Shown here piece after piece: positions 1 to 64,000 of a stretch of DNA of 64,000 nt (within the stretch, counting starts at the first letter, position 1; each line of letters opens with the position of its first letter). The notes beneath the pieces are model-generated. The model saw only the letters and a program-made list of their open reading frames with translations. It ran no database searches and was not told the origin of the DNA. This DNA is from Oscillospiraceae bacterium (lineage in GTDB: Bacteria; Bacillota; Clostridia; Oscillospirales; Ruminococcaceae): the NCBI GenBank assembly GCA_017545185.1, contig JAFWQJ010000073.1, forward strand, positions 1 through 64,000, read 5' to 3'. The position numbers were made by a program, and so were the translations under genes.

Positions 1-106
1 CCGCCAGTGTAAAAGAGCAGACCGGGAAGCCGCCGTTCGATGTGAATTTCAGCTCCGGCTTGGCAGTCAGCCGTCCCATGATCGTAACCTGATTCAATGC
101 ACTCAT
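1..106 (-). CDS. ssb: Single-stranded DNA-binding protein, N-terminal fragment (cut by window edge)
   Basis: The reverse strand encodes a protein that begins MSALNQVTIMGRLTAKPEL and runs off the left edge after about 35 residues. This is the start of the OB fold of bacterial SSB, where the first beta strand reads N-x-V-x-[IL]-x-G-R-L-[TV]-x-x-P-E. SSB coats single-stranded DNA during replication, repair and recombination. The start codon at 104-106 is preceded by AGGA, and a promoter lies about 60 bases further up. Nearby relaxase debris makes it possible that this is the SSB of a mobile element and not the housekeeping copy; the fragment is too short to decide. Confidence 0.85.
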   Translation of the reverse strand, partial: MSALNQVTIMGRLTAKPELKFTSNGGFPVCSFTLA

Positions 107-167
107 TTTTGCATCCTCGCTTTCTCCGGCGCAGCCGGTTCGATATTCGGATTATTTATCCAGTTTA

Positions 168-196
168 ATTATAGCACGTTTAGCGTGCTATGTTAT
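168..196 (-). promoter_or_regulatory. Promoter of ssb with a palindrome over the -10/spacer
   Basis: On the minus strand TATAAT lies at 168-173, with a weak -35 (ATAACA, 191-196) 17 bases upstream. An inverted repeat with 8-base arms (ATAGCACG, 171-178; CGTGCTAT, 184-191) and a 5-base centre covers part of the -10 and the whole spacer. That is where a repressor would sit. The operator role is inferred. Confidence 0.5.
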
Positions 197-285
197 GTAT
201 ATTCCAGGAGATTCTTTTCAATTTGTATCGTTGCACAAAAAGCAGCACACGTTTTTATGCAATGTAACAATATCATTTTTGCCGC

Positions 286-314
286 TTGACAATTCAATCG
301 AAATGATTTAGAAT
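286..314 (+). promoter_or_regulatory. Sigma-A type promoter for the zinc-finger/RHH gene
   Basis: TTGACA (286-291) and TAGAAT (309-314) are separated by exactly 17 bases. The start codon of the next gene is at 376, which gives a leader of about 55 bases. Confidence 0.75.
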
Positions 315-339
315 ATGATTACAAGCTAAATCGCCTATA

Positions 340-375
340 AAAAGGAGCCTGAACGATAAAAGGAGCCTGAACGAT
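340..375 (+). repeat. Perfect 18-bp tandem duplication containing the ribosome binding site
   Basis: The unit AAAAGGAGCCTGAACGAT occurs twice head to tail at 340-357 and 358-375, directly before the ATG at 376. Each copy carries an AGGAG Shine-Dalgarno. Only the second is correctly spaced (10 bases) from the start. Confidence 0.9.
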
Positions 376-816
376 ATGGGAAAAGATGTAAAATCATTTA
401 CCTGTGAACGCTGCGGCGCGTCTTTTTCGTCCGTTGCAAACCATGCAAGGTACTGCGTTGACTGCCGCAAGATTATCCAAAATGAGCGTGTGAAACGCGG
501 CAAGCAATACCGGATCGGTGACATGAAAACCTGCCCGACCTGCGGCAAACAGTTTGCGATCACAAGCCCCTCGCAAGTCTATTGCAGCACCGAATGCAAG
601 CCCAAGCGGAAATCCTCGTCCGCCGAGGTCGTGGCATCCCGGCGAAAGAATGTTGACACGCTTTCGTTCTATATGCCGAAGGGGAGCAGAGCGGTCTTGC
701 AGGAATCCTGTGACCGGCTCGGCCTGAGTATCTCTGATCTGCTGCGGACTGCGCTGTGCGAGTTTCTGGAGCGCGAAACGCCTGATGTCATACAAAAAAT
801 AAACACGCTGGAGTGA
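376..816 (+). CDS. Small protein with two zinc fingers and a C-terminal ribbon-helix-helix-like domain
   Basis: This 146-residue protein has two treble-cysteine motifs, C10-x2-C13...C27-x2-C30 and C53-x2-C56...C69-x3-C73, each typical of a structural zinc site. Residues about 94-135 look like an Arc/MetJ-type ribbon-helix-helix segment: a short strand (LSFYMPKG) followed by two helices ending in LLRTALCEFLE. A role as a DNA-binding accessory or regulatory protein of a mobile element is inferred; the family was not recognised. It has its own strong promoter and a duplicated ribosome binding site, and it ends inside a terminator shared with the convergent relaxase fragment. Confidence 0.7.
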   Translation: MGKDVKSFTCERCGASFSSVANHARYCVDCRKIIQNERVKRGKQYRIGDMKTCPTCGKQFAITSPSQVYCSTECKPKRKSSSAEVVASRRKNVDTLSFYMPKGSRAVLQESCDRLGLSISDLLRTALCEFLERETPDVIQKINTLE

Positions 817-832
817 CCTTACTCCAGCGTGT
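803..832. terminator. Bidirectional terminator between convergent genes
   Basis: A perfect 12-bp stem (803-814 with 821-832) closes a 6-base loop. It is followed by CTTTTGTT on the plus strand and by TTTATTTTTT on the minus strand. It overlaps the stop codon of the plus-strand gene, so it can serve both converging transcripts. Confidence 0.8.
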
Positions 833-1304
833 CTTTTGTTCGGTTTGTATCTGTCTGCCTGAGATATTCGGTAATCGTTTCTCTGGCTTTTTCCAGTTCT
901 GCTATCTCCGCTTTGCAGGATTTATATTCTTCGTTCAGCGTTCTGCGCAGCTCTGTGAGCAGCGCTTTTTCCTGTTCCAGTCGCTCGATTTTCGGAACAG
1001 AATGCTCCGGAAACCGTGCCTGCATCTGCTTCTCCGCAGCGTCGTACTGCTGCAATTCCTGTGCGTGATCGGCAGCGTATTTTTTGCGGAAAGTCGCTGT
1101 AAAGGAAGCCTCGTACACGGGCCGCAGCTTGCGGTACCGGGTAATGAGTGCGATATCATCCGTAACACGGTCGATCTTCTGCTGCGTGTCGTTCAGGTCC
1201 GCGACCAGCTTCATGCGGCGGTCAAATTCATGCACAGCCCGGTCGTTCAGATCTTCCGGAGAAGTCAGTCCGCGTTCCGTGAGGAAATTGATCATGCGGG
1301 ACAT
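819..1304 (-). pseudogene. C-terminal remnant of a mobilization relaxase
   Basis: The 161 residues are a charged coiled coil resembling the C-terminal tail of relaxase/mobilization nucleases carried by Firmicute integrative elements. The recurring features are a FLTERGLTSPEDL-type start, an ITRYRKLRPVYEAS-type middle (compare 'I-x-x-Y-x-K-x-R-x-V-Y-x-x-Y' in the family) and a final ELEKARETI helix. The nuclease domain with its Tyr/His motifs is absent. In frame just upstream of the first Met is CAA (Gln), matching the family's 'KQM', and then a TGA, so the homology breaks at a stop. No Shine-Dalgarno precedes the Met. It is most likely the leftover of a decayed mobilizable element. Confidence 0.65.
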
Positions 1305-1501
1305 TTGTCAACCGGGACAATGCATAAAATTGGGCTCCAATGGAGCCGTATTTTCGGTCGGTCCCCTTTCCGTTTCATCGCTTCATGCCTCATTGTCATC
1401 GTTCAGAAAAAAACAGGATAACAGGAAGACTCAATATTCAGTTCCAGACGCTAAGTTTATAATGAAACAGCCAAAACGGTATAAATGATTAAAAATTTAA
1501 C

Positions 1502-1531
1502 TTGACAAAAACATCTGTATTGTGCTATAAT
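1502..1531 (+). promoter_or_regulatory. Consensus promoter for the 81-residue protein
   Basis: TTGACA (1502-1507), an 18-base spacer and TATAAT (1526-1531). GGAGGT (1575-1580) precedes the ATG at 1586. The 197 bases between the relaxase fragment and this promoter hold no gene; a 15-base palindrome (GGCTCCAATGGAGCC, 1333-1347) is the only structure noted there. Confidence 0.85.
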
Positions 1532-1585
1532 ATAAGCAGGATCGGGTAGCACCGATTAAACGTATGGAGACATGGGAGGTACATC

Positions 1586-1831
1586 ATGGCAACATTTGAT
1601 CTTGGAAAAGAAATCAGCCTGGCCAGAGAGTTCGCAACACAGGTGCATGGTGAGTATGTGCAGTATCTCAGAAAGCACGGAATCTCTGAAAGCGATTCAG
1701 GCAATCAGTTCGCAGTGAATGCATCCGATCTTTGGAAAGCACGGGATCTGGCGTTCAAGTGTGAAAGTGAAGCGGATGTCAGCAAGCTCAACGAACGCAT
1801 TTCCGAACTGTTGAAAGCAATCAAAGCGTAA
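1586..1831 (+). CDS. Hypothetical 81-residue protein
   Basis: The protein is acidic and mostly helical, with no signal peptide, membrane segment or cysteine pair. The strong promoter and the GGAGGT ribosome binding site support expression. It ends with a LNERISELLKAIKA helix. I do not recognise the family. It is followed within 20 bases by a possible leader peptide and then a GNAT acetyltransferase, which may be read from the same transcript because no terminator is visible between them. Confidence 0.65.
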   Translation: MATFDLGKEISLAREFATQVHGEYVQYLRKHGISESDSGNQFAVNASDLWKARDLAFKCESEADVSKLNERISELLKAIKA

Positions 1832-1849
1832 ATCAAAGGAGCGTATTGT

Positions 1850-1885
1850 TTGAAACATTACAACACACCGGAGATTGTCGGCTGA
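1850..1885 (+). CDS. Possible 11-residue leader peptide (TTG start)
   Basis: AAAGGAG at 1835-1841 is ideally spaced (8 bases) from a TTG that opens MKHYNTPEIVG followed by TGA. The sequence resembles the beginning of short Firmicute peptides that start M-K-x-Y-x-x-P-E-I. It could be a true leader peptide or a truncated relic of such a peptide. A hairpin follows immediately. Confidence 0.3.
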   Translation: MKHYNTPEIVG

Positions 1886-1886
1886 C

Positions 1887-1917
1887 CGGGAGGTCTCTGA
1901 CGATCGGAAACCTCCCG
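1887..1917 (+). other. Stem-loop between leader peptide and GNAT gene
   Basis: CGGGAGGT (1887-1894) pairs perfectly with ACCTCCCG (1910-1917) around a 15-base loop. There is no T-run after it, so it is not an intrinsic terminator. It starts one base after the leader-peptide stop codon. Confidence 0.4.
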
Positions 1918-1958
1918 CTGAAAAGCATTGCAGTCTACAATTTTCAGGAGGATAAAAA

Positions 1959-2585
1959 ATGAAAGCAAATGACTACATCATCCGTTTGGAGAAGCAGGAA
2001 GACCACCGCGCTGTCGAGCATCTGGTGAGAGAAGCATTCTGGAACGTCTACCGTCCGGGATGCAGCGAGCATTACGTCATCCATGTGCTCCGGGACGACC
2101 CCGCTTTTGTGAAGTCACTGGACTTCGTCATGGAGCAGGACGGCAGACTGATCGGGCAGAACATGTTTATGGAAACGGTCATCGAGGCCGACGACGGCAG
2201 AACGGTTGACGTCCTGACCATGGGGCCGATCGGCATCACACCGGAGCTGAAGCGGCAGGGATACGGCAAGGCGCTGCTGGACTACTCTCTGGAGCAGGCT
2301 GCCGCACTCGGATACGGCGCCGTGCTGTTTGAGGGCAACATCGCCTTTTACGGCAAAAGCGGCTTTGACTACGCAAGCCGGTTCGGCATCCGGTATCACG
2401 ATCTGCCGGAGGACGCAGATGCATCGTTCTTCCTCTGCAAAGAACTGATCCCTGGGTATCTGGACGGCATCACCGGCGTGTATCAGACCCCGCAGGGCTA
2501 CTATGTCGATGACGCGGATGTCGCGGAATTTGACAAAGCCTTTCCGTATAAGGAAAAGCGGAAGCTGCCCGGACAGATCTTCTGA
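1959..2585 (+). CDS. GNAT-family N-acetyltransferase
   Basis: This 208-residue single-domain acetyltransferase transfers an acetyl group from acetyl-CoA to an amine of unknown identity. The acetyl-CoA motif A is visible at about residues 85-110 as MGPIGITPELKRQGYGKALL, with the R/Q-x-x-G-x-G/A pyrophosphate loop (RQGYGK). After motif B (AVLFEGNIAFYGKSGF) there is a longer C-terminal part than in minimal GNATs, seen in YhbS-like members. Start: the ATG follows CAGGAGG at a good distance. The substrate cannot be read from the sequence. Confidence 0.85.
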   Translation: MKANDYIIRLEKQEDHRAVEHLVREAFWNVYRPGCSEHYVIHVLRDDPAFVKSLDFVMEQDGRLIGQNMFMETVIEADDGRTVDVLTMGPIGITPELKRQGYGKALLDYSLEQAAALGYGAVLFEGNIAFYGKSGFDYASRFGIRYHDLPEDADASFFLCKELIPGYLDGITGVYQTPQGYYVDDADVAEFDKAFPYKEKRKLPGQIF

Positions 2586-2595
2586 GCGGAAACAA

Positions 2596-2627
2596 AAACA
2601 GCAGGAGCCTTTCGGTTCCTGCTGTTT
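2596..2627 (+). terminator. Intrinsic terminator after the GNAT gene
   Basis: AAACAGCAGGA (2596-2606) pairs with TCCTGCTGTTT (2617-2627), extended by three inner pairs around a TTTC loop. The stem ends in a short T-run. Confidence 0.8.
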
Positions 2628-2640
2628 CATTTCAGCGGAC

Positions 2641-3234
2641 TTAGTCCGACAGACCGCTATCATCCACCCACAAAAAAGTGTCATCTTTCAGGGCGATCCA
2701 GCTTTTACAGCCGCAGCATCCGGAACCGCGGCTTCCGCCGATGGCATATAGCTTCACATCATGAAAATACGCAAGCATTGCTTTCACATCATCAGGAAAC
2801 ACATAGTCCCTGTATTAATCGGTTTTATAGTCATATACTGCATTCTGACAGATATATTGCTGCATATCATCAAAGCGTTCTTCTGCCAGTCCGGCTTTCT
2901 GATAAACCAGAAAGTCCCGGACAGGTACACCCCGGCAGGCAGTGAGCTTATCGCGTCTTTGCCCGTCATCCTGCCATTCCTCGTCTGCATCCCATCCATT
3001 ATAAATCGTTACGGCAGCAATCATCGCCTGTGTAACGGCTTCACGAAAATGCGCCTGCAAATATCCCTTTTCAAACCGCAAAAAGATGAAAGATGCGACT
3101 GCATTGCAATTCAAGCTGTCCGTTTCAATACATTTTGTTTCCGTTTTTACCCAGCGCATATCCGAGGCTATGTTTGCAAGTTTATCATAATCTTCCAATA
3201 TGCTCCGAATCAGGGCAAGCTGTTCTTCCGTCAT
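2641..3234 (-). pseudogene. Hypothetical gene interrupted by one in-frame stop (TAA at 2815-2817)
   Basis: From an ATG at 3232-3234 preceded by CAGGAG, the frame runs 139 codons to TAA (2815-2817). It then continues in the same frame for 57 further sense codons to a second TAA (2641-2643). The extension reads like real protein: YRDYVFPDDVKAMLAYFHD, then GGSRGSGCCGCKSWIAL, then DDTFLWVDDSG. The full product would be about 197 residues. A CAA-to-TAA change is the simplest explanation of the break. The N-terminal part is acidic with an ASFIFLRFEKGYLQAHFREA helix. I do not recognise the family. Either this is a recent nonsense pseudogene or a shortened protein is still made. Confidence 0.55.
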
Positions 3235-3499
3235 GATCTCCTGTTTTTCGATCAGCCCATTTCACCCGTTGTCGGATCAAAGCCGGTTCCGGACGTATTG
3301 GCTTGCGTATCATCTGTATGATACAGTTTCCCCGTTCCCACCCGAACGTCATTGACAGCATGGTGATAACAGTGCAGAATGCCGTGTACCGCTGTGCAGA
3401 ATGCAGAATGCGTTGTCACAAGCTTGATTCAGACCGTAGTCTATGCGGACTTAAACTCAGCCGCGGAGCTGCCGTCCACCTGACGTCCAACCAAAATAT
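3235..3499 (-). other. Gap with a short coding-looking remnant
   Basis: Between two minus-strand genes lie 265 bases with no complete gene. An open stretch of 56 codons runs from GTG at 3417-3419 to TGA at 3252-3254. Its last 25 residues (KLYHTDDTQANTSGTGFDP then TTGEMG) look protein-like and end 17 bases before the start of the interrupted gene downstream. It has no ribosome binding site that I can see. It may be the tail of a deleted gene. Confidence 0.25.
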
Positions 3500-3538
3500 T
3501 CAGTTTTCCGGTTCGAGGAGCTCCACTGTCCAGTTCAG

Positions 3539-3964
3539 CTACTGCAGCAGCTCCTCGGTCTGCCGGATCTCCTTCGCGGTCAGATCGAGCTCCTTCTGCA
3601 GCTTCCGGACATTGACCGTGCTGACAAACTTGATCTCGGTCTTGGAATACCGCGGTGCCAGATTGCTCGCCTCATCGAGGAAACCGCGCATGATGCGGCT
3701 TTTCTGCATCAGCGCATCGCGGTGCGCGATCCGTTCCGTGATCGTCTGCCCGTCGCGGACGGTCTGCGCATTCGTCAGATTGATCTGTGCGATCAGCGTT
3801 TCCTGCTCCGCGATCGCGGCATCCAGTGCAGCGATCAGCTCCGCGGGCGATTCCGCGGGCTTCTCGCCGTCCTGCACGCGTGCATTGTTATGCAGACGCG
3901 TTTCCAGTTCATTGATCTGCGTCTGCAGATCGGCGCGGCGCATCAGTGCAGCAGCAAGCTTCAT
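3539..3964 (-). CDS. DIP1984-family protein, C-terminus cut by an in-frame TAG
   Basis: The 141-residue product matches the DIP1984 family of small coiled-coil proteins of unknown function. It has the MKLAxALxxRADLQ start, NAxVQxGExPAExPxEL, the INxTN turn and KIKFVSTVNV-like strand (here EIKFVSTVNV). Family members end in a -ELNWT-x-EL- motif. Here the frame stops at TAG (3539-3541), and the next codons in the same frame give LNWTVELLEPEN before TGA at 3500-3502. The stop therefore replaces the Glu of ELNW. The start has AAAGGAG, 15 bases after the DUF4317 stop, so the two are probably co-transcribed. Confidence 0.8.
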   Translation of the reverse strand: MKLAAALMRRADLQTQINELETRLHNNARVQDGEKPAESPAELIAALDAAIAEQETLIAQINLTNAQTVRDGQTITERIAHRDALMQKSRIMRGFLDEASNLAPRYSKTEIKFVSTVNVRKLQKELDLTAKEIRQTEELLQ

Positions 3965-3979
3965 AGCCTTCTCCTTTCG

Positions 3980-5149
3980 TTATTCGCCCCACGGCGTCTG
4001 TGCATCGGGATCGAGCACACCGGGGACCTTCAGATCATAACCGTTGACCTCGATCAGCGCCTCGTCCAGCTCAATGACCATGCAGTGCCGCCCGTTGATC
4101 TTATCAAGCCGCACCTTATCCTTTGCGCTGTTCTTGACATTGACAACGATCTCCGGCGTTTTGATGACGGTCTTGCTGGCGACCAAACGCTCCGGCTTGA
4201 GCGTCGATTCGACATGCTCCTCAAAGACCTTTTCGGTATCGACGAGCTTTTCCTCCGGGACGCCGGCCTCCGCGAGCATCCGGTGCAGGATGCGTCCGGT
4301 GACCTCTGTCGGGGAATCGTCGGTCTTGTTCTTCGCGACGATCTCGTTCAGCTTCTCGTTGACCGCCGTGACCGTTTCGTAGGTCAGATCGTCGCCGAGC
4401 AGCGAACCGAGCACCTCCTTCATATCCGCCTGATCCTCCTCGACGGTCGTCTCGACGTCGCATTCAAGGAACGCATCTATGAGATTTTCGTTCGGGGTAT
4501 TCGGCGTTTTGGTATAGTACAGAACATGGTGCACATCGGTCGCGCGGTCGGAGAACACCGGGAAGAAGAAGCCGTCTGCAGGCGCCTTGCTGATGACCGC
4601 ATTCGGATTCTCCTGCCGGAGGATCTCGTCGTCAAACTGATTGTAAACGAGCGTGCCCTCCGTCTTTGCGATCGGGCAGAGCGCGCAGACGATGTACCGG
4701 AACACCTGATCGGTGAAATCGGTCTCGAGCTCGTCCATTTTGTTTTTCCGCGGCGGGTTATACTGGCAGTACGCCATCAGCACCGCATAGGGCGCATCGG
4801 AATCAACAGTCTCCGCAAGCCTGCCGAGAAACTGCAGCGCGACGTCCTCCTTTTTTAGCTCGGAAGCGAGCAGCGTGCTCAGACAGGCCTGTGCGCCGTC
4901 CTCGCTGTACGCATGATTGCGGAACGGCAGCTCGGAGCTCTGCTTGCCGAGGTTGACGTTCAGCACCTTTTTCATGGTCTCGTAAAGGATCTGGCTTTCG
5001 GGCGACGAAATCAGTGAAGCATCGCGCAGGCAGACGCCGCGCACCGTCCGCTGGCTGTCGATGAACGCGGTCAGCACGCGGTCCATGGTAAAATACTTCG
5101 CTTCCGGATTAAAATGATTCCGGATCTCATTGAGTTCCTTGCGGTTCAT
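3980..5149 (-). CDS. DUF4317 domain-containing protein
   Basis: This 389-residue soluble protein starts MNRKELNEIRNHFNPE, the typical opening of DUF4317, a Clostridia family of unknown function. The reading frame is open a little further upstream, but AGAAGGAG sits correctly before the ATG at 5147-5149, so that start is chosen. The middle carries the family's NPPRKNKMD and ALCPIAKTEGTLVYN blocks. No membrane segment or enzyme motif is visible. Its neighbours (DUF1858 upstream, DIP1984 downstream) are also uncharacterised; co-transcription with DIP1984 is likely because only 15 bases separate them. Confidence 0.85.
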   Translation of the reverse strand: MNRKELNEIRNHFNPEAKYFTMDRVLTAFIDSQRTVRGVCLRDASLISSPESQILYETMKKVLNVNLGKQSSELPFRNHAYSEDGAQACLSTLLASELKKEDVALQFLGRLAETVDSDAPYAVLMAYCQYNPPRKNKMDELETDFTDQVFRYIVCALCPIAKTEGTLVYNQFDDEILRQENPNAVISKAPADGFFFPVFSDRATDVHHVLYYTKTPNTPNENLIDAFLECDVETTVEEDQADMKEVLGSLLGDDLTYETVTAVNEKLNEIVAKNKTDDSPTEVTGRILHRMLAEAGVPEEKLVDTEKVFEEHVESTLKPERLVASKTVIKTPEIVVNVKNSAKDKVRLDKINGRHCMVIELDEALIEVNGYDLKVPGVLDPDAQTPWGE

Positions 5150-5192
5150 GGTTATCTCCTTCTCTCTGTTTCCGGGGTATACATACAAAGAT

Positions 5193-5214
5193 GCCGCCGA
5201 GCCTCCCCGACGGC
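5193..5214 (-). terminator. Weak hairpin between DUF1858 and DUF4317 genes
   Basis: A 7-bp stem (5193-5199 with 5208-5214) with one G-T pair lies just after the DUF1858 stop. The minus strand continues ATCTTTG, a poor T-run. It may only partly end transcription. Confidence 0.35.
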
Positions 5215-5221
5215 AATCCGG

Positions 5222-5419
5222 TCATTCTGCGATCGCAGCATTCAGCTTCGTGACGAGCTCGTCCGCGCTGACGCCGTGCACCATGCAGGCTTCCTCGATC
5301 GACTCACCGCGGGAAGCGGGGCAGCCGAGGCAGTGCATACCCATTTCCATGAAATAGGGCGCGGTCTGCGGTGCAAAATCAAGAATATCACCGATCAGTG
5401 TTTCCTTTGTGATTTCCAT
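5222..5419 (-). CDS. DUF1858 domain-containing protein
   Basis: The 65-residue protein consists of one DUF1858 domain. It begins MEITKETLIGDILDFAP and contains the family's H-C-x-G-C-P-A-S motif (MHCLGCPASRGESIEEAC), a cysteine pair often linked to redox or metal proteins such as hybrid-cluster protein partners. The function is unknown. The frame extends 15 codons upstream, but GAAAGGATG before the ATG at 5417-5419 and the family length favour the short form. Confidence 0.85.
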   Translation of the reverse strand: MEITKETLIGDILDFAPQTAPYFMEMGMHCLGCPASRGESIEEACMVHGVSADELVTKLNAAIAE

Positions 5420-5444
5420 TTGGATCATCCTTTCATCATGGGGA

Positions 5445-5477
5445 AATAAAGAGGGCGCAGACAAAGCCGCGCCCCTC
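5445..5477 (-). terminator. Terminator after the zinc-ribbon gene
   Basis: On the minus strand GAGGGGCGC pairs with GCGCCCTC (one bulged G) and is followed by TTTATTT. It lies between the zinc-ribbon stop (5487) and the DUF1858 start (5419). Confidence 0.6.
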
Positions 5478-5486
5478 GGTTCTGAA

Positions 5487-5768
5487 TTAGTCCTGCTGGT
5501 TCTTCAGCTGTGCATAGCACTCACTGCAATAGACCGGGCGGTCCTCACGCGGACGGAACGGAACCTGTGCTTCCTTGCCGCAGCTTGCACAAGTTGCTGT
5601 GAAATACTCGCGCTCAGTCTTACCGGCATTCTTTCTTGCATCACGGCAAGCCTTGCACTTCTTCGGGTCATTTGCAAAGCCCTTCTCAGCATAAAACTCC
5701 TGCTCGCCGGCGGTGAATACGAACTCCTGTCCGCACTCATTACATACTAAGGTTCTGTCTTCGTACAT
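5487..5768 (-). CDS. Zinc-ribbon domain protein
   Basis: The 93-residue protein holds an N-terminal ribbon LVCNECGQEF...KKCKACR and a C-terminal one CASCGKEA...YCSECY, eight cysteines in four C-x2-C pairs. This is the 'probable zinc-ribbon' architecture found in many Firmicutes, with the recurrent phrase FTAGEQEFYAEKGF. The role is unknown; RNA or protein binding is usually guessed. GAGGAA precedes the ATG at 5766-5768. The frame is open 21 codons upstream but without a ribosome binding site. The 216 bases between it and the sigma-factor stop contain no gene I can support. Confidence 0.8.
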   Translation of the reverse strand: MYEDRTLVCNECGQEFVFTAGEQEFYAEKGFANDPKKCKACRDARKNAGKTEREYFTATCASCGKEAQVPFRPREDRPVYCSECYAQLKNQQD

Positions 5769-5984
5769 TTGAATTTTCCTCGATTCTTGAAATTTGGACC
5801 TCGACGGAATTACGCCATCACAGTTGCACATGTATCGCCTGCGGGCATTGCCCTGAAGCGAATCGGGTTGCAGGTGAAGAATTGCACATGCTGGAAGAAA
5901 TGCAGCCGGGTCATCGAAAGTATGGAAGGATCATGCCCCGCCTTCCTGTCCGGGGGCAGTCAGCCGGACTGCAGCGGGCGTACC

Positions 5985-6620
5985 TCAGGGTTCTGCCTGC
6001 GGATCCGCAGCCGTATCCTTTTCGCTCCATACGGCACGGAGCTTGCGTCTTGCACGCTGGATCGCATTATCGACGCTTTTTGCAGAGATCTGCAGACGGG
6101 CAGCAATTTCGGCATAGGAAAAACCGCTGACAGACATCAGGAAGATCTCCCGTTCCTGTCTGCTGAGGACTTCGGCGATCCGCCGGTTCATCGCGGAGAC
6201 GCGTTCCTTTTCGAGAACGATCTCCTCGGGTGTCTCGGCCTGATCGGCGAGCATTTCCGCCGCACGGATCTCCGGGTCATCCAGAGACACATCCGGCAGG
6301 ATACTGCTTTTCCTCTGATCGGCATTTTCCCTGCGAAACAGGTTCCGCATCCGGTTCCGGATGCAGGTGCCCGCAAAGGTACGGAATCCGGCAGACCGCT
6401 CCTGCGAGTATGCAGCGACAGCAGCAAGCAGTCCGAACATCCCCTCCTGCACATAATCCTCCGCATCAGCCGTATTCAGCGCATAGCTGTTTGCTATGCT
6501 GACGACCAGCGGACGGTAGCGCTCAAAGAGAACCTCGAAGGCCTGCGGCCGGTCTGTACACACAGAAACCAGCTCTTCGTCCGGCATACTGCGGAGCGCT
6601 TCAACAGAGAACAGATCCAT
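5985..6620 (-). CDS. RNA polymerase sigma factor, SigH (Spo0H)-like
   Basis: The 211-residue protein is a small sigma-70-family factor. Region 2 is at about residues 25-95 (AFEVLFERYRPLVVSIANSY, then DAEDYVQEGMFGLLAA for core binding and the -10 helices). Region 4 is at about 145-205, with a helix-turn-helix FSYAEIAARLQISAKSVDNA. The phrase K-S-[IV]-D-N-A-[IL]-Q-R-[AV]-[RK]-R-K-L is characteristic of SigH of sporulating Firmicutes. It directs RNA polymerase to alternative promoters, in Bacillus at the onset of sporulation and competence. GAGGAGG precedes the chosen ATG; the frame opens nine codons earlier without a site. Confidence 0.85.
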   Translation of the reverse strand: MDLFSVEALRSMPDEELVSVCTDRPQAFEVLFERYRPLVVSIANSYALNTADAEDYVQEGMFGLLAAVAAYSQERSAGFRTFAGTCIRNRMRNLFRRENADQRKSSILPDVSLDDPEIRAAEMLADQAETPEEIVLEKERVSAMNRRIAEVLSRQEREIFLMSVSGFSYAEIAARLQISAKSVDNAIQRARRKLRAVWSEKDTAADPQAEP

Positions 6621-6718
6621 GCTGAACCTCCTCACTCCGGACTGCACCGAAGAAGATCACCGTACCGTCAAAGCCGTCTCTGCCGCAGAACCGGCAGGAC
6701 AGCACATGACCTGATATC

Positions 6719-6747
6719 ATCATACCCGAAAGCCGCTGATTTGTCAA
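6719..6747 (-). promoter_or_regulatory. Promoter of the sigma-factor gene
   Basis: On the minus strand TTGACA (6742-6747), a 17-base spacer and TATGAT (6719-6724) give a strong sigma-A promoter, so the sigma gene does not depend on the upstream fumarase-beta transcript. The leader is about 90 bases. Confidence 0.85.
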
Positions 6748-6829
6748 GCGAAATCCGCCGCGTTACTGGAAAAACGGCGATTTCAACAGCTTTCAACAGC
6801 GTGATTTGGCATTTGAGCCAAATTCCGGG

Positions 6830-7393
6830 TCAGCCGGCAAATTCTGCTCTGCCGTCGCGGAACAGATTGCCGCCCAAAGAGTCGATCGCAACAAGCAGCG
6901 GAAACTCGGAAAGCTCCAGCCGCTTGACCGATTCGCAGCCGAGATCATCATACGCAATGACCTCGCACTTTGTAATATGCGCCGCAGCGAGTGCACCCGC
7001 ACCGCCGACTGCGCAGAAATAGACTGCATGATTGCGCACGATCGCATCACAGACCGCCTGCGAGCGTTCGCCCTTGCCGATCATGGCAAGCAGGCCGCTG
7101 TCCAGCAGCATCGGCGCGTAAGGATCCATTCTGCCGGAGGTCGTCGGACCGCACGCCCCGATCGGACGTCCGGGCGGCGCGGCAGTCGGCCCCGCATAGT
7201 AGATGACAGCGTCCTTCAGCGGAAACGGCAGCGCATCGGTCCCCTGCTCCTTCATGGCAGCAGTGAGCCGTTTATGTGCCGCGTCGCGGGAGGTATACAC
7301 CGTCCCTGAAAGGATCACCCGATCACCGGCGCGGAGTGCCTGCTGCTCTCTGACGAGCGCCGGCAGATCGGAGACATTGCATTTGTATTCCAT
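6830..7393 (-). CDS. Fumarase / L-tartrate dehydratase class I, beta subunit (no alpha partner nearby)
   Basis: The 187-residue protein is the C-terminal (beta) half of iron-sulfur class I hydro-lyases, which interconvert fumarate and malate or dehydrate tartrate. Family blocks seen are GTVYTSRDAAHKR near residue 30, YYAGPTAAPPGRPIGACGPT at about 65-85, TSGRMD, GKG and YFCAVGGAGALAA. The active enzyme needs the alpha subunit that binds the [4Fe-4S] cluster; it normally lies directly upstream, but here the upstream gene is a DivIVA-like coiled coil only 6 bases away. The alpha gene must be elsewhere or lost. The ribosome binding site is weak (GGAACTG). Confidence 0.85.
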   Translation of the reverse strand: MEYKCNVSDLPALVREQQALRAGDRVILSGTVYTSRDAAHKRLTAAMKEQGTDALPFPLKDAVIYYAGPTAAPPGRPIGACGPTTSGRMDPYAPMLLDSGLLAMIGKGERSQAVCDAIVRNHAVYFCAVGGAGALAAAHITKCEVIAYDDLGCESVKRLELSEFPLLVAIDSLGGNLFRDGRAEFAG

Positions 7394-7399
7394 GAACGA

Positions 7400-8830
7400 T
7401 CAGTTCCAGCCGTTGCCGTTATCGCCGGCTCTTTCGGCCAGATCATCAAAATCGAACTCGCTCTTTCCGACCTTCTCGAAGGACTTGGAAGCGACCTCAT
7501 CGAAGCTGTCAAAGGTCGGCACATCGTCGTCGTCGCCGACGGTATTGCGTGCCTCGGAGATGACATTCTTCGCCTCGGAGAGACGGCTGCCCGCCTGACC
7601 GGAGAGGTTCTCGAGCACGAGAGAGATCTCGTTGAACTTCTTGGAAACGGAGTCGATCTCGCTGCGGAGCAGTGCGCGGACTGTTCTTGCAGTTTCGGTC
7701 GTGGTCTTGGTGCGCTTCTCGGCATCCTCGAGGGAGGCGCGGACAGATTCCTCAGCATCTGCGACGATCTGGATCGCCTTTGCATCGGCATCGTTCTGCT
7801 TCTTCTCCGCCTCGGTATTTGCATTGCTGATCGTCTCATCAGCCTGCTTGTTCGCATCCGCAATGGTCTGCTCAGCCTGACGGTTCGCATCTGCAATGGT
7901 CTGCTCAGCCTTGGTATTGGCATCCGAAATAATGGTCTCAGCCTGTGCCTTTGCGTCGCTGATGCGCTTGTCAGCTTCCTTTCTCGCCTCGGAAGTGACC
8001 TTCTTCGCAGTCATCTGTGCTTCCATGAACAGAGCGCCCATATCGAAGCTGCTGTCTGCGCTGTTCTCCTTCAGCTCCGCGACCTGGGAACGGAGATCGT
8101 CGATCTCGCGGTCCTTGTCTGCGATCGAAGCATCCTTCTCGATCATGAGTGCTTCATACTCGGCGAGCTTCTGGAGATCGGCTTCGCTGGAAAGGCCTGC
8201 CGATTCCTCGATCATCGTATTCTTGGTCTCGAGCTCGGAACGCAGCGCAGCGACCTGCTGCTCGGATTCGGCAAGCTGGCTCTGCAGTGCCGCGACCTGT
8301 GCGGCAGCCTCGCCTGCGTCACCGCCTGCGACCGCCTGTGCAGCCGCATTTGCGAGATCCTGACGCAGAGACTCGTTGTCCTCGTTCAGGGTCGTCAGAC
8401 GGCTTTCCAGCTCAGTGACCTTATTGTTCAGTTCAAGCTGTTCTTCTCTTGCGAGCTCCAGCTCAGCCTGCGCGGAAGCAAGATCCGCTCTTGCATCGGT
8501 CGCATCCTGTCTGGCAGCCTCGAAATCTGCGATCGGGACGCCGCCCTCGCCGCCTTCGATGACCGGGCGGTTCTTGAGCTCATCCTGCGCAGCACGCAGC
8601 TGGTTCTTGGTGGTACCGAGCTCACCGCGGAGGCGGGTCAGCTCGGACTCGTACTCGGCTTCCTTTTGTTCATTCAGACCGCCGCCCGCTTCTGCACGCT
8701 TTTTCAGTTCGTCGTTCTGCTCCTGCAAAGCATAGATCTGGGAGTTCAGCTCGTCAACATAAGCTAAAACGTCCTCTTTCACAAAACCGCCGCCGATTTT
8801 TGTCGTTCTCAAAACATTTGGCTGATCCAT
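7400..8830 (-). CDS. DivIVA-domain coiled-coil protein
   Basis: The 476-residue protein begins with a DivIVA-like motif (VLRTTKIGGGFVKEDVLAYV, residues about 6-25), followed by a very long coiled coil to about residue 430 rich in Ala/Glu/Gln. Within it, around residues 280-370, is an A-x-A-x-x-I-I-x-[DN]-A type repeat (AQAETIISDANTKAEQTIAD), as in ATP-synthase-b-like and DivIVA/Wag31-like proteins. DivIVA proteins mark curved membrane at poles and septa and recruit division or wall machinery. The acidic tail (DDDDVPTFDSFDE) is disordered. It precedes the ftsZ-dcw cluster's terminator, which fits a division role, and has its own promoter. Confidence 0.8.
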   Translation of the reverse strand: MDQPNVLRTTKIGGGFVKEDVLAYVDELNSQIYALQEQNDELKKRAEAGGGLNEQKEAEYESELTRLRGELGTTKNQLRAAQDELKNRPVIEGGEGGVPIADFEAARQDATDARADLASAQAELELAREEQLELNNKVTELESRLTTLNEDNESLRQDLANAAAQAVAGGDAGEAAAQVAALQSQLAESEQQVAALRSELETKNTMIEESAGLSSEADLQKLAEYEALMIEKDASIADKDREIDDLRSQVAELKENSADSSFDMGALFMEAQMTAKKVTSEARKEADKRISDAKAQAETIISDANTKAEQTIADANRQAEQTIADANKQADETISNANTEAEKKQNDADAKAIQIVADAEESVRASLEDAEKRTKTTTETARTVRALLRSEIDSVSKKFNEISLVLENLSGQAGSRLSEAKNVISEARNTVGDDDDVPTFDSFDEVASKSFEKVGKSEFDFDDLAERAGDNGNGWN

Positions 8831-8975
8831 AAGTTACGCTCCAATCCTCCGCAAAAAAATGAAATATTGCATGGTGCTCCGGGAAAACAGAACGGCGAAC
8901 ATCCGGCAGCTGTTCGCGGATGCAGCTGCGAAATATCACTCACCGTATAACACCTTCCCTTCTGTACCATATCTT

Positions 8976-9004
8976 ATAATACCATATTTTCAAACTTTTT
9001 GCAA
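8976..9004 (-). promoter_or_regulatory. Promoter of the DivIVA-like gene
   Basis: Minus strand TTGCAA (8999-9004), 17 bases, TATTAT (8976-8981). The ftsZ promoter uses the same unusual -35, TTGCAA. The leader is about 140 bases. Confidence 0.7.
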
Positions 9005-9082
9005 GGCACGGAATGACGAAATATCAGACATATTTTCGTGCATTTTCACCAATAATCCTTTCGTATTTCCGGAACAATCGAC

Positions 9083-9119
9083 AAAAAACAGCAGGCCGCC
9101 GGCATTTCGGCGACCTGCT
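9083..9119 (-). terminator. Terminator of the dcw/ftsZ transcript
   Basis: AGCAGG-TCGCCG pairs with CGGCGG-CCTGCT around a short AAATGC loop (9090-9119), followed on the minus strand by TTTTTT. It closes the division cluster. Confidence 0.85.
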
Positions 9120-9138
9120 TGACATCTCAGGAAACAGA

Positions 9139-10299
9139 TTATTTCTTATCGAGGATCTTGAAGATCTCGGAAAGATCGTCGTCATCGTCCAGACGCGGGA
9201 TCGCGGAGGACTGACGCGGCTGCTGCTGCTTGCGCGGCTCGACCGGGACGAAGCCCTCAACAAGCGGATTCTTGACCGGGATCGGTGCCTTCTGCTTGTT
9301 GTCAGCCGGGATCGGAACGTCGTCGATGACTTCCTTGTCGTCCTCGTCATAGCCTGCAGCGATGACAGTGATGATCATCTCGTCGTTCATTTCTTCCTTG
9401 AACGCCGTACCGAGGATGACCTCAACGCCCGGCGCTGCGGTCTCGGTGATCTTCTGCGTTGCTGCATCGACTTCGGCAGAGAGCACATCCTCGCTCATTG
9501 CGATGTTGATGAGCAGTCTCTTTGCGCCGTTGATCGAGGTCTCAAGCAGCGGGCTGGAGATAACTGCATTCGCAGCCTCGTCCGCCTTGCTCTTGCCTGC
9601 GCCGTGGCCGATCGCCATGTGCGCATAGCCTGCGCCCTTCATGATCGTGGAAACATCGGCGAAGTCGAGGTTGATGTAGCCGTCCTCGACGATTAGGTCA
9701 GAGATCGACTTGACACCGGTCTTCAGGATATCGTCCGCCATGGCAAAGCTCTGACGCATGGTCAGCGGCTTGTCAAGACCGACCAGCAGACGCTCATTCG
9801 GAATAATGACGAGCGAATCCACATATTTTTTGAGTGTTTCGATGCCGCGCTCAGCCTGTGCCATTTTCTGCTCGCGCTCGAACGCGAACGGCTTGGTCAC
9901 GACTGCGACGGTCAGGATGCCGAGCTCCTGCGCGATCTGTGCAACGACAGGTGCAGCACCGGTGCCGGTACCGCCGCCCATGCCTGCGGTAATGAAGATC
10001 ATGTCCGCGCCCTTGAGTGCGTTGCTGATCTCATCGCGGTTCTCCTCGGCCGACTGTCTGCCGACTTCCGGTCTGTTGCCCGCGCCGCGGCCCTTGGTCA
10101 GCTTTGCGCCGATCTGGATTCTTGTGGGAGCTTTGGAGTTGAGCAGCGCCTTTGCATCGGTGTTCACGGCAATATACTCGATGTTCTTCACATCCGCCTG
10201 AACCATGCAGTCCAGCGCGTTTCCGCCGCCGCCGCCGACACCGACGACCTTAATATTCACCTGCGGGTCAAATGAATCTTCATAAACAAAATCAGTCAT
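9139..10299 (-). CDS. ftsZ: Cell division protein FtsZ
   Basis: The 386-residue tubulin homologue polymerises with GTP into the Z-ring that recruits the division machinery. GVGGGGGNALD lies in the N-terminal nucleotide pocket, and the tubulin signature GGGTGTG is visible in ITAGMGGGTGTGAAPVVA. The T7-loop region has NLDFADV. The C-terminal linker is Pro/Gln-rich, and the tail ends IPRLDDDDDLSEIFKILDKK, the acidic-hydrophobic peptide that binds FtsA/SepF/ZapA-type partners. GGAGGAAC precedes the ATG at 10297-10299; the open frame before it is leader. It is the last gene of the dcw run and has its own promoter. Confidence 0.97.
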   Translation of the reverse strand: MTDFVYEDSFDPQVNIKVVGVGGGGGNALDCMVQADVKNIEYIAVNTDAKALLNSKAPTRIQIGAKLTKGRGAGNRPEVGRQSAEENRDEISNALKGADMIFITAGMGGGTGTGAAPVVAQIAQELGILTVAVVTKPFAFEREQKMAQAERGIETLKKYVDSLVIIPNERLLVGLDKPLTMRQSFAMADDILKTGVKSISDLIVEDGYINLDFADVSTIMKGAGYAHMAIGHGAGKSKADEAANAVISSPLLETSINGAKRLLINIAMSEDVLSAEVDAATQKITETAAPGVEVILGTAFKEEMNDEMIITVIAAGYDEDDKEVIDDVPIPADNKQKAPIPVKNPLVEGFVPVEPRKQQQPRQSSAIPRLDDDDDLSEIFKILDKK

Positions 10300-10366
10300 C
10301 AAAGTTCCTCCATTTCGACAGCCCGGTTGGGTCGGGTAGACTGAGCCGCCTACAAACATATATTAC

Positions 10367-10395
10367 ATTTTATCACGTTTTCCGGTACATTGCAA
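10367..10395 (-). promoter_or_regulatory. Promoter directly upstream of ftsZ
   Basis: Minus strand TTGCAA (10390-10395), 17 bases, TAAAAT (10367-10372). It gives ftsZ expression independent of the long mraZ transcript. Confidence 0.75.
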
Positions 10396-10447
10396 GTGCA
10401 TTTGGAGTTTTCGTGCTTTTGCACAAATCAAATTTGCATTATATAGC

Positions 10448-11401
10448 CTATTCCGGCAGTTTTGCTGTTGTTTGTACAGCGTTTCCGACAGATTCCGCGG
10501 ATGTCACAGACGAAGTTGTTGTGCCGGATGCCGTTGTGCGCGTCACGACCGTGTAGCGCGGCGGTGCCGTCGTGACGGCAGGCGCTGCCTTGCCGGAGCC
10601 GTTTTTGCCGTCCTTCCGGATCATATCCGCAGGGATCTCGGAGATCTGGTTGTTGCCGATCATCGTCAGCTCGTATTCGCGCCCGGGCGTCAGATGCTCG
10701 ATCGTCTTGGCCGCGAACCGCAGCTTATAGACCGCATCGGATGCCGTCCCCATGTGGAACAGTACATTATCGCCGAACTGCACGAGAATATCGCTCTGAT
10801 CCGTCATGTCGATCGACACAATTTGTTCATTCTTGCACTCCGAAACGGCAGCGGTCAGCGTCTTCAGCACGTTGTCGCGCTTCTCGTCCTCGGAGCGTAG
10901 CACCATGCCGATCGTACCCTGTGCGGGATTGTATCCGGTGATGATGATGAGCCCCTCCTTCGGTGCCCCCTTGAGCTCCTCCAGAACACGGTTCGATGCA
11001 CTAACCAGCAGGTAGCCGTAGCTCTGCGAAATGTTCGCGACGGGCTCTGCCTTCTCGACCTTGATCTCAACGGTCGAGGGGAAGATCCTGCGCACGGTCA
11101 CCTTCTCTGCATAAGCAACGTGAACACGTACTTTTTCCGCTGCGATCGCCGCGTCCAGACGGACAAGATTGTCCTGATAGGAGATGCCGCTGAGGGTAAC
11201 GATATCCGCATCCGGCACATCGGTCTCATTGATGACGACGATCTCCGTAATATTAAAAAACAGCGTCATGGAAAGCGCGATTCCGAGCCCGAGCACAAGC
11301 ACCGCGACCAGCGTAAAATACGTGGTGTGCAGACGGGTCCTGCGCCGCCTGCGCTTGGTGCTCTGCTGCCGTCTGACGCTTGTCTTTTCGACGTCCCGCA
11401 A
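10448..11401 (-). CDS. ftsQ: Cell division protein FtsQ/DivIB
   Basis: The 317-residue bitopic protein links the septal synthase to FtsB/FtsL. A very basic N-terminus (TKRRRRRTR) is followed by one membrane segment (LVAVLVLGLGIALSMTLFF), then a POTRA domain (ITEIVVINETDVPDADIVTL) and the FtsQ beta domain (VRRIFPSTVEIKVEKAEPVA). The C-terminal tail is a Thr/Ser/Ala-rich extracellular extension. The start is a TTG at 11399-11401, 6 bases after AAAGGAGG; the ATG beside the ribosome binding site is in another frame. It ends in TAG, rare in this window. Confidence 0.9.
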   Translation of the reverse strand: MRDVEKTSVRRQQSTKRRRRRTRLHTTYFTLVAVLVLGLGIALSMTLFFNITEIVVINETDVPDADIVTLSGISYQDNLVRLDAAIAAEKVRVHVAYAEKVTVRRIFPSTVEIKVEKAEPVANISQSYGYLLVSASNRVLEELKGAPKEGLIIITGYNPAQGTIGMVLRSEDEKRDNVLKTLTAAVSECKNEQIVSIDMTDQSDILVQFGDNVLFHMGTASDAVYKLRFAAKTIEHLTPGREYELTMIGNNQISEIPADMIRKDGKNGSGKAAPAVTTAPPRYTVVTRTTASGTTTSSVTSAESVGNAVQTTAKLPE

Positions 11402-11464
11402 AGGGCATCCTCCTTTCCTGATGATCCGCAAAACGCAAAAACCGAAGAATATTGCACAACCCTC

Positions 11465-11611
11465 TGTGGAAAACCTGCGCGGATTTTCTATGCTGTTTTC
11501 CCACAATTTCCACAGAGTTTTCAACACTTTGAGCTCGTATCTACGCCGAAAGCGGCCGTTTTGCGCATCGAAATTCAACAGTTTTGCACTGTTTCCACAG
11601 AGTTTTCAACA
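11465..11611. promoter_or_regulatory. Cluster of DnaA-box-like sequences between murA and ftsQ
   Basis: The 212-base gap holds TGTGGAAAA (11465-11473, one mismatch to TGTGGATAA), TTTCCCACA (11497-11505) and a perfect 20-base direct repeat at 11507-11526 and 11592-11611. Each repeat copy contains TTTCCACA and TTTTCAACA, the arrangement seen in Firmicute origin regions (TTTCCACAGAGTTATCAACA-like). DnaA binding here is inferred; no dnaA or dnaN gene is in the window. Confidence 0.5.
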
Positions 11612-11613
11612 AT

Positions 11614-12912
11614 TCAGGCGCCGAGGCTTTGATTTTCCCGTTCTTTGGCAGAAAATCTGCATCTCCGGACATCCCCGCCGAGACTGTGGAAAGTCTCTGC
11701 AAAATGCTCATATCCCCGGTCGAGGTGATGCAGCGCCCGCAGATCGGTCTCGCCCTCTGCGGCAAAGGCTGCAACGGCCATAGCCGCGCCGCCTCTCAGG
11801 TCTGTCGCTGCGACGGCCGCCCCGTGCAGTCCGGGCACGCCGTTGATCTCCGCCTTTTTGCCGGAGACCCGGATATCCGCGCCCATTTCCAGCAGTGCGC
11901 CGACATGCCGGAACCGGCTGTCGAAGATCGTCTCCTCAATGATGCTTCTGCCCTTCGCGGTACAGAGCACCGCAGAGATCAGTGCCTGCGCATCGGTCGG
12001 AAATTCCGGATACGGCATCGTCTCTATGTACGGCACCGCTTTCAGTCTGTCTGTCCGTTTCAGCGTCAGGACGCCGCCCTGCTCCGTGATGCTGCAGCCT
12101 GCCGCTTCCAGCACCTGCGTGCAGCTTTCGATATGCGCCGGAACAGCGCCGTGCAGACTAACGGAGCCGCCCGCTGCCGCACCTGCGCAAAGGTAGGTCA
12201 CCGCCGCGATCCGATCCGGCATCACGGCGTATTCGGTGCCGGTGAGCGGACTGCCGCCGGAAATGACGACCGTGCTCTCCCCTGCACCGGTGATCTTCGC
12301 ACCGCACTGATTCAGGAACCGTGCCAGATCAACGATCTCCGGCTCCCTTGCCGCGTTGATCAGAACGGTCTCGCCCTCCGCGCAGACCGCCGCCATGATG
12401 ACATTTTCGGTCACGCCGACGGACGGCAGCTTCAGACGGATCCCCGTACCGCGGAGCTTCTCCGCCGTGCAGACGATCCTGCCTTCCTCCTCGCGGATCT
12501 TCACACCCATCTGGCGCATCGCCGCAAGATGCAGGTCGATCGGTCTGGGACCCAGCTCGCAGCCGCCCGGCATCGACAGCGTACACCGCCGCATCCTGCC
12601 GAGGATCGGCCCCAGAAACATAATGGACGAGCGCATCGCCCGCATATCGGCATCCGGGATCTCATAGCTGCCGGAACCGGAATACCGGATCGTAACGGTA
12701 TTCCCCTCTGCCCTGCAGCGGCATCCGAGCCTGTTGAGGATCCGGCTTGCCGCATAGACATCCGAAAGCTGCGGAACTCTGTGCAGAACAGTCTCCCCGT
12801 CACAGAGCAAAGCCGCCGCCATGAGCGGAAGGGCGCTGTTTTTCGCACCCTGCACGGTGATCTCCCCGCAAAGCGGCTTCCCGCCTCTGATCCGCAGAAT
12901 ATCCTCTGTCAT
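11614..12912 (-). CDS. murA: UDP-N-acetylglucosamine 1-carboxyvinyltransferase
   Basis: The 432-residue enzyme transfers enolpyruvate from PEP to UDP-GlcNAc, the first committed step of peptidoglycan synthesis. The N-terminal substrate loop KPLCGEITVQGAKNSALP is present. The catalytic cysteine, also the fosfomycin target, lies in the loop MPGGCELGPRPIDLH at about residue 116. The C-terminal DLRGGAAMAVAAFAAEG block is also typical. Start: AGAGGTG lies 8 bases before the ATG at 12910-12912; six more upstream codons are open but lack a site. murA sits between murG and ftsQ. Confidence 0.95.
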   Translation of the reverse strand: MTEDILRIRGGKPLCGEITVQGAKNSALPLMAAALLCDGETVLHRVPQLSDVYAASRILNRLGCRCRAEGNTVTIRYSGSGSYEIPDADMRAMRSSIMFLGPILGRMRRCTLSMPGGCELGPRPIDLHLAAMRQMGVKIREEEGRIVCTAEKLRGTGIRLKLPSVGVTENVIMAAVCAEGETVLINAAREPEIVDLARFLNQCGAKITGAGESTVVISGGSPLTGTEYAVMPDRIAAVTYLCAGAAAGGSVSLHGAVPAHIESCTQVLEAAGCSITEQGGVLTLKRTDRLKAVPYIETMPYPEFPTDAQALISAVLCTAKGRSIIEETIFDSRFRHVGALLEMGADIRVSGKKAEINGVPGLHGAAVAATDLRGGAAMAVAAFAAEGETDLRALHHLDRGYEHFAETFHSLGGDVRRCRFSAKERENQSLGA

Positions 12913-12999
12913 TTTGCTCACCTCTCGCATCCGGCCGCAGCCGTTTTGCTTTAGCGTATGCCGCAGCGCGGCATTCTGTGCGGATTCGGTCGGAAGGGG

Positions 13000-14124
13000 T
13001 CAGCCCTTCATGCCCGTGATCTCCGCAATGACCTTCCAGATCCGGTCGTTCGTGTCAGCCGGGAACTGCGCCCCCGCGCGCTGCCCCATGGCAATGCGCT
13101 TTACGGGATTCCGGTACAGCTCCGTGATGACCTCTCTGAGCTTTTCTGCGGTCAGATCCTTCTGTTCAATGACGATCGCGGCGCCGGCCTTGCCGAGCAC
13201 CATTGCGTTGTAATACTGGTGATTCTCCGCCGCAGCCGGGTACGGGATCAGCACGGAAGCCCGTCCGACCGCCTCCAGCTCGCTGAGCGTCGATGCACCT
13301 GCGCGGCTGATGACGAGATCCGCAGCCGCCAGACAGACATCCATGTCGCGGATGTATTCGGTCACGCGGATACGCTTGTCCCCCGCAATGCCGAGCTGTT
13401 CCATTGCCTGCGGAAAGCTGTCTCTGCCGTGCTTGCCATAGGCGTGGATATGGTTGATGTTCATGTCCGAATCCAGATGCCACTTGATGAGCTCCGGCAT
13501 CAGGTCATTCAGGCATTTGGCGCCCTGACTGCCGCCGAACGAGAGCACCGTCATGTCGCCGTCAAAGCCGAGCTGCCGCTTTGCCTGCTCGCGGCTCCTG
13601 CGCGTCAGACTGCTCCGCACCGGCAGACCCGTCAGGACGGTTTTCGTCCCCGCCGGGAAATACTGCTTTGCCGCATCAAAGGTCATCATGACGGCCTTTG
13701 CCTTTTTCGCCAGCAGCTTATTCGTCACGCCGGGAAATGCATTCTGCTCATGCACGGCGGTCGGGATCCCGAGCTGCTGTGCCGCACGGATGACCGCACC
13801 GGACGCATAGCCGCCGGTACCGATCGCGATATCCGGCTGAAACTGTCTGACGACTGCACGGGCATGTCCGGCCGCTTTTGCCAGAAGCCCCACGGCCTTC
13901 ACATTCCGGATGATGTTCTGCGGGCTGAGACTGCGCTGGAATCCGGCCGCCTCCACATATTCCATTTTGTAGCCGGCGGCGGGGATCAGCTCCGCCTCCA
14001 TGCCGTCCGGCGTACCGACAAACAGAAATTCCGCATCCGGCACATGCTCCGCGATGATGCCCGCGATCGCAAGTCCGGGATTGATATGTCCGCCCGTGCC
14101 GCCGCACGCGATCAGAACCTTCAT
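13000..14124 (-). CDS. murG: Undecaprenyl-PP-MurNAc-pentapeptide GlcNAc transferase
   Basis: The 374-residue peripheral GT28 glycosyltransferase converts lipid I to lipid II on the inner face of the membrane. It starts MKVLIACGGTGGHINPGLA with the Gly-rich lipid-binding loop GGTGGH, carries a second Gly loop GTGGYASG and the diphosphate loop FGGSQGAK. The donor-binding site shows SRAGASTLSELEAVG then PYPAAAENHQYYNA. The frame is open 107 codons upstream through the Nudix gene in another phase, but AAAGGAG marks the ATG at 14122-14124, which matches family length. Confidence 0.96.
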   Translation of the reverse strand: MKVLIACGGTGGHINPGLAIAGIIAEHVPDAEFLFVGTPDGMEAELIPAAGYKMEYVEAAGFQRSLSPQNIIRNVKAVGLLAKAAGHARAVVRQFQPDIAIGTGGYASGAVIRAAQQLGIPTAVHEQNAFPGVTNKLLAKKAKAVMMTFDAAKQYFPAGTKTVLTGLPVRSSLTRRSREQAKRQLGFDGDMTVLSFGGSQGAKCLNDLMPELIKWHLDSDMNINHIHAYGKHGRDSFPQAMEQLGIAGDKRIRVTEYIRDMDVCLAAADLVISRAGASTLSELEAVGRASVLIPYPAAAENHQYYNAMVLGKAGAAIVIEQKDLTAEKLREVITELYRNPVKRIAMGQRAGAQFPADTNDRIWKVIAEITGMKG

Positions 14125-14138
14125 AGCTTTGGTCTCCT

Positions 14139-14639
14139 TTATTCCTGAAACAGATCGGGATAGCGCTCCGTCAGCAGCGAAGCCTGAAGCGGGATCGCCT
14201 GTTTCGCCGCCGCCAGCTTCAGATATTCCGACGGCCGTACCCATTTTGCCGCATCGGTCTCGCCCGCAAGCAGGCGGACCGCACTGATCGGCACATCCTT
14301 CCGCAAAAGGAAATATGCATGAATGCAGTCTTTCCATGTGACGGACCCGCGGCATTCCAGCTCGGATTCCGTCACGCGGATGCCGGTCTCCTCGTACAGC
14401 TCGCGGACGGCGCCCTGTGCGGCCGTCTCGCCGGACTGCACGCATCCGGCCGTATTTTCCCAGCAGTGCGCAAAGGTCTTTTCTTTTGCGCGTCTTGTCA
14501 AAAGGATCTCACCGCGGCTGTTCACCGTCACGATGCTGACGGTCAGCACGCGCCGCCCCTCCGGGATGCCTGTTCCGCGTACAACCGTCTCCCCTGTCCT
14601 GTTTCCGTCTTTGTCATACAGATCAAGGATCTCCGGCAT
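14139..14639 (-). CDS. NUDIX hydrolase inserted in the dcw cluster
   Basis: The 166-residue Nudix protein has a perfect Nudix box at about residues 65-87: GCVQSGETAAQGAVRELYEE followed by TGI (G-x5-E-x7-R-E-U-x-E-E-x-G-U). Upstream is the LTVSIVTVNSRGEILLTRRA strand and WENTAGCV, as in the YfcD/isopentenyl-diphosphate-isomerase-like branch. It would cleave a nucleoside-diphosphate-linked substrate or act as an IPP isomerase-like enzyme; the sequence does not decide. It lies 18 bases after ftsW and 14 before murG, so it is co-transcribed with wall genes, an uncommon place for a Nudix gene. Confidence 0.88.
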   Translation of the reverse strand: MPEILDLYDKDGNRTGETVVRGTGIPEGRRVLTVSIVTVNSRGEILLTRRAKEKTFAHCWENTAGCVQSGETAAQGAVRELYEETGIRVTESELECRGSVTWKDCIHAYFLLRKDVPISAVRLLAGETDAAKWVRPSEYLKLAAAKQAIPLQASLLTERYPDLFQE

Positions 14640-14657
14640 TCCGGAACACCCCTTTCG

Positions 14658-15863
14658 TCACTCCAACTTTGCCTGTCTGGAAATATTGAGCAGCACGCCC
14701 ATTTCGGCAAGCTGCATCATGAGCGCCGTTCCGCCGTAGGAGAAGAACGGCAGCGAAATACCCGTGTTCGGGATCGCATTGCTGACGACCGCGATATTGA
14801 GCAGCGCCTGCAGGCCGATATGCATAGTGAATCCGACTGCAACAAGCATCCCGAATTTGTCCTTAGCCTTTGCCGCGATATAGAACCCGCGGAAGATCAG
14901 CAGGCAGAACAGCAGAATGACCGTCACCGCGCCGACAAATCCGAACTCCTCGCAGAGAATCGCGAACACAAAGTCGTTCTGCGCTTCCGGCAGATACTGA
15001 TACTTCTGCCGCGAGGCACCGAGCCCCAATCCGAACATACCGCCCGAACCGATCGCGATCAGCGACTGGCAGGTCTGCCATGTCTCATCCTGCATATATT
15101 TTTCATTGAACGGGTCAAGCCATGAGAGAATGCGGTTCTGGAAATAGCCGATGCCCTTGCTGTGCATCAGATACAGCACGACGCAGGTCAGGCCGACCGC
15201 GCCGACCGCGATCAGAATCGCGAAATGCGTGGGTCTTGCGCCGCCGACGAAGATCAGCGTCAGTGCGAGCACGCCGATAATCAGCGTACCGGACAGATGC
15301 GGCTCCTTCATCATCAGCCCCGCAATCAGGCCGAGCATCAGCATATACGGCACAATGCCGTACCAGAAGGTTTTCATGCGGTGCTCGTTCCGGATGATCA
15401 GCATGGAGAAGAACAGTACGATCGAAATTTTCATCAGCTCCGAGGGCTGAAAGGTCATACCGCCGACTGCGATCCAGCGGCGTGCAAACGTGCCCTGATC
15501 CGAACCGATGCCCGGGATCAGAACCAGAATCAGCGTCAGCAGAGAAACACCGAACGCCGTACCGGAGACCCAGAGCTTCGAGAAAAGCTGATAGGGCACA
15601 ATGCTCAGAACGCCCATGACGACCAGTCCGGCCGCGGCAAATGCAAGCTGACGGGTCGCGTAATAGGTTCCGCTTCTGCCGTCCTCGATCGCAGCCGGAT
15701 ACGATGCGGAGAACATCATCAGAATGCCGATGACCAGCAGCGCAATGACAACGCCCAGCAGCACGCCGTCCAGATCGCTCTTGATGATGCGTCTGCCCTT
15801 TCCGGCGGGACGCATCCGCGGCTTGGTTCCGGCTCTTGTGAATTTTGCAGATGTCACTGCCAT
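14658..15863 (-). CDS. ftsW: Septal peptidoglycan polymerase FtsW/SpoVE (SEDS family)
   Basis: The 401-residue integral membrane protein with about ten membrane segments polymerises lipid II together with its class B PBP partner. SEDS signatures are visible: RRWIAVGGMTFQPSELMKIS near residue 130, KEPHLSGT (here H for the usual D), QSLIAIGSGGMFGLGLG and the C-terminal PNTGISLPFFSYGGTALM. The first 28 residues are basic and cytoplasmic. Its partner PBP is encoded three genes upstream. Confidence 0.95.
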   Translation of the reverse strand: MAVTSAKFTRAGTKPRMRPAGKGRRIIKSDLDGVLLGVVIALLVIGILMMFSASYPAAIEDGRSGTYYATRQLAFAAAGLVVMGVLSIVPYQLFSKLWVSGTAFGVSLLTLILVLIPGIGSDQGTFARRWIAVGGMTFQPSELMKISIVLFFSMLIIRNEHRMKTFWYGIVPYMLMLGLIAGLMMKEPHLSGTLIIGVLALTLIFVGGARPTHFAILIAVGAVGLTCVVLYLMHSKGIGYFQNRILSWLDPFNEKYMQDETWQTCQSLIAIGSGGMFGLGLGASRQKYQYLPEAQNDFVFAILCEEFGFVGAVTVILLFCLLIFRGFYIAAKAKDKFGMLVAVGFTMHIGLQALLNIAVVSNAIPNTGISLPFFSYGGTALMMQLAEMGVLLNISRQAKLE

Positions 15864-15891
15864 TTGTATCCGCTCCTGTTCTGCGTTCGGT

Positions 15892-16917
15892 TCAGAGCTG
15901 TGTCAGAACGGCAAGGATGCCTGCCGCAAGACCGACCAGCGAGAACACCGCGACAATCTTGTATTCGCTCCACTTGCACAGCTCAAAATGGTGGTGGATC
16001 GGGGACATTTTGAAGATTCTTCTGCCCTCGCCGTATTTTTTTCTTGTGTACTTGAAATAAAGCGTCTGGATGACAACGCTCAGTGCGTCGAGCACGTAAA
16101 CGAGACCGACCAGCACAAGCAGCAGATGCATTCTGCACGCGACGCCGATCGCGGCAAATGCGCCGCCGAGATACATCGAACCGGTGTCGCCCATGAAGCA
16201 TTTTGCCGGGTGGAAATTCCAGACCAGAAATCCGAGGCAGCCGCCCGCGACCGTGATCGCATAGAGCGAGAGCTCCGGCTGCAGCAGCTTCGCGCAGAGC
16301 ACCGTCAGCACGAGCATGGAGACGACCGTCACGGAGCCGCAGAGCCCGTCGATGCCGTCGGTCAGATTGACCGCGTTGATGATATAGATCATGAACAGCA
16401 TCATGACCGGGTAGTAGAGGATGCCGAAATTCAGCTTCACAAACAGCAGGTCGATCGTCGTTTCGGTATCGCCCAGTGCATACATGATTGCCAGAAACGC
16501 CGCACAAAATACAATCTGGAACAAAATTTTCTGCTTCGGGTTCAGACCCTCGTTCCGCTTTTTGACCGCCTTGATGAAATCGTCGGTAAAGCCGCAGGCA
16601 CCGGCGTACAGCAGCGAGAACAAAATCACGGTCAGCAAACGCAGCGCTCTGCTGCCGGTCTCGGCTGCCGTTGCATCCGCGCCGCCCATGACCCGCCAGA
16701 CCGTATAGCCGAGCGCGGTCGCGGCAAGGCTGCCGGCAATGAACAGGAATCCGCCCATGATCGGCGTGCCCTGCTTGGACTTATGCCACGCCGGGCCGAT
16801 GTCAAGGATCGTCTGTCCGAAGTGAATGCGGCGCAGGAACGGGATCAGAACAAATCCGAGCAGTGCCGCAATGACCGCCGCCGTCACTGCCGCACACAAA
16901 TTCAACCAAATGGGCAT
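15892..16917 (-). CDS. mraY: Phospho-MurNAc-pentapeptide translocase
   Basis: The 341-residue membrane enzyme attaches phospho-MurNAc-pentapeptide to undecaprenyl phosphate, giving lipid I. Conserved cytoplasmic loops are visible: QGTPIMGGFLF, GFTDDFIKAVKKRNEGLNPK, NAVNLTDGIDGLCGS with the metal-binding Asp, MGDTGSMYLGGAFAA, and the histidine loop KMSPIHHHFELCKWSE. The start lies 3 bases after murE, with GAGAAGGTG inside the murE end. Confidence 0.97.
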   Translation of the reverse strand: MPIWLNLCAAVTAAVIAALLGFVLIPFLRRIHFGQTILDIGPAWHKSKQGTPIMGGFLFIAGSLAATALGYTVWRVMGGADATAAETGSRALRLLTVILFSLLYAGACGFTDDFIKAVKKRNEGLNPKQKILFQIVFCAAFLAIMYALGDTETTIDLLFVKLNFGILYYPVMMLFMIYIINAVNLTDGIDGLCGSVTVVSMLVLTVLCAKLLQPELSLYAITVAGGCLGFLVWNFHPAKCFMGDTGSMYLGGAFAAIGVACRMHLLLVLVGLVYVLDALSVVIQTLYFKYTRKKYGEGRRIFKMSPIHHHFELCKWSEYKIVAVFSLVGLAAGILAVLTQL

Positions 16918-16920
16918 ATA

Positions 16921-18378
16921 TTACACCTTCTCCGAAAAGATACGCTTTGCCGCATCCGCGACCAGCTCGCGTTCGTCCATGTGCAGATGCACACCGCCCG
17001 CAATGATCTGATAATCCTCATGCCCCTTGCCGGCCAGCAGCACGACGTCGCCGGTCTTGGCCTGCTTCATCGCAAGGTAGATCGCCTCGGCTCTGTCGGG
17101 CTCGGTCAGATACGGAACATCCGTATCGGTCAGCCCCGCAAGGATATCCTGAATGATCGCCAGCGGATCCTCGTCGCGCGGGTTATCGGACGTCACGACG
17201 ACCAAATCGGCGAGATTCGCGGCCGCGCGCGCCATTTTCGGACGCTTCGCCGCATCGCGGTTGCCGCCGCAGCCAAAGACCGCGATCAGCCGGCCGACCG
17301 TGCATTCCCGCAGCGAGGCCAGTGTTTTTTCCAGTGCATCCGGTGTATGCGCATAGTCGCAGATCACCGTGAAATCCAGTGCCGTCGGGATGACCTCGCA
17401 TCTGCCGCGCACACCGGTGTAATCGAGCAGCAGCTCGGTCATTACTTCCAGGGGGATGCCGATGCGTCTGCCGACCGCGATCGCCGCGACCGCATTGCTG
17501 ACATTGAACATGCCGGTCATGCGCATGGAAAGCGGCATGGCATCGCCGTGCAGATGCAGCGTGAACTTTGTGCCCTCTGTCCCGAGCACGATCTCATCGG
17601 CCATGGCGTCAAAGCGTTCGGTGCCCTGCTGCCTGATGCCGTAGGTGATCTTTTCGCAGGCAGTCTCGGAAAAGAGCCGCTTGCCGTAATCGTCATTGCC
17701 GTTGATGACTGCATAATCGGTGATGTCAAACAGCATCCGCTTTGCGAGATAGTAGTTCTCCATGGTGCCGTGCACATCAAGGTGATCCTGCGTCAGATTC
17801 GTAAAGACCGCAGCCGCAAAGTGCGTCGGCCCGATGCGGTGCTGCTCAAGGCCGAAGGAGGAGACCTCCATGACGACGGTCGTGACGCCGGCGTCCGCCA
17901 TTTTCCGCAGCAGCGCAAAGTATGCGTCCGTCAGCGGCGTGGTATTCGGTGAGGGCAGGATCTCGTCCCCGATCTCATACTGCACCGTGCCGATCATGCC
18001 GACCTTCTCGCCGGCCTTTTTCAGCATCTCCTTGATGAGCGTCGCGGTCGTGGTCTTGCCGTTGGTGCCGGTCACGCCGATCATGCGCATCTGCCGTTCG
18101 GGATGCCCGTACCATGCCGCGCACAGCTCGCCGTAGGCCTTCCGCGTATCGCTGACGATGATCTGCTTCTCGCCGAGCCCCAAATCACGCTCCGCAATGA
18201 TGACCGCCGCGCCCTGTTCGAGCATCGCCTTTGCCGCGTCATGCCCGTCATATTTCTGACCGTGGATACAGACGAACGCCATATCCGGTTTCATTTTTCT
18301 GGTATCGTCCGTCACGCCGGAAATTTCCCTGTCCGGCAGTGCTGTTTCCAGCTTTTCAAGTAAAGTATACAGCTTCAT
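16921..18378 (-). CDS. murE: UDP-MurNAc-Ala-Glu:meso-diaminopimelate ligase
   Basis: The 485-residue ATP-dependent Mur ligase adds the third residue of the stem peptide. The P-loop is GVTGTNGKTTTATL near residue 105. The carbamylated Lys region follows, and HGTMENYYLAKRMLF and YTGVRGRCEVI are present. The specificity loop reads TSDNPRDEDP; DNPR is the meso-diaminopimelate version, so the wall should be of the mDAP type. murF, murC and murD are not in this window. Confidence 0.95.
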   Translation of the reverse strand: MKLYTLLEKLETALPDREISGVTDDTRKMKPDMAFVCIHGQKYDGHDAAKAMLEQGAAVIIAERDLGLGEKQIIVSDTRKAYGELCAAWYGHPERQMRMIGVTGTNGKTTTATLIKEMLKKAGEKVGMIGTVQYEIGDEILPSPNTTPLTDAYFALLRKMADAGVTTVVMEVSSFGLEQHRIGPTHFAAAVFTNLTQDHLDVHGTMENYYLAKRMLFDITDYAVINGNDDYGKRLFSETACEKITYGIRQQGTERFDAMADEIVLGTEGTKFTLHLHGDAMPLSMRMTGMFNVSNAVAAIAVGRRIGIPLEVMTELLLDYTGVRGRCEVIPTALDFTVICDYAHTPDALEKTLASLRECTVGRLIAVFGCGGNRDAAKRPKMARAAANLADLVVVTSDNPRDEDPLAIIQDILAGLTDTDVPYLTEPDRAEAIYLAMKQAKTGDVVLLAGKGHEDYQIIAGGVHLHMDERELVADAAKRIFSEKV

Positions 18379-18417
18379 GCGTTTCTCCGTTTTCTCCGTC
18401 CGGGACTGTGCCCGGGA

Positions 18418-20838
18418 TCAGCCGCGGTCGTCGTCCGAGCCGAAGCTCAGCTCAATGACCGACCATTTTTCGACCATGGTACCTGCGCGCACATTCTGGT
18501 GCGAGACCTGACTGCTGCTGTCCATGGAGCCCTTTGCCACATAGTTGAGGCCGAGCTCCGCCAGCATGTCGTTGACCTGCTCCAGCGTCTTGCCGGTACC
18601 CGCGATCGGCGGGACCTCGATCATCTCCGAGTGCGGACTGCTCTCGGTGAACAGCATCACCGTGCCGCCCTTCGCGACGGTCGTGCCCGTGATCGGCATC
18701 TGCATGGTGACAGTGTCGCCTTCGCCGGAAATCTCATATTGGAGACCCTGCGCTTCCAGTGCGCGCTGTGCCTCGCTGACGCTCATGTCAATGAGCATCG
18801 GCACCGTGATATCCTTGTGTGCCGCTTCTTCTTCAGTATATTCCGGATAGTAGCCGAGATACGGCAGCGTTTTTTCGAGCACGGAACGGCAGTACGGTGC
18901 ACAGACCGTTGCGCCGTAATAGCGCTCGTCGCCGCTGTACGGCTCATCCGCCATGATCAGCAGCACGATCTCCGGATCGTCCGCCGGTGCAAAGCAGCAG
19001 TACGATGCCACATACTCATAAGCCGGACGCTTCTCCAGCTTTTCGGATGTACCGGACTTGCCGCCGATCTTGTAGCCCTTGATATAGGCATTGCTCTTGT
19101 TGTTGCCGTCCACGACGAACTGCAGTGCTCTGCGCATTTCCGCGGAGGTCTCCTCGGAGATGACCTGTCTGCGGACGGTCTTTTCGTTGGACAGCACCAC
19201 ATTGCCGGATTTATCCACGACCTTGCTGACCACATAGGGCTTCAGCAGATAGCCGCCGTTGACGACCGCCGCATAGCCGGTGACCATTTCGATCGGCGTC
19301 AGCGAATTGTTCTGACCGTAGGAGCTCGACGCCAGTTCCACAGGACCCATTCCGTTCAGCGAGGTATAGATTGAGCTGGTTTCGCCGGGCAGATCAATGC
19401 CGGTCTTTTCGCTCAGGCCGAATGCATCAAAGTATTTGCAGAACAGATCCTTGCCGAGCCGCTGTCCGATCTGGATAAAGCCCGGGTTGCAGGAATGCAG
19501 CAGGATCTCCTCAAAGGTCTGCGTGCCGTGTCCGCGGTGATTGGAGCAGTGGATCTCCTTTCCCGCAACGGTCTCGCTGCCGTAACAGGTAAAGCTGTCG
19601 CCGTAATAGGAGACCTTGTCCTCCTCCAGACCCGCCGACGCCGTAAAGACCTTGAACACCGAGCCCGGGACATAGGTCTCAGAAATGCACTTGTTGCGCC
19701 ACTGATCCTCATAGGCCTTGTTCAGTTCATCCAGCCGCATCTTGTCATTGAAAATGCTGTTGATCTCGGTGCGCCGTTCCCTGTCATAGACCTCATAGGG
19801 CGTGTTCGCGTCAAAGCCGCCGGAGGTTGACATCGCAATGACCGCGCCGGTCTTTGCATTGAGCATGATGCCGCAGCCCTTCTCCGCGACCCGGAAGGTC
19901 TCGACCATGTCATTGACCGCGTTGTCCAGATAGGTCTGGATCGTCATGTCAAGCGTCATGTAGACGTCATCGCCGTCCTGTGCAGGATAGGTCTTGGAAT
20001 AGCGGTAGGGCATCGCGTTGCCGTTTGCATCGACCGCCGTAATATTTCTGCCGTCCACACCGGAGAGATACTCGTCATAGTATTTCTCCACACCGTAGAA
20101 GCCGTGGCCGTCCGCATTATCAAAGCCGATAACGGAAGCCGCCAGCTCATTCTGCGGATAATACCGCTTCGTATCGGACAGTCTGCTGACGGATGCCAGC
20201 GAAATGGTGCGGCCGCTGCCCGAAACATGGATCTCGTTGATAAACGCGAGGATGCGGTCGGCACGGCTCTTTTCGACCTGCTTTTTCAGCACAACGTAAT
20301 TGCTGTCCTTGTCGAAGGCCTCCTCGACCTTTTTCTGATCGAGCTCCAGCGTCTCGGCGAGGTATTCCACAACCTGCCGCTTGATCTCTGCAGGATCGAC
20401 GACGTCCGCTCTGGCGTTCTCGCCGGCCTCCTGCTTTTTCCGGGCTGCCTCGCGCAGCTCCTCGTTGCGCTTCTCGACAAGCTCCATTTCCTTGCGGAAA
20501 AGCCCCGGATCGAGAAAGATCTTATAGACCGTCGCGCTCTGCGCGAGCACGGCGCCGTTCGCGTCATAGATCGAACCGCGTGCCGCAGAAAGCGTCACGG
20601 TGTTGAACTGACGGGAATTTGCCATTTCTGTATAGTCGTCATGCTGCAAAACCATGATCCGGAACAGATTGACGCTCAGACCGAGCGCCGAGAGCAGCAC
20701 GACCGTCAGGATCACTGCGTTTGCGCGCAGCTTCATGCTCTTGGAAGGTTCCTTGGAGCGGAATCCGCGCTTCCACACCTGATGGTTCTTGGATGCTCTG
20801 ATCTTTTTCCGTTTATTCTGATCGGATGATTTCGGCAT
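18418..20838 (-). CDS. Class B penicillin-binding protein with PASTA domains (FtsI/SpoVD type)
   Basis: The 806-residue transpeptidase cross-links septal peptidoglycan with FtsW. It has a basic N-terminus, one membrane anchor (about residues 40-60), a dimerization domain with an unusual charged coiled insert (about 118-190), and the transpeptidase domain with the catalytic SVFK (393-396), SCN (449-451) and KSGT (594-597). Two PASTA modules follow (about 665-735 and 736-805), the second ending in a short acidic tail. Cys in the SxN motif and PASTA repeats match SpoVD/PbpB-type proteins. It lies 39 bases before murE and after a 350-base leader. Confidence 0.93.
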   Translation of the reverse strand: MPKSSDQNKRKKIRASKNHQVWKRGFRSKEPSKSMKLRANAVILTVVLLSALGLSVNLFRIMVLQHDDYTEMANSRQFNTVTLSAARGSIYDANGAVLAQSATVYKIFLDPGLFRKEMELVEKRNEELREAARKKQEAGENARADVVDPAEIKRQVVEYLAETLELDQKKVEEAFDKDSNYVVLKKQVEKSRADRILAFINEIHVSGSGRTISLASVSRLSDTKRYYPQNELAASVIGFDNADGHGFYGVEKYYDEYLSGVDGRNITAVDANGNAMPYRYSKTYPAQDGDDVYMTLDMTIQTYLDNAVNDMVETFRVAEKGCGIMLNAKTGAVIAMSTSGGFDANTPYEVYDRERRTEINSIFNDKMRLDELNKAYEDQWRNKCISETYVPGSVFKVFTASAGLEEDKVSYYGDSFTCYGSETVAGKEIHCSNHRGHGTQTFEEILLHSCNPGFIQIGQRLGKDLFCKYFDAFGLSEKTGIDLPGETSSIYTSLNGMGPVELASSSYGQNNSLTPIEMVTGYAAVVNGGYLLKPYVVSKVVDKSGNVVLSNEKTVRRQVISEETSAEMRRALQFVVDGNNKSNAYIKGYKIGGKSGTSEKLEKRPAYEYVASYCCFAPADDPEIVLLIMADEPYSGDERYYGATVCAPYCRSVLEKTLPYLGYYPEYTEEEAAHKDITVPMLIDMSVSEAQRALEAQGLQYEISGEGDTVTMQMPITGTTVAKGGTVMLFTESSPHSEMIEVPPIAGTGKTLEQVNDMLAELGLNYVAKGSMDSSSQVSHQNVRAGTMVEKWSVIELSFGSDDDRG

Positions 20839-21190
20839 GGATTCACCCCTTTCTCAGGCGCATACCGTTCACCGGAAACGGTTGGAATGATGTGCAAAAA
20901 AGAAGGCGGAAAGCATACCGGATGCCCCCGCCTGACTGCATGGCAGGCAAGCATTTTCTGTTCGGGATCACAGCTGTCCGCTGCGCATCGCCAGTACGGT
21001 TCACCCTGCTGTCCGCACGAACCGTGTTTTTGCTCACCTGTTTTTCGATTGCCTTGCGGAGCCGGTACGGGATCTTCTCCATCCCGCCCGAGCTGCTCCG
21101 TCCTTTTGCTCTACACATTTGTGACCGATCTCATTTTCGGAGTGGTCTTTCTATCCTGTAACGGAGCGGCTGCTCCGGTTACATGCTATG
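20839..21190 (-). other. 350-base structured gap between ftsL and the PBP gene, with a terminator-like hairpin
   Basis: No gene is supported here. On the minus strand, in order: GTAAC-GGAGC pairing with GCTCC-GTTAC just after the ftsL stop; ACGGTTC...GAACCGT around a 16-base loop; two copies of GCGGACAGC; and a GC hairpin (GGCGG...CCGCC with inner GCAT/ATGC, 20905-20932) followed by TTCTTTTTT (20896-20904). A small hairpin ACCGTT/AACGGT precedes the PBP ribosome binding site. No promoter is visible after the terminator-like hairpin, so read-through from upstream must be allowed, which suggests attenuation. This is inferred. Confidence 0.45.
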
Positions 21191-22141
21191 TTATTTGCCG
21201 CGCAAAAATTCCCAGAACCCGACGAGCTTGTCATTGATGCGCACGAAGAGGTTTTCCTCCGGCTCGGTAATGACGACCTCATCCTCCGTCTGCAGCTGGA
21301 TATAGGTGATCTGCGACTGATTCAGCGGACGCAGCCCCAGCACATTCTCGGCGTACTCCTGAATGTTCTTGACTGTCATCTTGCCCTCCATCTCGGAACG
21401 CATACTGACATTTTTCGCCGTCAGATCGTTATATTCGGTCTGCAGTGCGGAGATCTTCGTATAGATCTCGTTGATCTGGACACGGCCGTAGATCACGGTG
21501 CCGATCAGCACACCGGTCAGTATGCCGAGTGTGATCGCGCCGCCGGTCGTGATGCGGTTTTCCGGTTTCCGCCTGCTGCTGCCGGCGGAATGCGCGGAGG
21601 AAAAGCGTCCGCCCTTTGCAGCTCTGGAATCTGCCGTCTTTGCAGACCCCGCAGCCTGCGCGGAAGCCGTCTGTTTTTTTGTCTTCTTTGTCTTCTTTGT
21701 TTTCTTTGTGTTTTTCTGCTTTTTATTGCGGTCGGGAGACGTCTGTTTCTGTTCCGGTTCTGCCGGCTCGTCCCCCGTCGGAATATCAATATCAATTTCG
21801 GTTTCGCCGTTTTCATCCGGCAAAGCCAAGGCTGATGCCTGCTCCTCCATTGCGATCGCGCGCTCAAGGGCGGCAGCATCCTCCCGGTTGCGTTCTGACA
21901 TTTCGCGGCGCATTTCGCGTTCTGCAAGGATCCGTTCCTGCTCCCGCATGACGCGCTCGGCTTCTGTCATTCTGCGCGCAGCATCTCCGGCAAGCTTCCG
22001 TTTTCTTTTTCTTGCACGGGAAGCATTGCTCATTGTAAGATTCTGCAGCGACTGCAGCCTTCGTTCGGCTGAACTCAGGCTTTCCTCACGGTCCGGGGAC
22101 GCCGCAAAATCCTTCAGCGATGCAAAATAGTCCTCGGTCAT
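21191..22141 (-). CDS. ftsL: FtsL/DivIC-like division protein with a long cytoplasmic extension
   Basis: The 316-residue protein occupies the ftsL slot between rsmH and the PBP. A membrane helix (GGAITLGILTGVLIGTVIYG, about residues 198-217) is followed by a periplasmic leucine-zipper coiled coil and a C-terminal motif (NVLGLRPLNQSQITYIQL) matching FtsL/DivIC. FtsL is normally near 100 residues; here about 195 extra cytoplasmic residues precede the helix. They are highly charged with coiled-coil segments, an acidic linker and a run of KTK repeats (KNTKKTKKTKKTKK). FtsL forms a complex with FtsB and FtsQ. Confidence 0.8.
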   Translation of the reverse strand: MTEDYFASLKDFAASPDREESLSSAERRLQSLQNLTMSNASRARKRKRKLAGDAARRMTEAERVMREQERILAEREMRREMSERNREDAAALERAIAMEEQASALALPDENGETEIDIDIPTGDEPAEPEQKQTSPDRNKKQKNTKKTKKTKKTKKQTASAQAAGSAKTADSRAAKGGRFSSAHSAGSSRRKPENRITTGGAITLGILTGVLIGTVIYGRVQINEIYTKISALQTEYNDLTAKNVSMRSEMEGKMTVKNIQEYAENVLGLRPLNQSQITYIQLQTEDEVVITEPEENLFVRINDKLVGFWEFLRGK

Positions 22142-22325
22142 CCGCGGTCACCTCCCTGACGGACCGCTGCGTATGACCGGCTGCGTATTTGTTTCTTTTT
22201 GCAGCCGGTCAGGCACAGCATACTCGACACTCGTTTTGTGTGTTACCGGTCAAGGTGTTCTTTCTTTTGTTGTGGAATGATCTCTCTTTGGGGTAATCGT
22301 TTTGTTTTGTTCTCTTTTGTGCTGA

Positions 22326-23252
22326 TCACAGCTTTTCGATCGACCGCAGCTTTGCGCTGTGGCTTCTCGGGTTCCGCTGCAGCTCCTCGGGGGAAGCGGT
22401 CAGCGGTTTTTTGTGCACCAGTCTGCCCTCCGGCTGATGTCCGCAGACACAGACCGGAAATTCCGGCGGACAGATACAGCCTGTACACCATTTTGCAAAC
22501 GCCTGCTTGACGATCCTGTCCTCCAGACTGTGAAACGTCAGGATGACGAGCCGCCCGCCGGGCTTGAGAGATGAAAATGCAGCTTCCAGTGCGATGCTCA
22601 GGCAGTTCAGCTCATCGTTGACCGCGATGCGCAAAGCCTGAAAGCTTTTTTTGCAGGGATTCTTGTCGCGCCGTACCTTTGCGGGGACACCCTTTTTGAT
22701 CAGCTCCGCTAATTCCAGTGTCGTTTCGACCGGCTTGACCTCTCTTGCCGCAACGATCTGTGCCGCGATCTGACGGGCGTATTTTTCCTCGCCGTACCGG
22801 AACAGGATATCGCTCAGCTCTGCCGCAGACAGCGTATTGACCAGATCGGCAGCGGTTCTGCCGGACTGTGACATCCGCATATCGAGCGGCGCGTCCTGAT
22901 GATAGGAAAAGCCTCTGGAACCCTCGTCCAGCTCGTGGCTGCTGACGCCGAGATCCAGTAAGATCCCGTCAGCCTGCTCGCCGTGTTCTGCGAGCACATT
23001 CCCGAGCTCGGTGAAGTTCGTGCGGATCACCTCCGCAGGCAGTCCGGCCAGCCGTTTCCCGGCCTCCGCGACCGCATCCGGATCCTGATCCAGTGCATAA
23101 AGCTTTCCGCCCTCTGTCAGCCGCTCCGCGATCAGCCGGGAATGATTCCCGCCGCCCGCAGTACCGTCAAGATAAATGCCGTCCGGCCTGATTGCAAGAT
23201 CGCTGATGACCTCATCCGGCATCACAGCTACGTGGTAAACCTGTTCTGCCAT
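22326..23252 (-). CDS. rsmH: 16S rRNA (cytosine-1402 N4)-methyltransferase
   Basis: The 308-residue SAM-dependent enzyme methylates C1402 of 16S rRNA in the decoding centre. The family opening VAVMPDEVISDL, the SAM-binding YLDGTAGGGNHSRLIAERL, LLDLGVSSHELDEGSRGFSY and FHSLEDRIVKQAF are all visible. The start is 4 bases after mraZ. Its tail reaches HSAKLRSIEKL as usual. A 184-base gap follows before ftsL, containing a 10-bp hairpin (22175-22184 with 22201-22210) without a T-run. Confidence 0.96.
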   Translation of the reverse strand: MAEQVYHVAVMPDEVISDLAIRPDGIYLDGTAGGGNHSRLIAERLTEGGKLYALDQDPDAVAEAGKRLAGLPAEVIRTNFTELGNVLAEHGEQADGILLDLGVSSHELDEGSRGFSYHQDAPLDMRMSQSGRTAADLVNTLSAAELSDILFRYGEEKYARQIAAQIVAAREVKPVETTLELAELIKKGVPAKVRRDKNPCKKSFQALRIAVNDELNCLSIALEAAFSSLKPGGRLVILTFHSLEDRIVKQAFAKWCTGCICPPEFPVCVCGHQPEGRLVHKKPLTASPEELQRNPRSHSAKLRSIEKL

Positions 23253-23255
23253 GGA

Positions 23256-23756
23256 TCAGTCCCCGCTTTCCGCAGCCAGTGCCGCGAGCTTGGCCTTGCG
23301 TTCTCTGTCCTTCTTAGCGCGTCTCTGAGCTCTGAGCTCCTCGCGTTCTGCCTCGTATGTCTTGAGCCGTTCCTCGGACCAGAGCTCGGCATAATCGCCG
23401 ACGCCGATCACGACGACCTTGTCGGAAAAGCCTGCATACGCGATCAGCTGCTCCGGGATCGTGATTCTTCCGTTTTTGTCCGGAGGAATCCTCGCCGTAT
23501 CCTTCGCATAGTCGCGCAGCTCGTCCTTGACGTCCTCGTCATCGCAGCCCTCTGCGATAAACGCCTGTTTGATCCGTTCCAGCTCCGCATCATACCCCTT
23601 CTCCGAGCGCACGACCAGAAAGCCGCGGTTGCCCGCATCCGGAGAGGTATAAAGCGCTTCACCGATTGCATAGCGAAAAGCTGCAGGGAAGCTGATACGT
23701 CCGCGCTGATCCATTAAAACGGTCTGTCTGCCAGACATGCTGGTCTGTCCGTCCAT
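23256..23756 (-). CDS. mraZ: Transcriptional regulator MraZ
   Basis: The 166-residue protein has two SpoVT-AbrB-type swapped-hairpin domains, QRGRISFPAAFRYAI near residue 20 and KNGRITIPEQL near residue 95, and a basic C-terminal extension (RAQRRAKKDRERKAK). MraZ binds repeats in its own promoter region and represses the dcw cluster in the species studied. GGGAGG precedes the ATG. It is the first gene of the cluster, after a leader of about 290 bases. Confidence 0.93.
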   Translation of the reverse strand: MDGQTSMSGRQTVLMDQRGRISFPAAFRYAIGEALYTSPDAGNRGFLVVRSEKGYDAELERIKQAFIAEGCDDEDVKDELRDYAKDTARIPPDKNGRITIPEQLIAYAGFSDKVVVIGVGDYAELWSEERLKTYEAEREELRAQRRAKKDRERKAKLAALAAESGD

Positions 23757-24053
23757 TTCGTCAGCGCCTCCCTTCTCAGCTTCCGCAGGGAGATGCCCGT
23801 GAACCTCCGGAGACAGAAGCAGCCGCGCTTTTTCTGTATCAGCGCGTGCTGTTCCGATCCGAATTTCCGGCCTTGGCCGGTATGCGTTCCGCGGGTGGTA
23901 CCATCACTCTGCTCGCATTCTTTTCTTCTCTTCTACACATTTTCTGTACAGTGCAGGCCGGATGCCGTTTTCCTGCCGGAGATGCCCCGAGGCGATCGTT
24001 TTAGCTCCCTTTGACTCCCCCGCAGTGGTTGAGCCTTCCTTTACTGCCCTCTT
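23757..24053 (-). promoter_or_regulatory. Long 5' leader of the dcw operon
   Basis: About 290 bases separate the promoter from mraZ. The leader contains CCGGCC-AA-GGCCGG, an ATGCG...CGCAT stem enclosing GATGGTACCACCCGCGG, and several GC-rich segments, but no T-run terminator. The GGTACC-centred block looks superficially like a T-box but lacks the canonical AGGGUGGNACCGCG order. I see no clear tandem MraZ box. The length suggests some regulatory role, not identified. Confidence 0.35.
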
Positions 24054-24082
24054 ATTATATCATGAGTGCTCCCGGTTGTCAA
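24054..24082 (-). promoter_or_regulatory. Consensus promoter of the dcw cluster
   Basis: Minus strand TTGACA (24077-24082), exactly 17 bases, TATAAT (24054-24059). It is the only strong promoter upstream of mraZ. Confidence 0.9.
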
Positions 24083-24529
24083 GCCCCCGCCGGAAAAGTT
24101 TTTCCGCTTTCCCGCGATAAAAAAGAACGTCCGTTTTGTCAGATTCATTCATGTGAAAACAAACGGAAATATGCTGTTTTTCGTATGCGAAAGCCGCCCG
24201 GGAACATACGTCCGGTTCCGGCAGAAACGGCGTGTTTTCGCCAAAAACAGAGCAAAATCGCCCATGTCGATTCGACAGAAACGACCGTAGTTTCAGCATC
24301 TCGTTTTGTGCATGATTCACAATTACTTAAAAATCAATATATAGGCGGTGTGCATGTTTTGTAGCACTACATCTTGTGTTTCAGGGCAAAAACAAACAGG
24401 TTTTCTGCTAGATTTGCCTGCCGGCTCCGCAAAAAAAATTTTTTTGATTTATGATATTTTTATTTTGCAAACCGGATTTTTAACCATTTCAGTATTAAAA
24501 ACACCTGCATCCCCTTCAAAAAACGCCTC
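24083..24529. other. Intergenic DNA without a supported gene
   Basis: This divergent gap between the dcw promoter and the repeat array is mixed in composition, with an AT-rich stretch at about 24430-24480 (A8 followed by T7). Short open frames occur on both strands, but none has a ribosome binding site or protein-like sequence. Confidence 0.5.
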
Positions 24530-24530
24530 C

Positions 24531-24936
24531 GGGCAGCGCGGAGCCCGCGCTGGCGTTTCCTGAAGGCTGCCGCGGACTTCCTGCAGGATTTCAGTACGCA
24601 CTTCATTCCGTTTTCGCCTTTCGATCCAACTTGGGGCACCAATGGGCAGCGCAGAGCCCGCGCGGGCATTTCCTGAAGGCTGCCGCGGACTTCCTGCGTA
24701 AATTGCGGCATACGCGCAGCCATAAGTCAGACTTGGGGCACCAATGGGCAGCGCGGAGCCCTCGCAGGCAATTCCTGAAGGCTGCCGCGGACTTCCTGCG
24801 TAAATTGCGGCATACGCGCAGCCATAAGTCAAACTTGGGGCACCAATGGGCAGCGCGGAGCCCTCGCAGGCAATTCCTGAAGGCTGCCGCGGACTTCGTG
24901 CAGGATTTCAGGGCGCACTTGCTTTCGGATTCCGTG
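24531..24936. repeat. Tandem array of a 102-bp repeat upstream of pyrH
   Basis: A core (GGGCAGCGCGGAGCCC..., ending GCCGCGGACTTCCTGC) starts at 24531, 24644, 24746 and 24848. The last three are spaced exactly 102 bp and share the whole unit, including CTTGGGGCACCAAT before the core. The first copy is diverged and joined to a different flank, which reappears after the last core (GCAGGATTTCAG...CGCACTT). Each core contains the hairpin GCGCGG-AGC-CCGCGC. Because 102 is a multiple of 3, spurious long frames cross it on both strands. Confidence 0.85.
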
Positions 24937-25008
24937 CTGTTTTTTCCCCGTATCCGGCGCAGAAAAAAACTGCCCCGGCCGCAAATCCGATTTTTTCTGA
25001 TTTACCTC

Positions 25009-25037
25009 TTTACATTATTGCGAAAATCGTGTATAAT
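25009..25037 (+). promoter_or_regulatory. Promoter of the pyrH operon
   Basis: TTTACA (25009-25014), 17 bases, TATAAT (25032-25037), 35 bases before the pyrH ATG. It lies just after the repeat array. Confidence 0.8.
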
Positions 25038-25071
25038 GATATTGTATATCATGACTTCGGAGGTATTTCCA

Positions 25072-25782
25072 ATGGAACTCAAATACAAGCGCGTACTCTT
25101 GAAGGTCAGCGGCGAAGCCCTCGCCGGTGAGAAAAAGACCGGTCTGGACTATGATGTCATCATGCCGATCTGCCGTGCGATCAAGCGCTGCGCAGATGCA
25201 GGCGTGCAGGTCGGCGTCGTCGTGGGCGGCGGCAACTTCTGGCGCGGACGCTCGTCCGGTGCCATGGACCGCACCCGTGCCGACCACATCGGTATGCTGG
25301 CGACCGCAATGAATGCGCTCGCGCTGGCAGATGCCCTCGAGGATCTCGGCTGCGAGGTCCGCGTGCAGACCGCACTGACCATGGCCAGCGTCGCAGAACC
25401 GTACATCCGGAACCGTGCGATCCGCCACTTTGAAAAGGGCAGGATCGTGATCTTCGGCTGCGGAACCGGCAACCCGTTCTTCTCGACCGATACCGCTGCA
25501 GCGCTCCGTGCCGCAGAGATCGAGGCCGATATCCTGATGAAGGCGACCATGGTTGACGGCGTTTACGACAAGGATCCGAACAAGTATCCCGATGCCAAGA
25601 AGTACGAGAAGCTGACCTTTACCGAGGTCGTCAACAATCAGCTCGGCGTCATGGATTCGACCGCAGCAGCACTCTGCCGCGACAACGGCATGACCGCTCT
25701 GGTCTTTGATCTGCGCAGACCTGACAACATTTACGATGCCTGCATGGGTCAGAGCATCGGAACGCTTGTGATTCCGGAATAA
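25072..25782 (+). CDS. pyrH: Uridylate kinase
   Basis: The 236-residue amino-acid-kinase-fold enzyme phosphorylates UMP to UDP for pyrimidine nucleotide and UDP-sugar supply. Visible blocks are [13 protein letters not shown] at the start, [44 protein letters not shown] and the ATP site [24 protein letters not shown] precedes the ATG at 25072; the much longer open frame upstream belongs to the repeat array. It is first of pyrH-frr-uppS-cdsA-dxr, a common Firmicute order. Confidence 0.97.
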
Positions 25783-25871
25783 CCGGGAATCGAACGGCTG
25801 TTTTTCTGTTTATTATTATAATAGTATACCGCAATCTCAAAATCAAAATCTGAAAAGGGAGATGAATCACC

Positions 25872-26438
25872 ATGAATGAGATCATCAAGGAAAGACTGGA
25901 CAAATCCGAAAAGAACATGAAGAAGATCATTGACCGTCTGCAGGAGGAATACGGCTCCATCCGCGCAGGACGGGCAAACCCGGCTGTGCTGAACAAAATT
26001 CCGGTGGATTACTACGGCACCCCGACCCCGATCAATCAGATCGCGTCCGTCGCGGTCTCCGAGGGCAGAAACCTGCTCATTACCCCGTGGGATGTGAGCA
26101 TGATCCGCCCGATCAGCAAAGCGATCCTCGCTTCCGAGCTGGGCATCACCCCGACCGATGACGGCAAGACGATCCGTCTGGTGTTCCCGCAGCCGACCGA
26201 GGACCGCCGCAAGGAGCTCGCCAAGACCGCAAAGAAGTACGGCGACGAAGCCAAGGTCGCGGTCCGCAATGAGCGCCGCGATCTCATGGAAAAGTTCAAG
26301 AAGCTCAAGAAGGACTCCGAGCTGACCGAGGACGATCTCACCGAAGCGGAAAAGAAGGTACAGAAACTGACCGACCGCTACACCGAGGAGATCGACAAGG
26401 TCGTTTCCGAAAAGGAAAAGGAGATCATGAGTCTCTGA
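25872..26438 (+). CDS. frr: Ribosome recycling factor
   Basis: The 188-residue protein splits post-termination ribosomes with EF-G. Typical features are GSIRAGRANPAVLNKIPVDY, YYGTPTPINQIASV, SKAILASELGITPTDDGK and IRLVFPQPTEDRRKEL. The rest is the three-helix bundle with the DLTEAEKKVQKLTDRY segment. It lies 89 bases after pyrH with GGGAGA before the ATG. Confidence 0.97.
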   Translation: MNEIIKERLDKSEKNMKKIIDRLQEEYGSIRAGRANPAVLNKIPVDYYGTPTPINQIASVAVSEGRNLLITPWDVSMIRPISKAILASELGITPTDDGKTIRLVFPQPTEDRRKELAKTAKKYGDEAKVAVRNERRDLMEKFKKLKKDSELTEDDLTEAEKKVQKLTDRYTEEIDKVVSEKEKEIMSL

Positions 26439-26469
26439 GATTCAGGAAAGTATAAAGGAGTCTGTTCCA

Positions 26470-27198
26470 ATGGCAAAAAAACATGAACCGCCTGTCCCGC
26501 AGGATATGATGCCGAAGCATATCGCGATCATCATGGACGGCAACGGCAGATGGGCGAAAAAACGCGGGATGCCGCGCACCTACGGACATGTACAGGGCGC
26601 GCTCGCGTTCCGGAAGCTGCTGCGCTATGCAAATGAGATCGGCATCAAGTATATTTCCTTCTATGCGTTTTCGACGGAGAACTGGAAGCGCCCGGACGAC
26701 GAAGTCCACGCGCTCATGGATCTGATGCGCAAGTATCTGAAGGAAGCCTACGATCATTTCGATCTGCGGACACGCTTTGTGCTGCTCGGTGACGAGGACG
26801 GCTTTGAATCCGATCTGCGCCAGCAGTTCATCGACATTCAGAAGGACACCGACGACTTTGAGCGGATGACCGCGGGCATCGCGGCAAACTACGGCTCGCG
26901 CCACGAGATCACCAGCGCGGTGAAGCAGATCGCGCAGCAGGTGAAAAGCGGCGAGCTGCAGCCCGAGGACATCACCGAGGATCTGATCTCACAGCATCTT
27001 TATACGAAGGATATGCCGGATGTCGATCTGATGATCCGTCCGGGCGGCGAACAGCGCATCTCCAATTTCCTGCTCTGGCAGTGTGCTTATGCGGAGTTTT
27101 ACTTCTGCGACACGCTCTGGCCGGATTTCGATTCCAAGGAGCTGGACAAGGCGATCGTTGAATTTGCAAAAAGAACCAGAAGATTCGGCGGACTCTGA
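26470..27198 (+). CDS. uppS: Undecaprenyl diphosphate synthase (cis-prenyltransferase)
   Basis: The 242-residue enzyme adds isopentenyl units to farnesyl diphosphate, making the C55 carrier used by MraY. The first block, HIAIIMDGNGRWAKKRGM, carries the catalytic Asp and diphosphate-binding Arg. FYAFSTENWKRP follows, and the C-terminal signature is DLMIRPGGEQRISNFLLWQ with YAEFYF. AAAGGAG precedes the ATG. It supplies the lipid for the dcw enzymes on the other strand. Confidence 0.96.
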   Translation: MAKKHEPPVPQDMMPKHIAIIMDGNGRWAKKRGMPRTYGHVQGALAFRKLLRYANEIGIKYISFYAFSTENWKRPDDEVHALMDLMRKYLKEAYDHFDLRTRFVLLGDEDGFESDLRQQFIDIQKDTDDFERMTAGIAANYGSRHEITSAVKQIAQQVKSGELQPEDITEDLISQHLYTKDMPDVDLMIRPGGEQRISNFLLWQCAYAEFYFCDTLWPDFDSKELDKAIVEFAKRTRRFGGL

Positions 27199-27331
27199 TC
27201 CGGTATGGATCCGGCCGGTGCCGCATACATTGAAACGGATGCGATGCCGGCGGTTCTGCTGAAAACATCTGTGTTTCTGCGCTGCAAATACTGAATTGAA
27301 ATGGAGGCGCGGCGTTCTGCCGCATATCGTT

Positions 27332-28165
27332 ATGGCTAAACGACTGACAACTGCTGCGATCGGCGTTGTGATTGCACTGCTTGTGCTGTTCCTGCACAAT
27401 TATATCATTCTGCCGATCGCTGCCGGTCTGATCTCCGGCATGATCGTGTATGAATATCTGCGCGTCAACAAGCTGCTCCGCTATCATCTGACGACCGGTG
27501 CAGCCATGATCTACGCACTGGTGCTGCCGCTGCTTCAGGTCGGTCTGAATGCGAGATACCGCAGCATCCTGACCGTCACGGCCGTGACCTGCGTGCTGTT
27601 CGATTATGTCCGCCATAAGAAGAAAATGTCCGAACGGACTGTTTTCTGTGCACTGACCGGCATGATGCTGCTCCCCCATGCAATGGCATCGGCGGTGACG
27701 CTGAACAATGCGCATGAGCAGCACGGCGTCGCATATCTGGTGCTGGCACTGGGCGGCGCATGGATCGCGGACAGCGGTGCGTTCTTCGTCGGTACCTATC
27801 TCGGCAAGCAGAAGCTCTGCCCGGAGATCAGCCCGAAGAAAACGATCGCGGGCTTTATCGGCGGCATCGCTGCGAATATCGTATTCTTTATCCTGTTCTG
27901 TGCCGTATATCTCGGCATCATGACGAAAAAGGGCGTTGCCATGCATGTGAACTGGTTTACGGTCATCATGCTCGCAATGGTCTGCGCAGTGCTCGGCACG
28001 CTCGGCGACCTTGCAGCCTCGACGATGAAGCGTCAGCTCGGCGTCAAGGACTTCGGCAAGATCATGCCGGGTCACGGCGGAATGCTGGATCGCTTTGACA
28101 GCGTCCTGCTCGTGCTGCCGTTCTTCACTGCTTTCGTGCAGGCGACCAATTTCTTTGAGTTATAA
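27332..28165 (+). CDS. cdsA: Phosphatidate cytidylyltransferase
   Basis: The 277-residue membrane protein with about seven helices makes CDP-diacylglycerol from phosphatidate and CTP. The C-terminal signature is complete: ASTMKRQLGVKDFGKIMPGH then GGMLDRFDS (S-x-x-K-R-x4-K-D-x5-P-G-H-G-G-x2-D-R-x-D). I chose the ATG at 27332 (MAKRLTTA). The frame is open 12 codons upstream to a TTG. The only GGAGG (27303-27307) is 24 bases before the ATG, with a small hairpin GCGGC-GTTCT-GCCGC between, so the exact start is uncertain. Confidence 0.92.
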   Translation: MAKRLTTAAIGVVIALLVLFLHNYIILPIAAGLISGMIVYEYLRVNKLLRYHLTTGAAMIYALVLPLLQVGLNARYRSILTVTAVTCVLFDYVRHKKKMSERTVFCALTGMMLLPHAMASAVTLNNAHEQHGVAYLVLALGGAWIADSGAFFVGTYLGKQKLCPEISPKKTIAGFIGGIAANIVFFILFCAVYLGIMTKKGVAMHVNWFTVIMLAMVCAVLGTLGDLAASTMKRQLGVKDFGKIMPGHGGMLDRFDSVLLVLPFFTAFVQATNFFEL

Positions 28166-28180
28166 TAAAGGAGCTCAGCT

Positions 28181-29329
28181 ATGACAAACAGCGTTGCAAT
28201 TCTCGGATCGACCGGCAGTATCGGGACTCAGGCGATCGAAGTCGCGCAGAAGCACGGCATCAGAGTCACCGCACTGGCCGCCAATACGAAGGTCGATGCG
28301 CTGGTGCAGCAGGCGCGTGAACTGCGCCCGGAGCTGTTGTGCATCGCAGACGAATCCAGATATCCCGCATTAAAAGAAGCGGCAGCCGGTCTTGGCTGCC
28401 GCCTTTTGGCAGGAATGGACGGTCTCTGCGAGATCGCGCAGCATGAAAGCACCGGCACTCTGCTCAATTCCGTGGTCGGCATGGTCGGCCTTCTCCCGAC
28501 GCTGACTGCGATCGGGGCAAACAAGCCGATCGCACTGGCGAACAAGGAAACGCTGGTCGCGGGCGGCGCACTGGTCATGCAGGCAGCGGCAGACCGCGGC
28601 TTGCCGATCTATCCGATCGACAGCGAGCATTCCGCGATCTTCCAGTGCTTACAGGGCAACAAGCGTTCCCAGTTAAAGAAGATCATCCTGACGGCTTCGG
28701 GCGGACCGTTCTTCGGCAAGACAAAGGCCGACCTGCAAAACACGACTGTCGAGCAGGCACTCAATCACCCGAACTGGAGCATGGGCAATAAGATCACGAT
28801 CGACTCCGCTACGCTGATGAACAAGGGACTTGAGTTCATCGAGGCGCGCTGGCTGTTCGATCTGGAACCCGATCAGATCGAGATCGTCGTGCACCGGCAG
28901 AGCGTGCTGCATTCCGCCGTCGTGTATCAGGATGAGTCGATGATCGGACAAATGGGCGTGCCGGATATGAAAATTCCGATCCAGTACGCGCTGCTCTATC
29001 CGGAGCGACTCCCCTGCCCGACCAAGCCCCTCTCACTGACGGACTACGGCACACTGACCTTCGCAAAGCCGGATTACGAGACCTTCGACTGCCTGACCGC
29101 CTGCATCGAGGCGAGCAGGACAGGCGGCAGCGCACCGGCAATCGCGAACGGCGCAAATGAAGCAGCCGTCGCGGCATTCCTTGCGCGGAAGATCCCGTTC
29201 CTGCGCATCGGCGAGCTGGTAAAGGCGACACTCCGCGAGATCCCGTCGGCACCGCTCACCTGCTATGACGATGTTGTCGCCGCAGATCAGGCCGCGCGTG
29301 ATTTCGTCGCAGCACAGATCGCATCATGA
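28181..29329 (+). CDS. dxr: 1-deoxy-D-xylulose 5-phosphate reductoisomerase
   Basis: The 382-residue NADPH-dependent enzyme makes 2-C-methylerythritol 4-phosphate, the committed step of the MEP isoprenoid pathway, and is the fosmidomycin target. The NADPH fold opens AILGSTGSIGTQAIEVA. NKETLVAGG, PIDSEHSAIFQCLQG with the metal-binding Asp/Glu, TASGGPFFGK and ATLMNKGLEFIEARWLF are visible. AAAGGAG precedes the ATG. The stop overlaps the next start (ATGA). ispG lies further down the same strand. Confidence 0.97.
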   Translation: MTNSVAILGSTGSIGTQAIEVAQKHGIRVTALAANTKVDALVQQARELRPELLCIADESRYPALKEAAAGLGCRLLAGMDGLCEIAQHESTGTLLNSVVGMVGLLPTLTAIGANKPIALANKETLVAGGALVMQAAADRGLPIYPIDSEHSAIFQCLQGNKRSQLKKIILTASGGPFFGKTKADLQNTTVEQALNHPNWSMGNKITIDSATLMNKGLEFIEARWLFDLEPDQIEIVVHRQSVLHSAVVYQDESMIGQMGVPDMKIPIQYALLYPERLPCPTKPLSLTDYGTLTFAKPDYETFDCLTACIEASRTGGSAPAIANGANEAAVAAFLARKIPFLRIGELVKATLREIPSAPLTCYDDVVAADQAARDFVAAQIAS

Positions 29330-30000
29330 AGGCAAAGCAGCTTATATATCCGCTGGCTGCGGCCGTCATCTTCCTTGCCGGCATGATCTCAGCGGAGCAG
29401 ATCCTGTCCCCGCCCTACGCGGTCAAAAGTGCGGTCAAGGTGATCCTGATCCTGCTGCTGACCGGCATCGGCATGAAGCTTTCCGGGAAAGACCTGAAAA
29501 CCTGCATCCGCTTCCGGAAGATGCAGCATCCCGCTGCACTGATCGCAATTATGATCGCGGTGATCCCGGCGGTGCTGCTCGGATTTTATCTGCTGCGGGA
29601 TCAGCTTGACCTGCCTGCGATCCGGCAGGGGCTCATGGAAAAGGAACAGCTCACCAAACAGAACTGCCTGTTTGTGTTTGCGTATATCGCGCTCTGCAAT
29701 TCGTTTCTGGAGGAAGCCTTTTTCCGCGGCTTCCTGACGGAGAGCTTTCGCAGCGCGGGACTGAAAAGATCAGGGGCTGCGGTCAGCGCGCTGGCATTTG
29801 CGGTCTATCACCTCGGCATTGTGGACAGCTGGCTCAGTCTCCCGATGCTGCTTCTGTGCATCGGACTGCTCTTTTGCGCGGCGCTGTTCCTGCAGTGGAT
29901 CTGCGACCGCTACGACAGCATGAAGGCAAGCTGGCTCGTACACGTCTGCGCAAATCTCGCAATCAACGCGGTCGGCATCCTGCTGATCTTCTTCCTGTGA
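29326..30000 (+). CDS. CPBP-family intramembrane glutamic protease (CAAX/Rce1-like)
   Basis: The 224-residue protein has about six membrane helices and the three CPBP motifs: FLEEAFFRGFL (E-E-x3-R) near residue 131, YHLGI with the second catalytic His near 165, and SWLVHVCANLAIN (H-x3-N) near the C-terminus. In bacteria these proteases process membrane proteins or peptides; the substrate here is unknown. It overlaps dxr by 4 bases and is followed by a gap with a hairpin before rseP. Confidence 0.88.
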   Translation: MKAKQLIYPLAAAVIFLAGMISAEQILSPPYAVKSAVKVILILLLTGIGMKLSGKDLKTCIRFRKMQHPAALIAIMIAVIPAVLLGFYLLRDQLDLPAIRQGLMEKEQLTKQNCLFVFAYIALCNSFLEEAFFRGFLTESFRSAGLKRSGAAVSALAFAVYHLGIVDSWLSLPMLLLCIGLLFCAALFLQWICDRYDSMKASWLVHVCANLAINAVGILLIFFL

Positions 30001-30051
30001 CAAAGCGCACATTTTACCGTAATTTTCACATTCCGGTTCCGGCTCTGACAT

Positions 30052-30090
30052 CATTTGCGGGTATACTGGATACGGCGCATACCGCAAATG
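30052..30090 (+). other. 12-bp inverted repeat just upstream of rseP
   Basis: CATTTGCGG-G-TAT (30052-30064) pairs with ATACCGCAAATG (30079-30090), with one bulged G and a 14-base loop. No T-run follows. It ends 22 bases before the rseP ATG, so it could act in the RNA leader or as a protein-binding site. Confidence 0.45.
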
Positions 30091-30112
30091 AAACGAAAGG
30101 ACTTTTCAGATC

Positions 30113-31162
30113 ATGAACATCATTACCATTCTCGTTGCGATCCTCTGCTTCGGCATCATCATTATGATCCATGAAGCGGGACATTTCTTCGTCGCCAAGA
30201 AAAGCGGCATCCGCGTGCTGGAGTTTTCGATCGGCATGGGGCCGAAGCTTTTGCAGAAGCAGAAGGGCGAAACGAAATACTCCCTGCGTGCCTTCCCGAT
30301 CGGCGGCTACTGCGCCATGGAGGGCGAGGACGAAAACAGCGACGACCCCAGAGCATTCCGCAAGGCTCCTGTCTGGAAGCGGATGCTTGTCACGGTCGCG
30401 GGTGCGGCGATGAACCTGATCCTCGGCCTCGTGCTGATCGTCGCGGTCATCTGCATGGACAGCGCGATCACCTCAACGACGCTCGCGGATTTCCGCACGG
30501 ACAAGGACGGCAACGATGTCTCGACCTCGTCTCAGTGGCTGAAAACCGGCGACCGGTTCCTTGAGATCAACGGCCTGAAGATCTTTACCGTGCAGGATAT
30601 TTCCTACGCGCTGCAGAATGACGACTGCGAAACCTTTACGGTCGTCGTGGAGCGTGACGGCGAAAGGGTCACGCTGGAAAACGTCGAGTTTTACAACAAG
30701 GAAACAAAGGGTCTGCTTGATTTCCGTGTCTACGGACTGGAAAAGAGCATCGGAAATGTTGTATCCTACAGCGGGCGGCAGTTCGTCTCGACCGCACGCC
30801 TGATCTGGATCTCGCTGCGCGATCTGCTGCGCGGCAAGTACGGCTTCCACGATCTCTCCGGCGTGGTCGGCATCATCGACAGCACGACCGAGATCGTCGC
30901 GCAGAGCGAGACGCTCCACGACAAGGCCATGAACCTGCTCGACCTGATGTCGTTCATCACGATCAATGTCGGCATCTTTAACCTGATCCCGTTCCCGGCA
31001 CTGGACGGCGGCAGACTGGTGTTCCTCATCGTTGAGGCGCTCCGCCGCAAGCCGGTTCCCGCGCATATTGAAGGCATGATCCATTTTGTCGGCCTTGCCG
31101 CCCTGATGCTCCTGATGATCGCCGTGACGTTCCAGGACATCATGAAGATCTTTCAGCGATGA
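30113..31162 (+). CDS. rseP: Site-2 intramembrane metalloprotease RseP
   Basis: The 349-residue protein cleaves membrane-embedded anti-sigma factors and signal peptide remnants. The zinc site IMIHEAGHFFVAKKSGI is in the first helix, and the third ligand motif NLIPFPALDGGRLVF is near residue 290. A PDZ-like domain lies between (about 125-210; LKTGDRFLEINGLKIFTVQD). The GMGPKLLQKQKGETKYSLRA loop is typical. It starts after a 112-base gap and overlaps the next gene by 4 bases. Confidence 0.94.
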   Translation: MNIITILVAILCFGIIIMIHEAGHFFVAKKSGIRVLEFSIGMGPKLLQKQKGETKYSLRAFPIGGYCAMEGEDENSDDPRAFRKAPVWKRMLVTVAGAAMNLILGLVLIVAVICMDSAITSTTLADFRTDKDGNDVSTSSQWLKTGDRFLEINGLKIFTVQDISYALQNDDCETFTVVVERDGERVTLENVEFYNKETKGLLDFRVYGLEKSIGNVVSYSGRQFVSTARLIWISLRDLLRGKYGFHDLSGVVGIIDSTTEIVAQSETLHDKAMNLLDLMSFITINVGIFNLIPFPALDGGRLVFLIVEALRRKPVPAHIEGMIHFVGLAALMLLMIAVTFQDIMKIFQR

Positions 31163-31884
31163 AGCTGCTGAAGCTTTACTGCCCGTTTCACGGAAAATAC
31201 TGGCCGCTGATCGCTGCAGCCATTGCAGCCCTCGCAGCATGGAGCCATGCGTCCTCGCATGATTGGCCGGAGACGGGCGTCCGTGCCGTTCTGTTTTTGG
31301 CTCCGCTGGCAGTGCTGGCCGTCTGCTATTTTATCATCCAGCGGCCGTCTGCCGCCGAGCGCGAACTGATCGCCGATGCGGAATATCCGCTTTGGGTGCC
31401 GGCGGATGAGAATATCCTCCGCGCAGTCATAGAGCAGAAGCAGCATTTCAGCAGCGGCATGACCCATGTACTCCTGTATATCGGCGTATTTGCGTTTGCC
31501 GCTGTCCTGCCGGGCAGACGGGGCGGCGAACCGAATTTCACCGCGGCTGCTGTCTTTGTCCTGATCGCCGGCGCCGTTGCCATTGTCGATACGCTGCTGC
31601 GGAGCAGATGGCAGTCGGCCGATCAGAGTGCCCTCATGGCAGTCGTACCGATCGACCACATGTTTGATGTCCTGCATACTTCCCGCGGTAGCAACATCAA
31701 TCCATGGATCGACCGCCGGGAATGGTACACCAGCTATCTGGTCTTTTATCTGCCGGACGGAAGGTATGTCCTGCCCGCATATTCCAATGCAGGCTATGCG
31801 AAAGTGGTCGTCATTGTGAAGTATAACGGGATGCTGACATGGATCCCGTGCGCGGAAAATCATCTGAAGGGGGATATAAAATGA
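31159..31884 (+). CDS. Membrane protein of unknown function, paralogue of the next gene
   Basis: The 241-residue protein has four predicted membrane segments in two pairs (about residues 16-60 and 103-145) and a C-terminal soluble domain. That domain carries VVPIDHMFD...YLVFYLPDGRYVLP, a pattern shared with the following protein (VIPIDHIEG...AVFYLPDGKYKM). I do not recognise the family. It overlaps rseP by 4 bases and the next gene by 4 bases, so all are translated from one message. Confidence 0.75.
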   Translation: MKLLKLYCPFHGKYWPLIAAAIAALAAWSHASSHDWPETGVRAVLFLAPLAVLAVCYFIIQRPSAAERELIADAEYPLWVPADENILRAVIEQKQHFSSGMTHVLLYIGVFAFAAVLPGRRGGEPNFTAAAVFVLIAGAVAIVDTLLRSRWQSADQSALMAVVPIDHMFDVLHTSRGSNINPWIDRREWYTSYLVFYLPDGRYVLPAYSNAGYAKVVVIVKYNGMLTWIPCAENHLKGDIK

Positions 31885-32384
31885 AAGCTCTGGTGAAAGC
31901 GCCGTTTGTCCGCCGCATGACAAAACATCTGACTGAGGAGGATGAAGCAGGCATCGCTGCCGCAGTGATCCCGACAATGGAGCCCGCAGAGCCGGAGCTG
32001 ATCGCCGCAATCCGCGGAAACGAATACGATCAGCGCAAGGTGCTGATCCAGGGTCTCCCGATTGCGGCCGCCGGCATGATCCCCGGCTTCATCGCGCATT
32101 CGCTGACCTACTGTCTCGCGGTCGGCATGACGATCATCGCACTGCTGATCGTGCTGTTCTTCGTCAACAGACGCTGCCGGATCGGCGACGAGGCCGAAAA
32201 AATGGTCATCCCGATCGACCATATCGAGGGCAGCTCGTCAAGGGATTACGCGGTGTTCTATCTGCCGGACGGCAAATACAAAATGCGCTGTGAGCTGAAT
32301 CATCCGAACCCGGTTTCGGTGACGGTGCTGCGCTCTGACGGCAGAAGCTACTGCAAGCTCAACGGAAAGGAAAAACGGTCATGA
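31881..32384 (+). CDS. Small membrane protein sharing a PIDH...VFYLPDG domain with its neighbour
   Basis: The 167-residue protein has one or two membrane helices (about residues 67-103, IPGFIAHSLTYCLAVGMTII then ALLIVLFFV) and the C-terminal [VI]-[VI]-P-I-D-H...V-F-Y-L-P-D-G-[RK]-Y domain found in the preceding gene. A frame 14 codons longer is open, but AAGGGGGAT precedes this ATG and it overlaps the previous stop (ATGA). The function is unknown. It overlaps ispG by 4 bases. Confidence 0.75.
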   Translation: MKALVKAPFVRRMTKHLTEEDEAGIAAAVIPTMEPAEPELIAAIRGNEYDQRKVLIQGLPIAAAGMIPGFIAHSLTYCLAVGMTIIALLIVLFFVNRRCRIGDEAEKMVIPIDHIEGSSSRDYAVFYLPDGKYKMRCELNHPNPVSVTVLRSDGRSYCKLNGKEKRS

Positions 32385-33418
32385 GAAATCTGCATCCGGT
32401 CAAGGTCGGAGAATGTCTGCTTGACGGCAAGCATATCTACATCCAGTCTATGCTGAACACGCGCTCGGACGACATTGCAGGCTCCGTCGAACAGGCGAAA
32501 AAGCTTGAGGCTGCAGGCTGCGAGATCGTCCGCGCCGCGATCCCGAACAAGGAAGCGGTCGCGCTGATCCCCGCGATCAAGGAGGCGGTCGGCATTCCGC
32601 TGGTCGCGGACATTCATTTTGACTATAAGCTTGCGCTCGCCGCGGCGGACGCAGGCATCGACAAGATCCGGATCAATCCGGGCAATATCGGTTCCATGGA
32701 CCGCGTCAAGGCGGTCGCGGACAAGTGCAGAGAAAAAAGCATCCCGATCCGCATCGGCGTGAACTCGGGATCACTGGAAAAGGAACTGCTGGCGAAGTTC
32801 GGCGGCCCGACCCCGCAGGCAATGGTCGAGAGCGCACTGAATCATGCGAAGCTGCTTGAAAAATACGACTTCAACGATATCGTGATCTCGATCAAATCCT
32901 CGGATGTACAGAACATGATCGCTTGCTACCGTCTGGCGGCGGAGCAGTGCGATTATCCGCTGCATCTCGGTGTGACGGAGGCGGGCACGGCGCGCATGGG
33001 ACTGATCAAGTCCGCGGCGGGCATCGGCTCGCTGCTCTGCGACGGCATCGGTGAAACGATCCGCGTCTCGCTGACGGCTGACCCGGTCGAGGAGATCTAT
33101 GCGGCACAGGACATTCTGAAGGCGATCGGCAAGCGCGGCGGCGTGCAGCTGGTCTCCTGCCCGACCTGCGGCAGAACGCGCATTGACCTGATCTCCGCGG
33201 CGAAGGCTGTGGAGGACGCGCTGCGCGGCTGCGAGAAGAACATCAAGGTCGCTGTCATGGGCTGCGTGGTGAACGGCCCCGGCGAGGCCAGAGAAGCGGA
33301 CATCGGCATTGCGGGCGGCGACGGCTGTGCGGTGCTGTTCAAGGGCGAGCAGATCCTCGGCAAGGTGCCGGAATCGGAGATCGTTCCCGCCCTGCTTGCG
33401 GAGATCGAGAAACTCTAA
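32381..33418 (+). CDS. ispG: (E)-4-hydroxy-3-methylbut-2-enyl-diphosphate synthase
   Basis: The 345-residue iron-sulfur enzyme converts MEcPP to HMBPP late in the MEP pathway. The TIM-barrel part shows VQSM-like IYIQSMLNTRSDD, VADIHFDYKLALAA and DKIRINPGNIG. The [4Fe-4S] ligands are in SCPTCGRTRID and VMGCVVNGPGEAREADIGIA. It overlaps the previous gene by 4 bases and is the last of the dxr-rseP-ispG run. Confidence 0.96.
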   Translation: MRNLHPVKVGECLLDGKHIYIQSMLNTRSDDIAGSVEQAKKLEAAGCEIVRAAIPNKEAVALIPAIKEAVGIPLVADIHFDYKLALAAADAGIDKIRINPGNIGSMDRVKAVADKCREKSIPIRIGVNSGSLEKELLAKFGGPTPQAMVESALNHAKLLEKYDFNDIVISIKSSDVQNMIACYRLAAEQCDYPLHLGVTEAGTARMGLIKSAAGIGSLLCDGIGETIRVSLTADPVEEIYAAQDILKAIGKRGGVQLVSCPTCGRTRIDLISAAKAVEDALRGCEKNIKVAVMGCVVNGPGEAREADIGIAGGDGCAVLFKGEQILGKVPESEIVPALLAEIEKL

Positions 33419-33524
33419 GCACTCCCAAGCAGCTATGTACACGCCGCGGGGCGGCTTCTGATAGGCTGCTGCTCCCCCAAAAAGGCTGCCGGTGATGTCC
33501 CACGTTTCCGGCGCACACCATATC

Positions 33525-33712
33525 AAAAGTTTTGATCAAACTTTTTCAAAAGTTTGCGGAGTCCGGAGGCAGAGCCTCTGGTCGCCCTCCGCAGAGTGCG
33601 ATACTCCCCTGCGTTCAAGCGCCCGAAGGGCTTGGTGAGCACAATATCAGCTTTGCTGACATTTAAGAGCGGCTCCCATTCAAAAAAGCATCCGCGAAGC
33701 GGATACTTTTTT
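33525..33712 (+). ncRNA. Multi-hairpin repeat element, copy A (upstream of plsX)
   Basis: The element is a chain of short stem-loops: CAAACTTT/AAAGTTTG (33537-33556); CCGGAGGC-AGA-GCCTCTGG (33563-33581); a CCGCAG-loop hairpin; a conserved CCCCTGCGTTCAAG then CAAG-CCC-GAA-GGG-CTTG; ATATCAGC/GCTGACAT; and a last hairpin ATCCGC-GAA-GCGGAT (33690-33704) followed by TTTTTT (33707-33712). A second copy with compensatory changes is upstream of polC at 36714-36926. It could be a small RNA, an attenuator or a mobile structured repeat; the final hairpin is a good terminator. The sequence before it (33419-33524) holds no gene but contains a 19-base repeat (33441-33459) shared with 41643-41661. Confidence 0.5.
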
Positions 33713-33791
33713 CCGCGCTGAATTAAAAAGTGCAAACAGTGCGCTTCTGCGCAAAAAATACCGATAAATCCACAAAGAAAGGCTGATATTC

Positions 33792-34799
33792 ATGCGAATC
33801 ATTCTGGATGCAATGGGCGGAGACAACGCCCCGCTCGCACCGCTCGAGGGTGCTGCAAGAGCCGTACAGGAGCTTGGCGTCGAGGTCACGCTCAGCGGCG
33901 ACGAAAACAAGATCAAGGCACTGGCCGCCGAACACGGCATTTCGCTGGACGGCATCACGTTGCTCCATACCGAGGAGATCATCACCATGGAGGATCAGCC
34001 GACCGATGTCATCAAGGCAAAGAAAAACTGCTCCATGGCAGTCGGTCTGCAGGCGCTTGCCGACGGTCAGGGCGATGCGTTCGTCTCCGCGGGCAACTCC
34101 GGCGCGCTGCTCGTCGGCGCGACTATGATTCCCCGCCGGATCAAGGGCATCAAGCGTGCAGCCATGGCGCCGCTCCTGCCGACCGACAACGGCCACGCGA
34201 TCCTCATGGACGGCGGTGCCAATACCGAATGCAGACCCGAAATGCTCGAGCAGTTCGGCATTATGGGCAGCATCTATATGGAAAAGGTCATGGGGATCCG
34301 GAACCCGAAGGTCGGGCTCATCAACAACGGCTCCGAGGAATGCAAGGGCAGAGAGCTCGAGATCGAGACCTACAAGCTGCTCGAACAGTGTGACATCAAC
34401 TTTATCGGCAATATCGAGGGCAGAGAGGTGCCGACCGGCAAGGCGGATGTGCTCGTCACGGACGGCTTTACCGGCAATATCGTCTTAAAGCTCTACGAGG
34501 GTCTCGGCAAGTTCTTCGCCGCGAAGATCAAGGAAATGTTCTCCGGCGCCGGAAAGATCGGCGCGCTGTTCATGATGGACAAGCTCAGTGCGCTGAAGGA
34601 TTCCTTCGACTACAAGAAGGTCGGCGGCGCGGTGCTGCTCGGCATCTCGAAGCCGGTCATCAAGGCACACGGCAGCTCGAACGGCGAGGCATTCTTCAAT
34701 GCGGTCCGGCAGGCGAAAAACTGCGTGGACGGCAAAATCTGTGAGACGATTTCCGAAGCAGTCGCAGCAAGAAAGGAACAGTCCGGCGGCGCGGAATGA
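33792..34799 (+). CDS. plsX: Phosphate acyltransferase PlsX
   Basis: The 335-residue protein converts acyl-ACP to acyl-phosphate, the acyl donor for PlsY in phospholipid synthesis. It starts MRIILDAMGGDNAPLAPLEG, and carries DAFVSAGNSGALLVGATM, ILMDGGANTECRPEMLEQF, PKVGLINNGSEECKGREL and DVLVTDGFTGNIVLKLYEG. It follows the multi-hairpin element and is 22 bases before rnc. acpP, often between plsX and rnc, is absent here. Confidence 0.96.
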   Translation: MRIILDAMGGDNAPLAPLEGAARAVQELGVEVTLSGDENKIKALAAEHGISLDGITLLHTEEIITMEDQPTDVIKAKKNCSMAVGLQALADGQGDAFVSAGNSGALLVGATMIPRRIKGIKRAAMAPLLPTDNGHAILMDGGANTECRPEMLEQFGIMGSIYMEKVMGIRNPKVGLINNGSEECKGRELEIETYKLLEQCDINFIGNIEGREVPTGKADVLVTDGFTGNIVLKLYEGLGKFFAAKIKEMFSGAGKIGALFMMDKLSALKDSFDYKKVGGAVLLGISKPVIKAHGSSNGEAFFNAVRQAKNCVDGKICETISEAVAARKEQSGGAE

Positions 34800-34821
34800 C
34801 CGCCGGTGAGGAGGCAATCAA

Positions 34822-35514
34822 ATGGGAGCAAAACCGCAGACAGAATTTGAAACAAAAATCGGCTATACGTTCAAGGAACCCGCACTGCTGACAGAAGCAC
34901 TCTGTCATTCGTCCTACGCGAACGAAAAACGCGGGACGCTCCGCTGCAATGAGCGGCTCGAATTTCTAGGCGACAGCGTGCTTTCGATCGTTGTATCCAA
35001 CCACCTGTTCCGGAACTGCACGAATCTGCCGGAGGGCGAGCTGACCAAGATCCGTGCGTCGCTCGTCTGCGAGAAGTCGCTGTTTGAATGGGCAAAGCAG
35101 ATCGCGCTCGGCGATTATCTGCTGCTCGGCCACGGCGAGGATGCGTCCGGCGGCAGAATGCGCCCGTCGATCCTTTCGGATGCATTCGAGGCAGTCATCG
35201 CGGCAATGTTTCTGGACGGCGGCATGGATGCCGTCACGCCGTATATTTTACAGTTCCTGCCGGAGAAGTTTGACCGTCCGTCGGAAGCGTTCCGCGACTA
35301 CAAGACCGTGCTGCAGGAGGTCATCCAGCAGAATCCCGAGGAGCATGTGGAGTATGTGCTCGTCGGCGAGGATGGACCCGACCACGCCAAGCAGTTCCGC
35401 ATGGAGGTGCGCCTCAATTCCAATGTGATCGGCAGGGGCACCGGAAAATCAAAGAAAATTGCGGAGCAGATGGCGGCAAAGGAAGCCCTCATGCTCATGG
35501 GAGAGCAGGTATGA
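34822..35514 (+). CDS. rnc: Ribonuclease III
   Basis: The 230-residue endonuclease cuts double-stranded RNA in rRNA and mRNA processing. The catalytic signature NERLEFLGDSVLSIVVSNHL is near residue 40; the second acidic cluster ILSDAFEAVIAAMFLDGG is near 115. A double-stranded RNA-binding domain (about 155-228; DYKTVLQEVIQQ then GTGKSKKIAEQMAAKEAL) completes it. GTGAGGAGG precedes the ATG. Confidence 0.96.
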   Translation: MGAKPQTEFETKIGYTFKEPALLTEALCHSSYANEKRGTLRCNERLEFLGDSVLSIVVSNHLFRNCTNLPEGELTKIRASLVCEKSLFEWAKQIALGDYLLLGHGEDASGGRMRPSILSDAFEAVIAAMFLDGGMDAVTPYILQFLPEKFDRPSEAFRDYKTVLQEVIQQNPEEHVEYVLVGEDGPDHAKQFRMEVRLNSNVIGRGTGKSKKIAEQMAAKEALMLMGEQV

Positions 35515-36182
35515 AAAAAGGCGGACGCATCGCGCTGACCGCCGGCATTCTGCTGCTTGCCGCATGTATCGCAGTGCCGCATATTTCAACGCAGCATTAT
35601 ATCTGGGCGGGCATCACCGGCGCAGATGGCATGAAAGTGAAGGCCGCGCTGCCTGCTGACGCCGTACAGTGTGCGCTCAGCGGAAACCCGATGATGACCG
35701 GCATGATCATCAGCTTTGTGCTCGCACCGCTGATGTTTGCGTTCAGCGTTTATCTGGCAAAGCATGAGCAGCAAAAGCGCGGCAGATACCGGCGGCTCGG
35801 TCTGCTGACCGCGATCCTTCTCGGGATGCCGGTGCACGAGCTGCTCCACGGTGCCGCGCTGCCTGCAAATGCAGCGGTACGGATCGGCTTCAACAAGGAA
35901 CAGCTCATTGCATTTGCTGCCTCGGACGCGCCGATGAACGCCGCACAGCTCTGCGCACATTTTCTGATGCCGACGCTGCTGCTCGGCATCCTGCCGGTCT
36001 GCATTTCGCTGCTTCTGCGGAAGAAGCATCCGGCGGCGCAGATGTTTTTCCTGTTTTTCGGGATCGGCAGCCTGATCGTAAGTCCGGTTGACTGGGTCGT
36101 GCTGACCGCGATCCTGCGGAGCATTCCGGCGGGTGCGACCGTGCAGATCTCCGAAGCAGTCCCCTATTGGTATATCCGATAA
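35511..36182 (+). CDS. DUF3267-like membrane zincin
   Basis: The 223-residue protein has about five membrane helices and a H-E-x-x-H motif, MPVHELLHGAAL, at about residue 105, as in DUF3267 putative zinc metallopeptidases. PVDWVVLTAIL near the end lies in another helix. The N-terminal helix has a lipoprotein-like Cys (LLLAACIA) but reads as a membrane segment. The substrate is unknown. It overlaps rnc by 4 bases. Confidence 0.7.
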   Translation: MKKGGRIALTAGILLLAACIAVPHISTQHYIWAGITGADGMKVKAALPADAVQCALSGNPMMTGMIISFVLAPLMFAFSVYLAKHEQQKRGRYRRLGLLTAILLGMPVHELLHGAALPANAAVRIGFNKEQLIAFAASDAPMNAAQLCAHFLMPTLLLGILPVCISLLLRKKHPAAQMFFLFFGIGSLIVSPVDWVVLTAILRSIPAGATVQISEAVPYWYIR

Positions 36183-36203
36183 CAAACACGCAGGAGGTGC
36201 CCG

Positions 36204-36686
36204 ATGAGAAGAAACGACCGCGAGATCACCGACAAGGAGGCGATCGCCGCATTTCTCTCCGCAGAGCAGATTCTGCGTGTTGCGTTTTATGATGACGGCG
36301 ACATTTACATTGTGCCGGTCAATTACGGATACTGCGAAGAAAACGGCCGCATCTGCTTTTATTTTCACGGTGCAAAGGCCGGAAGAAAATATACGCTGGC
36401 GCAGAAAAAACCGCGCGTCGGATTTGAGATCGACGGCGGATACGCGCTGCTCCCGGCGGAGACCGGCTGCGGACATTCCGCGAAATACCAAAGCGTGATC
36501 GGAAACGGCACGCTGCAGACCGTGACCGACCCGGACGAGCGCATGAAGGGCTTTGCCTGCATCATGAAGCAGGCGACCGGAAAAGCGGAATGGGAATACA
36601 GCCCGGCGGTGCTGGAAAAAACGGCCGTGTTCCGGCTGGATGCGGAGCATCTCACCTGCAAAGCCAAAAGCGGATCACCTGAATGA
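36204..36686 (+). CDS. Pyridoxamine 5'-phosphate oxidase-like flavoprotein (NimA-type)
   Basis: The 160-residue split-barrel protein has the features of the FMN-binding NimA/YwrF-like group: EITDKEAIAAFLSAEQILRV at the start, IYIVPVNYGYCEENGRICFY (flavin-facing strands), FHGAKAGRKYTL, and VGFEIDGGYAL followed by GCGHSAKYQSVIGNGTLQ. Such proteins reduce nitro compounds or bind heme or flavin; the substrate is not evident. AGGAGG precedes the ATG. Confidence 0.85.
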   Translation: MRRNDREITDKEAIAAFLSAEQILRVAFYDDGDIYIVPVNYGYCEENGRICFYFHGAKAGRKYTLAQKKPRVGFEIDGGYALLPAETGCGHSAKYQSVIGNGTLQTVTDPDERMKGFACIMKQATGKAEWEYSPAVLEKTAVFRLDAEHLTCKAKSGSPE

Positions 36687-36713
36687 CAATCGCTTAACTG
36701 TGCCTCAAAAATA

Positions 36714-36926
36714 AAGTTTTTGGTCGAGCTTTTTTCAAAAAGCTCGCGGGACGAGGGCGGCGCCCTCGTCGCTTGCCGCAGCGAGCGAAATACCCCTGCG
36801 TGCAAGAGCTCGGCGGGCTTGGGGACCTCACGTTTGCCGAAGGCAAACTGGCACAGTTTCGCTTCGCGAAACATGGGCGATCAGAGATCCCCATTCCAAA
36901 TAGCATCCGCAAAGCGGATACCTTTT
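36714..36926 (+). ncRNA. Multi-hairpin repeat element, copy B (upstream of polC)
   Basis: Same order of modules as the copy before plsX: CGAGCTTTTT/AAAAAGCTCG (36725-36746), GACGAGGGC-GGC-GCCCTCGTC (36750-36770), a CCGCAG-loop hairpin (TCGCT/AGCGA), the conserved CCCCTGCGTGCAAG, two inserted hairpins (GTTTGCC/GGCAAAC and GTTTCGC/GCGAAAC), CCCCATTC, and the last hairpin ATCCGC-AAA-GCGGAT (36905-36919) followed by TTTT. Stem bases differ from copy A in pairs, keeping the helices. It ends 41 bases before the polC ATG. Confidence 0.5.
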
Positions 36927-36967
36927 CGTAGCTGATGATTTGATTGCAAGCAAAGGAATGATATCAC

Positions 36968-39900
36968 ATGCAGACACTGCGTGAATTTTTGCGTGAATAC
37001 GCAGCAAAGCTGCCGGGGAACGTGCTGGACGGCAAGATCCGGCGCGTTCTTTCCAACAAAAGCAGGAGCCGGCTGTTCTTTGAAACCGAATATCCGGCAC
37101 CGCTGCCGTTTGCACAGCTCTCCGAAACCGAAAACGAGCTCGCGAGCCGGCTGGAGGTCGAAGCCTGCAGAATCCTCTGCCGCTACCCCGCCGAATGCTT
37201 TTCCGCGGAGGTGCTGCCGGAGCTGTTCCTGACCCTGCGCCGCGAGATCCCGATGATCAACGGATTTCTGGAGGACGCGGGGCTTTCGCTGCATGACGGC
37301 ATTCTTGAGATCGAGTTAAAGCACGGCGGTGCGGATATCCTTGAGCAGACCCGTTTCCGCGAGGAGCTCGCCCGCGCCGTGCATACGATGTTTTCCGTGC
37401 CGCTGACCGTACAGTTTGCGGGTTCGCATCTGCATGTGACCGCCGAGGAGCAGGCACAGATGCAGTCCGATGTGCTGGCCTCGCTGCCGGAGGACCGCTG
37501 GATCCCGCCGGAGCCGCAGCAGACCTCCGACGCACCGGTCTTTTCCGCGCTGACGCAGCTCACGCCCGACGCCGAGCCGGTTCAGCCGGAGCGTCCCGAC
37601 AAGGAGTCGCTCAATGTCCTTTACGGCAGAGCGATCAAGGAAAAGCCGCTTGCGATCAGCAACATCGTGCAGCAGCTCGGCAGGGGCATGGACGGCAAGG
37701 CCAAAAAATTCGCGTTCACCTGCGAGGTCTTTGCAAAGCCGGAATCACGCGTGCTCAAAAGCGGCAAGACTTTGCTGACCTTCCCCGTCACCGACTACAC
37801 CGGCAGCCTGCTCGTCAAAATGTTCCTCGATGAGCAGAAGCTTGCGGATTTCCAGGTCGGCGACCTGAAAAAAGGCACCGCGCTGATGATCTTCGGCACG
37901 GTCGAATACGACGACTATGACCACGATATCTGCGTCAAGCCGAACGCGATCAACAGCTACAAGCCGGAGCGCCGCACCGATGACGCGCCGGTCAAGCGCG
38001 TGGAGCTGCATCTGCATACGAATATGTCCGCAATGGACGCCGTGACCTCTGCGGAGGCGCTCTGCAACCGGGCGCATGACTGGGGTCACCGCGCGATCGC
38101 GATCACTGACCACGGCGTCGTGCAGGCGTTCCCCGAGGCGATGAACGCGACCGCGAAATGGAAGGATTTTCGCGTGATCTACGGCTGCGAAGCCTATGTC
38201 GTCAACGACCTCAACAAGCTCTGCGTCATTGACAGCGACGACCCGCGTACCCCGCAGGACGAGGTCATCGTGTTCGACGTTGAGACGACCGGCCTTTCCC
38301 CGAAGCATGACCGCCTGACCGAGATCGGCGCGGTCAAGATCCGCGGAATGCGCATCATCGACAGCTTCGATACCTTTGTCAATCCGGAGCGGGATATCCC
38401 GCAGAACATTCAGGAGCTGACGCATATCACGCCGGACATGGTCGCGGACGCCCCGAAGGAAAAAGAGGCTGTCGAGCAGTTCTTCGCGTTCTGCGGCGAA
38501 AACCCGGTGCTGATCGCGCACAATGCATCCTTTGACACCTCGTTTATCCGCGCGGTCTTTGCGCGGCACGGAAACAGCCGGCCGTTCGTCACCGTGGATA
38601 CGGTCATCATGTCCCGCGCCGTGCTGCCCGAGCTCGGACGGCATAAGCTGGACACGATCGCGAAGCACTTAAAGCTCGGCAAATTCGAGCATCACCGCGC
38701 CGCGGATGACGCCTACATGCTCGCGAAAATTTACCTGACGCTCATGGAGCGCATCATCAATGAGCGCGGGCTCGAAACGCTCGGCGGACTGAACACCGTT
38801 CTGCCGGAAATCGACCCGAAAAAGCTGAAATCCTATCACCAGATCATCCTCGCGAAGAACCAGACCGGCATCAAGAATCTCTACCGGCTGGTGTCGTATT
38901 CGCAGCTCGATTATTTCTATAAAAAGCCGCTGATCCCGAAGTCGCTGCTCATCAAGCATCATGAGGGACTGCTCTACGGCAGCGCCTGTGAAGCGGGAGA
39001 GCTGTTCTCCGCGCTCGTTGAGGGCAAGCCGGAAGCGGAACTCGATGAGCTCGCAAAATTCTACGATTATCTCGAGATCCAGCCGATCGCGAACAATGCC
39101 TTCATGCTCCGCAGCGAGCACTACCCCGCGCAGACCGAAGAAGATCTGCGGAATCTGAACCGCCGGATCCTCGAGATCGGCGACCGCAACGGCATTCCGG
39201 TCGTTGCGACCTGCGACGTCCACTTCATGGACGAGAAGGACGGCATTTACCGCGAGATCCTGCAATCCGGCATGGGCTTTGACGATGCAGGCAGACAGGC
39301 TCCGCTGTATTTCCGGACAACGGACGAAATGCTCGAGGAGTTTGACTATCTCGGCTCCGAGCGCGCATTCGAGGTCGTTGTCACGAACACGAACATGATC
39401 GCGGACAAGATCGACCGCTGCCACGCGATCCCGAAGGGCACGTTTACGCCCTCGATCCCCGGCGCGGAGGAGGATCTCATCCGCATCACGACCGACAAGG
39501 CCAAGAGCATTTACGGCGACCCGCTGCCGGAGCTCGTCCAAAAACGGCTTGACCGCGAGCTCGATTCGATCTGCCGCCACGGCTTCTCCGTGCTGTACAT
39601 GATCGCGCAGAAGCTTGTCGCGAACTCCGAGAAGCACGGCTATCTCGTCGGCTCCAGAGGTTCGGTCGGCTCGTCCTTTGTCGCGTCCATGGCGGGCATC
39701 TCCGAGGTCAATCCCCTCGTTCCGCATTATGTCTGCCCGGAATGCAAATACGCCGAATTTATCACGGACGGCTCGGTCGGCTCCGGCTTTGACCTTCCGC
39801 CGAAGAACTGTCCGAACTGCGGCACCGATATGAAGCGCGACGGTCACGATATCCCGTTCGAGACCTTCCTCGGCTTCGACGGCGACAAGGCGCCGGATAT

Positions 39901-41335
39901 CGACCAGAATTTTTCCAGTGAATATCAGTCCGAATCGCACCGCTATACCGAGGAGCTGTTCGGCAGAGCAAACGTGTTCAAGGCGGGCACGATCTCCGGC
40001 GTGCAGGACAAGATCGCATACGGCTATGTCAAGCACTATCTTGAGGACTGCGGCCTGACCGTCAACAACAGCGAGGTCAACCGGCTGGTCGCGGGCTGCG
40101 TCGGCGTCAAAAAGACGACGGGTCAGCACCCGGGCGGCATGGTCGTTGTGCCGGAGGACTTCGATATCTTCGATTTTACGCCGGTGCAGCAGCCGGGTGA
40201 ACCGAGCGAGGCCGACGATTCCGATATGATCATCACGACGCACTTCGACTTCCACAAGCTGCATGATACGATCCTCAAGCTTGACGAGCTCGGCCACGTT
40301 GTCCCGACGCTCTACAAGCATCTCGAAGACCTGACCGGCATGAAGATCGCGGATGTCCCGACGACCGACCCGAAGGTCTTTCAGATGTGCACGGACTGCT
40401 CCGTGCTCGGCGTCACGGAGGAGGAGATCTTCTGCCCGACCGGCTCGCTCGGCATTCCGGAAATGGGCACGAACTTCACGATCGGTATGCTGCTGGACGC
40501 AAAACCGAAGCTCTTTTCCGACTTTCTGCAGATCTCGGGTCTGTCACACGGTACGGATGTGTGGCTCGGCAATGCAAAGGATCTGATCGCGGACGGCACC
40601 TGCACGATCTCCGACGTCATCGGTACCCGTGACTCGATCATGACCTATCTGCTCTATCATGATGTGGAGCCGAAGCAGGCGTTCCAGATCATGGAGGATA
40701 CCCGTAAGGGCAAGGCACCCAAGACCTTCTCGCCGGAGCGCATCCAGATGCTGCTCGACCACAATGTCCCGCAGTGGTATATCGACTCCTGCCTGAAGAT
40801 CAAGTATATGTTCCCGAAAGCGCACGCGGCGGCGTATGTCACCGCTGCGATCAAGCTGGGCTGGTTCAAGCTGTACAAGCCGCTGGAATACTACGCGACG
40901 TACTTCTCCGTGCGCGGCGGCGACTTTGACGCTGCCCTCGCGGTCGAAGGCGTGGACGCGGTGCGCAATAAGATTCAGGAGCTGAACGCCAAGGGCAAGG
41001 AACGCTCCAAAAAGGAAGGCGACCTGCGCGATATCCTGCTGATCGTCAATGAGATGATGTCCAGAGGCTACTTCTTCCTGCCGGTTGACCTGAAACGCTC
41101 GCATTCCCGCGATTATCTGATCGAGGACGGCAGACTGCGCATCCCGTTTGCCGCGATCGACGGCATCGGCGAAAAGGCGGCGGACAAGCTTTACGAGACC
41201 GCACAGAACGGCGATTATATCTCCGTGGACGAGTTCCAGCAGCTTTCCGGCGCGTCAAAAGCGACAATTGATGCACTCGATGCGCTCGGGGCTCTGGGGA
41301 ATCTTCCGAAATCCAATCAGCTTTCGCTGTTCTGA
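36968..41335 (+). CDS. polC: DNA polymerase III PolC
   Basis: This 1455-residue Gram-positive replicative polymerase has, in order, an N-terminal domain (1-225), an OB fold (about 226-335), a PHP domain (VELHLHTNMSAMDAV, about 340, and later parts), an inserted DEDDh 3'-5' exonuclease (VIVFDVETTGLSPKHDRLTE, about 430-595; HNASFDTSFI; HHRAADDAYML) and the C-family polymerase core. The core shows GSRGSVGSSFVASMAGISEV, a zinc-binding CPEC...CPNCG, KAPDIDQNFSSEYQ with catalytic Asp residues, TGQHPGGMVVVPEDF and KAHAAAYVTAAIKLGWFK, and ends QLSLF. It follows the multi-hairpin element. Confidence 0.97.
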   Translation: MQTLREFLREYAAKLPGNVLDGKIRRVLSNKSRSRLFFETEYPAPLPFAQLSETENELASRLEVEACRILCRYPAECFSAEVLPELFLTLRREIPMINGFLEDAGLSLHDGILEIELKHGGADILEQTRFREELARAVHTMFSVPLTVQFAGSHLHVTAEEQAQMQSDVLASLPEDRWIPPEPQQTSDAPVFSALTQLTPDAEPVQPERPDKESLNVLYGRAIKEKPLAISNIVQQLGRGMDGKAKKFAFTCEVFAKPESRVLKSGKTLLTFPVTDYTGSLLVKMFLDEQKLADFQVGDLKKGTALMIFGTVEYDDYDHDICVKPNAINSYKPERRTDDAPVKRVELHLHTNMSAMDAVTSAEALCNRAHDWGHRAIAITDHGVVQAFPEAMNATAKWKDFRVIYGCEAYVVNDLNKLCVIDSDDPRTPQDEVIVFDVETTGLSPKHDRLTEIGAVKIRGMRIIDSFDTFVNPERDIPQNIQELTHITPDMVADAPKEKEAVEQFFAFCGENPVLIAHNASFDTSFIRAVFARHGNSRPFVTVDTVIMSRAVLPELGRHKLDTIAKHLKLGKFEHHRAADDAYMLAKIYLTLMERIINERGLETLGGLNTVLPEIDPKKLKSYHQIILAKNQTGIKNLYRLVSYSQLDYFYKKPLIPKSLLIKHHEGLLYGSACEAGELFSALVEGKPEAELDELAKFYDYLEIQPIANNAFMLRSEHYPAQTEEDLRNLNRRILEIGDRNGIPVVATCDVHFMDEKDGIYREILQSGMGFDDAGRQAPLYFRTTDEMLEEFDYLGSERAFEVVVTNTNMIADKIDRCHAIPKGTFTPSIPGAEEDLIRITTDKAKSIYGDPLPELVQKRLDRELDSICRHGFSVLYMIAQKLVANSEKHGYLVGSRGSVGSSFVASMAGISEVNPLVPHYVCPECKYAEFITDGSVGSGFDLPPKNCPNCGTDMKRDGHDIPFETFLGFDGDKAPDIDQNFSSEYQSESHRYTEELFGRANVFKAGTISGVQDKIAYGYVKHYLEDCGLTVNNSEVNRLVAGCVGVKKTTGQHPGGMVVVPEDFDIFDFTPVQQPGEPSEADDSDMIITTHFDFHKLHDTILKLDELGHVVPTLYKHLEDLTGMKIADVPTTDPKVFQMCTDCSVLGVTEEEIFCPTGSLGIPEMGTNFTIGMLLDAKPKLFSDFLQISGLSHGTDVWLGNAKDLIADGTCTISDVIGTRDSIMTYLLYHDVEPKQAFQIMEDTRKGKAPKTFSPERIQMLLDHNVPQWYIDSCLKIKYMFPKAHAAAYVTAAIKLGWFKLYKPLEYYATYFSVRGGDFDAALAVEGVDAVRNKIQELNAKGKERSKKEGDLRDILLIVNEMMSRGYFFLPVDLKRSHSRDYLIEDGRLRIPFAAIDGIGEKAADKLYETAQNGDYISVDEFQQLSGASKATIDALDALGALGNLPKSNQLSLF

Positions 41336-41359
41336 GCCGGCAGGGCCGGCAGCCGTTTT
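41336..41359 (+). terminator. Hairpin after polC
   Basis: GCCGGC (41336-41341), AGG-G loop, GCCGGC (41345-41350) forms a 6-bp hairpin followed by AGCCGTTTT. It is a weak terminator candidate. Confidence 0.45.
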
Positions 41360-41423
41360 GCTCCGCCTTTTCTGCGCCTGACCGGCTGAACAATTCGCCG
41401 CTTTTCCAAATCGAAAAGCACTG

Positions 41424-41510
41424 TTCCGGCCGCAAAAGCGACAATAGATATACATGATATGTCCGTGGCTTTGGGGAATCTTCCGAAATCTCATTTGCTT
41501 TCGCAGTTTT
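41424..41510 (+). repeat. Degenerate duplicate of the 3' end of polC
   Basis: This segment repeats about 85 bases of the polC end (41245-41332). It shares TTCCGGC, AAAAGCGACAAT and an identical 19-mer (41295-41313 and 41472-41490; TGGGGAATCTTCCGAAATC), then GCTTTCGC. The frame is broken by stops, so it is a non-coding relic lying directly before the his promoter. Confidence 0.8.
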
Positions 41511-41513
41511 CCC

Positions 41514-41542
41514 TTGACTTTTTCATGATATTATGGTATCAT
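41514..41542 (+). promoter_or_regulatory. hisZ: Promoter for the his operon
   Basis: TTGACT (41514-41519), 17 bases, TATCAT (41537-41542). After it come short repeated ACTAT units and the palindrome TTAGC-AA-GCTAA (around 41560-41572), which may be an operator. The leader to hisZ is about 410 bases. Confidence 0.65.
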
Positions 41543-41571
41543 ACTATCATGTTACTATGTTAGCAAGCTAA

Positions 41572-41955
41572 AGCGGCGCAGAGCCCGCGCCGGCGATTCC
41601 CTCCGGGGGCAGTTAGCGAAGCTCTCCCCGGCAGCGTAATGCACGCCGCGGGGCGGCTTCTTCGGCGTTACCACTCCCAATGCTGAAGCACGCCACAAGC
41701 ATACCGGGATTCTTTATTATAGTAAATAGTGAATAGTGAAAAGTATGATACGTGCAGTTCACCATTACGATTCACTGCACCCCATAACCCAAAGAAGCAC
41801 CTATGAACAAGTATGACCGCAGCGCGGAGCCCGCGCGGGCATTTCCTGAAGCCCGCCGGATTCGCCCGGAGCAGTCATTCTCTGTTATTCTTTTCAGGCA
41901 CATAATCGGAGTACAGCACTCCGTTTTCAACCAGCAACCTCAGCCAAAGGAGTCT
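41572..41955 (+). repeat. Repeat-rich leader of hisZ with a duplicated start region
   Basis: No gene is supported in this stretch. It contains a relic of the pyrH-array core (41574-41600, GGCGCAGAGCCCGCGC), a 19-base sequence shared with 33441-33459 (41643-41661), and TAGTGAATAGTGAA-type simple repeats near 41725. At 41803-41820 there is a near copy of the hisZ start (ATGAACAAGTATGACCGC against ATGAACAAATATGACCGC at 41958). Directly after that decoy start comes a second array core (41819-41851, one mismatch over 33 bases to 24646-24678). Confidence 0.75.
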
Positions 41956-41957
41956 TT

Positions 41958-43169
41958 ATGAACAAATATGACCGCATAACACCGGAAGGCACCCGCGACG
42001 CTTTATTCGCGGAATGCACCCTCCGGAGACAGATCGAGAACCGCCTGAACGGTCTTTTCACCGCGAGAGGCTACAGCGAGATCATCACGCCGACACTCGA
42101 ATTTTACGATGTGTTCAACCGCGACGCACAGCCCTTTCCGCAGGAGCATATGTATAAGCTCACCGACGCAAAGGGCCGCCTCATGGTGCTGCGTCCGGAC
42201 AACACCGTCCCGATCGCCCGCGTCTGCGCGACCAGACTGCGCGGCGCAGGGCTCCCGCTCCGCCTCTGCTATCAGCAGAATATCCATGTGATCTCTCCGT
42301 CGCTGAAAGGCCGCGATGACGAGATCTCGCAGGCGGGCATTGAGCTGATTGGCTCCGATTCCCGCATGGCAGACCTCGAGGTCGTGGCGGCAGCCGTCGA
42401 TGCGCTGCAGGCCTGCGGTGAGGAATACACACTCGAACTCGGCAATGCGGCATTCTTCCGCACGCTGATGCAGCAGCTCAACGCCTCCGACGAGATCAAG
42501 GATACGATCCGCGACTGCATCGAGGCAAAGAATTATCCTGCACTCAACGATCTGCTGGACGCGCTGCCGGAATCTGATTCGGTCAGAACGCTCCGGATGC
42601 TCCCGCGGCTGTTCGGCGGCGAGGAGGTCTTTGAAAAGGCTGCGGCACTCTGCTCCGGCGAGGCGTTCAACGCGATCCTCCGCGAGCTGCGCTCCCTCTG
42701 GGAAGCGGTCGTGCAGTTTGCAGGCGCAGACCGCGTCAAGGTCGATCTCGGCATGATGCACCGCACCGACTACTACACCGGCATGATCCTGCGCGGCTAT
42801 CTCTCCGGCTACGGCGATGAGATCCTCTCCGGCGGCCGCTACGACAACCTGATCGCGGAGTTCGGCTACGATGTTCCCGCGACCGGATTCGCCGTCAATA
42901 TCGACGCGGTCGTCAAGGTACTGAGCAAGCAGGGCGATCCCGCACCGAAGGCAGAGCAGGTCAGCAATGTGCTGATCTGGGCGGCAAAGGGCTGCGAGGC
43001 GGATGCCGTCGAGGCGGCAAGAAATCTCCGCAGCAAGGGGCTTATCGTTGAGCATTCGCTCTCCGAGACACTGGACGAGGCAAAAGCCTACGCCGCGGCA
43101 CACGGCATTGACAGCGTGCTGCCGATCGAGATCTCCAAACAGCAGGCAGACTGCGGAAAGGAAGCGTGA
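41958..43169 (+). CDS. hisZ: ATP phosphoribosyltransferase regulatory subunit
   Basis: The 403-residue HisRS-like protein lacks tRNA synthetase activity and is the partner of short-form HisG in histidine synthesis. Class II fold blocks are seen: ITPEGTRDALFAE, motif 2-like RLCYQQNIHV, and the later DLGMMHRTDYYTGMILRGYL and SGGRYDNLIAEFG. Its position directly before a 212-residue HisG supports HisZ over HisS. CAAAGGAG precedes the ATG. A decoy start lies 155 bases upstream. Confidence 0.92.
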   Translation: MNKYDRITPEGTRDALFAECTLRRQIENRLNGLFTARGYSEIITPTLEFYDVFNRDAQPFPQEHMYKLTDAKGRLMVLRPDNTVPIARVCATRLRGAGLPLRLCYQQNIHVISPSLKGRDDEISQAGIELIGSDSRMADLEVVAAAVDALQACGEEYTLELGNAAFFRTLMQQLNASDEIKDTIRDCIEAKNYPALNDLLDALPESDSVRTLRMLPRLFGGEEVFEKAAALCSGEAFNAILRELRSLWEAVVQFAGADRVKVDLGMMHRTDYYTGMILRGYLSGYGDEILSGGRYDNLIAEFGYDVPATGFAVNIDAVVKVLSKQGDPAPKAEQVSNVLIWAAKGCEADAVEAARNLRSKGLIVEHSLSETLDEAKAYAAAHGIDSVLPIEISKQQADCGKEA

Positions 43170-43172
43170 CCC

Positions 43173-43811
43173 ATGCAGAGACCGATTCGCATTGCATTGA
43201 CAAAGGGCAGACTGGAAAAGGATACCGTCAATATGTTTGAGCAGCTCGGGCTCGACTGCACCGCCGTCCGCGAAAAGGGCAGAAAGCTCATTCTGCCGGT
43301 CGGCGACGGCAGCATCGAGGTCGTGCTCGCCAAAGCAAATGACGTCATTACATACGTGGAGCACGGCGTCTGCGATCTCGGCGTCGTCGGCAAGGATACC
43401 ATTTTAGAGATGCAGGGCAAGTTCTATGAGCTGCTCGATCTCGGCTTCGGACGCTGCAAATTCGCGCTCGCCGTCAAAAAGGGCACCGATTTTTACAGCG
43501 GATACGGCGTCAAGACGATCGCGTCGAAATATCCGAATGTCACGCGCCGCTTCTTTGAGGCGAAGGGCATGGACGTCGATATCGTCAAGATCGAAGGCTC
43601 CGTTGAGCTGGCTCCACTGCTTGAGCTCTCCGACGGCATCGTCGATATCGTCGAGACCGGCACGACCCTGAAAGAAAACGGGCTTGAGGTCTTTGAAGAC
43701 GTCTGCCCGATCTCCGCAAGACTGATCGCAAACACCGTCAGCATGAAGCTCCGTCAGCAGGAGCTCGAAGCACTCATCACCAAGATCGAAAGCTATTTCA
43801 GCGGGCAGTAA
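43173..43811 (+). CDS. hisG: ATP phosphoribosyltransferase catalytic subunit, short form
   Basis: The 212-residue enzyme joins ATP and PRPP, the first step of histidine synthesis. It opens IRIALTKGRLEKDTVNMFEQ and carries DVITYVEHGVCDLGVVGKDT, FEAKGMDVDIVKIEGSVELA and the PRPP loop DGIVDIVETGTTLKENGL. The C-terminal regulatory domain of long HisG is absent, which is why HisZ is needed. It starts 3 bases after hisZ. Confidence 0.96.
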   Translation: MQRPIRIALTKGRLEKDTVNMFEQLGLDCTAVREKGRKLILPVGDGSIEVVLAKANDVITYVEHGVCDLGVVGKDTILEMQGKFYELLDLGFGRCKFALAVKKGTDFYSGYGVKTIASKYPNVTRRFFEAKGMDVDIVKIEGSVELAPLLELSDGIVDIVETGTTLKENGLEVFEDVCPISARLIANTVSMKLRQQELEALITKIESYFSGQ

Positions 43812-43842
43812 CCACCCGTTTTACGAAGCAGGAGGAATCATT

Positions 43843-45129
43843 ATGCAAATCATTCGCTGCAACGGAAAAGACGAAGCTGCGTTCTTTGCACAGCTCCGCG
43901 CAAGAAGCGCCGCACCGGATCCGAAGGTCGTGGAAACGGTCACAACGATCCTCGAAGACGTCCGTACCAAGGGCGACGACGCCGTGCGCGCCTATACCGA
44001 AAAATTTGACGGCAAATGCCCCGAGAAATTCGAGGTCGATGCCGATACGATCTCCGATGCGCTGGAAGCCGCAGACCCGAAATTCGTCGAGGCGCTGCTC
44101 AATTCCATTGAGAACATCGCAGATTTCCACAACCGTCAGAAGGAGCAGGGCTTCTGCAATGCTCGCCCGGACGGCGTCATTCTCGGACAGAGACTGCGCG
44201 GTCTGGAACGCGTCGGCCTGTATGTGCCCGGCGGCACGGCGGCCTATCCGAGCTCGGTGCTGATGAACGCGATCCCCGCAAAGATCGCGGGCGTCAAGGA
44301 GCTCATCATGGTGACGCCCCCCGGCAAGGACGGCAAGCCGAATCCTGATATCCTCGTAGCTGCGTCGCTTTGCGGCGTGGACCGCATCTTCCTCATGGGC
44401 GGTGCGCAGGCGGTCGCGGCACTCGCCTACGGCACGGATTCCATTCCGCGCGTGGACAAGATCGTCGGTCCGGGTAATATTTTCGTCGCGACGGCGAAGC
44501 GTCTGCTCTACGGCGTGGTCGATATCGACATGGTCGCGGGGCCGAGTGAGGTGCTCGTCATGGCGGACGACACCGCAATTCCGAAGTATGTTGCGGCCGA
44601 TCTGATGTCGCAGGCGGAGCACGACAAGCTTGCTTCCGCGATCCTCGTGACAACTTCCGAGCGCGTCGCGAACGAAACGATGGCGGAATTTGAGCGCCAG
44701 ATGGCATATCTCGAACGCCGCGAAATTATCAGATCCTCGCTTGACAATTTCGGCGCGATCCTGATCTGCGAGACACCGGAGCAGGCGGTCGAGATCGCAA
44801 ACGAGGTCGCACCGGAACACTTAGAGGTACACATGGAGAATCCGCTTGAATATATCGGAAAGCTCGATAATGCGGGCTCTGTGTTCCTCGGTGCATACGC
44901 GTCCGAGCCGCTCGGCGACTACTACGCAGGCCCGAATCACGTACTCCCGACCAGCGGCACCGCACGGTTCTTCTCGCCGCTGTCCGTGTACAGCTTCGTC
45001 AAGCGTTCAAGCTACATTTACTATACTGAGGACGCGCTCCGCGGTGCGAAGGATGACATCATCCTCGTCGCAAACAAGGAGGGTCTGACCGCACACGCAA
45101 ATGCGATCGCCGTGCGTTTTGAGGATTGA
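43843..45129 (+). CDS. hisD: Histidinol dehydrogenase
   Basis: The 428-residue NAD- and zinc-dependent enzyme oxidises histidinol to histidine. Blocks seen are RVGLYVPGGTAAYPSSVLMN, MGGAQAVAALAYGTDSIPRV, KIVGPGNIFVATAKRLL, DMVAGPSEVLVMADDTA, LMSQAEHDKLASA and PEHLEVHMENP then GPNHVLPTSGTARFFSPLSV with the zinc-binding His. CAGGAGGAAT precedes the ATG. Confidence 0.97.
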   Translation: MQIIRCNGKDEAAFFAQLRARSAAPDPKVVETVTTILEDVRTKGDDAVRAYTEKFDGKCPEKFEVDADTISDALEAADPKFVEALLNSIENIADFHNRQKEQGFCNARPDGVILGQRLRGLERVGLYVPGGTAAYPSSVLMNAIPAKIAGVKELIMVTPPGKDGKPNPDILVAASLCGVDRIFLMGGAQAVAALAYGTDSIPRVDKIVGPGNIFVATAKRLLYGVVDIDMVAGPSEVLVMADDTAIPKYVAADLMSQAEHDKLASAILVTTSERVANETMAEFERQMAYLERREIIRSSLDNFGAILICETPEQAVEIANEVAPEHLEVHMENPLEYIGKLDNAGSVFLGAYASEPLGDYYAGPNHVLPTSGTARFFSPLSVYSFVKRSSYIYYTEDALRGAKDDIILVANKEGLTAHANAIAVRFED

Positions 45130-45141
45130 GAGGATATTGCT

Positions 45142-46197
45142 ATGTTCAGATTACCCGAGAAGCTCACAAAGCTGAAGCCCTACGATCCGATCACCGGCAG
45201 CTATGCCGTGCGTCTGGACGCGAATGAGTCCTATTTCGATCTGCCGCAGGTGCTGAAGGCGAAGATCGCCGACCAAATCGAGCAGATCAGCTTCAACCGC
45301 TACCCCGATCCGGTCGCGACCGAGGTCATCGAGGCATTCGCGGATTATTACGATATTGCGCCGGACTGCGTCACAGCGGGCAACGGCTCCGATGAGATCA
45401 TCACGCTGCTGCTCGGCACCTTCATGGCGAAGGGGCAGACGCTCGTCACCGTGTCGCCGGACTTCTCCATGTACGGCGTGTACGCGTCGCTCTCTGAGAT
45501 CAATGTCGTGACCGTGCAGAAGAAGGAGAACCTTCAAATCGACATGGATGCGCTGATTTCCGCGTGTCAGAAAGCGAATGCGGTCGTGTTCTCGAACCCC
45601 TGCAACCCGACCTCGCTCGGCATCCCGCGCTCTGAGGTCATCCGGCTGATCGAATCCGCGCCGGACTGCATGATCATCGTCGATGAAGCCTACATGGATT
45701 TCTGGGATGAGAGCGTGCTCGATCTCGTGACGAAATATGAGAATCTTGTGGTGCTGAGAACCTGCTCCAAGGCGATCGGCCTTGCGGCTGCAAGAATGGG
45801 CTTCGCGGTCATGGACCCGTACAAGACCGGGCTGCTCCGCGCGGCAAAATCACCGTACAACTGCGACGCGATCTCCCAGAAGATCTGCGCGACCGTCCTG
45901 CGCGAAAAGCAGATCCTGCAGCACTGCCGCGATGAGATCATCGTGCAGACGCAGCGGCTCTATACCGCGGCGGTCGAGCTGGCGCAGCGGTACCCCGACC
46001 TGCTGGAAACGGTCTATGCGCCGCGCACGAACTTCATCTTCATCAAGACTGCTTATGCGAAGGAGATCTTCGAGCAGCTGCAGGCTGCCGGGATCGCCGT
46101 CCGCTGCTTCCCGCACGGACTTCGCATCTGCGCCGGCACCCGCAGAGAGCAGACGCTGCTCATCAGCGAGCTGGAACAGATCCTGCAGCCAAAATAA
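45142..46197 (+). CDS. hisC: Histidinol-phosphate aminotransferase
   Basis: The 351-residue PLP enzyme converts imidazole acetol-phosphate to histidinol-phosphate. Fold-type I signatures are VRLDANESYFDLP, NRYPDPVATEVIEAFADYY, GNGSDEIITLLLGTF, NPCNPTSLGIPRSEV and DEAYMDFWDES. The PLP-binding Lys lies in RTCSKAIGLAAARMGF. It is the last gene of this his operon segment; a strong terminator follows, so hisB, hisH, hisA, hisF and hisI are elsewhere. Confidence 0.95.
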   Translation: MFRLPEKLTKLKPYDPITGSYAVRLDANESYFDLPQVLKAKIADQIEQISFNRYPDPVATEVIEAFADYYDIAPDCVTAGNGSDEIITLLLGTFMAKGQTLVTVSPDFSMYGVYASLSEINVVTVQKKENLQIDMDALISACQKANAVVFSNPCNPTSLGIPRSEVIRLIESAPDCMIIVDEAYMDFWDESVLDLVTKYENLVVLRTCSKAIGLAAARMGFAVMDPYKTGLLRAAKSPYNCDAISQKICATVLREKQILQHCRDEIIVQTQRLYTAAVELAQRYPDLLETVYAPRTNFIFIKTAYAKEIFEQLQAAGIAVRCFPHGLRICAGTRREQTLLISELEQILQPK

Positions 46198-46202
46198 CAG
46201 CA

Positions 46203-46245
46203 AGCCGCAGTATTCCTGTATCTGCTGAGAATACTGCGGCTTTTT
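46203..46245 (+). terminator. Terminator of the his operon
   Basis: A 13-bp perfect stem (46203-46215 with 46229-46241) with a 13-base loop, ending in TTTTT. It starts 6 bases after the hisC stop. Confidence 0.9.
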
Positions 46246-46263
46246 CCGTATCGAACAGGAGTA

Positions 46264-47358
46264 ATGACATTGAAAAAAGTCCTGAAAATCATCGGCAGGA
46301 TCCTGCTGATCCTGCTCATGCTGCTGCTGATCTTCACACTTGTGACGTTTATCCGGCACCGCATCAAGACCAAACAGGAGATCGCACTGCTGACCGAAAA
46401 AGGCTATGTAAACCCGGTTTCAGTCGGGGATCACTGTCTGAACGTCGCAAAATTCGGCAATGAGAACGGCGATCACACCATTGTTGCGCTGGCGGGATTG
46501 GGCGCGAATGATTATTCCGTGACCGAAAGAAAGATGACAGCGGCGATCGAAAAAGAGAATACGGTCGTGTTCATTGACCGTGCGGGTTCCGGTCTGAGCG
46601 ATGATACAAACCATGAAATGACACTGGAATTCATCGTGGAGGATTACCGCAAGGCGCTCCGCAGCGCGGGGATCGAAGCCCCGTATATCCTCATGCCGCA
46701 TTCGATCGGCGGCGCCTATGCAAATTACTGGTCGAGCAAATATCCCGATGAGATCGAAGCAGTCGTTTTTGTTGACGGTACACAGCTCTGTGAAAATGTG
46801 TTTGATGACGAGCCTGAAAGTACAGTCGGTTTCAGTGATAAAGCATTGGTATTTCTTGCAAAGCTCGGTTTCAGCAGATATGCGCTCAGACAATACTATT
46901 ATCTTCTGCCGGACACTTATTCCGAGGAAGAACAGCGCCTATGTGATGCGCTGGAGCTGATGAGCTGCGAGAAGATCGCAAACGCGTCCGAGAGCAGTCT
47001 GCTGGCGGAAAACGGTCGGAAAGGCTGGGAAAGCATCGTCACAAACGATATCCCGAAGCTTTATATCTGTGCAAGCTGGGGCTATCAGACAACAGAGGAA
47101 TTCAGAGAATATCTGGAATGGATGCACGCACTGAAAGTAAAAAATCACCGGAGCACATCGGATCCTGCAGCCGTATCGGATGAAAAGATACAGGAACAGC
47201 TTGATCTGTTATCGCAGTTCAGGGAGGAAACGCTTTATCCCTATGCAGAGAAAATGGGGAACTGCAAGGTCGTTCTGCTGGGCGGCGACCACGCGATCTA
47301 TGTGCAGAAGCCGGATGAATGCAGTTCGGTCATCTGCGATTTCCTTGCGGGGGTATAA
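46264..47358 (+). CDS. Membrane-anchored alpha/beta hydrolase
   Basis: The 364-residue protein has one N-terminal membrane helix (IIGRILLILLMLLLIFTLVT) and an extracytoplasmic alpha/beta-hydrolase domain. The oxyanion region is VALAGLGANDYS; the nucleophile elbow is ILMPHSIGGAYA, Ser in a P-H-S-I-G-G variant of G-x-S-x-G. VVFVDGTQL and the catalytic-His region VVLLGGDHAIYVQKP are also visible. The substrate is unknown; esterase or peptidase activity is possible. The ATG at 46264 is only 2 bases from AGGAG, so the TTG at 46270 may be the real start. Lower GC and AT-ending codons than its neighbours hint at transfer. Confidence 0.8.
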   Translation: MTLKKVLKIIGRILLILLMLLLIFTLVTFIRHRIKTKQEIALLTEKGYVNPVSVGDHCLNVAKFGNENGDHTIVALAGLGANDYSVTERKMTAAIEKENTVVFIDRAGSGLSDDTNHEMTLEFIVEDYRKALRSAGIEAPYILMPHSIGGAYANYWSSKYPDEIEAVVFVDGTQLCENVFDDEPESTVGFSDKALVFLAKLGFSRYALRQYYYLLPDTYSEEEQRLCDALELMSCEKIANASESSLLAENGRKGWESIVTNDIPKLYICASWGYQTTEEFREYLEWMHALKVKNHRSTSDPAAVSDEKIQEQLDLLSQFREETLYPYAEKMGNCKVVLLGGDHAIYVQKPDECSSVICDFLAGV

Positions 47359-47367
47359 ATGAAAACG

Positions 47368-47405
47368 AAAAAAGGACGCTGATCGTGCAATCGGCGTCCT
47401 TTTTC
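47368..47405. terminator. Bidirectional terminator between the hydrolase and phosphonate operon
   Basis: AAAGGACGC...GCGTCCTTT with inner TGAT/ATCG pairs, A-run before and TTTTT after. It serves both convergent transcripts. Confidence 0.85.
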
Positions 47406-47416
47406 GATCCATTCGT

Positions 47417-48541
47417 TCATGGGATCTCTGCAAGATATCCCATGAAATTCTGCTTGTTCTCCTGCGCCGTCAGCGTCGGTCTGCCGAGATCGTCCCGCGC
47501 ACCGATCGCACAGCGCACCTCGATCAGCGTCAGTTCCCCGCGCTGCTTTGCCGTCTCCAGTGCAGCATCCAGCTCCGTTTCATTATCAACACAGACCGCC
47601 GCCGGATAACCGCAGCCCTTTGCAACCGTCACAAGGTCGATCGCCTGCGCGACCGTCGGCATCCCGCCGACCGTCTCATGCGCGCCGTTGTTGATGACGA
47701 TATGCACCAGATTCTGCGGCCGGTTCGCGCCGATCACCGCCATTGCCCCGAGATGCATCAGCGCCGCGCCGTCGCCGTCCACGCACCATACCCGCTGCGC
47801 AGGCTTGCTGAGCGCGAGCCCCAGCGCGATCGACGAGGCGTGCCCCATGGAGCCGACCGTCAGGAAATCATATTTGTGGCTCTGACCGTTCGCTTCACGG
47901 AGCTCGAACAGCTCGCGGCTGGCCTTGCCGGTCGTGGAGACGATCGGATCCTCCCCTGCCGCCTGCACGATATGCCGGATGATCTCCTCGCGCAGCATCC
48001 GGTTTTTGTTCTGATATGTGATCGCGGGCGCATCGGTCAGCGCGCCCTTGCGGATCACAAACGCGGCCTGTCTGCCGGATGCGAGCAGTCCGCGGAAGCC
48101 GTCCATTGCGGCCTGCACATCGGCCTCCGGTGTCTCTTTCCCGATCACAAAATACGGGATCTCCATGTCGTCCAGCAGGCGGAGCGTCACCGCGCCCTGA
48201 TAAATATGCTGCGGCTCGTCATGCACGCCGGGCTCGCCGCGCCAGCCGATCACGAATATCATCGGGATCGCATAGACCTTTTCATGCAGCAGCGAGGCGA
48301 TCGGATTGATGAGATTCCCCTCGCCCGAATTTTGCAGATACACGACCGGCACTTTGCCTGTCGCGAGATGATACCCCGCGGCCAGTGCGGCACAGTTGCC
48401 CTCATTCGCCGCAATGATATGGTGCGCGGGGTCAATGCCGTAAACCGACATCAGTTCATTGCAGAGTGCTTTCAGCTGCGAATCCGGCACGCCGGTATAA
48501 AAATCCGCGCCGAGCATCTGCACAAAATGCTTCACATTCAT
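47417..48541 (-). CDS. Phosphonopyruvate decarboxylase
   Basis: The 374-residue thiamine-diphosphate enzyme decarboxylates phosphonopyruvate to phosphonoacetaldehyde, driving the PEP mutase reaction forward. It shows DFYTGVPDSQLKALCNEL at the start, the TPP-contacting Glu in AANEGNCAALAAGYHL, NSGEGNLINPI, GWRGEPGVHDEPQH, and the TPP/Mg motif VDGDGAALMHLGAM ending NNGAHETVGGMPT. It is the last gene of the three-gene phosphonate operon and overlaps the reductase gene by 4 bases. Confidence 0.94.
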   Translation of the reverse strand: MNVKHFVQMLGADFYTGVPDSQLKALCNELMSVYGIDPAHHIIAANEGNCAALAAGYHLATGKVPVVYLQNSGEGNLINPIASLLHEKVYAIPMIFVIGWRGEPGVHDEPQHIYQGAVTLRLLDDMEIPYFVIGKETPEADVQAAMDGFRGLLASGRQAAFVIRKGALTDAPAITYQNKNRMLREEIIRHIVQAAGEDPIVSTTGKASRELFELREANGQSHKYDFLTVGSMGHASSIALGLALSKPAQRVWCVDGDGAALMHLGAMAVIGANRPQNLVHIVINNGAHETVGGMPTVAQAIDLVTVAKGCGYPAAVCVDNETELDAALETAKQRGELTLIEVRCAIGARDDLGRPTLTAQENKQNFMGYLAEIP

Positions 48542-49659
48542 ACGGCCTGCTCCGTTCCGAGAATTTTCCGGTACAGCGTTTCGATCGCGGCAGCGTCCAG
48601 CCTGACGGGGTGATTGTGCAGACGCTCCGGATTGACCGTGCCGCAGAGGATCCCGAGCTCCGACGGGTCGCAGACAGCGGGCGCGGAAAGACCGGTCTCC
48701 CGCAGGAGCGCGGCAAACTTCTCCGCGGCCTGCTCCTGTGTATCGCAGCCCATGGCCTTCGCGATGCCCGCAAGCGCTTCCTGCAGATGTTCAGCGCCGC
48801 GGGGGTCTGTGCAGTCGTCCGTGTGCGTCAGCATATGCGGGAACAGCACCGCATTGCAGAGTGCCGCCGCATGACCGTGCGAAATACCGTAGAGCTTTGT
48901 CAGCTTGTAGCACATGGCATGACCGGCGGTCGTCTGCGTGATGTTGATCGCCCTGCCCGCGAGATTCGCCGCTTCGAGCATCCCGGCATTGCCCGCATCC
49001 GTATTCGCGAGATAGCCGTCTTTATGCGCAAAGACCGCTTCGATCGCGCGGTGTGCAAAGGCCGTACTCTCCGCATTTGCGCGCACCGACCAGCAGGACT
49101 CGACCGCGTGGCTGAGCGCATCGAACATCGTCGCCTTCCGCTGATAGGACGGGAGCGTTTTCAGCGCGTCCGGGTCAAACAGCACCGCCGACGGCAGAAT
49201 GCTGTCATCCGCGATTGACAGCTTGGTGCCGTTCTCGTAGATCACGGAGAAGCGGGTCGCCTCGCTGCCGGTGCCTGCGGTCGTCGGGATGACGAGCAGC
49301 GGGATTCCGTTCGGCGCGGGCTTTGTTTTCGGGTCGATCTGCTCCGCTTCGGCATAAAGCTTGATGCATTTGGCGACGTCCATGGCGCTGCCGCCGCCGA
49401 TCGCCGCGACCAGATCGCAGTGTGCGGCGCGGAACAGCTCCGTGCCCCTGACCGCCGACGCAAATTCCGGATTCGGCTCGTACTCCGAAAACGGGATCAC
49501 GCGGATGCCCGTGCGTTCCTCCAGCGCATCAAAATACGCGCCGATGCGGAGCGAACGGGACGAGCTGCCGCATACGAGCAGGATGCGCCGTGTGCCGGTC
49601 TCCGCAAAATAACTGTCCAGTGCAGTATATTCTGCATCTGCCTTCATCATCTTCTGCAT
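48538..49659 (-). CDS. Phosphonoacetaldehyde reductase (iron-containing alcohol dehydrogenase family)
   Basis: The 373-residue group III alcohol dehydrogenase shows the NAD-binding AIGGGSAMDVAKCIKLYAEA, PTTAGTGSEATRFSVIYENG and metal-ligand histidines in FDALSHAVESCWSVRANAES and TQTTAGHAMCYKLTKLYGIS then HGHAAALCN. Between a PEP mutase and a phosphonopyruvate decarboxylase such enzymes reduce phosphonoacetaldehyde to 2-hydroxyethylphosphonate. That assignment rests on family and context. It starts 1 base after the PEP mutase stop. Confidence 0.88.
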   Translation of the reverse strand: MQKMMKADAEYTALDSYFAETGTRRILLVCGSSSRSLRIGAYFDALEERTGIRVIPFSEYEPNPEFASAVRGTELFRAAHCDLVAAIGGGSAMDVAKCIKLYAEAEQIDPKTKPAPNGIPLLVIPTTAGTGSEATRFSVIYENGTKLSIADDSILPSAVLFDPDALKTLPSYQRKATMFDALSHAVESCWSVRANAESTAFAHRAIEAVFAHKDGYLANTDAGNAGMLEAANLAGRAINITQTTAGHAMCYKLTKLYGISHGHAAALCNAVLFPHMLTHTDDCTDPRGAEHLQEALAGIAKAMGCDTQEQAAEKFAALLRETGLSAPAVCDPSELGILCGTVNPERLHNHPVRLDAAAIETLYRKILGTEQAV

Positions 49660-49660
49660 A

Positions 49661-51679
49661 TCAGATATCCTCCGGAATCAGTCGGATGATCTCCCGGAAC
49701 GGCATACAGACCGCGTCGCACTCCTTCGCACGGTGATGCGTCAGGATCAGCTCCGCAGCATGCTGCATCGCGGGAAAGCCCGATCTTGTCAGCTGGTTGG
49801 CATAGATCACAATGTTGATGCCGCGCGCCTGAAATTCCTCCTCCGTGACCGTGTTGAACGCCGTCGGAACGACAACAAGCGGCGTCACGGGATCCTTGGC
49901 GCGGAACTGCTCCGTAAACGCAAAGATCTCGGCGGGATCCTCCCTGCGGGAGTGGATCATGACCGCATCCGCGCCCGCCTCCGTATAGGCAAAGGCACGG
50001 TTCAGCGCGTCGTCAAGGCCGCGTTCGAGGATCAGGCTCTCGATGCGCGCGCAGATCATGAAATCCGCGGTTTTCTGTGCCTTTTTGCCCGCACGGATCT
50101 TCGCGCAGAATGCAGGGATCGGTGCCTGCGTCTGCTGCACCTCCGTCCCGAACAGCGAGTTCTTTTTCAGGCCGGTCTTATCCTCGATGATTACCATGGA
50201 AACGCCCATGCGTTCCAGCGTCCGCACCGTATAGACAAAATGCTCCGTCAGGCCGCCGGTGTCGCCGTCAAAGATGACAGGCTTGGTCGTGACCTCCATG
50301 ATGTCGTCAAGCGTGCGGTAGCGCGAGGCCATATCGACCAGTTCGATATCCGGCTTGCCGCGTGCCGTCGAATCGCAGAGCGAGGAGATCCACATCGCGT
50401 CAAACTGCCGCGCACCGCCGTCCTGATACACGACGGTCTTTTCCGCGATCAGTCCGGTCAGGCCGCTGTGCGCTTCGATCGCGGAGACCGTGCCCTTCAT
50501 CGCGAGCAGCCGCTTCAGTCTGCCGCGGCGGAAATCCGGTATGGAAAGCTCCGCACGGGCACGGCGTTCCAGCTCCCGATACTTCTGATCCTCGGCATAC
50601 GGATATTCGACAAGCTGCCCGCCGTAGGACGCCAGCACCGCCGTCACCTCGTCGCGGATGACCTTCTGGAAGCCGTGCTGCCAGTCGTCGCCGTGGACGA
50701 CAAAGTCCGGGCGGTAGGCTTCCAGATTTGCGCGGTAGCTCAGTTCTTTCTGCTCCACGACCCGCCAGACGCCTGCAATATTCTCGAACATCGCCTTCCG
50801 CTCCGCAAAGGGCAGCAGCGGGAACCGCTTATAGCCCGCGACCGCTTCATCGGACAGGACGCCGATCATCAGCCGGCCGAGCCGCCGCGCCTTTTTGATA
50901 ATGGCGATGTGGCCGCTGTGGATCATGTCCGTCGAGAAGCACATATAGACCGTGCGGCGTTCGACCGCCTGCAGCTTTGCCGATACCACGGCGAGATCGG
51001 ACGGGTTGTCGATCTCCGCGCAGAGGCGGCCGCCGATATCCAGCGCAGCGATCTGCTTCTCCGGCAGCTCATTCAGCGCATTCTCCGCATAGCAGCGGCG
51101 CTTTGCCGGGTCGCCCGATTCGCAGTACGCGATGATCGCGTCGAGCCAGCGGTCCCAGTCATCCTTCCGCAGCTTGTAGAGCGGCTGCGCGGCAACGGCA
51201 TCGGTGAAGAACTCGATACCGACCTTCTGCACCATGCCGCCGGCCGTCACCGCCTTGAAATCCTTTTCCGGCAGCGGCACCGCCGAGCTGACCGCCATGC
51301 AGCTTGTCTCACAGGCAAGCAGGTCGTCCAGCACGGTATTCTCGAACACGAGATCGCCGTGCATCAGAAGGATATCCTGCCCGCGGAGCGCCTCCCGCGC
51401 ACAGTAGATCGAATAGATATAGTTGGTCTGCGCGTAATCCGGATTTTTGACGAAAATGATCCGGAGCGGCAGATCAAGGCGGCTGCATTCGCTGACCAGT
51501 ACGCTGTCAAACGCGCCGGTCGTCATGACCGCCTCCGTGATGCCCGCCTCGTAGAGCATCCGGAGCTGGCGGCTCAGGATCGTTTCGTTCGGTGAGACCG
51601 GTGTCATGCACTTGGGATGCTCCTTTGTCAGATCGCCCATTCTGCTGCCGAGCCCGGAGTTCAAGATCAATGCCCGCAT
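49661..51679 (-). CDS. Phosphoenolpyruvate mutase fused to two nucleotidyltransferase domains
   Basis: The 672-residue protein has three parts. Residues 1-235 are a LicC/PntC-like NTP transferase (MRALILNSGLGSRMGDLTKE, HPK, metal Asp in LLMHGDLVF). Residues about 240-375 are a HxGH-type cytidylyltransferase (HSGH at 254-257; VVHGDDW), but the second catalytic motif (usually G-I-S-S-T-x-L) is replaced by YAEDQKYRELERRA. Residues about 385-672 are PEP mutase, with EDKTGLKKNS at 499-508, DAMWISSLCDSTARGKPD and FDGDTGG. PEP mutase makes the C-P bond of phosphonopyruvate. GGGAGG precedes the chosen ATG; 113 upstream codons are open without support. Confidence 0.92.
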   Translation of the reverse strand: MRALILNSGLGSRMGDLTKEHPKCMTPVSPNETILSRQLRMLYEAGITEAVMTTGAFDSVLVSECSRLDLPLRIIFVKNPDYAQTNYIYSIYCAREALRGQDILLMHGDLVFENTVLDDLLACETSCMAVSSAVPLPEKDFKAVTAGGMVQKVGIEFFTDAVAAQPLYKLRKDDWDRWLDAIIAYCESGDPAKRRCYAENALNELPEKQIAALDIGGRLCAEIDNPSDLAVVSAKLQAVERRTVYMCFSTDMIHSGHIAIIKKARRLGRLMIGVLSDEAVAGYKRFPLLPFAERKAMFENIAGVWRVVEQKELSYRANLEAYRPDFVVHGDDWQHGFQKVIRDEVTAVLASYGGQLVEYPYAEDQKYRELERRARAELSIPDFRRGRLKRLLAMKGTVSAIEAHSGLTGLIAEKTVVYQDGGARQFDAMWISSLCDSTARGKPDIELVDMASRYRTLDDIMEVTTKPVIFDGDTGGLTEHFVYTVRTLERMGVSMVIIEDKTGLKKNSLFGTEVQQTQAPIPAFCAKIRAGKKAQKTADFMICARIESLILERGLDDALNRAFAYTEAGADAVMIHSRREDPAEIFAFTEQFRAKDPVTPLVVVPTAFNTVTEEEFQARGINIVIYANQLTRSGFPAMQHAAELILTHHRAKECDAVCMPFREIIRLIPEDI

Positions 51680-51790
51680 GATGTCCTCCCTGCCGGGATC
51701 ATATGAATGCGCACGATCTGTTTCCGTGCGCGTTCTCCCGATCATGTTTGCAGTCCCTTGCCGTTCCCGGCAGACAACTGCTTTCCTCTT

Positions 51791-51819
51791 ATTATAATGG
51801 TTTCCGTTTTGTTTGTCAA
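51791..51819 (-). promoter_or_regulatory. Consensus promoter of the phosphonate operon
   Basis: Minus strand TTGACA (51814-51819), 17 bases, TATAAT (51791-51796), about 110 bases before the PEP mutase start. Confidence 0.9.
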
Positions 51820-52229
51820 GCCGCAGCGGGACTGCTGCCGCGGGGCTGTTACGGTATCTGAATTCCGTCTTAAAAGTATTACAGATTGTAATTGATAGTT
51901 GATCTATTATTGTCGGTATTATTTTGTTGCTCGCTGAAGCCCTTTCCCGCCCGTTCCGGATGCCCTTCGAGAAAAATTTATTTTTTAAGGATTTGGCAAA
52001 CAAGCCGGATTTCGGCAAACAAAAAAATAATGCCGTTTTTGCATATTGTTATGAAAAGCGTTCCCGGCTTATTCTTCATTTTTATCGTATATACGTGTAT
52101 TTCGTCAGCCGTAATGTCCGATTTTTTTGACGCTTTTTGCGTGACCTATCTTGCGTTTAATTATCATCATTAACTTTAGCTTTGTGCAATGTGCAGCAAA
52201 ATTATGCAAAAAATAGGGCATAAAATGAC
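51820..52229. other. AT-rich divergent intergenic region, no gene seen
   Basis: About 400 bases lie between two divergent promoters, with runs of A and T and several short open frames without ribosome binding sites. A small hairpin GCCG-GATTT-CGGC occurs near 52001. I see no protein or RNA gene that I can support. Confidence 0.5.
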
Positions 52230-52258
52230 TTGACAATTTTGTCAAAGTGTGGTATAAA
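52230..52258 (+). promoter_or_regulatory. Promoter with a 16-bp palindrome over the -35 box
   Basis: TTGACA (52230-52235), 17 bases, TATAAA (52253-52258). The -35 box is the left half of a perfect palindrome TTGACAATTTTGTCAA (52230-52245), a likely operator. The leader to the next GTG start is about 180 bases and contains CTTGTA...TACAAG around a 12-base loop. Confidence 0.7.
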
Positions 52259-52443
52259 AATAGTGTAAGATATTGCATTGCAGACCGCCGAGCGTGCCCG
52301 CGGAACGCGATGCATCCGCCGATCGGCCGGACATAAGCCCCCGTTGAGAAATACAACTTTTATACACATTGTAAACGCAGCGGAGACTTGTACGGCAAAC
52401 GGCATACAAGCCTGATTTACATAACTGAAAGGAGGAATGCTTC

Positions 52444-53094
52444 GTGATAGATTTCAACCAGATCTACAAAATGGCGACCGATCTCATCAGCTACCTCGCA
52501 TCATCCCGCGGCTATATCGAGCCGAACACGACGGTCTGCGTCATTCTTGCAAAATCCGGCAGAGTCTTCAACGGTGTGAGCCACAATGAGGTGCACGCCG
52601 AGGTCGAGGCAGTTCGCAACATGCAGAGCTTCAACGAAAGTGCCGTTGAATCGCTCATTCTGGTGGATGCAGGCAGCCGTCTTGCGATGCTGCCATGTCC
52701 GAACTGCATCCGGTTCATCACCTCGCTGAACCCGGCAAATGCCGCGGCAATGGTGAATATGCCGGACCGTCCGGTCCCGTTCCGGGAGATCCTCCCGCCC
52801 AGCCAGCCGATCGCGGCGAACCAGCCGCTCCCGCAGGGAATGCCTGTTTCGGTCAGTCCGGTCAGCGGCTATATGCCAGTGCAGCAGCAGGTCGCCGTTT
52901 CCGCGACAAGATCGTCCATGGTCATGACCGGACGCTCCAAGGCTGCGCTCCTGAGCGGCAAGGTCAACGGACTGCTCGCAGCGGCGCAGAACGAAGAGCA
53001 GTCGGATGAGGATCTCGAGCTGCTGGATGAGCTCAAAGAAAACGCACAGAAGAAAAAAGGTCTGCTCGGCGGACTTTTCGGCAAAAAGAAGTAA
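52444..53094 (+). CDS. Cytidine-deaminase-fold protein with a disordered tail
   Basis: The 216-residue protein begins at GTG after AAAGGAGG. Residues about 1-115 look like the cytidine deaminase fold: a GRVFNGVSHN strand, the zinc/proton-shuttle motif VHAEVEAVRNM (H-A-E) and the zinc cysteines LPCPNCIRFI (P-C-x-x-C). Residues about 116-165 are Pro/Gln/Val-rich and disordered. The C-terminus is a charged helix followed by KKKGLLGGLFGKKK, which could bind membrane. The deaminase substrate, if any, is unknown. It is 33 bases before a Cache/GGDEF-like membrane protein. Confidence 0.7.
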   Translation: MIDFNQIYKMATDLISYLASSRGYIEPNTTVCVILAKSGRVFNGVSHNEVHAEVEAVRNMQSFNESAVESLILVDAGSRLAMLPCPNCIRFITSLNPANAAAMVNMPDRPVPFREILPPSQPIAANQPLPQGMPVSVSPVSGYMPVQQQVAVSATRSSMVMTGRSKAALLSGKVNGLLAAAQNEEQSDEDLELLDELKENAQKKKGLLGGLFGKKK

Positions 53095-53127
53095 GGCAAT
53101 AGATTGTTAGGAAAGGATGGATGAACA

Positions 53128-54702
53128 GTGGCACAGTTACCGAAGAAAAAAAAGGGTCTTTCGTTCAATTTCTTAAACCGATTCATGGTGATCCAGTTTA
53201 TACTGATGCTGATTCTCTCCCTGTTTATTACGTACAAGGTCAATACCCACACGAAGGAGAACGCAACCGCACAGCTCAGCGCGATCGCAAATGAGCGCGC
53301 GCTCATCGTTGACGAATTCGTTGACAACGCTGAAAGCAAGCTGCGGATATTCTCGACGGAACCGGAAATCATCAATATGATGCAGAATATGTCCGACAAA
53401 AATATCCAGATCGCGGCTCAGAAATGTACAGAGCGTCTCGCGCCGGAGATCACCGGTCTTGAAGGCCTGTACACGATGAACTGGAATTCCAAGGTCCTGA
53501 CACACAGCCTGATCAGCGGCGTCGACGATGTGACGCATGAGCAGGATGCGCTCGCGGAGCTTCAGGCAGGCGTCATGGAGCAGCACAATAAGGAACTCAA
53601 CAAAGAGGGCAGCGGCGTCTACAACGAAGGCATCAGCGTATCGCCGGTCACCGGCCATAAGGTCATGTACCTGTACCGCGGCATGTTCAGCGACAACGGC
53701 AAGCCGCTCGGCATCGTCGGTCTGGCGCTGAATGCGGACGTCATCATGAACAAGCTGTCCGCGATCAAGGCACCGGGTCTTGAAAACTCCACCTACACCA
53801 TGATGGATATCGTCAGGGCGGCTTACATCTTCGACCAGGATGACCCGAACAACGCCGGCAAGCCGGTCGTGCTGCCGGACCTCGTCAGAACCTGTGAAGA
53901 ATACCGCAACGGCATCAACACCGATATCTCCACCACCTACGAATATGCACTCCCGCACATGGGCTCCTTCGTCGGCGCATCCGTCTGGCTGCCCGACCGC
54001 AACTGGATCCTCATGATGAATGACCGCAGCTCCGAGGTTTACAAGCTCGTGTACGCGATGAGATGGTTCCTCGGTATCTTCTCCGCACTGATCCTCGCGC
54101 TCATGATCGTGTTCACCTTCCTCAACAAGAAGCAGGAGCAGGTCAACATGAAGCTCGTCCAGTCTGTTGAGAGAATGAATCAGGCAAAGCACTCGCTGAA
54201 CGCGGCAATGTTCAACGACGTTCTGACCGAAGTCGGCAACCGCGTCAAGCTGACGATCTCGCTCTCCGACGTCACCGACGGACAAACCAATCCGTACTAC
54301 TTCGCAATGTTCAATATCATGGACTTCAGCAGCATCAACACCGCATTCGGAAGCGATACCGGTGACGAAGTGCTCGTCCGCACTGCAAAGGCGATCCAGG
54401 ACGCATTCCCGAACGGCAGCGTCTACCGCACCGGTTCCGATGAGTTTGTCGTCATGATCCGCTCCGAGAACGGCAGCCCGCGCAGCGATACCATGGTATC
54501 CGATGTCGATAACGTACTGCGGACACTCACCGCACCGCAGAACATCGAGGGCGTCGGCACGCTGTATCCGAAGTACAAGGTCTCCGTCATCAAGAAGAAC
54601 ACCGGCATTGATCCTTCCGTCATCACGATCCTGAAGGAAATGACCAATGCAAGAGGCGAGGCTATGGTCGGCATGATCGACTTCTCCGACCTCACCGAGT
54701 AA
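53128..54702 (+). CDS. Membrane sensor with Cache domain and degenerate GGDEF domain
   Basis: The 524-residue protein has a short basic N-terminus, a first membrane helix (about 17-37), an extracytoplasmic dCache-like domain (about 40-300; NERALIVDEFVDNAESKLRI, GVYNEGISVSPVTGHKVMYL), a second helix (about 310-332), a coiled linker and a GGDEF fold (about 370-520). The signature reads RTGSDEFVVMI (GSDEF for GGDEF). The usual metal-binding L-D-I-D-x-F-K region is FNIMDFSS, so the metal Asp is Asn. Diguanylate cyclase activity is doubtful; a binding or dimerising role is inferred. GTG start after GAAAGGAT. Confidence 0.8.
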   Translation: MAQLPKKKKGLSFNFLNRFMVIQFILMLILSLFITYKVNTHTKENATAQLSAIANERALIVDEFVDNAESKLRIFSTEPEIINMMQNMSDKNIQIAAQKCTERLAPEITGLEGLYTMNWNSKVLTHSLISGVDDVTHEQDALAELQAGVMEQHNKELNKEGSGVYNEGISVSPVTGHKVMYLYRGMFSDNGKPLGIVGLALNADVIMNKLSAIKAPGLENSTYTMMDIVRAAYIFDQDDPNNAGKPVVLPDLVRTCEEYRNGINTDISTTYEYALPHMGSFVGASVWLPDRNWILMMNDRSSEVYKLVYAMRWFLGIFSALILALMIVFTFLNKKQEQVNMKLVQSVERMNQAKHSLNAAMFNDVLTEVGNRVKLTISLSDVTDGQTNPYYFAMFNIMDFSSINTAFGSDTGDEVLVRTAKAIQDAFPNGSVYRTGSDEFVVMIRSENGSPRSDTMVSDVDNVLRTLTAPQNIEGVGTLYPKYKVSVIKKNTGIDPSVITILKEMTNARGEAMVGMIDFSDLTE

Positions 54703-54740
54703 TTCCCTTCAATCAATTCACAACCTCTGAAAAATATCCC

Positions 54741-54786
54741 ACTGCAAAACGCGCGGCGTATGAAAGTACGCTGCGCGTTTTGCAGT
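54741..54786. terminator. Long stem-loop after the GGDEF-like gene
   Basis: ACTGCAAAACGCGC...GCGCGTTTTGCAGT with inner GCGTA/TACGC pairs forms a stem of about 20 bp around a 6-base loop. There is no separate T-run; the TTTT is inside the stem. It probably acts as a terminator or RNA stabiliser. Confidence 0.5.
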
Positions 54787-54806
54787 CCGGCGTGCCGATG
54801 CATCCC

Positions 54807-54835
54807 TTGCAAAATTTTCCGCATTATGGTATACT
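54807..54835 (+). promoter_or_regulatory. Promoter of thpR and following genes
   Basis: TTGCAA (54807-54812), 17 bases, TATACT (54830-54835), about 45 bases before the thpR start. Confidence 0.75.
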
Positions 54836-54885
54836 GGGATCATCCGGACGACAGTGCCGGACTGCATGATGCGGAAAGGAGAATT

Positions 54886-55410
54886 ATGCGGTTATTTATC
54901 GCGGTCATATTGGAACCGGCTCTGAAGCAGGCACTGCTTGATTCGCAGGCAGCACTGAAAAAGCGCGGCTTCAGCGGGTACTATACCAGAGAGCAGAACC
55001 TGCACCTGACAATAGGCTTCATCGGCGAGTATCCCGATCCGGACGCCGTTCTGGAAGCCATGGAAACGATCCCGTTCCAGCCGTTCCCGCTGACGCTCAG
55101 CGGCGGCATCGGCAGTTTCGGGAATCTGCTCTGGGCGGGAACGGAGCCCTGCCCGGAAGCGGAGCAATACGTGAAGCGGCTCCGTCATGCACTCGCGGCG
55201 CGCGGCATCCCCTTTGACAAAAAGAAGTTTCATCCGCATATCACGCTGCTGCGGAACGCCGAAAGCCGGCAGCCGTTCGCGGATATCGCAATCGCCAAGG
55301 AGGCCATGACCGTCCGGCGCATTTCGCTGATGCGCTCGGATATCGGCAGGCACGGCGCACAGTATACGGAGCTGGATGCCGTCGGATATGAAGAAGGGAG
55401 ATCATCATGA
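54886..55410 (+). CDS. thpR: RNA 2',3'-cyclic phosphodiesterase (2H family)
   Basis: The 174-residue protein opens 2',3'-cyclic phosphate ends of RNA. It has the two H-x-T/S-x motifs of the 2H superfamily, HLTIGFIGE near residue 44 and HPHITLLRN near residue 117. The opening is MRLFIAVIL. AAAGGAG marks this ATG; 42 upstream codons are open but contain the promoter. It overlaps the next gene by 4 bases. Confidence 0.9.
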   Translation: MRLFIAVILEPALKQALLDSQAALKKRGFSGYYTREQNLHLTIGFIGEYPDPDAVLEAMETIPFQPFPLTLSGGIGSFGNLLWAGTEPCPEAEQYVKRLRHALAARGIPFDKKKFHPHITLLRNAESRQPFADIAIAKEAMTVRRISLMRSDIGRHGAQYTELDAVGYEEGRSS

Positions 55411-55799
55411 AACGGGAATACGGAATCGCACGCTGCGGACTGGCCTGCAGCCTCTGCAGCGGGAATACGCACTGCACCGGCTGCAATTCCGGCGACTGCC
55501 CGGATAAGGACTGGTGCGAAAACAGACGATGTTCCGCCGAAAAAGGCTTCTCGCACTGCTATGAATGCGAGGCGGACTGTCAGAAGGGAATGCTCTCGAA
55601 GATCAAGCCGCTCGGCTTTACGCTGTTCGCAAAGCGGTACGGTGCGGAAGCATTGCTGGACTGCCTCGAACGGAATGAGAAAGCGGGAGTCGTCTATCAC
55701 CGCACGAGCATCACGGGTGACTACGACGATTTCGATGATGCTGAGGCACTGATTGGCTTTATCCGGACGGGAAAGCGGGAAGGCGGCGGAGCGGAATGA
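55407..55799 (+). CDS. DUF3795 cysteine-rich protein
   Basis: The 130-residue protein begins with the DUF3795 pattern (YGIARCGLACSLCSGNTHC, TGCNSGDCPDKDWCENRRC) and has more cysteines in HCYECEADC, about twelve in the first 70 residues. This suggests one or more zinc or Fe-S sites. The C-terminal part resembles the usual helical tail (FAKRYGAEALLDCLERNEKA). The function is unknown. It overlaps the genes on both sides by 4 bases. Confidence 0.88.
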   Translation: MKREYGIARCGLACSLCSGNTHCTGCNSGDCPDKDWCENRRCSAEKGFSHCYECEADCQKGMLSKIKPLGFTLFAKRYGAEALLDCLERNEKAGVVYHRTSITGDYDDFDDAEALIGFIRTGKREGGGAE

Positions 55800-56023
55800 A
55801 GCTGTTTCATAAGAAAAAGGAGCCTCTGCCGATCCCGGAGCCGTTCACGGCGGCGGATATCAAAGTCGAGGCGAGCATCTGCACCGGCGAGCGCATAATC
55901 GGATTCTACGACCGGAAAACACACCGTCTGCGGTATGCGGAGCCGGTGCATTCAGAGCAGGATATCCGGGATTTTTACGCACAGTACGGTGCCGGACCGG
56001 ATGAAGCGGAACAAAAGGCGTAA
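55796..56023 (+). CDS. Hypothetical 75-residue protein
   Basis: This small charged protein starts inside the stop of the DUF3795 gene (ATGA), so it is translationally coupled. A compact beta-rich core is suggested by VEASICTGERIIGFYDRKTH followed by RLRYAEPV. The family is not recognised. Confidence 0.6.
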   Translation: MKLFHKKKEPLPIPEPFTAADIKVEASICTGERIIGFYDRKTHRLRYAEPVHSEQDIRDFYAQYGAGPDEAEQKA

Positions 56024-56139
56024 CCTGCGGCGCGGACAGACCGCAGGGCGATCTGCCTGATTATAAGTTGTAATTTAGCCAACTGCGGGCAGTTATTGCC
56101 GTTTTTTTTGCTTCAAATCTGAAAAAATGCGATACCCCC

Positions 56140-56168
56140 TTGACAAATCGGCTGTAATGTTATATAAT
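56140..56168 (+). promoter_or_regulatory. Consensus promoter of the HU gene
   Basis: TTGACA (56140-56145), exactly 17 bases, TATAAT (56163-56168). This fits an abundant nucleoid protein. Confidence 0.92.
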
Positions 56169-56222
56169 AAGTTCAATGCAAACCCTTAACCCACGCAATA
56201 AAATGAAAACGGAGGAATCACA

Positions 56223-56534
56223 ATGAACAAGACTGAACTGATCGAAGCGATCGCAAACGAGACCGGCATTGCCAAGAAGGACATTGACGCAACGCTCAAG
56301 TCCTTTATCAATGTCGTTTCCGACACGCTCCAGAAGAAGGACAAGGTGCAGCTGATCGGCTTCGGCACCTTTGAGACCACTGAGAGAGCTGCCAGAACCG
56401 GCCGCAACCCGGCAAGCGGCGAACCGCTCAAGATCGCGGCTTCCACGCTGGTCAAATTCAAGGCCGGTGCTGCTCTGAAGGAGAAGGTCAACACCAAGCC
56501 CGCAAAGGCAGCAAAGAAAGCAAAGAAAAAGTAA
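56223..56534 (+). CDS. hup: DNA-binding protein HU
   Basis: The 103-residue nucleoid protein bends and compacts DNA as a dimer. It starts MNKTELIEAIANETGIAKKD and carries VQLIGFGTFETTERAARTGR then NPASGEPLKI, the beta arm with the intercalating Pro. The core is the usual 90 residues; the extra Lys/Ala tail (KPAKAAKKAKKK) resembles the histone-like tails of some Firmicute and actinobacterial HU proteins. GGAGGAATC precedes the ATG. Confidence 0.96.
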   Translation: MNKTELIEAIANETGIAKKDIDATLKSFINVVSDTLQKKDKVQLIGFGTFETTERAARTGRNPASGEPLKIAASTLVKFKAGAALKEKVNTKPAKAAKKAKKK

Positions 56535-56548
56535 TCACACAACCCGAA

Positions 56549-56583
56549 ACCGGCCGGCCGTCTGAAAACGACCGGTCGGTTTT
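56549..56583 (+). terminator. Terminator of the HU gene
   Basis: A 13-bp stem with one mismatch (56549-56561 with 56568-56580), ending in TTTT. Confidence 0.85.
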
Positions 56584-56593
56584 CATAATGCCG

Positions 56594-56636
56594 AAAAAAA
56601 GCCTGCTGCACTGCCGATCTCAGCGCAGCAGGCTTT
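56594..56636 (-). terminator. Terminator of the dockerin esterase gene
   Basis: AAAGCCTGCTGC (56598-56609) pairs with GCAGCAGGCTTT (56625-56636). On the minus strand it is followed by a run of seven T. It lies 3 bases beyond the stop codon. Confidence 0.88.
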
Positions 56637-56639
56637 GCT

Positions 56640-59318
56640 TTATTTCAGCATCCGCTTCATCGCGGCAAGGTCTTTCGCATCAAGGCGGTCATCCGCACAG
56701 AGATCGGCGGCTTCCGGGTCGGCAAGGTGCGTATCCGGCACGGCAAGCAGCCATTTCTGCAGCTGTACGGCATCGGCGGCGGTCAGCGCACCGTCCGCAT
56801 TGACGTCGCCCCGGACCCGCTCCGCCGGAACAAGCTGCAGTCTGTTGGTCGGCAGCGTGTTTTTGTTATCGAACCGGACCGTCGGGTCTTTGCCTGCGGC
56901 AAGCGGATTGCCGCTGTCGTACATCGCAAGGCAGAGCACTGCGTTTTCGTCCGGCACGCCGTCGTATTCAAACAGGAATGTCTTTTCCGATCCGTCGCGG
57001 AAGGTTCCTTTTTCGATCCTGACCGGATTCCCGAACGCTTTGATCCTGTTTCCGTCCGCGTCGGTGATCTCCGCGCAGAGATCAATGTTGAAATATGCAG
57101 GCGCAAGGCCGGTGTTCCGGATGCGAACCGCCAGCCTGCTGCCGTAGCGCGCAGCAGAGGTGACCGTAAAATTGTAGCCCAGTCTGCTGCACATCTCGTC
57201 GATCACGGCTTTCTGCTCCTTGTAGAACACATAGCTGCAGTCGCTGTCCTGATCGAGCGCAAAGACCGACATGTGCGGGATCTCGATCGTTTCGCGGAAA
57301 CGCTCCGGCGTCCAGTTCACATAGGAATATTCGTTTTCTCTGACCGTATCGCGCATCCATGCATACGGCCAGTAATTTTCACCGACGACCGGCATGTTTG
57401 CTCTGTATGCAGGCAGCAGGCTCCATTCGGCATTCGGAATGGAAATCAGGCCGTCATCGCGCTTGGTGATGCCGATCGAGAGCGCATACCGGTAAATCCC
57501 GCCGCGCGCATTGGAGGGCAGCACGGTCAGCGTTTTCCGGAATGCCGCGGCATAGCAGTCCAGCATATCCTTCTGGATATCCAGCGAGGGCATGAACTGC
57601 GCATCTCCGACCGCAAACGAATTATGCCACTCTCCGAAATCGCCGAACGGCCGGACATCCACAAATTCCACTCTGGGATCCCCGTCGTATTTCTCCGCCA
57701 GCGCTTTGACAAACGCCTTATGCGCCTGCAGATAGACCGGGTCATCCCACTTCGGGAACACGACCGTCTCTCCGGGGTTATCGCGGGACTGCGCCGTGTT
57801 GTGTTCCGCACCCGCATCATAGACCCACTGCGGAACATAGTCCTCCTTCAGATACGACGAATACGGCATAATGCGGATGCCGTAGGTCAGGCCGTGCCGC
57901 TCGCAGGCTTCCAGCATCGCGTCGATCTCATCCCAGTTGTAAACGCCCTTTGCCGGATTCAGGTCATTCCAGTGCGGCGAGCCGCTGACGATCGTCACGA
58001 CATCCCACGCGCGGTTATCCGCAGAACCGCCGATGCCGTACTGAAAGCCCTGCGTCGAGTCGATCATATCCGGCGAATAGGCCGTCATCACAAAGCCCTT
58101 GTGCGGATTGGAGACCGCTTTGCCCGATCCCGCCGTCTGATAGACCGCCGTCGGAACGCCGAGGTCATAGCCGTCATCCCCGGAAAAAGCAGGTACGGCG
58201 GGCGGGAAAAGCTGCTGACTGACCATTTCCGCCTGCTTCTCCGCGCCGCGCGCATTCAGATGCAGGTCATCCGAAGTGTAATATTCTGTCTGTGCAAAAT
58301 ACGTGTTTTCGAGCGAAAGCTCCAGCCACGGCCGGAACAGGTCGATCACGCCGGTCTGCTCTGCTTCCGCGAGCGCGCCGATCGCTTCGCCGAACCATCT
58401 GTACTTCGGCAGCGGATATTTTGCCGTATCACTTTTCTGACCGTGCTGCCTGACCAGATACACCGTCATGCCCTTTGCCTTTGCGCGGCGGATCATATCC
58501 GTCATATTGGCGATATAATCGGCCGGGTCGGGGTTCGCGGTGTTCTGCTTCGTATAATCATTGATGCCGGCCGCCAGCAGCAGAATGTCCCCGCGCTTGC
58601 CGTAATGCTCGGCCGTCCTGAACAGATAGCCGCGCAGATCGCCGGATGTGACGCCGCTTGCCGAGATGTTCCGCACATCATACTGTTCCGTATCCATATA
58701 TTTGTAAAGATACTGCCCCCAGCCGTGCGCTGCATCCTCTGATACATTATAGCGGCAGGCAGCCGTCGAATCACCGCAGACCCAGACCGTCGGTTTGGTT
58801 TCGGTATCCGCTGAGACCTGCTCGATCTCCAGCGCACTGATCGAAAACTCCGTCCCGACGCCGGATCCCGCATAAAGACTGAGCTGACCGTCCGTCACCG
58901 GGATCGTAAAGGAATCCGACGCATTGCTGCCGGTCAGGAAGAACAGCTGCGGCACGCCCTCTGCGGTGATCGTCGCGGAGCTGACGTCGCCGGTCGTGAC
59001 CGTGATCCTGTAAACGCCGGCCGGCAGATCGGCAAGGAACACATGATCCGGCACATCGGATCTGAACCGCACCGCATCCGCAAGCGCGCCGGTTCCGCTC
59101 GCCTTCACATTTTCAACGGCTTCGGGATTCGCAAAGCCGTATCCCCTTGCGGCAGTATAGCCGTCTGATGCGGATACGCCGGTATAGCCGTCCGCTGCGC
59201 CGAGCCCGCCGAGATCAAAGCGCTTTACAGTCACGGATGCCGCTTCTGCATCCGTTTGCAGCGGCATCGGAAAAATGGTCATGACAGCCGCAAGTACGGC
59301 CGCAAACAATCGTTTCAT
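56640..59318 (-). CDS. Secreted dockerin protein with rhamnogalacturonan-acetylesterase-like SGNH domain and a TIM-barrel-like domain
   Basis: The 892-residue protein has a signal peptide (MKRLFAAVLAAVMTIFPMPL, cleaved near residue 27) and a beta-sandwich typical of CE12-type esterases (about 30-170). An SGNH hydrolase (about 175-375) follows, with VWVCGDSTAACRY (Ser), ISASGVTSGDLRGY (Gly), AAGINDYTK (Asn) and SDDLHLNARG (Asp/His). A DUF4832/GH-like domain (about 400-810; PHKGFVM, WNDLNPAKGVYNWDEIDAM, VRPFGDFGEWH) and a type I dockerin (about 838-892; GDVNADGALTAADAVQLQKW and LCADDRLDAKDLAAMKRML) complete it. It is expected to deacetylate pectin on a cellulosome. Confidence 0.88.
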   Translation of the reverse strand: MKRLFAAVLAAVMTIFPMPLQTDAEAASVTVKRFDLGGLGAADGYTGVSASDGYTAARGYGFANPEAVENVKASGTGALADAVRFRSDVPDHVFLADLPAGVYRITVTTGDVSSATITAEGVPQLFFLTGSNASDSFTIPVTDGQLSLYAGSGVGTEFSISALEIEQVSADTETKPTVWVCGDSTAACRYNVSEDAAHGWGQYLYKYMDTEQYDVRNISASGVTSGDLRGYLFRTAEHYGKRGDILLLAAGINDYTKQNTANPDPADYIANMTDMIRRAKAKGMTVYLVRQHGQKSDTAKYPLPKYRWFGEAIGALAEAEQTGVIDLFRPWLELSLENTYFAQTEYYTSDDLHLNARGAEKQAEMVSQQLFPPAVPAFSGDDGYDLGVPTAVYQTAGSGKAVSNPHKGFVMTAYSPDMIDSTQGFQYGIGGSADNRAWDVVTIVSGSPHWNDLNPAKGVYNWDEIDAMLEACERHGLTYGIRIMPYSSYLKEDYVPQWVYDAGAEHNTAQSRDNPGETVVFPKWDDPVYLQAHKAFVKALAEKYDGDPRVEFVDVRPFGDFGEWHNSFAVGDAQFMPSLDIQKDMLDCYAAAFRKTLTVLPSNARGGIYRYALSIGITKRDDGLISIPNAEWSLLPAYRANMPVVGENYWPYAWMRDTVRENEYSYVNWTPERFRETIEIPHMSVFALDQDSDCSYVFYKEQKAVIDEMCSRLGYNFTVTSAARYGSRLAVRIRNTGLAPAYFNIDLCAEITDADGNRIKAFGNPVRIEKGTFRDGSEKTFLFEYDGVPDENAVLCLAMYDSGNPLAAGKDPTVRFDNKNTLPTNRLQLVPAERVRGDVNADGALTAADAVQLQKWLLAVPDTHLADPEAADLCADDRLDAKDLAAMKRMLK

Positions 59319-59369
59319 AGGCTGCAGCTCCTTTTTCAGATCTTGCGGATCCCGAAGGATCCTGTTTTC

Positions 59370-59398
59370 ATTATAGCATTGTCAAAAGCAGTTGTCAA
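59370..59398 (-). promoter_or_regulatory. Promoter of the dockerin esterase gene
   Basis: Minus strand TTGACA (59393-59398), 17 bases, TATAAT (59370-59375). A second TTGACA lies in the spacer, too close to the -10 to be used. Confidence 0.88.
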
Positions 59399-59430
59399 TG
59401 CGGCCTGCTATGAAAGACCCGCGGTTTTCC

Positions 59431-59468
59431 GAAAGAAGAAGCCCGAAAGCATCTTCCTTCGGGCTTCT
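59431..59468 (-). terminator. Terminator of the LRR dockerin gene
   Basis: An 11-bp stem (59437-59447 with 59458-59468) with a 10-base loop, followed by TCTTTC on the minus strand. Confidence 0.75.
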
Positions 59469-59498
59469 GTCGGTGATTTCTGCTTTGCGTCCGGTCTT

Positions 59499-62400
59499 TT
59501 ATTCATCGACCGGGAAAACAGTGATTTTTCTTGCGATGTACTGCAGGATCAGCACAACGTCGTTAATATCCGCATTACCGTCGCCGTTGACATCCGCGTT
59601 CAGCACACCGAGATCGGTGATCTTCGCAGAGACATCCTCCGCGGCAAATCTTGCCAGCAGCACCGCATCACTGACGTCGATCCTGTCGTCGCCGTTCAGA
59701 TCGCCGGGGTGATAGCCCTCCGGACGGTTTTTCCGCACCAGACGCAGCAGCGGATCGTTTCCGGTCTCGATGATCTCCACTTTGCTCCACTTCGCGCCCG
59801 TACCGGTCAGCTTCGCTTCCTTCAGCGATTCGCAGCAATCAAACGCATACTCCCGGACGGTTTTCAGCGAACCGGAGAACGTCACGCTTTCCAGCGTCGG
59901 ATCGGTCTGGTTGAACCGGAAGAAGCCGGCCGGAACCGTCTCGCCGCCCGTGACCGTCACCTTTTTCAGCTTCTCCGGGAAGTAGTGGTAATTGTGCGTG
60001 CCGTTGAAGCCGCTCGTCAGATACTTGTAGCAGAGCTTCATGCCCGGATGCGCACGGTCGTAGTCAATATCCTCGTCAAAGAATGCGTACATCAGATGCG
60101 CGGTGTCATCCCTGCTCAGGCCGAAATACGGCACCGTGATCTCCTCCATATTGCAGCAGCCGGAGAACAGGTGCAGGCCGATCTCCGCGATGCCGTCCGC
60201 CAGAACAGCCTTTCTCAGGTTCACGCAGTTCCGGAACGCCTGCTTGGAGACCGTCATGCCGCTGCCGGGAATGTTCAGCTCCGTGATGCCCTCGCAGCCG
60301 CAGAATGCATCCTCACCGATGAATCCGACGCGCTCCGGTACAGACAGCGCACCGAACGGCAGAGACTTACAGCCGCTGAACGCAGAATTTCCGACTGATT
60401 CCAGATACTCCGGCAGGACGGTATATGCCGGTGCATCCCCGCTGCCGAACTGCAGGACCGTCAGGTTTTCGCAGGCGATGAACGCGCTGCTTCCGATCGT
60501 TTTGATGCCCGCCGGCAGCACAAGCGTTCCTGCCGCATAATGATGGAAGAAGCTGTCCGGCACTGCCTCGCCGCCGGAAACTGTCAGCTTCTGCAGCTTT
60601 TCCGGCAGATAATAATAGCTGTGCCACTGATTGAATCCGCTGGTCAGCACCGTATCGACCAGCTTCATCCCCGGATGCGGCTTTTCGGACTGATCGTCCG
60701 CATCGAAGAATGCATAGACCTGATTTGCGGTGTCCTCCGCGTTCAGCCCGAAATACGGAAGCGTGACTTCCTCGAGACTGCCGCAGTTCGAGAACACGAA
60801 CAGGCCGAGTGACTGAATGCCCGTGCCGAGCACTGCGGTTTTCAGATTCGAGCAGCCCCGGAACGCCAGCGTCCCGATCTCCGGACTGCTGTTTTCAGGG
60901 ACTGTCACGGCGGTCATGCCCGCACAGCCCTCGAACGCATTGTCGCCGATCGTCCGGATGCTCTCCGGCATGGTCAGCGCACCGAACGGCAGCGCGCTGC
61001 AGCCGCTGAACGCCGATTGCCCGACAGAGATCAGTCCGTCCGGCAGTACGGTTTGTTCCGAATTGCCCCCGCTGCCGAACTGCAGAACCGTCAGGCTTTC
61101 GGCGGCAAGAAACGCATTGCTGCCGATCGTCTGGATGCCCGCCGGCAGAACGACCGTTCCGGCCGCAAAATGGTGGAAAAAGCTGTCCGGCACGGCATTG
61201 CCGCCGGTAAACGTCAGCTTCTGCAGCTTTTCCGGGAGATAATAGTAGCTGTACCACTGATTGAACCCGCTGGTCAGCACCTGATAGGCCAGCTTCATCC
61301 CCGGATGCGGCTTTGCGGACTGATCATCCACATCGAAGAATGCGTAGACCTGATTGGCAGTATCCTCCGCGTTCAGTCCGAGATACGGAAGCGTGACTTC
61401 CCCGAGACTGCCGCAGTTCGAGAACACGAACAGGCCGATCGACTGAATGCCCGTGCCGAGCACCGCGGTTTTCAGATTCGAGCAGCCCCGGAACGCATAC
61501 TTCCCGATTTCCGGCTTGCTGCTGCCCGGGACGGTCACGGCGGTCATGCCCGCGCAGCCCTCGAACGCATTTTCGCCGATCGTCCGGATGCTTTCCGGCA
61601 TAGCCAGCGCGCCGAATGCTGCAGCGCTGCAGCCGGAAAACGCATAAGCGCCGACCGATTTCAGCGTATCCGGCAGCACAAAGGTTTCGGATACATCATC
61701 CTCACCGCCGTAGCGCAGATACTGCAGGCTTTCACAGCCGGAGAAGGCCGAATTGCCGATCGCAGTGATGCGCGCAGGCATATAAACATATTTCAGATTC
61801 TTCGCACCGGAGAACAGCCCGTTTCCGATGTCGTTGATGTACAGCCCGTTTTCCGGCTCATGATCCATGAACACGACCTCGCGGATCCCGGCTCTGACTT
61901 CCGCCGGAATGACGGGATTCTCGTACATATCGCCGTAGCCGTACACAAGGAAGGAGCCGTCATTGTTGAACTGACCGGAGATGTTCTCGCCGAGATCATA
62001 GTTATCCGCCTTTTTGCTGATCTTTTCCGGAGACGGAATCTGATCGGTATAGTCAAAAACCGGCGGCTCTGTCGTAATGACCGGTTCCGTCACCGTCGTG
62101 ACCGCCTTGCCGGTCTGAATGTTTCCGCCGTCGGCAACAGGCAGCGCGGTGCCGGTTTCAACCGCAGGCCACTCGATCGTATGAGAGATTTCCAGCGGTG
62201 CGTTCGTCACGGTAAAGGTTTTTCCGCTGATCTTCTGCTCGCCGTTCACCATGATGAGATACTCATAGGACTGACTGTCCGTGCGCGGCTCGGCATAAAG
62301 GATCAGTGTGCCGTCCGGCGAAACAGTCAGCGGGAAAACAGAACCGTCTGTGATCAGAGAGGCTTTTGTCCCGTATGGTGCATTGACAAAACCGACATGG

Positions 62401-64000
62401 AATGTGACACGGTATGCATTGTGCGGACAATGGCTCGTGCCGTCTGCCTGCACCTTTTGAAGAGAGAAATGCAGTCCCCGGTGATCGCCGGCGGAATTGT
62501 ACGAGCAATAGATATCATAGGCCGGCAGCCTGTGTCCGAAAACGGATTCAATTTCCTTTTTGAATGTTTTTGAGTATTTCAGCTTGTCCGCACCAAGCAG
62601 ATTCGCAAGCTTTGCAAGCGCATTTTTGGAATCCTTGATATCAAAGCCGGCAGAGACCTTTGCCTCAATGATCAGCTTCACTTCCAGACGGATCCTGCGG
62701 CATCGCTCATCATAATGAACCGTATCCGCCGTGACAGCAGGCTCCGGCATAAACACCATTTTGCCGGTCTGGTTGTACCGCGGATCGGAATCGGTATCGC
62801 TCCCGACTGTTGCGGTCCCCTGAATGCCGCCGGTCACGGATGCCTTCAGCAGACCTTTCAGCGCCTTGAGCTCAATGCCTGCCTTGAATTCAACGGACAG
62901 CTCTCCCTGAAGCTCCAGCTTGCTGAAGAACGGCTCGGTATCAAATATGATCCATTCCAGACCGTCATCGGAATCAAAGACAAAGCCCTTTGTGAACTGC
63001 AGCCCGACCTCCAGTTCAAATTCACCGCTCAGTTCAAGATCCAGATCCAGGATCAGGGATACATCCGCTGCACCGCATGAATAGATCGGAAGCTGGTGCC
63101 AATGGTCGTTCGTTTCTGTGCCTTCTTCCTTCGGATCCTCACCGTCCGTCGTTGCGGTCGCCTTGAGATTGAACGTGACCTTTGTTTCCGTCACAAGAAA
63201 CAGGTTCAGATAATGGAATCTCTTATACACATTCCATTTCGTTTTGACCTGATAGTTCAGAGACGGCGTGACCTTTATGTGCTCGCGAAAGCCCTTCATT
63301 TCCACGGAAACGGAATTATTGACTGAGATTTCTTCCGGCTCCGCGTCGGGGTCAACCGCCTTCAGTCTCTGGTCCAGCTCATTCTCATCCGTGATGACCT
63401 GCGCATTGACCCCGTAATACTGCGTTCCGTGATACGCACCCTCGACGGTCTGCTCGCTTTCCGACTCGATCTTGATAAAATCGAACATGTCGTCGATCTC
63501 ACCCGTACCGGTGATCGTTGCGGTATCGCCGTCGATCACGATCTCTCTTACATCCGTCGAGATGATGTCATCGCCGGTCGGCTGAATGTAAAAATACTGT
63601 CCCTGCTCCAGCGAACGGATGCTGTCATCAATATGATCGAACACGTAGATATTCCGGTCATAGTCCGCAGACACAAGGATATTGCTGTCTGCTGTTGTTT
63701 CCGCACGGACAGTGTCCTCAGAAAGCACAAGGAAATTCGTTGTCCCGTCCCCGTCCAGATTGACGACCTGCTCCGGTGCAAAATCCGAGACCTCCGTCCG
63801 GATGATCTCCTGCATTTCCCGGTGATAGGTTTTCAGCTCAAACGCCCTGCACAGCGGCAGACCCGCTCTGCCGACGATCTGCGCCTGAACCGTAAAATAT
63901 TCCGGCAGCCGCGATATGTCCGCACTGAATACGCTGTGCACGTATTCCCCCGCCGCTGTGCCGTAATCAACGGTATAGACATTCGCCGGATGATCCTCGT
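59499..64000 (-). CDS. Giant secreted leucine-rich-repeat (BspA-type) dockerin protein, N-terminus outside the window
   Basis: The frame is open to the right edge: codons before the GTG at 63939-63941 read EDHPANVYTVDYGTAAGEYV, so the true start lies outside and about 1500 residues are visible. The first 550 residues are beta-rich adhesin-like sequence without a known motif. From about residue 660 come LRR_5/TpLRR repeats (IRTIGENAFEGCAGMTAVTV; GCSNLKTAVLGTGIQSIG), organised in three blocks of 210 residues (630 bp phase at 60412, 61042 and 61672). The last 65 residues are a type I dockerin (GDLNGDDRIDVSDAVLLARF, ADVNGDGNADINDVVLILQY). Likely cell-surface or cellulosome-bound. Confidence 0.9.
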   Translation of the reverse strand, partial: EDHPANVYTVDYGTAAGEYVHSVFSADISRLPEYFTVQAQIVGRAGLPLCRAFELKTYHREMQEIIRTEVSDFAPEQVVNLDGDGTTNFLVLSEDTVRAETTADSNILVSADYDRNIYVFDHIDDSIRSLEQGQYFYIQPTGDDIISTDVREIVIDGDTATITGTGEIDDMFDFIKIESESEQTVEGAYHGTQYYGVNAQVITDENELDQRLKAVDPDAEPEEISVNNSVSVEMKGFREHIKVTPSLNYQVKTKWNVYKRFHYLNLFLVTETKVTFNLKATATTDGEDPKEEGTETNDHWHQLPIYSCGAADVSLILDLDLELSGEFELEVGLQFTKGFVFDSDDGLEWIIFDTEPFFSKLELQGELSVEFKAGIELKALKGLLKASVTGGIQGTATVGSDTDSDPRYNQTGKMVFMPEPAVTADTVHYDERCRRIRLEVKLIIEAKVSAGFDIKDSKNALAKLANLLGADKLKYSKTFKKEIESVFGHRLPAYDIYCSYNSAGDHRGLHFSLQKVQADGTSHCPHNAYRVTFHVGFVNAPYGTKASLITDGSVFPLTVSPDGTLILYAEPRTDSQSYEYLIMVNGEQKISGKTFTVTNAPLEISHTIEWPAVETGTALPVADGGNIQTGKAVTTVTEPVITTEPPVFDYTDQIPSPEKISKKADNYDLGENISGQFNNDGSFLVYGYGDMYENPVIPAEVRAGIREVVFMDHEPENGLYINDIGNGLFSGAKNLKYVYMPARITAIGNSAFSGCESLQYLRYGGEDDVSETFVLPDTLKSVGAYAFSGCSAAAFGALAMPESIRTIGENAFEGCAGMTAVTVPGSSKPEIGKYAFRGCSNLKTAVLGTGIQSIGLFVFSNCGSLGEVTLPYLGLNAEDTANQVYAFFDVDDQSAKPHPGMKLAYQVLTSGFNQWYSYYYLPEKLQKLTFTGGNAVPDSFFHHFAAGTVVLPAGIQTIGSNAFLAAESLTVLQFGSGGNSEQTVLPDGLISVGQSAFSGCSALPFGALTMPESIRTIGDNAFEGCAGMTAVTVPENSSPEIGTLAFRGCSNLKTAVLGTGIQSLGLFVFSNCGSLEEVTLPYFGLNAEDTANQVYAFFDADDQSEKPHPGMKLVDTVLTSGFNQWHSYYYLPEKLQKLTVSGGEAVPDSFFHHYAAGTLVLPAGIKTIGSSAFIACENLTVLQFGSGDAPAYTVLPEYLESVGNSAFSGCKSLPFGALSVPERVGFIGEDAFCGCEGITELNIPGSGMTVSKQAFRNCVNLRKAVLADGIAEIGLHLFSGCCNMEEITVPYFGLSRDDTAHLMYAFFDEDIDYDRAHPGMKLCYKYLTSGFNGTHNYHYFPEKLKKVTVTGGETVPAGFFRFNQTDPTLESVTFSGSLKTVREYAFDCCESLKEAKLTGTGAKWSKVEIIETGNDPLLRLVRKNRPEGYHPGDLNGDDRIDVSDAVLLARFAAEDVSAKITDLGVLNADVNGDGNADINDVVLILQYIARKITVFPVDE

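Follow-up and report, generated by a model that had tools for sequence, protein, structure and literature searches.

Two multi-hairpin elements upstream of plsX and polC in the window (the whole analysed stretch of 64,000 nucleotides from an Oscillospiraceae bacterium) are two of dozens of copies of a repeat, and at the plsX site the nearest relative carries another hairpin set. The family, dispersed in Ruminococcus-like bacteria and in some other members of their class, is probably a mosaic palindromic DNA repeat, non-coding and mobile, whose hairpin cassettes are exchanged at the DNA level and which may have a role as RNA as well. Of the three readings suggested by the initial annotation (a small RNA family, a leader attenuator of plsX and polC, a mobile structured repeat) the last fits best, and the window elements resemble spreading DNA more closely than a switch of the adjoining genes. 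The repeat explains dozens of intergenic gaps in a Ruminococcus-like lineage for which we found no described repeat family, nor any description of this one, in the one literature library searched with our terms.

The two window copies, A and B (Table 1), share the order P1, P2, P3, CCCCTGCGT-N-CAAG, P4, P5, ATCCGC-RAA-GCGGAT and a T-rich tail. Both had been reported in the initial annotation on the same strand, with a common order of stem-loops and a common ending, and both are present on the forward strand with the ends assigned by R1, the covariance model of the element (R2 is its 5' part of about 80 nt with three hairpins). The paired stem differences described there, CAAAC/GTTTG versus CGAGC/GCTCG and CCGGAGGC/GCCTCTGG versus ACGAGGGC/GCCCTCGT, were likewise found, and the extra hairpin of copy B lies in P5, which contains two inner hairpins in B and one in A. 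A cassette nearly identical to the long P5 of copy B occurs in four other copies (L059, L064, L066, L069). The folding of both copies beat 200 of 200 shuffles (z -3.9 for A and -4.7 for B), and the terminal motif was matched twice in the window versus 0.00 expected. The CCCCTGCGTNCAAG block is not enriched in the window when up to 3 mismatches are allowed (14 matches versus 20.6 expected); only its two exact matches stand out.

Table 1. Position and description of the features of copies A and B and of their neighbouring genes in the window.
Feature	Position	Strand	Description or support
Copy A, whole element	33524..33712	+	R1 model 153.8 bits, E 4.9e-41; 3' half of variant I
Copy A, 5' part	33524-33604	+	R2 model 89.6 bits
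Copy A, neighbour ispG/GcpE gene	32381-33418		family match GcpE
Copy A, neighbour plsX	33792-34799		family match FA_synthesis
Copy A, hairpin P1	33537..33556	+	form c (CAAACTTTTTCAAAAGTTTG); sequence
Copy A, hairpin P2	33563..33581	+	CCGGAGGC-AGA-GCCTCTGG; sequence, fold
Copy A, hairpin P3	33582..33601	+	TCGCCCTC-CGCA-GAGTGCGA, 1 mismatch; sequence; helix 3 of the pairing analysis
Copy A, conserved block	33606..33619	+	CCCCTGCGTTCAAG; CAAG doubles as the 5' arm of P4
Copy A, hairpin P4	33616..33634	+	CAAG...CTTG; sequence, alignment
Copy A, P5 region	33634..33677	+	single inner hairpin (ATATCAGCTTTGCTGACAT); sequence, alignment
Copy A, last hairpin	33690..33704	+	ATCCGC-GAA-GCGGAT; terminator-like
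Copy A, T-run after last hairpin	33707-33712	+
Copy B, whole element	36712..36927	+	R1 model 162.7 bits, E 1.6e-43; variant I with long P5
Copy B, neighbour small Pyridox_ox_2 family gene	36204-36686		gene-family match
Copy B, neighbour polC	36968-41335		gene-family match
Copy B, hairpin P1	36725..36746	+	form a (CGAGCTTTTTTCAAAAAGCTCG)
Copy B, hairpin P2	36751..36769	+	ACGAGGGC-GGC-GCCCTCGT
Copy B, hairpin P3	36769..36788	+
Copy B, conserved block	36793..36806	+	CCCCTGCGTGCAAG
Copy B, P5	36821..36892	+	long form; inner hairpins 36832-36848 and 36856-36872
Copy B, last hairpin	36905..36919	+	ATCCGC-AAA-GCGGAT and short T-run; terminator-like

A covariance-model search of this genome and of relatives, the latter as the initial annotation had proposed, yielded 56 strong R1 matches in the genome of the window (G000, a 94-contig draft; E 6.9e-53 to 2.3e-5) and 60 strong copies in the sister species (G002, a MAG). 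As there are 56 genome-wide matches at such E values, chance similarity of the two window copies is excluded. A further ten R1 matches in G000 are weaker (E 9.7e-6 to 0.008) and are left out of the 56; most of them adjoin a copy but lie on the other strand. Across 30 genomes of the genus the number of R1 copies ranged from 0 to 72, with at least one copy in 28, and the R2 unit was carried by 52 of 197 genomes of the family and 10 of 245 genomes of the class. This unit of about 80 bp with three hairpins, AAAAGTTTT-P1-P2-P3-GCGAAA, is the constant end of the element. Most copies in the genus of the window consist of one such unit and one of several 3' halves; five inward pairs were observed (in G001, G006 and G009), the rest being single or same-strand. 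In some genera paired units form the structured inverted ends of a non-coding element of 0.2-1 kb. G173, which belongs to another genus of the same family, holds 91 copies, and 32 of its 35 neighbouring R2 matches face inward; none of these 32 pairs contained a gene called by our home-made, unvalidated caller, on which the gap classes below also rest, and no autonomous parent was found there. Rfam gave no family at its threshold in the window, and its 6 matches on 12 related loci (T-box, tRNA, SRP RNA) all lay outside the element matches.

The paired changes in the stems are well supported. In an alignment of 35 copies, 97.5% of stem cells are paired (100% in P1), and 81 cells are double-changed versus 23.0 in shuffles, with 0 of 500 shuffles, uncorrected for relatedness, as high. 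This pairing, the stable folds of copies A and B and their terminator-like last hairpins are in line with a structured RNA family, transcribed as 3' UTR or read-through RNA, whose stems are kept by RNA selection (mRNA 3'-end protection, termination or processing), a reading that we regard as possible but rather unlikely. It is also favoured by the excess of G-U over A-C in the stems, only 47:26 in P1 and P3 together and 21:5 in P1 (242 rows, other genera included; P2 was omitted, as its columns shift register between forms), and the P1 excess counts against the mobile-DNA reading. In P3, however, the ratio is 26:21, compared with 31:0 in a control of 17 tRNAs from the same stretches, which is biased by the tRNA finder. 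Against RNA selection also stands the near absence of one-sided changes, as P1 shows 28 double changes with 0 one-sided and 0 unpaired cells and P3 shows 52 double changes with 1 one-sided. The number of pair types does not exceed that of shuffles (19 versus 22.4), and variant I copies do not consistently keep a T-run behind the last hairpin.

The hairpins occur as discrete forms, in 51 different combinations among 56 copies. The forms of P1, P2 and P3 showed no significant linkage with each other (p 0.10-0.78, n 39-47), and the form of P1 was linked to the 3' half (p 0.0035), which counts against the mobile-DNA reading; the linkage test (n 39-49 of 56) covers copies without a P1 deletion whose forms could be classified and, for P3, forms that occur at least 4 times. 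As for the small RNA family under RNA selection suggested in the initial annotation, the paired changes are real, but the proposal is weakened because they come as whole-hairpin forms that differ en bloc at orthologous sites. A caution applies: strong paired substitutions, which are usually taken to prove RNA structure, may also be produced when hairpin cassettes are exchanged as DNA.

Comparison of G000 with G002 showed that a site holding a copy in one of two close species can lack it in the other, and that orthologous elements differ by whole hairpin cassettes. Among 13 collinear sites with both flanks in the G002 stretches examined, 9 were occupied in both species and 4 were empty in G002 (window copy B, L057, L056 and the second L068 copy). 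Cassette differences were found at 8 of the 9 shared sites (P1 at 6, P2 at 5, P3 at 3 and the 3' half at 5), with flanks matching at about 88-98%. At the L055 site G000 has the short P5 and G002 the long one, and at the plsX site of copy A the G002 element has a different hairpin build. The flanks joined at L061 and at L062 are separated in G002 by about 42 and 21 kb, and copies may seed rearrangements and break draft assemblies; since G002 is a MAG and G000 a draft, individual swaps or rearrangements could be artefacts of assembly. Such differences probably arise as cassettes are traded among copies through recombination or gene conversion. It seems unlikely that a structure-directed process on single-stranded DNA, carried out by an unrecognised recombinase or by replication template switching, swaps, adds and deletes single stem-loops as whole units; integron attC hairpins offer a comparison. 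Stems would then shuffle faster than neighbouring genes diverge, which we likewise consider doubtful; if structure does direct the exchange, bacteria would have a new way of shuffling their DNA.

The 53 copies of G000 with both neighbours called lay in 28 convergent, 22 codirectional and 3 divergent gaps, and the single copies of 7 other genomes of the genus were distributed as 20, 22 and 6. Pooled without the 8 multi-hit sites of the genus, 48 of 101 gaps were convergent versus 53 of 355 background gaps (p 6e-11) and 9 of 101 were divergent versus 86 of 355 (p 5e-4), the background being drawn from loci of 18 genomes picked for holding the element. In codirectional gaps of the genus, copies followed the gene strand in 38 cases versus 6, which fits a strand-specific RNA role and counts against mobile DNA. 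Ten genomes of other genera gave no clear strand bias (11 versus 9; 10 versus 4 without G387), and this, together with the symmetric two-ended form in G173, argues against an RNA family. The initial annotation had counted copies unrelated to genes as refuting its proposal, and this was found only in part: the link to gene 3' ends is clear and in the genus extends to the gene strand. Probably through selection or insertion bias, most repeats are left at gene 3' ends and few in divergent gaps, which hold promoters only. If the repeats act as RNA at all (as a 3'-end hairpin or a weak terminator), this would be a secondary effect that depends on the locus.

Enrichment between convergent genes and the terminator-like ends of copies A and B would also suit a bidirectional terminator or insulator kept as a separator of transcription units. 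We consider this very unlikely, as, among the copies listed, several have in front of them another hairpin module, between an A-run and a T-run, that resembles a terminator of its own, 3' halves II and III are without the variant I last hairpin within the matched stretch, and presence varies between close species. Terminator-like sites in the window region (8 versus 4.4, sd 2.2, in shuffles) are not clearly above expectation either.

Control of plsX and polC by a leader attenuator or riboswitch, another proposal of the initial annotation, is extremely improbable. Both copies end 40-79 nt ahead of the called plsX and polC starts, but the 56 copies have a wide range of neighbouring genes, more than half of the classified ones in convergent gaps, where no gene starts, and Rfam gave no match. 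Copy B is missing before polC in G002, where copy A is also built differently; the polC start was matched only in the G002 stretch, so that this absence is established for G002 alone. At plsX the element was found at 1 of 50 named loci, that one being the G002 contig, and in 0 of 13 other genomes of the genus whose plsX region was searched. The plsX-directed search of 20 stretches from G002 and these 13 genomes gave no match in 18; the matches were the G002 plsX copy and two in one G006 stretch without plsX.

The repeats probably spread as non-autonomous DNA with the help of some mobilising enzyme, for which no candidate was found. In 32 G173 pairs no target-site duplication signal was detected (mean longest flank match 3.97 versus 3.94 shuffled; very short or decayed duplications would escape), and similarity between the ends within an element (0.684) did not exceed that between ends taken from separate elements (0.720), so that classic whole-element transposition is not shown. 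The terminal hairpins prompted us to consider an origin from IS200/IS605, PATE or RAYT elements, which was rejected as no Y1 transposase was found in the genus genomes searched. The Y1 family (PF01797), the sole transposase family searched, was missing in 12 of 19 carriers, among them all 6 searched from the genus; it was above cut-off in five (G173, G080, G185, G058, G231) and below it in two (G154, G207).

Among described repeats, the BOX elements (boxA-boxB-boxC) of Streptococcus pneumoniae, whose ends are said to resemble ISSpn2, are likewise interspersed, composite and folded into stem-loops, with a varying number of internal modules and an excess in convergent gaps, according to PMC3049150. 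The modular composition with variable internal hairpins is shared, but the hosts differ, most hairpins here have several interchangeable forms, the 80-bp unit can be two-ended and no partner element was found; the comparison is by description. REP/BIME/REPIN sequences with RAYT (Y1), for which PMC3116915 proposes that the unit is an inverted doublet and that singlets are remnants, are similarly extragenic, palindromic and of high copy number (here 56 in G000 and 91 in G173). Inverted doublets are dominant in G173 (32 of 35) and single units in the window genus; unlike REP/REPIN, the unit comprises three hairpins in 80 nt and a Y1 gene was found in 0 of 6 genus genomes searched. MITEs, as defined in the background section of PMC3049150, are also short, non-coding and multicopy with strong secondary structure, and in some genera the present repeat has comparable inverted ends. 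Terminal inverted repeats are clear in G173, and the 56 G000 copies have one strong unit each; unlike MITEs, the repeat shows no target-site duplication signal, no partner transposase was found and the ends within an element are not extra alike. In PMC3733652, a term search gave no mention of clostrid-, ruminococc-, firmicutes or faecalibacterium.

Searching plasmids with copy A gave no match. A degenerate 19-nt pattern occurred in 13 viral contigs, one of which holds a real copy, and one copy sits between phage portal and terminase genes.

The initial annotation described two multi-hairpin elements upstream of plsX and polC whose stems differ in pairs, and the sequence bore out their anatomy as well as the pairing of the stem differences. 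The folds of these copies, A and B, were each more stable than 200/200 shuffles. An Rfam search of the window gave 0 matches at gathering score and 7 weak ones at permissive settings. The neighbouring genes are taken to be ispG, plsX and polC from family matches. The host assembly, G000, comprises 3.6 Mb in 94 contigs; judged by PlsX, the closest relative with a name is the MAG Ruminococcus sp. Phil11 707 (97%). Two further module-like stretches next to copy A are also found there in G002, the MAG of a sister species. Elsewhere in the window, a tandem repeat (102-bp unit, 2.7 copies, 95% matches) lies at the upstream edge of an open frame that encodes an AA_kinase family protein, presumably a uridylate kinase, in its C-terminal part; at this position the arrangement in G002 is unlike that of G000.

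Positions of element copies and of features discussed with them
Feature	Sequence	Coordinates	Location	Basis
Copy A	window	33524-33712	between GcpE (ispG) gene and plsX	family assignment of neighbours
Copy B	window	36712-36927	between Pyridox_ox_2 gene and polC	family assignment of neighbours
Two module-like stretches	window	33440-33520	directly 5' of copy A	
102-bp tandem repeat	window	24628-24901		
5' module copy	L256	2436-2548	between phage portal and terminase genes	IMG/VR contig
Nested palindrome	L248	6450-7534		
Additional gene	G002:C41	63395-64840	site of L056 element	

A pattern search of G000 hit 13 places, and 11 of these were copies of the element. A covariance model built from 9 copies (R1) returned 59 matches at E 0.1; 56 of them were counted as copies (E at most 2.3e-5). 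A further 10 weak matches, most of which adjoin a copy on the opposite strand, were left uncounted. With flanks fetched, the majority of the 56 consisted of a constant 5' module (hairpins P1, P2 and P3) followed by one of several 3' halves: type I, as in the window, in 26, II in 17, III in 6 and others in 7. P1 was absent or altered in 8 copies, and among the copies listed many were surrounded by extra recurrent hairpin modules. Within the genus, where 95 candidates per genome were scored, R1 copies occurred in 28/30 genomes (0 to 72 per genome). R2, a model restricted to the 5' module, matched 52/197 family genomes (35/125 genera) and 10/245 class genomes, counts that are lower bounds, as stricter filters were used and 23 or 19 candidates scored per genome. 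Near-complete carriers held 5 (G213, 1 contig), 4 (G080, 2 contigs) and 9 copies (G141, 2 contigs), and the nearly complete assemblies G033 and G049 held 0. In G378, a draft from another family, the 19 copies listed include at least 6 that lie no more than ~200 bases from the end of a contig, as though the assembly had been broken by near-identical copies.

Paired cells made up 97.5% of the total in 35 copies of the 5' module, against 31-48% in slid controls. Double-sided changes occupied 81 cells compared with 23.0 in shuffles (reached by 0/500), and two weaker measures gave 9 vs 7.0 pairs carrying a double change (reached by 23/500 shuffles) and 19 vs 22.4 further pair types. P1 showed 28 double and 0 one-sided changes, P3 52 and 1. 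In three non-overlapping sets of 118, 84 and 40 distinct rows, the G-U:A-C ratio in P1 and P3 was 16:10, 27:16 and 4:0 (total 47:26); G-U was thus somewhat preferred in the element stems, and clearly so in P1 (21:5; P3 26:21). The ratio was 31:0 in 17 tRNAs from the fetched stretches, a control biased by a tRNA finder that favours G-U. G-U was nevertheless rare, in 47 of >3,700 element cells vs 31/373 in tRNAs. Such scarce intermediates are taken to point to an exchange of finished hairpins, and are still compatible with selection on RNA.

Comparison with ~450 kb of G002 placed 13 G000 sites with both flanks in line. Nine were occupied in both genomes, and 8 of these differed by at least one cassette, that is, a whole hairpin or module existing in discrete forms (P1 at 6 sites, P2 at 5, P3 at 3, the 3' half at 5); only L048, small differences aside, was without a cassette change. 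At the copy A site, G002 carries 3' half II together with other forms of both P1 and P2. The element was absent from G002 at the other four sites (copy B, L057, L056 and the second L068 copy); at the L056 site an additional gene, radical-SAM-like by look only, replaces it between the same two neighbours. Within G000 the 56 copies showed 51 distinct form combinations, and only P1 and the 3' half were linked (p 0.0035; P1-P2 0.14, P1-P3 0.10, P2-P3 0.78, P2-3' half 0.15, P3-3' half 0.13). The forms are thus largely unlinked, in a test whose power is limited by many forms and few copies. The flanks that L061 and L062 connect are separated in G002 by ~42 and ~21 kb, respectively, a difference to which misassembly may have contributed.

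Neighbours were called with a home-made gene caller, on both sides for 53/56 G000 copies: 28 lay in convergent, 22 in codirectional and 3 in divergent gaps, the codirectional ones 19 on the gene strand and 3 against. Single copies in seven other genus genomes (8 multi-hit sites left out) gave 20, 22 and 6, with the same 19:3 on strand. Against 355 background gaps of at least 100 bases from the fetched stretches, convergent gaps were enriched among copies (48/101 vs 53/355, p 6e-11) and divergent gaps depleted (9/101 vs 86/355, p 5e-4). Ten genomes from other genera had a strand ratio of 11:9 (10:4 without G387, 1:5 in G387 alone), compatible both with a strand preference beyond the genus and with none.

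G173, from another genus of the family (2.9 Mb, 8 contigs), had 91 R2 matches, and the stretches fetched gave 84. There, 32/35 neighbouring pairs (<1.5 kb) faced inward. The elements they form span 211-1045 bp; their ends are structured, and their hairpin-rich interior, judged by eye, has sequence blocks in common with 3' half II of G000. The gene caller found genes inside 0/32 pairs, which lay in 23 codirectional, 7 convergent and 2 divergent gaps. No direct repeat above shuffles was seen at the flanks, and similarity between the paired ends of an element (0.684) did not exceed that between ends taken from different elements (0.720). An element at L248 has outer flanks (~60 bp) that are also inverted repeats, giving a nested palindrome of ~1 kb.

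The element is present in high copy over a patchy range, differs in presence between close species and by whole hairpins at orthologous sites, avoids divergent gaps and forms inward pairs in G173. We infer that some enzyme acting in trans would spread it, that cassettes may be traded between copies via recombination or gene conversion, and that copies would be tolerated at gene 3' ends. A viral contig, with one copy sitting among phage head genes, points to a possible vehicle. An IS200 or RAYT driver is counted against by the absence of a Y1 transposase from 6/6 genus genomes and 6/13 other carriers searched (5 of the remainder above cut-off, 2 below). In its workings the element resembles BOX elements (PMC3049150) and REPINs (PMC3116915); it is kept apart from both because it failed the RAYT test within its own genus and, in G173, the one for target sites. 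We call it a new mosaic variant among interspersed palindromic repeats. At L046, L060, L073 and other loci, its 5' side carries a recurring hairpin pair (GGGGCTCCGCCCC and CTGGGGACTAGTCCCCAG), a terminator-like hairpin (AAAAGGACGCTGA...TCGGCGTCCTTTT) and another recurring intergenic module, GCCGGTCGGGCGGTAGGCTAACCG.
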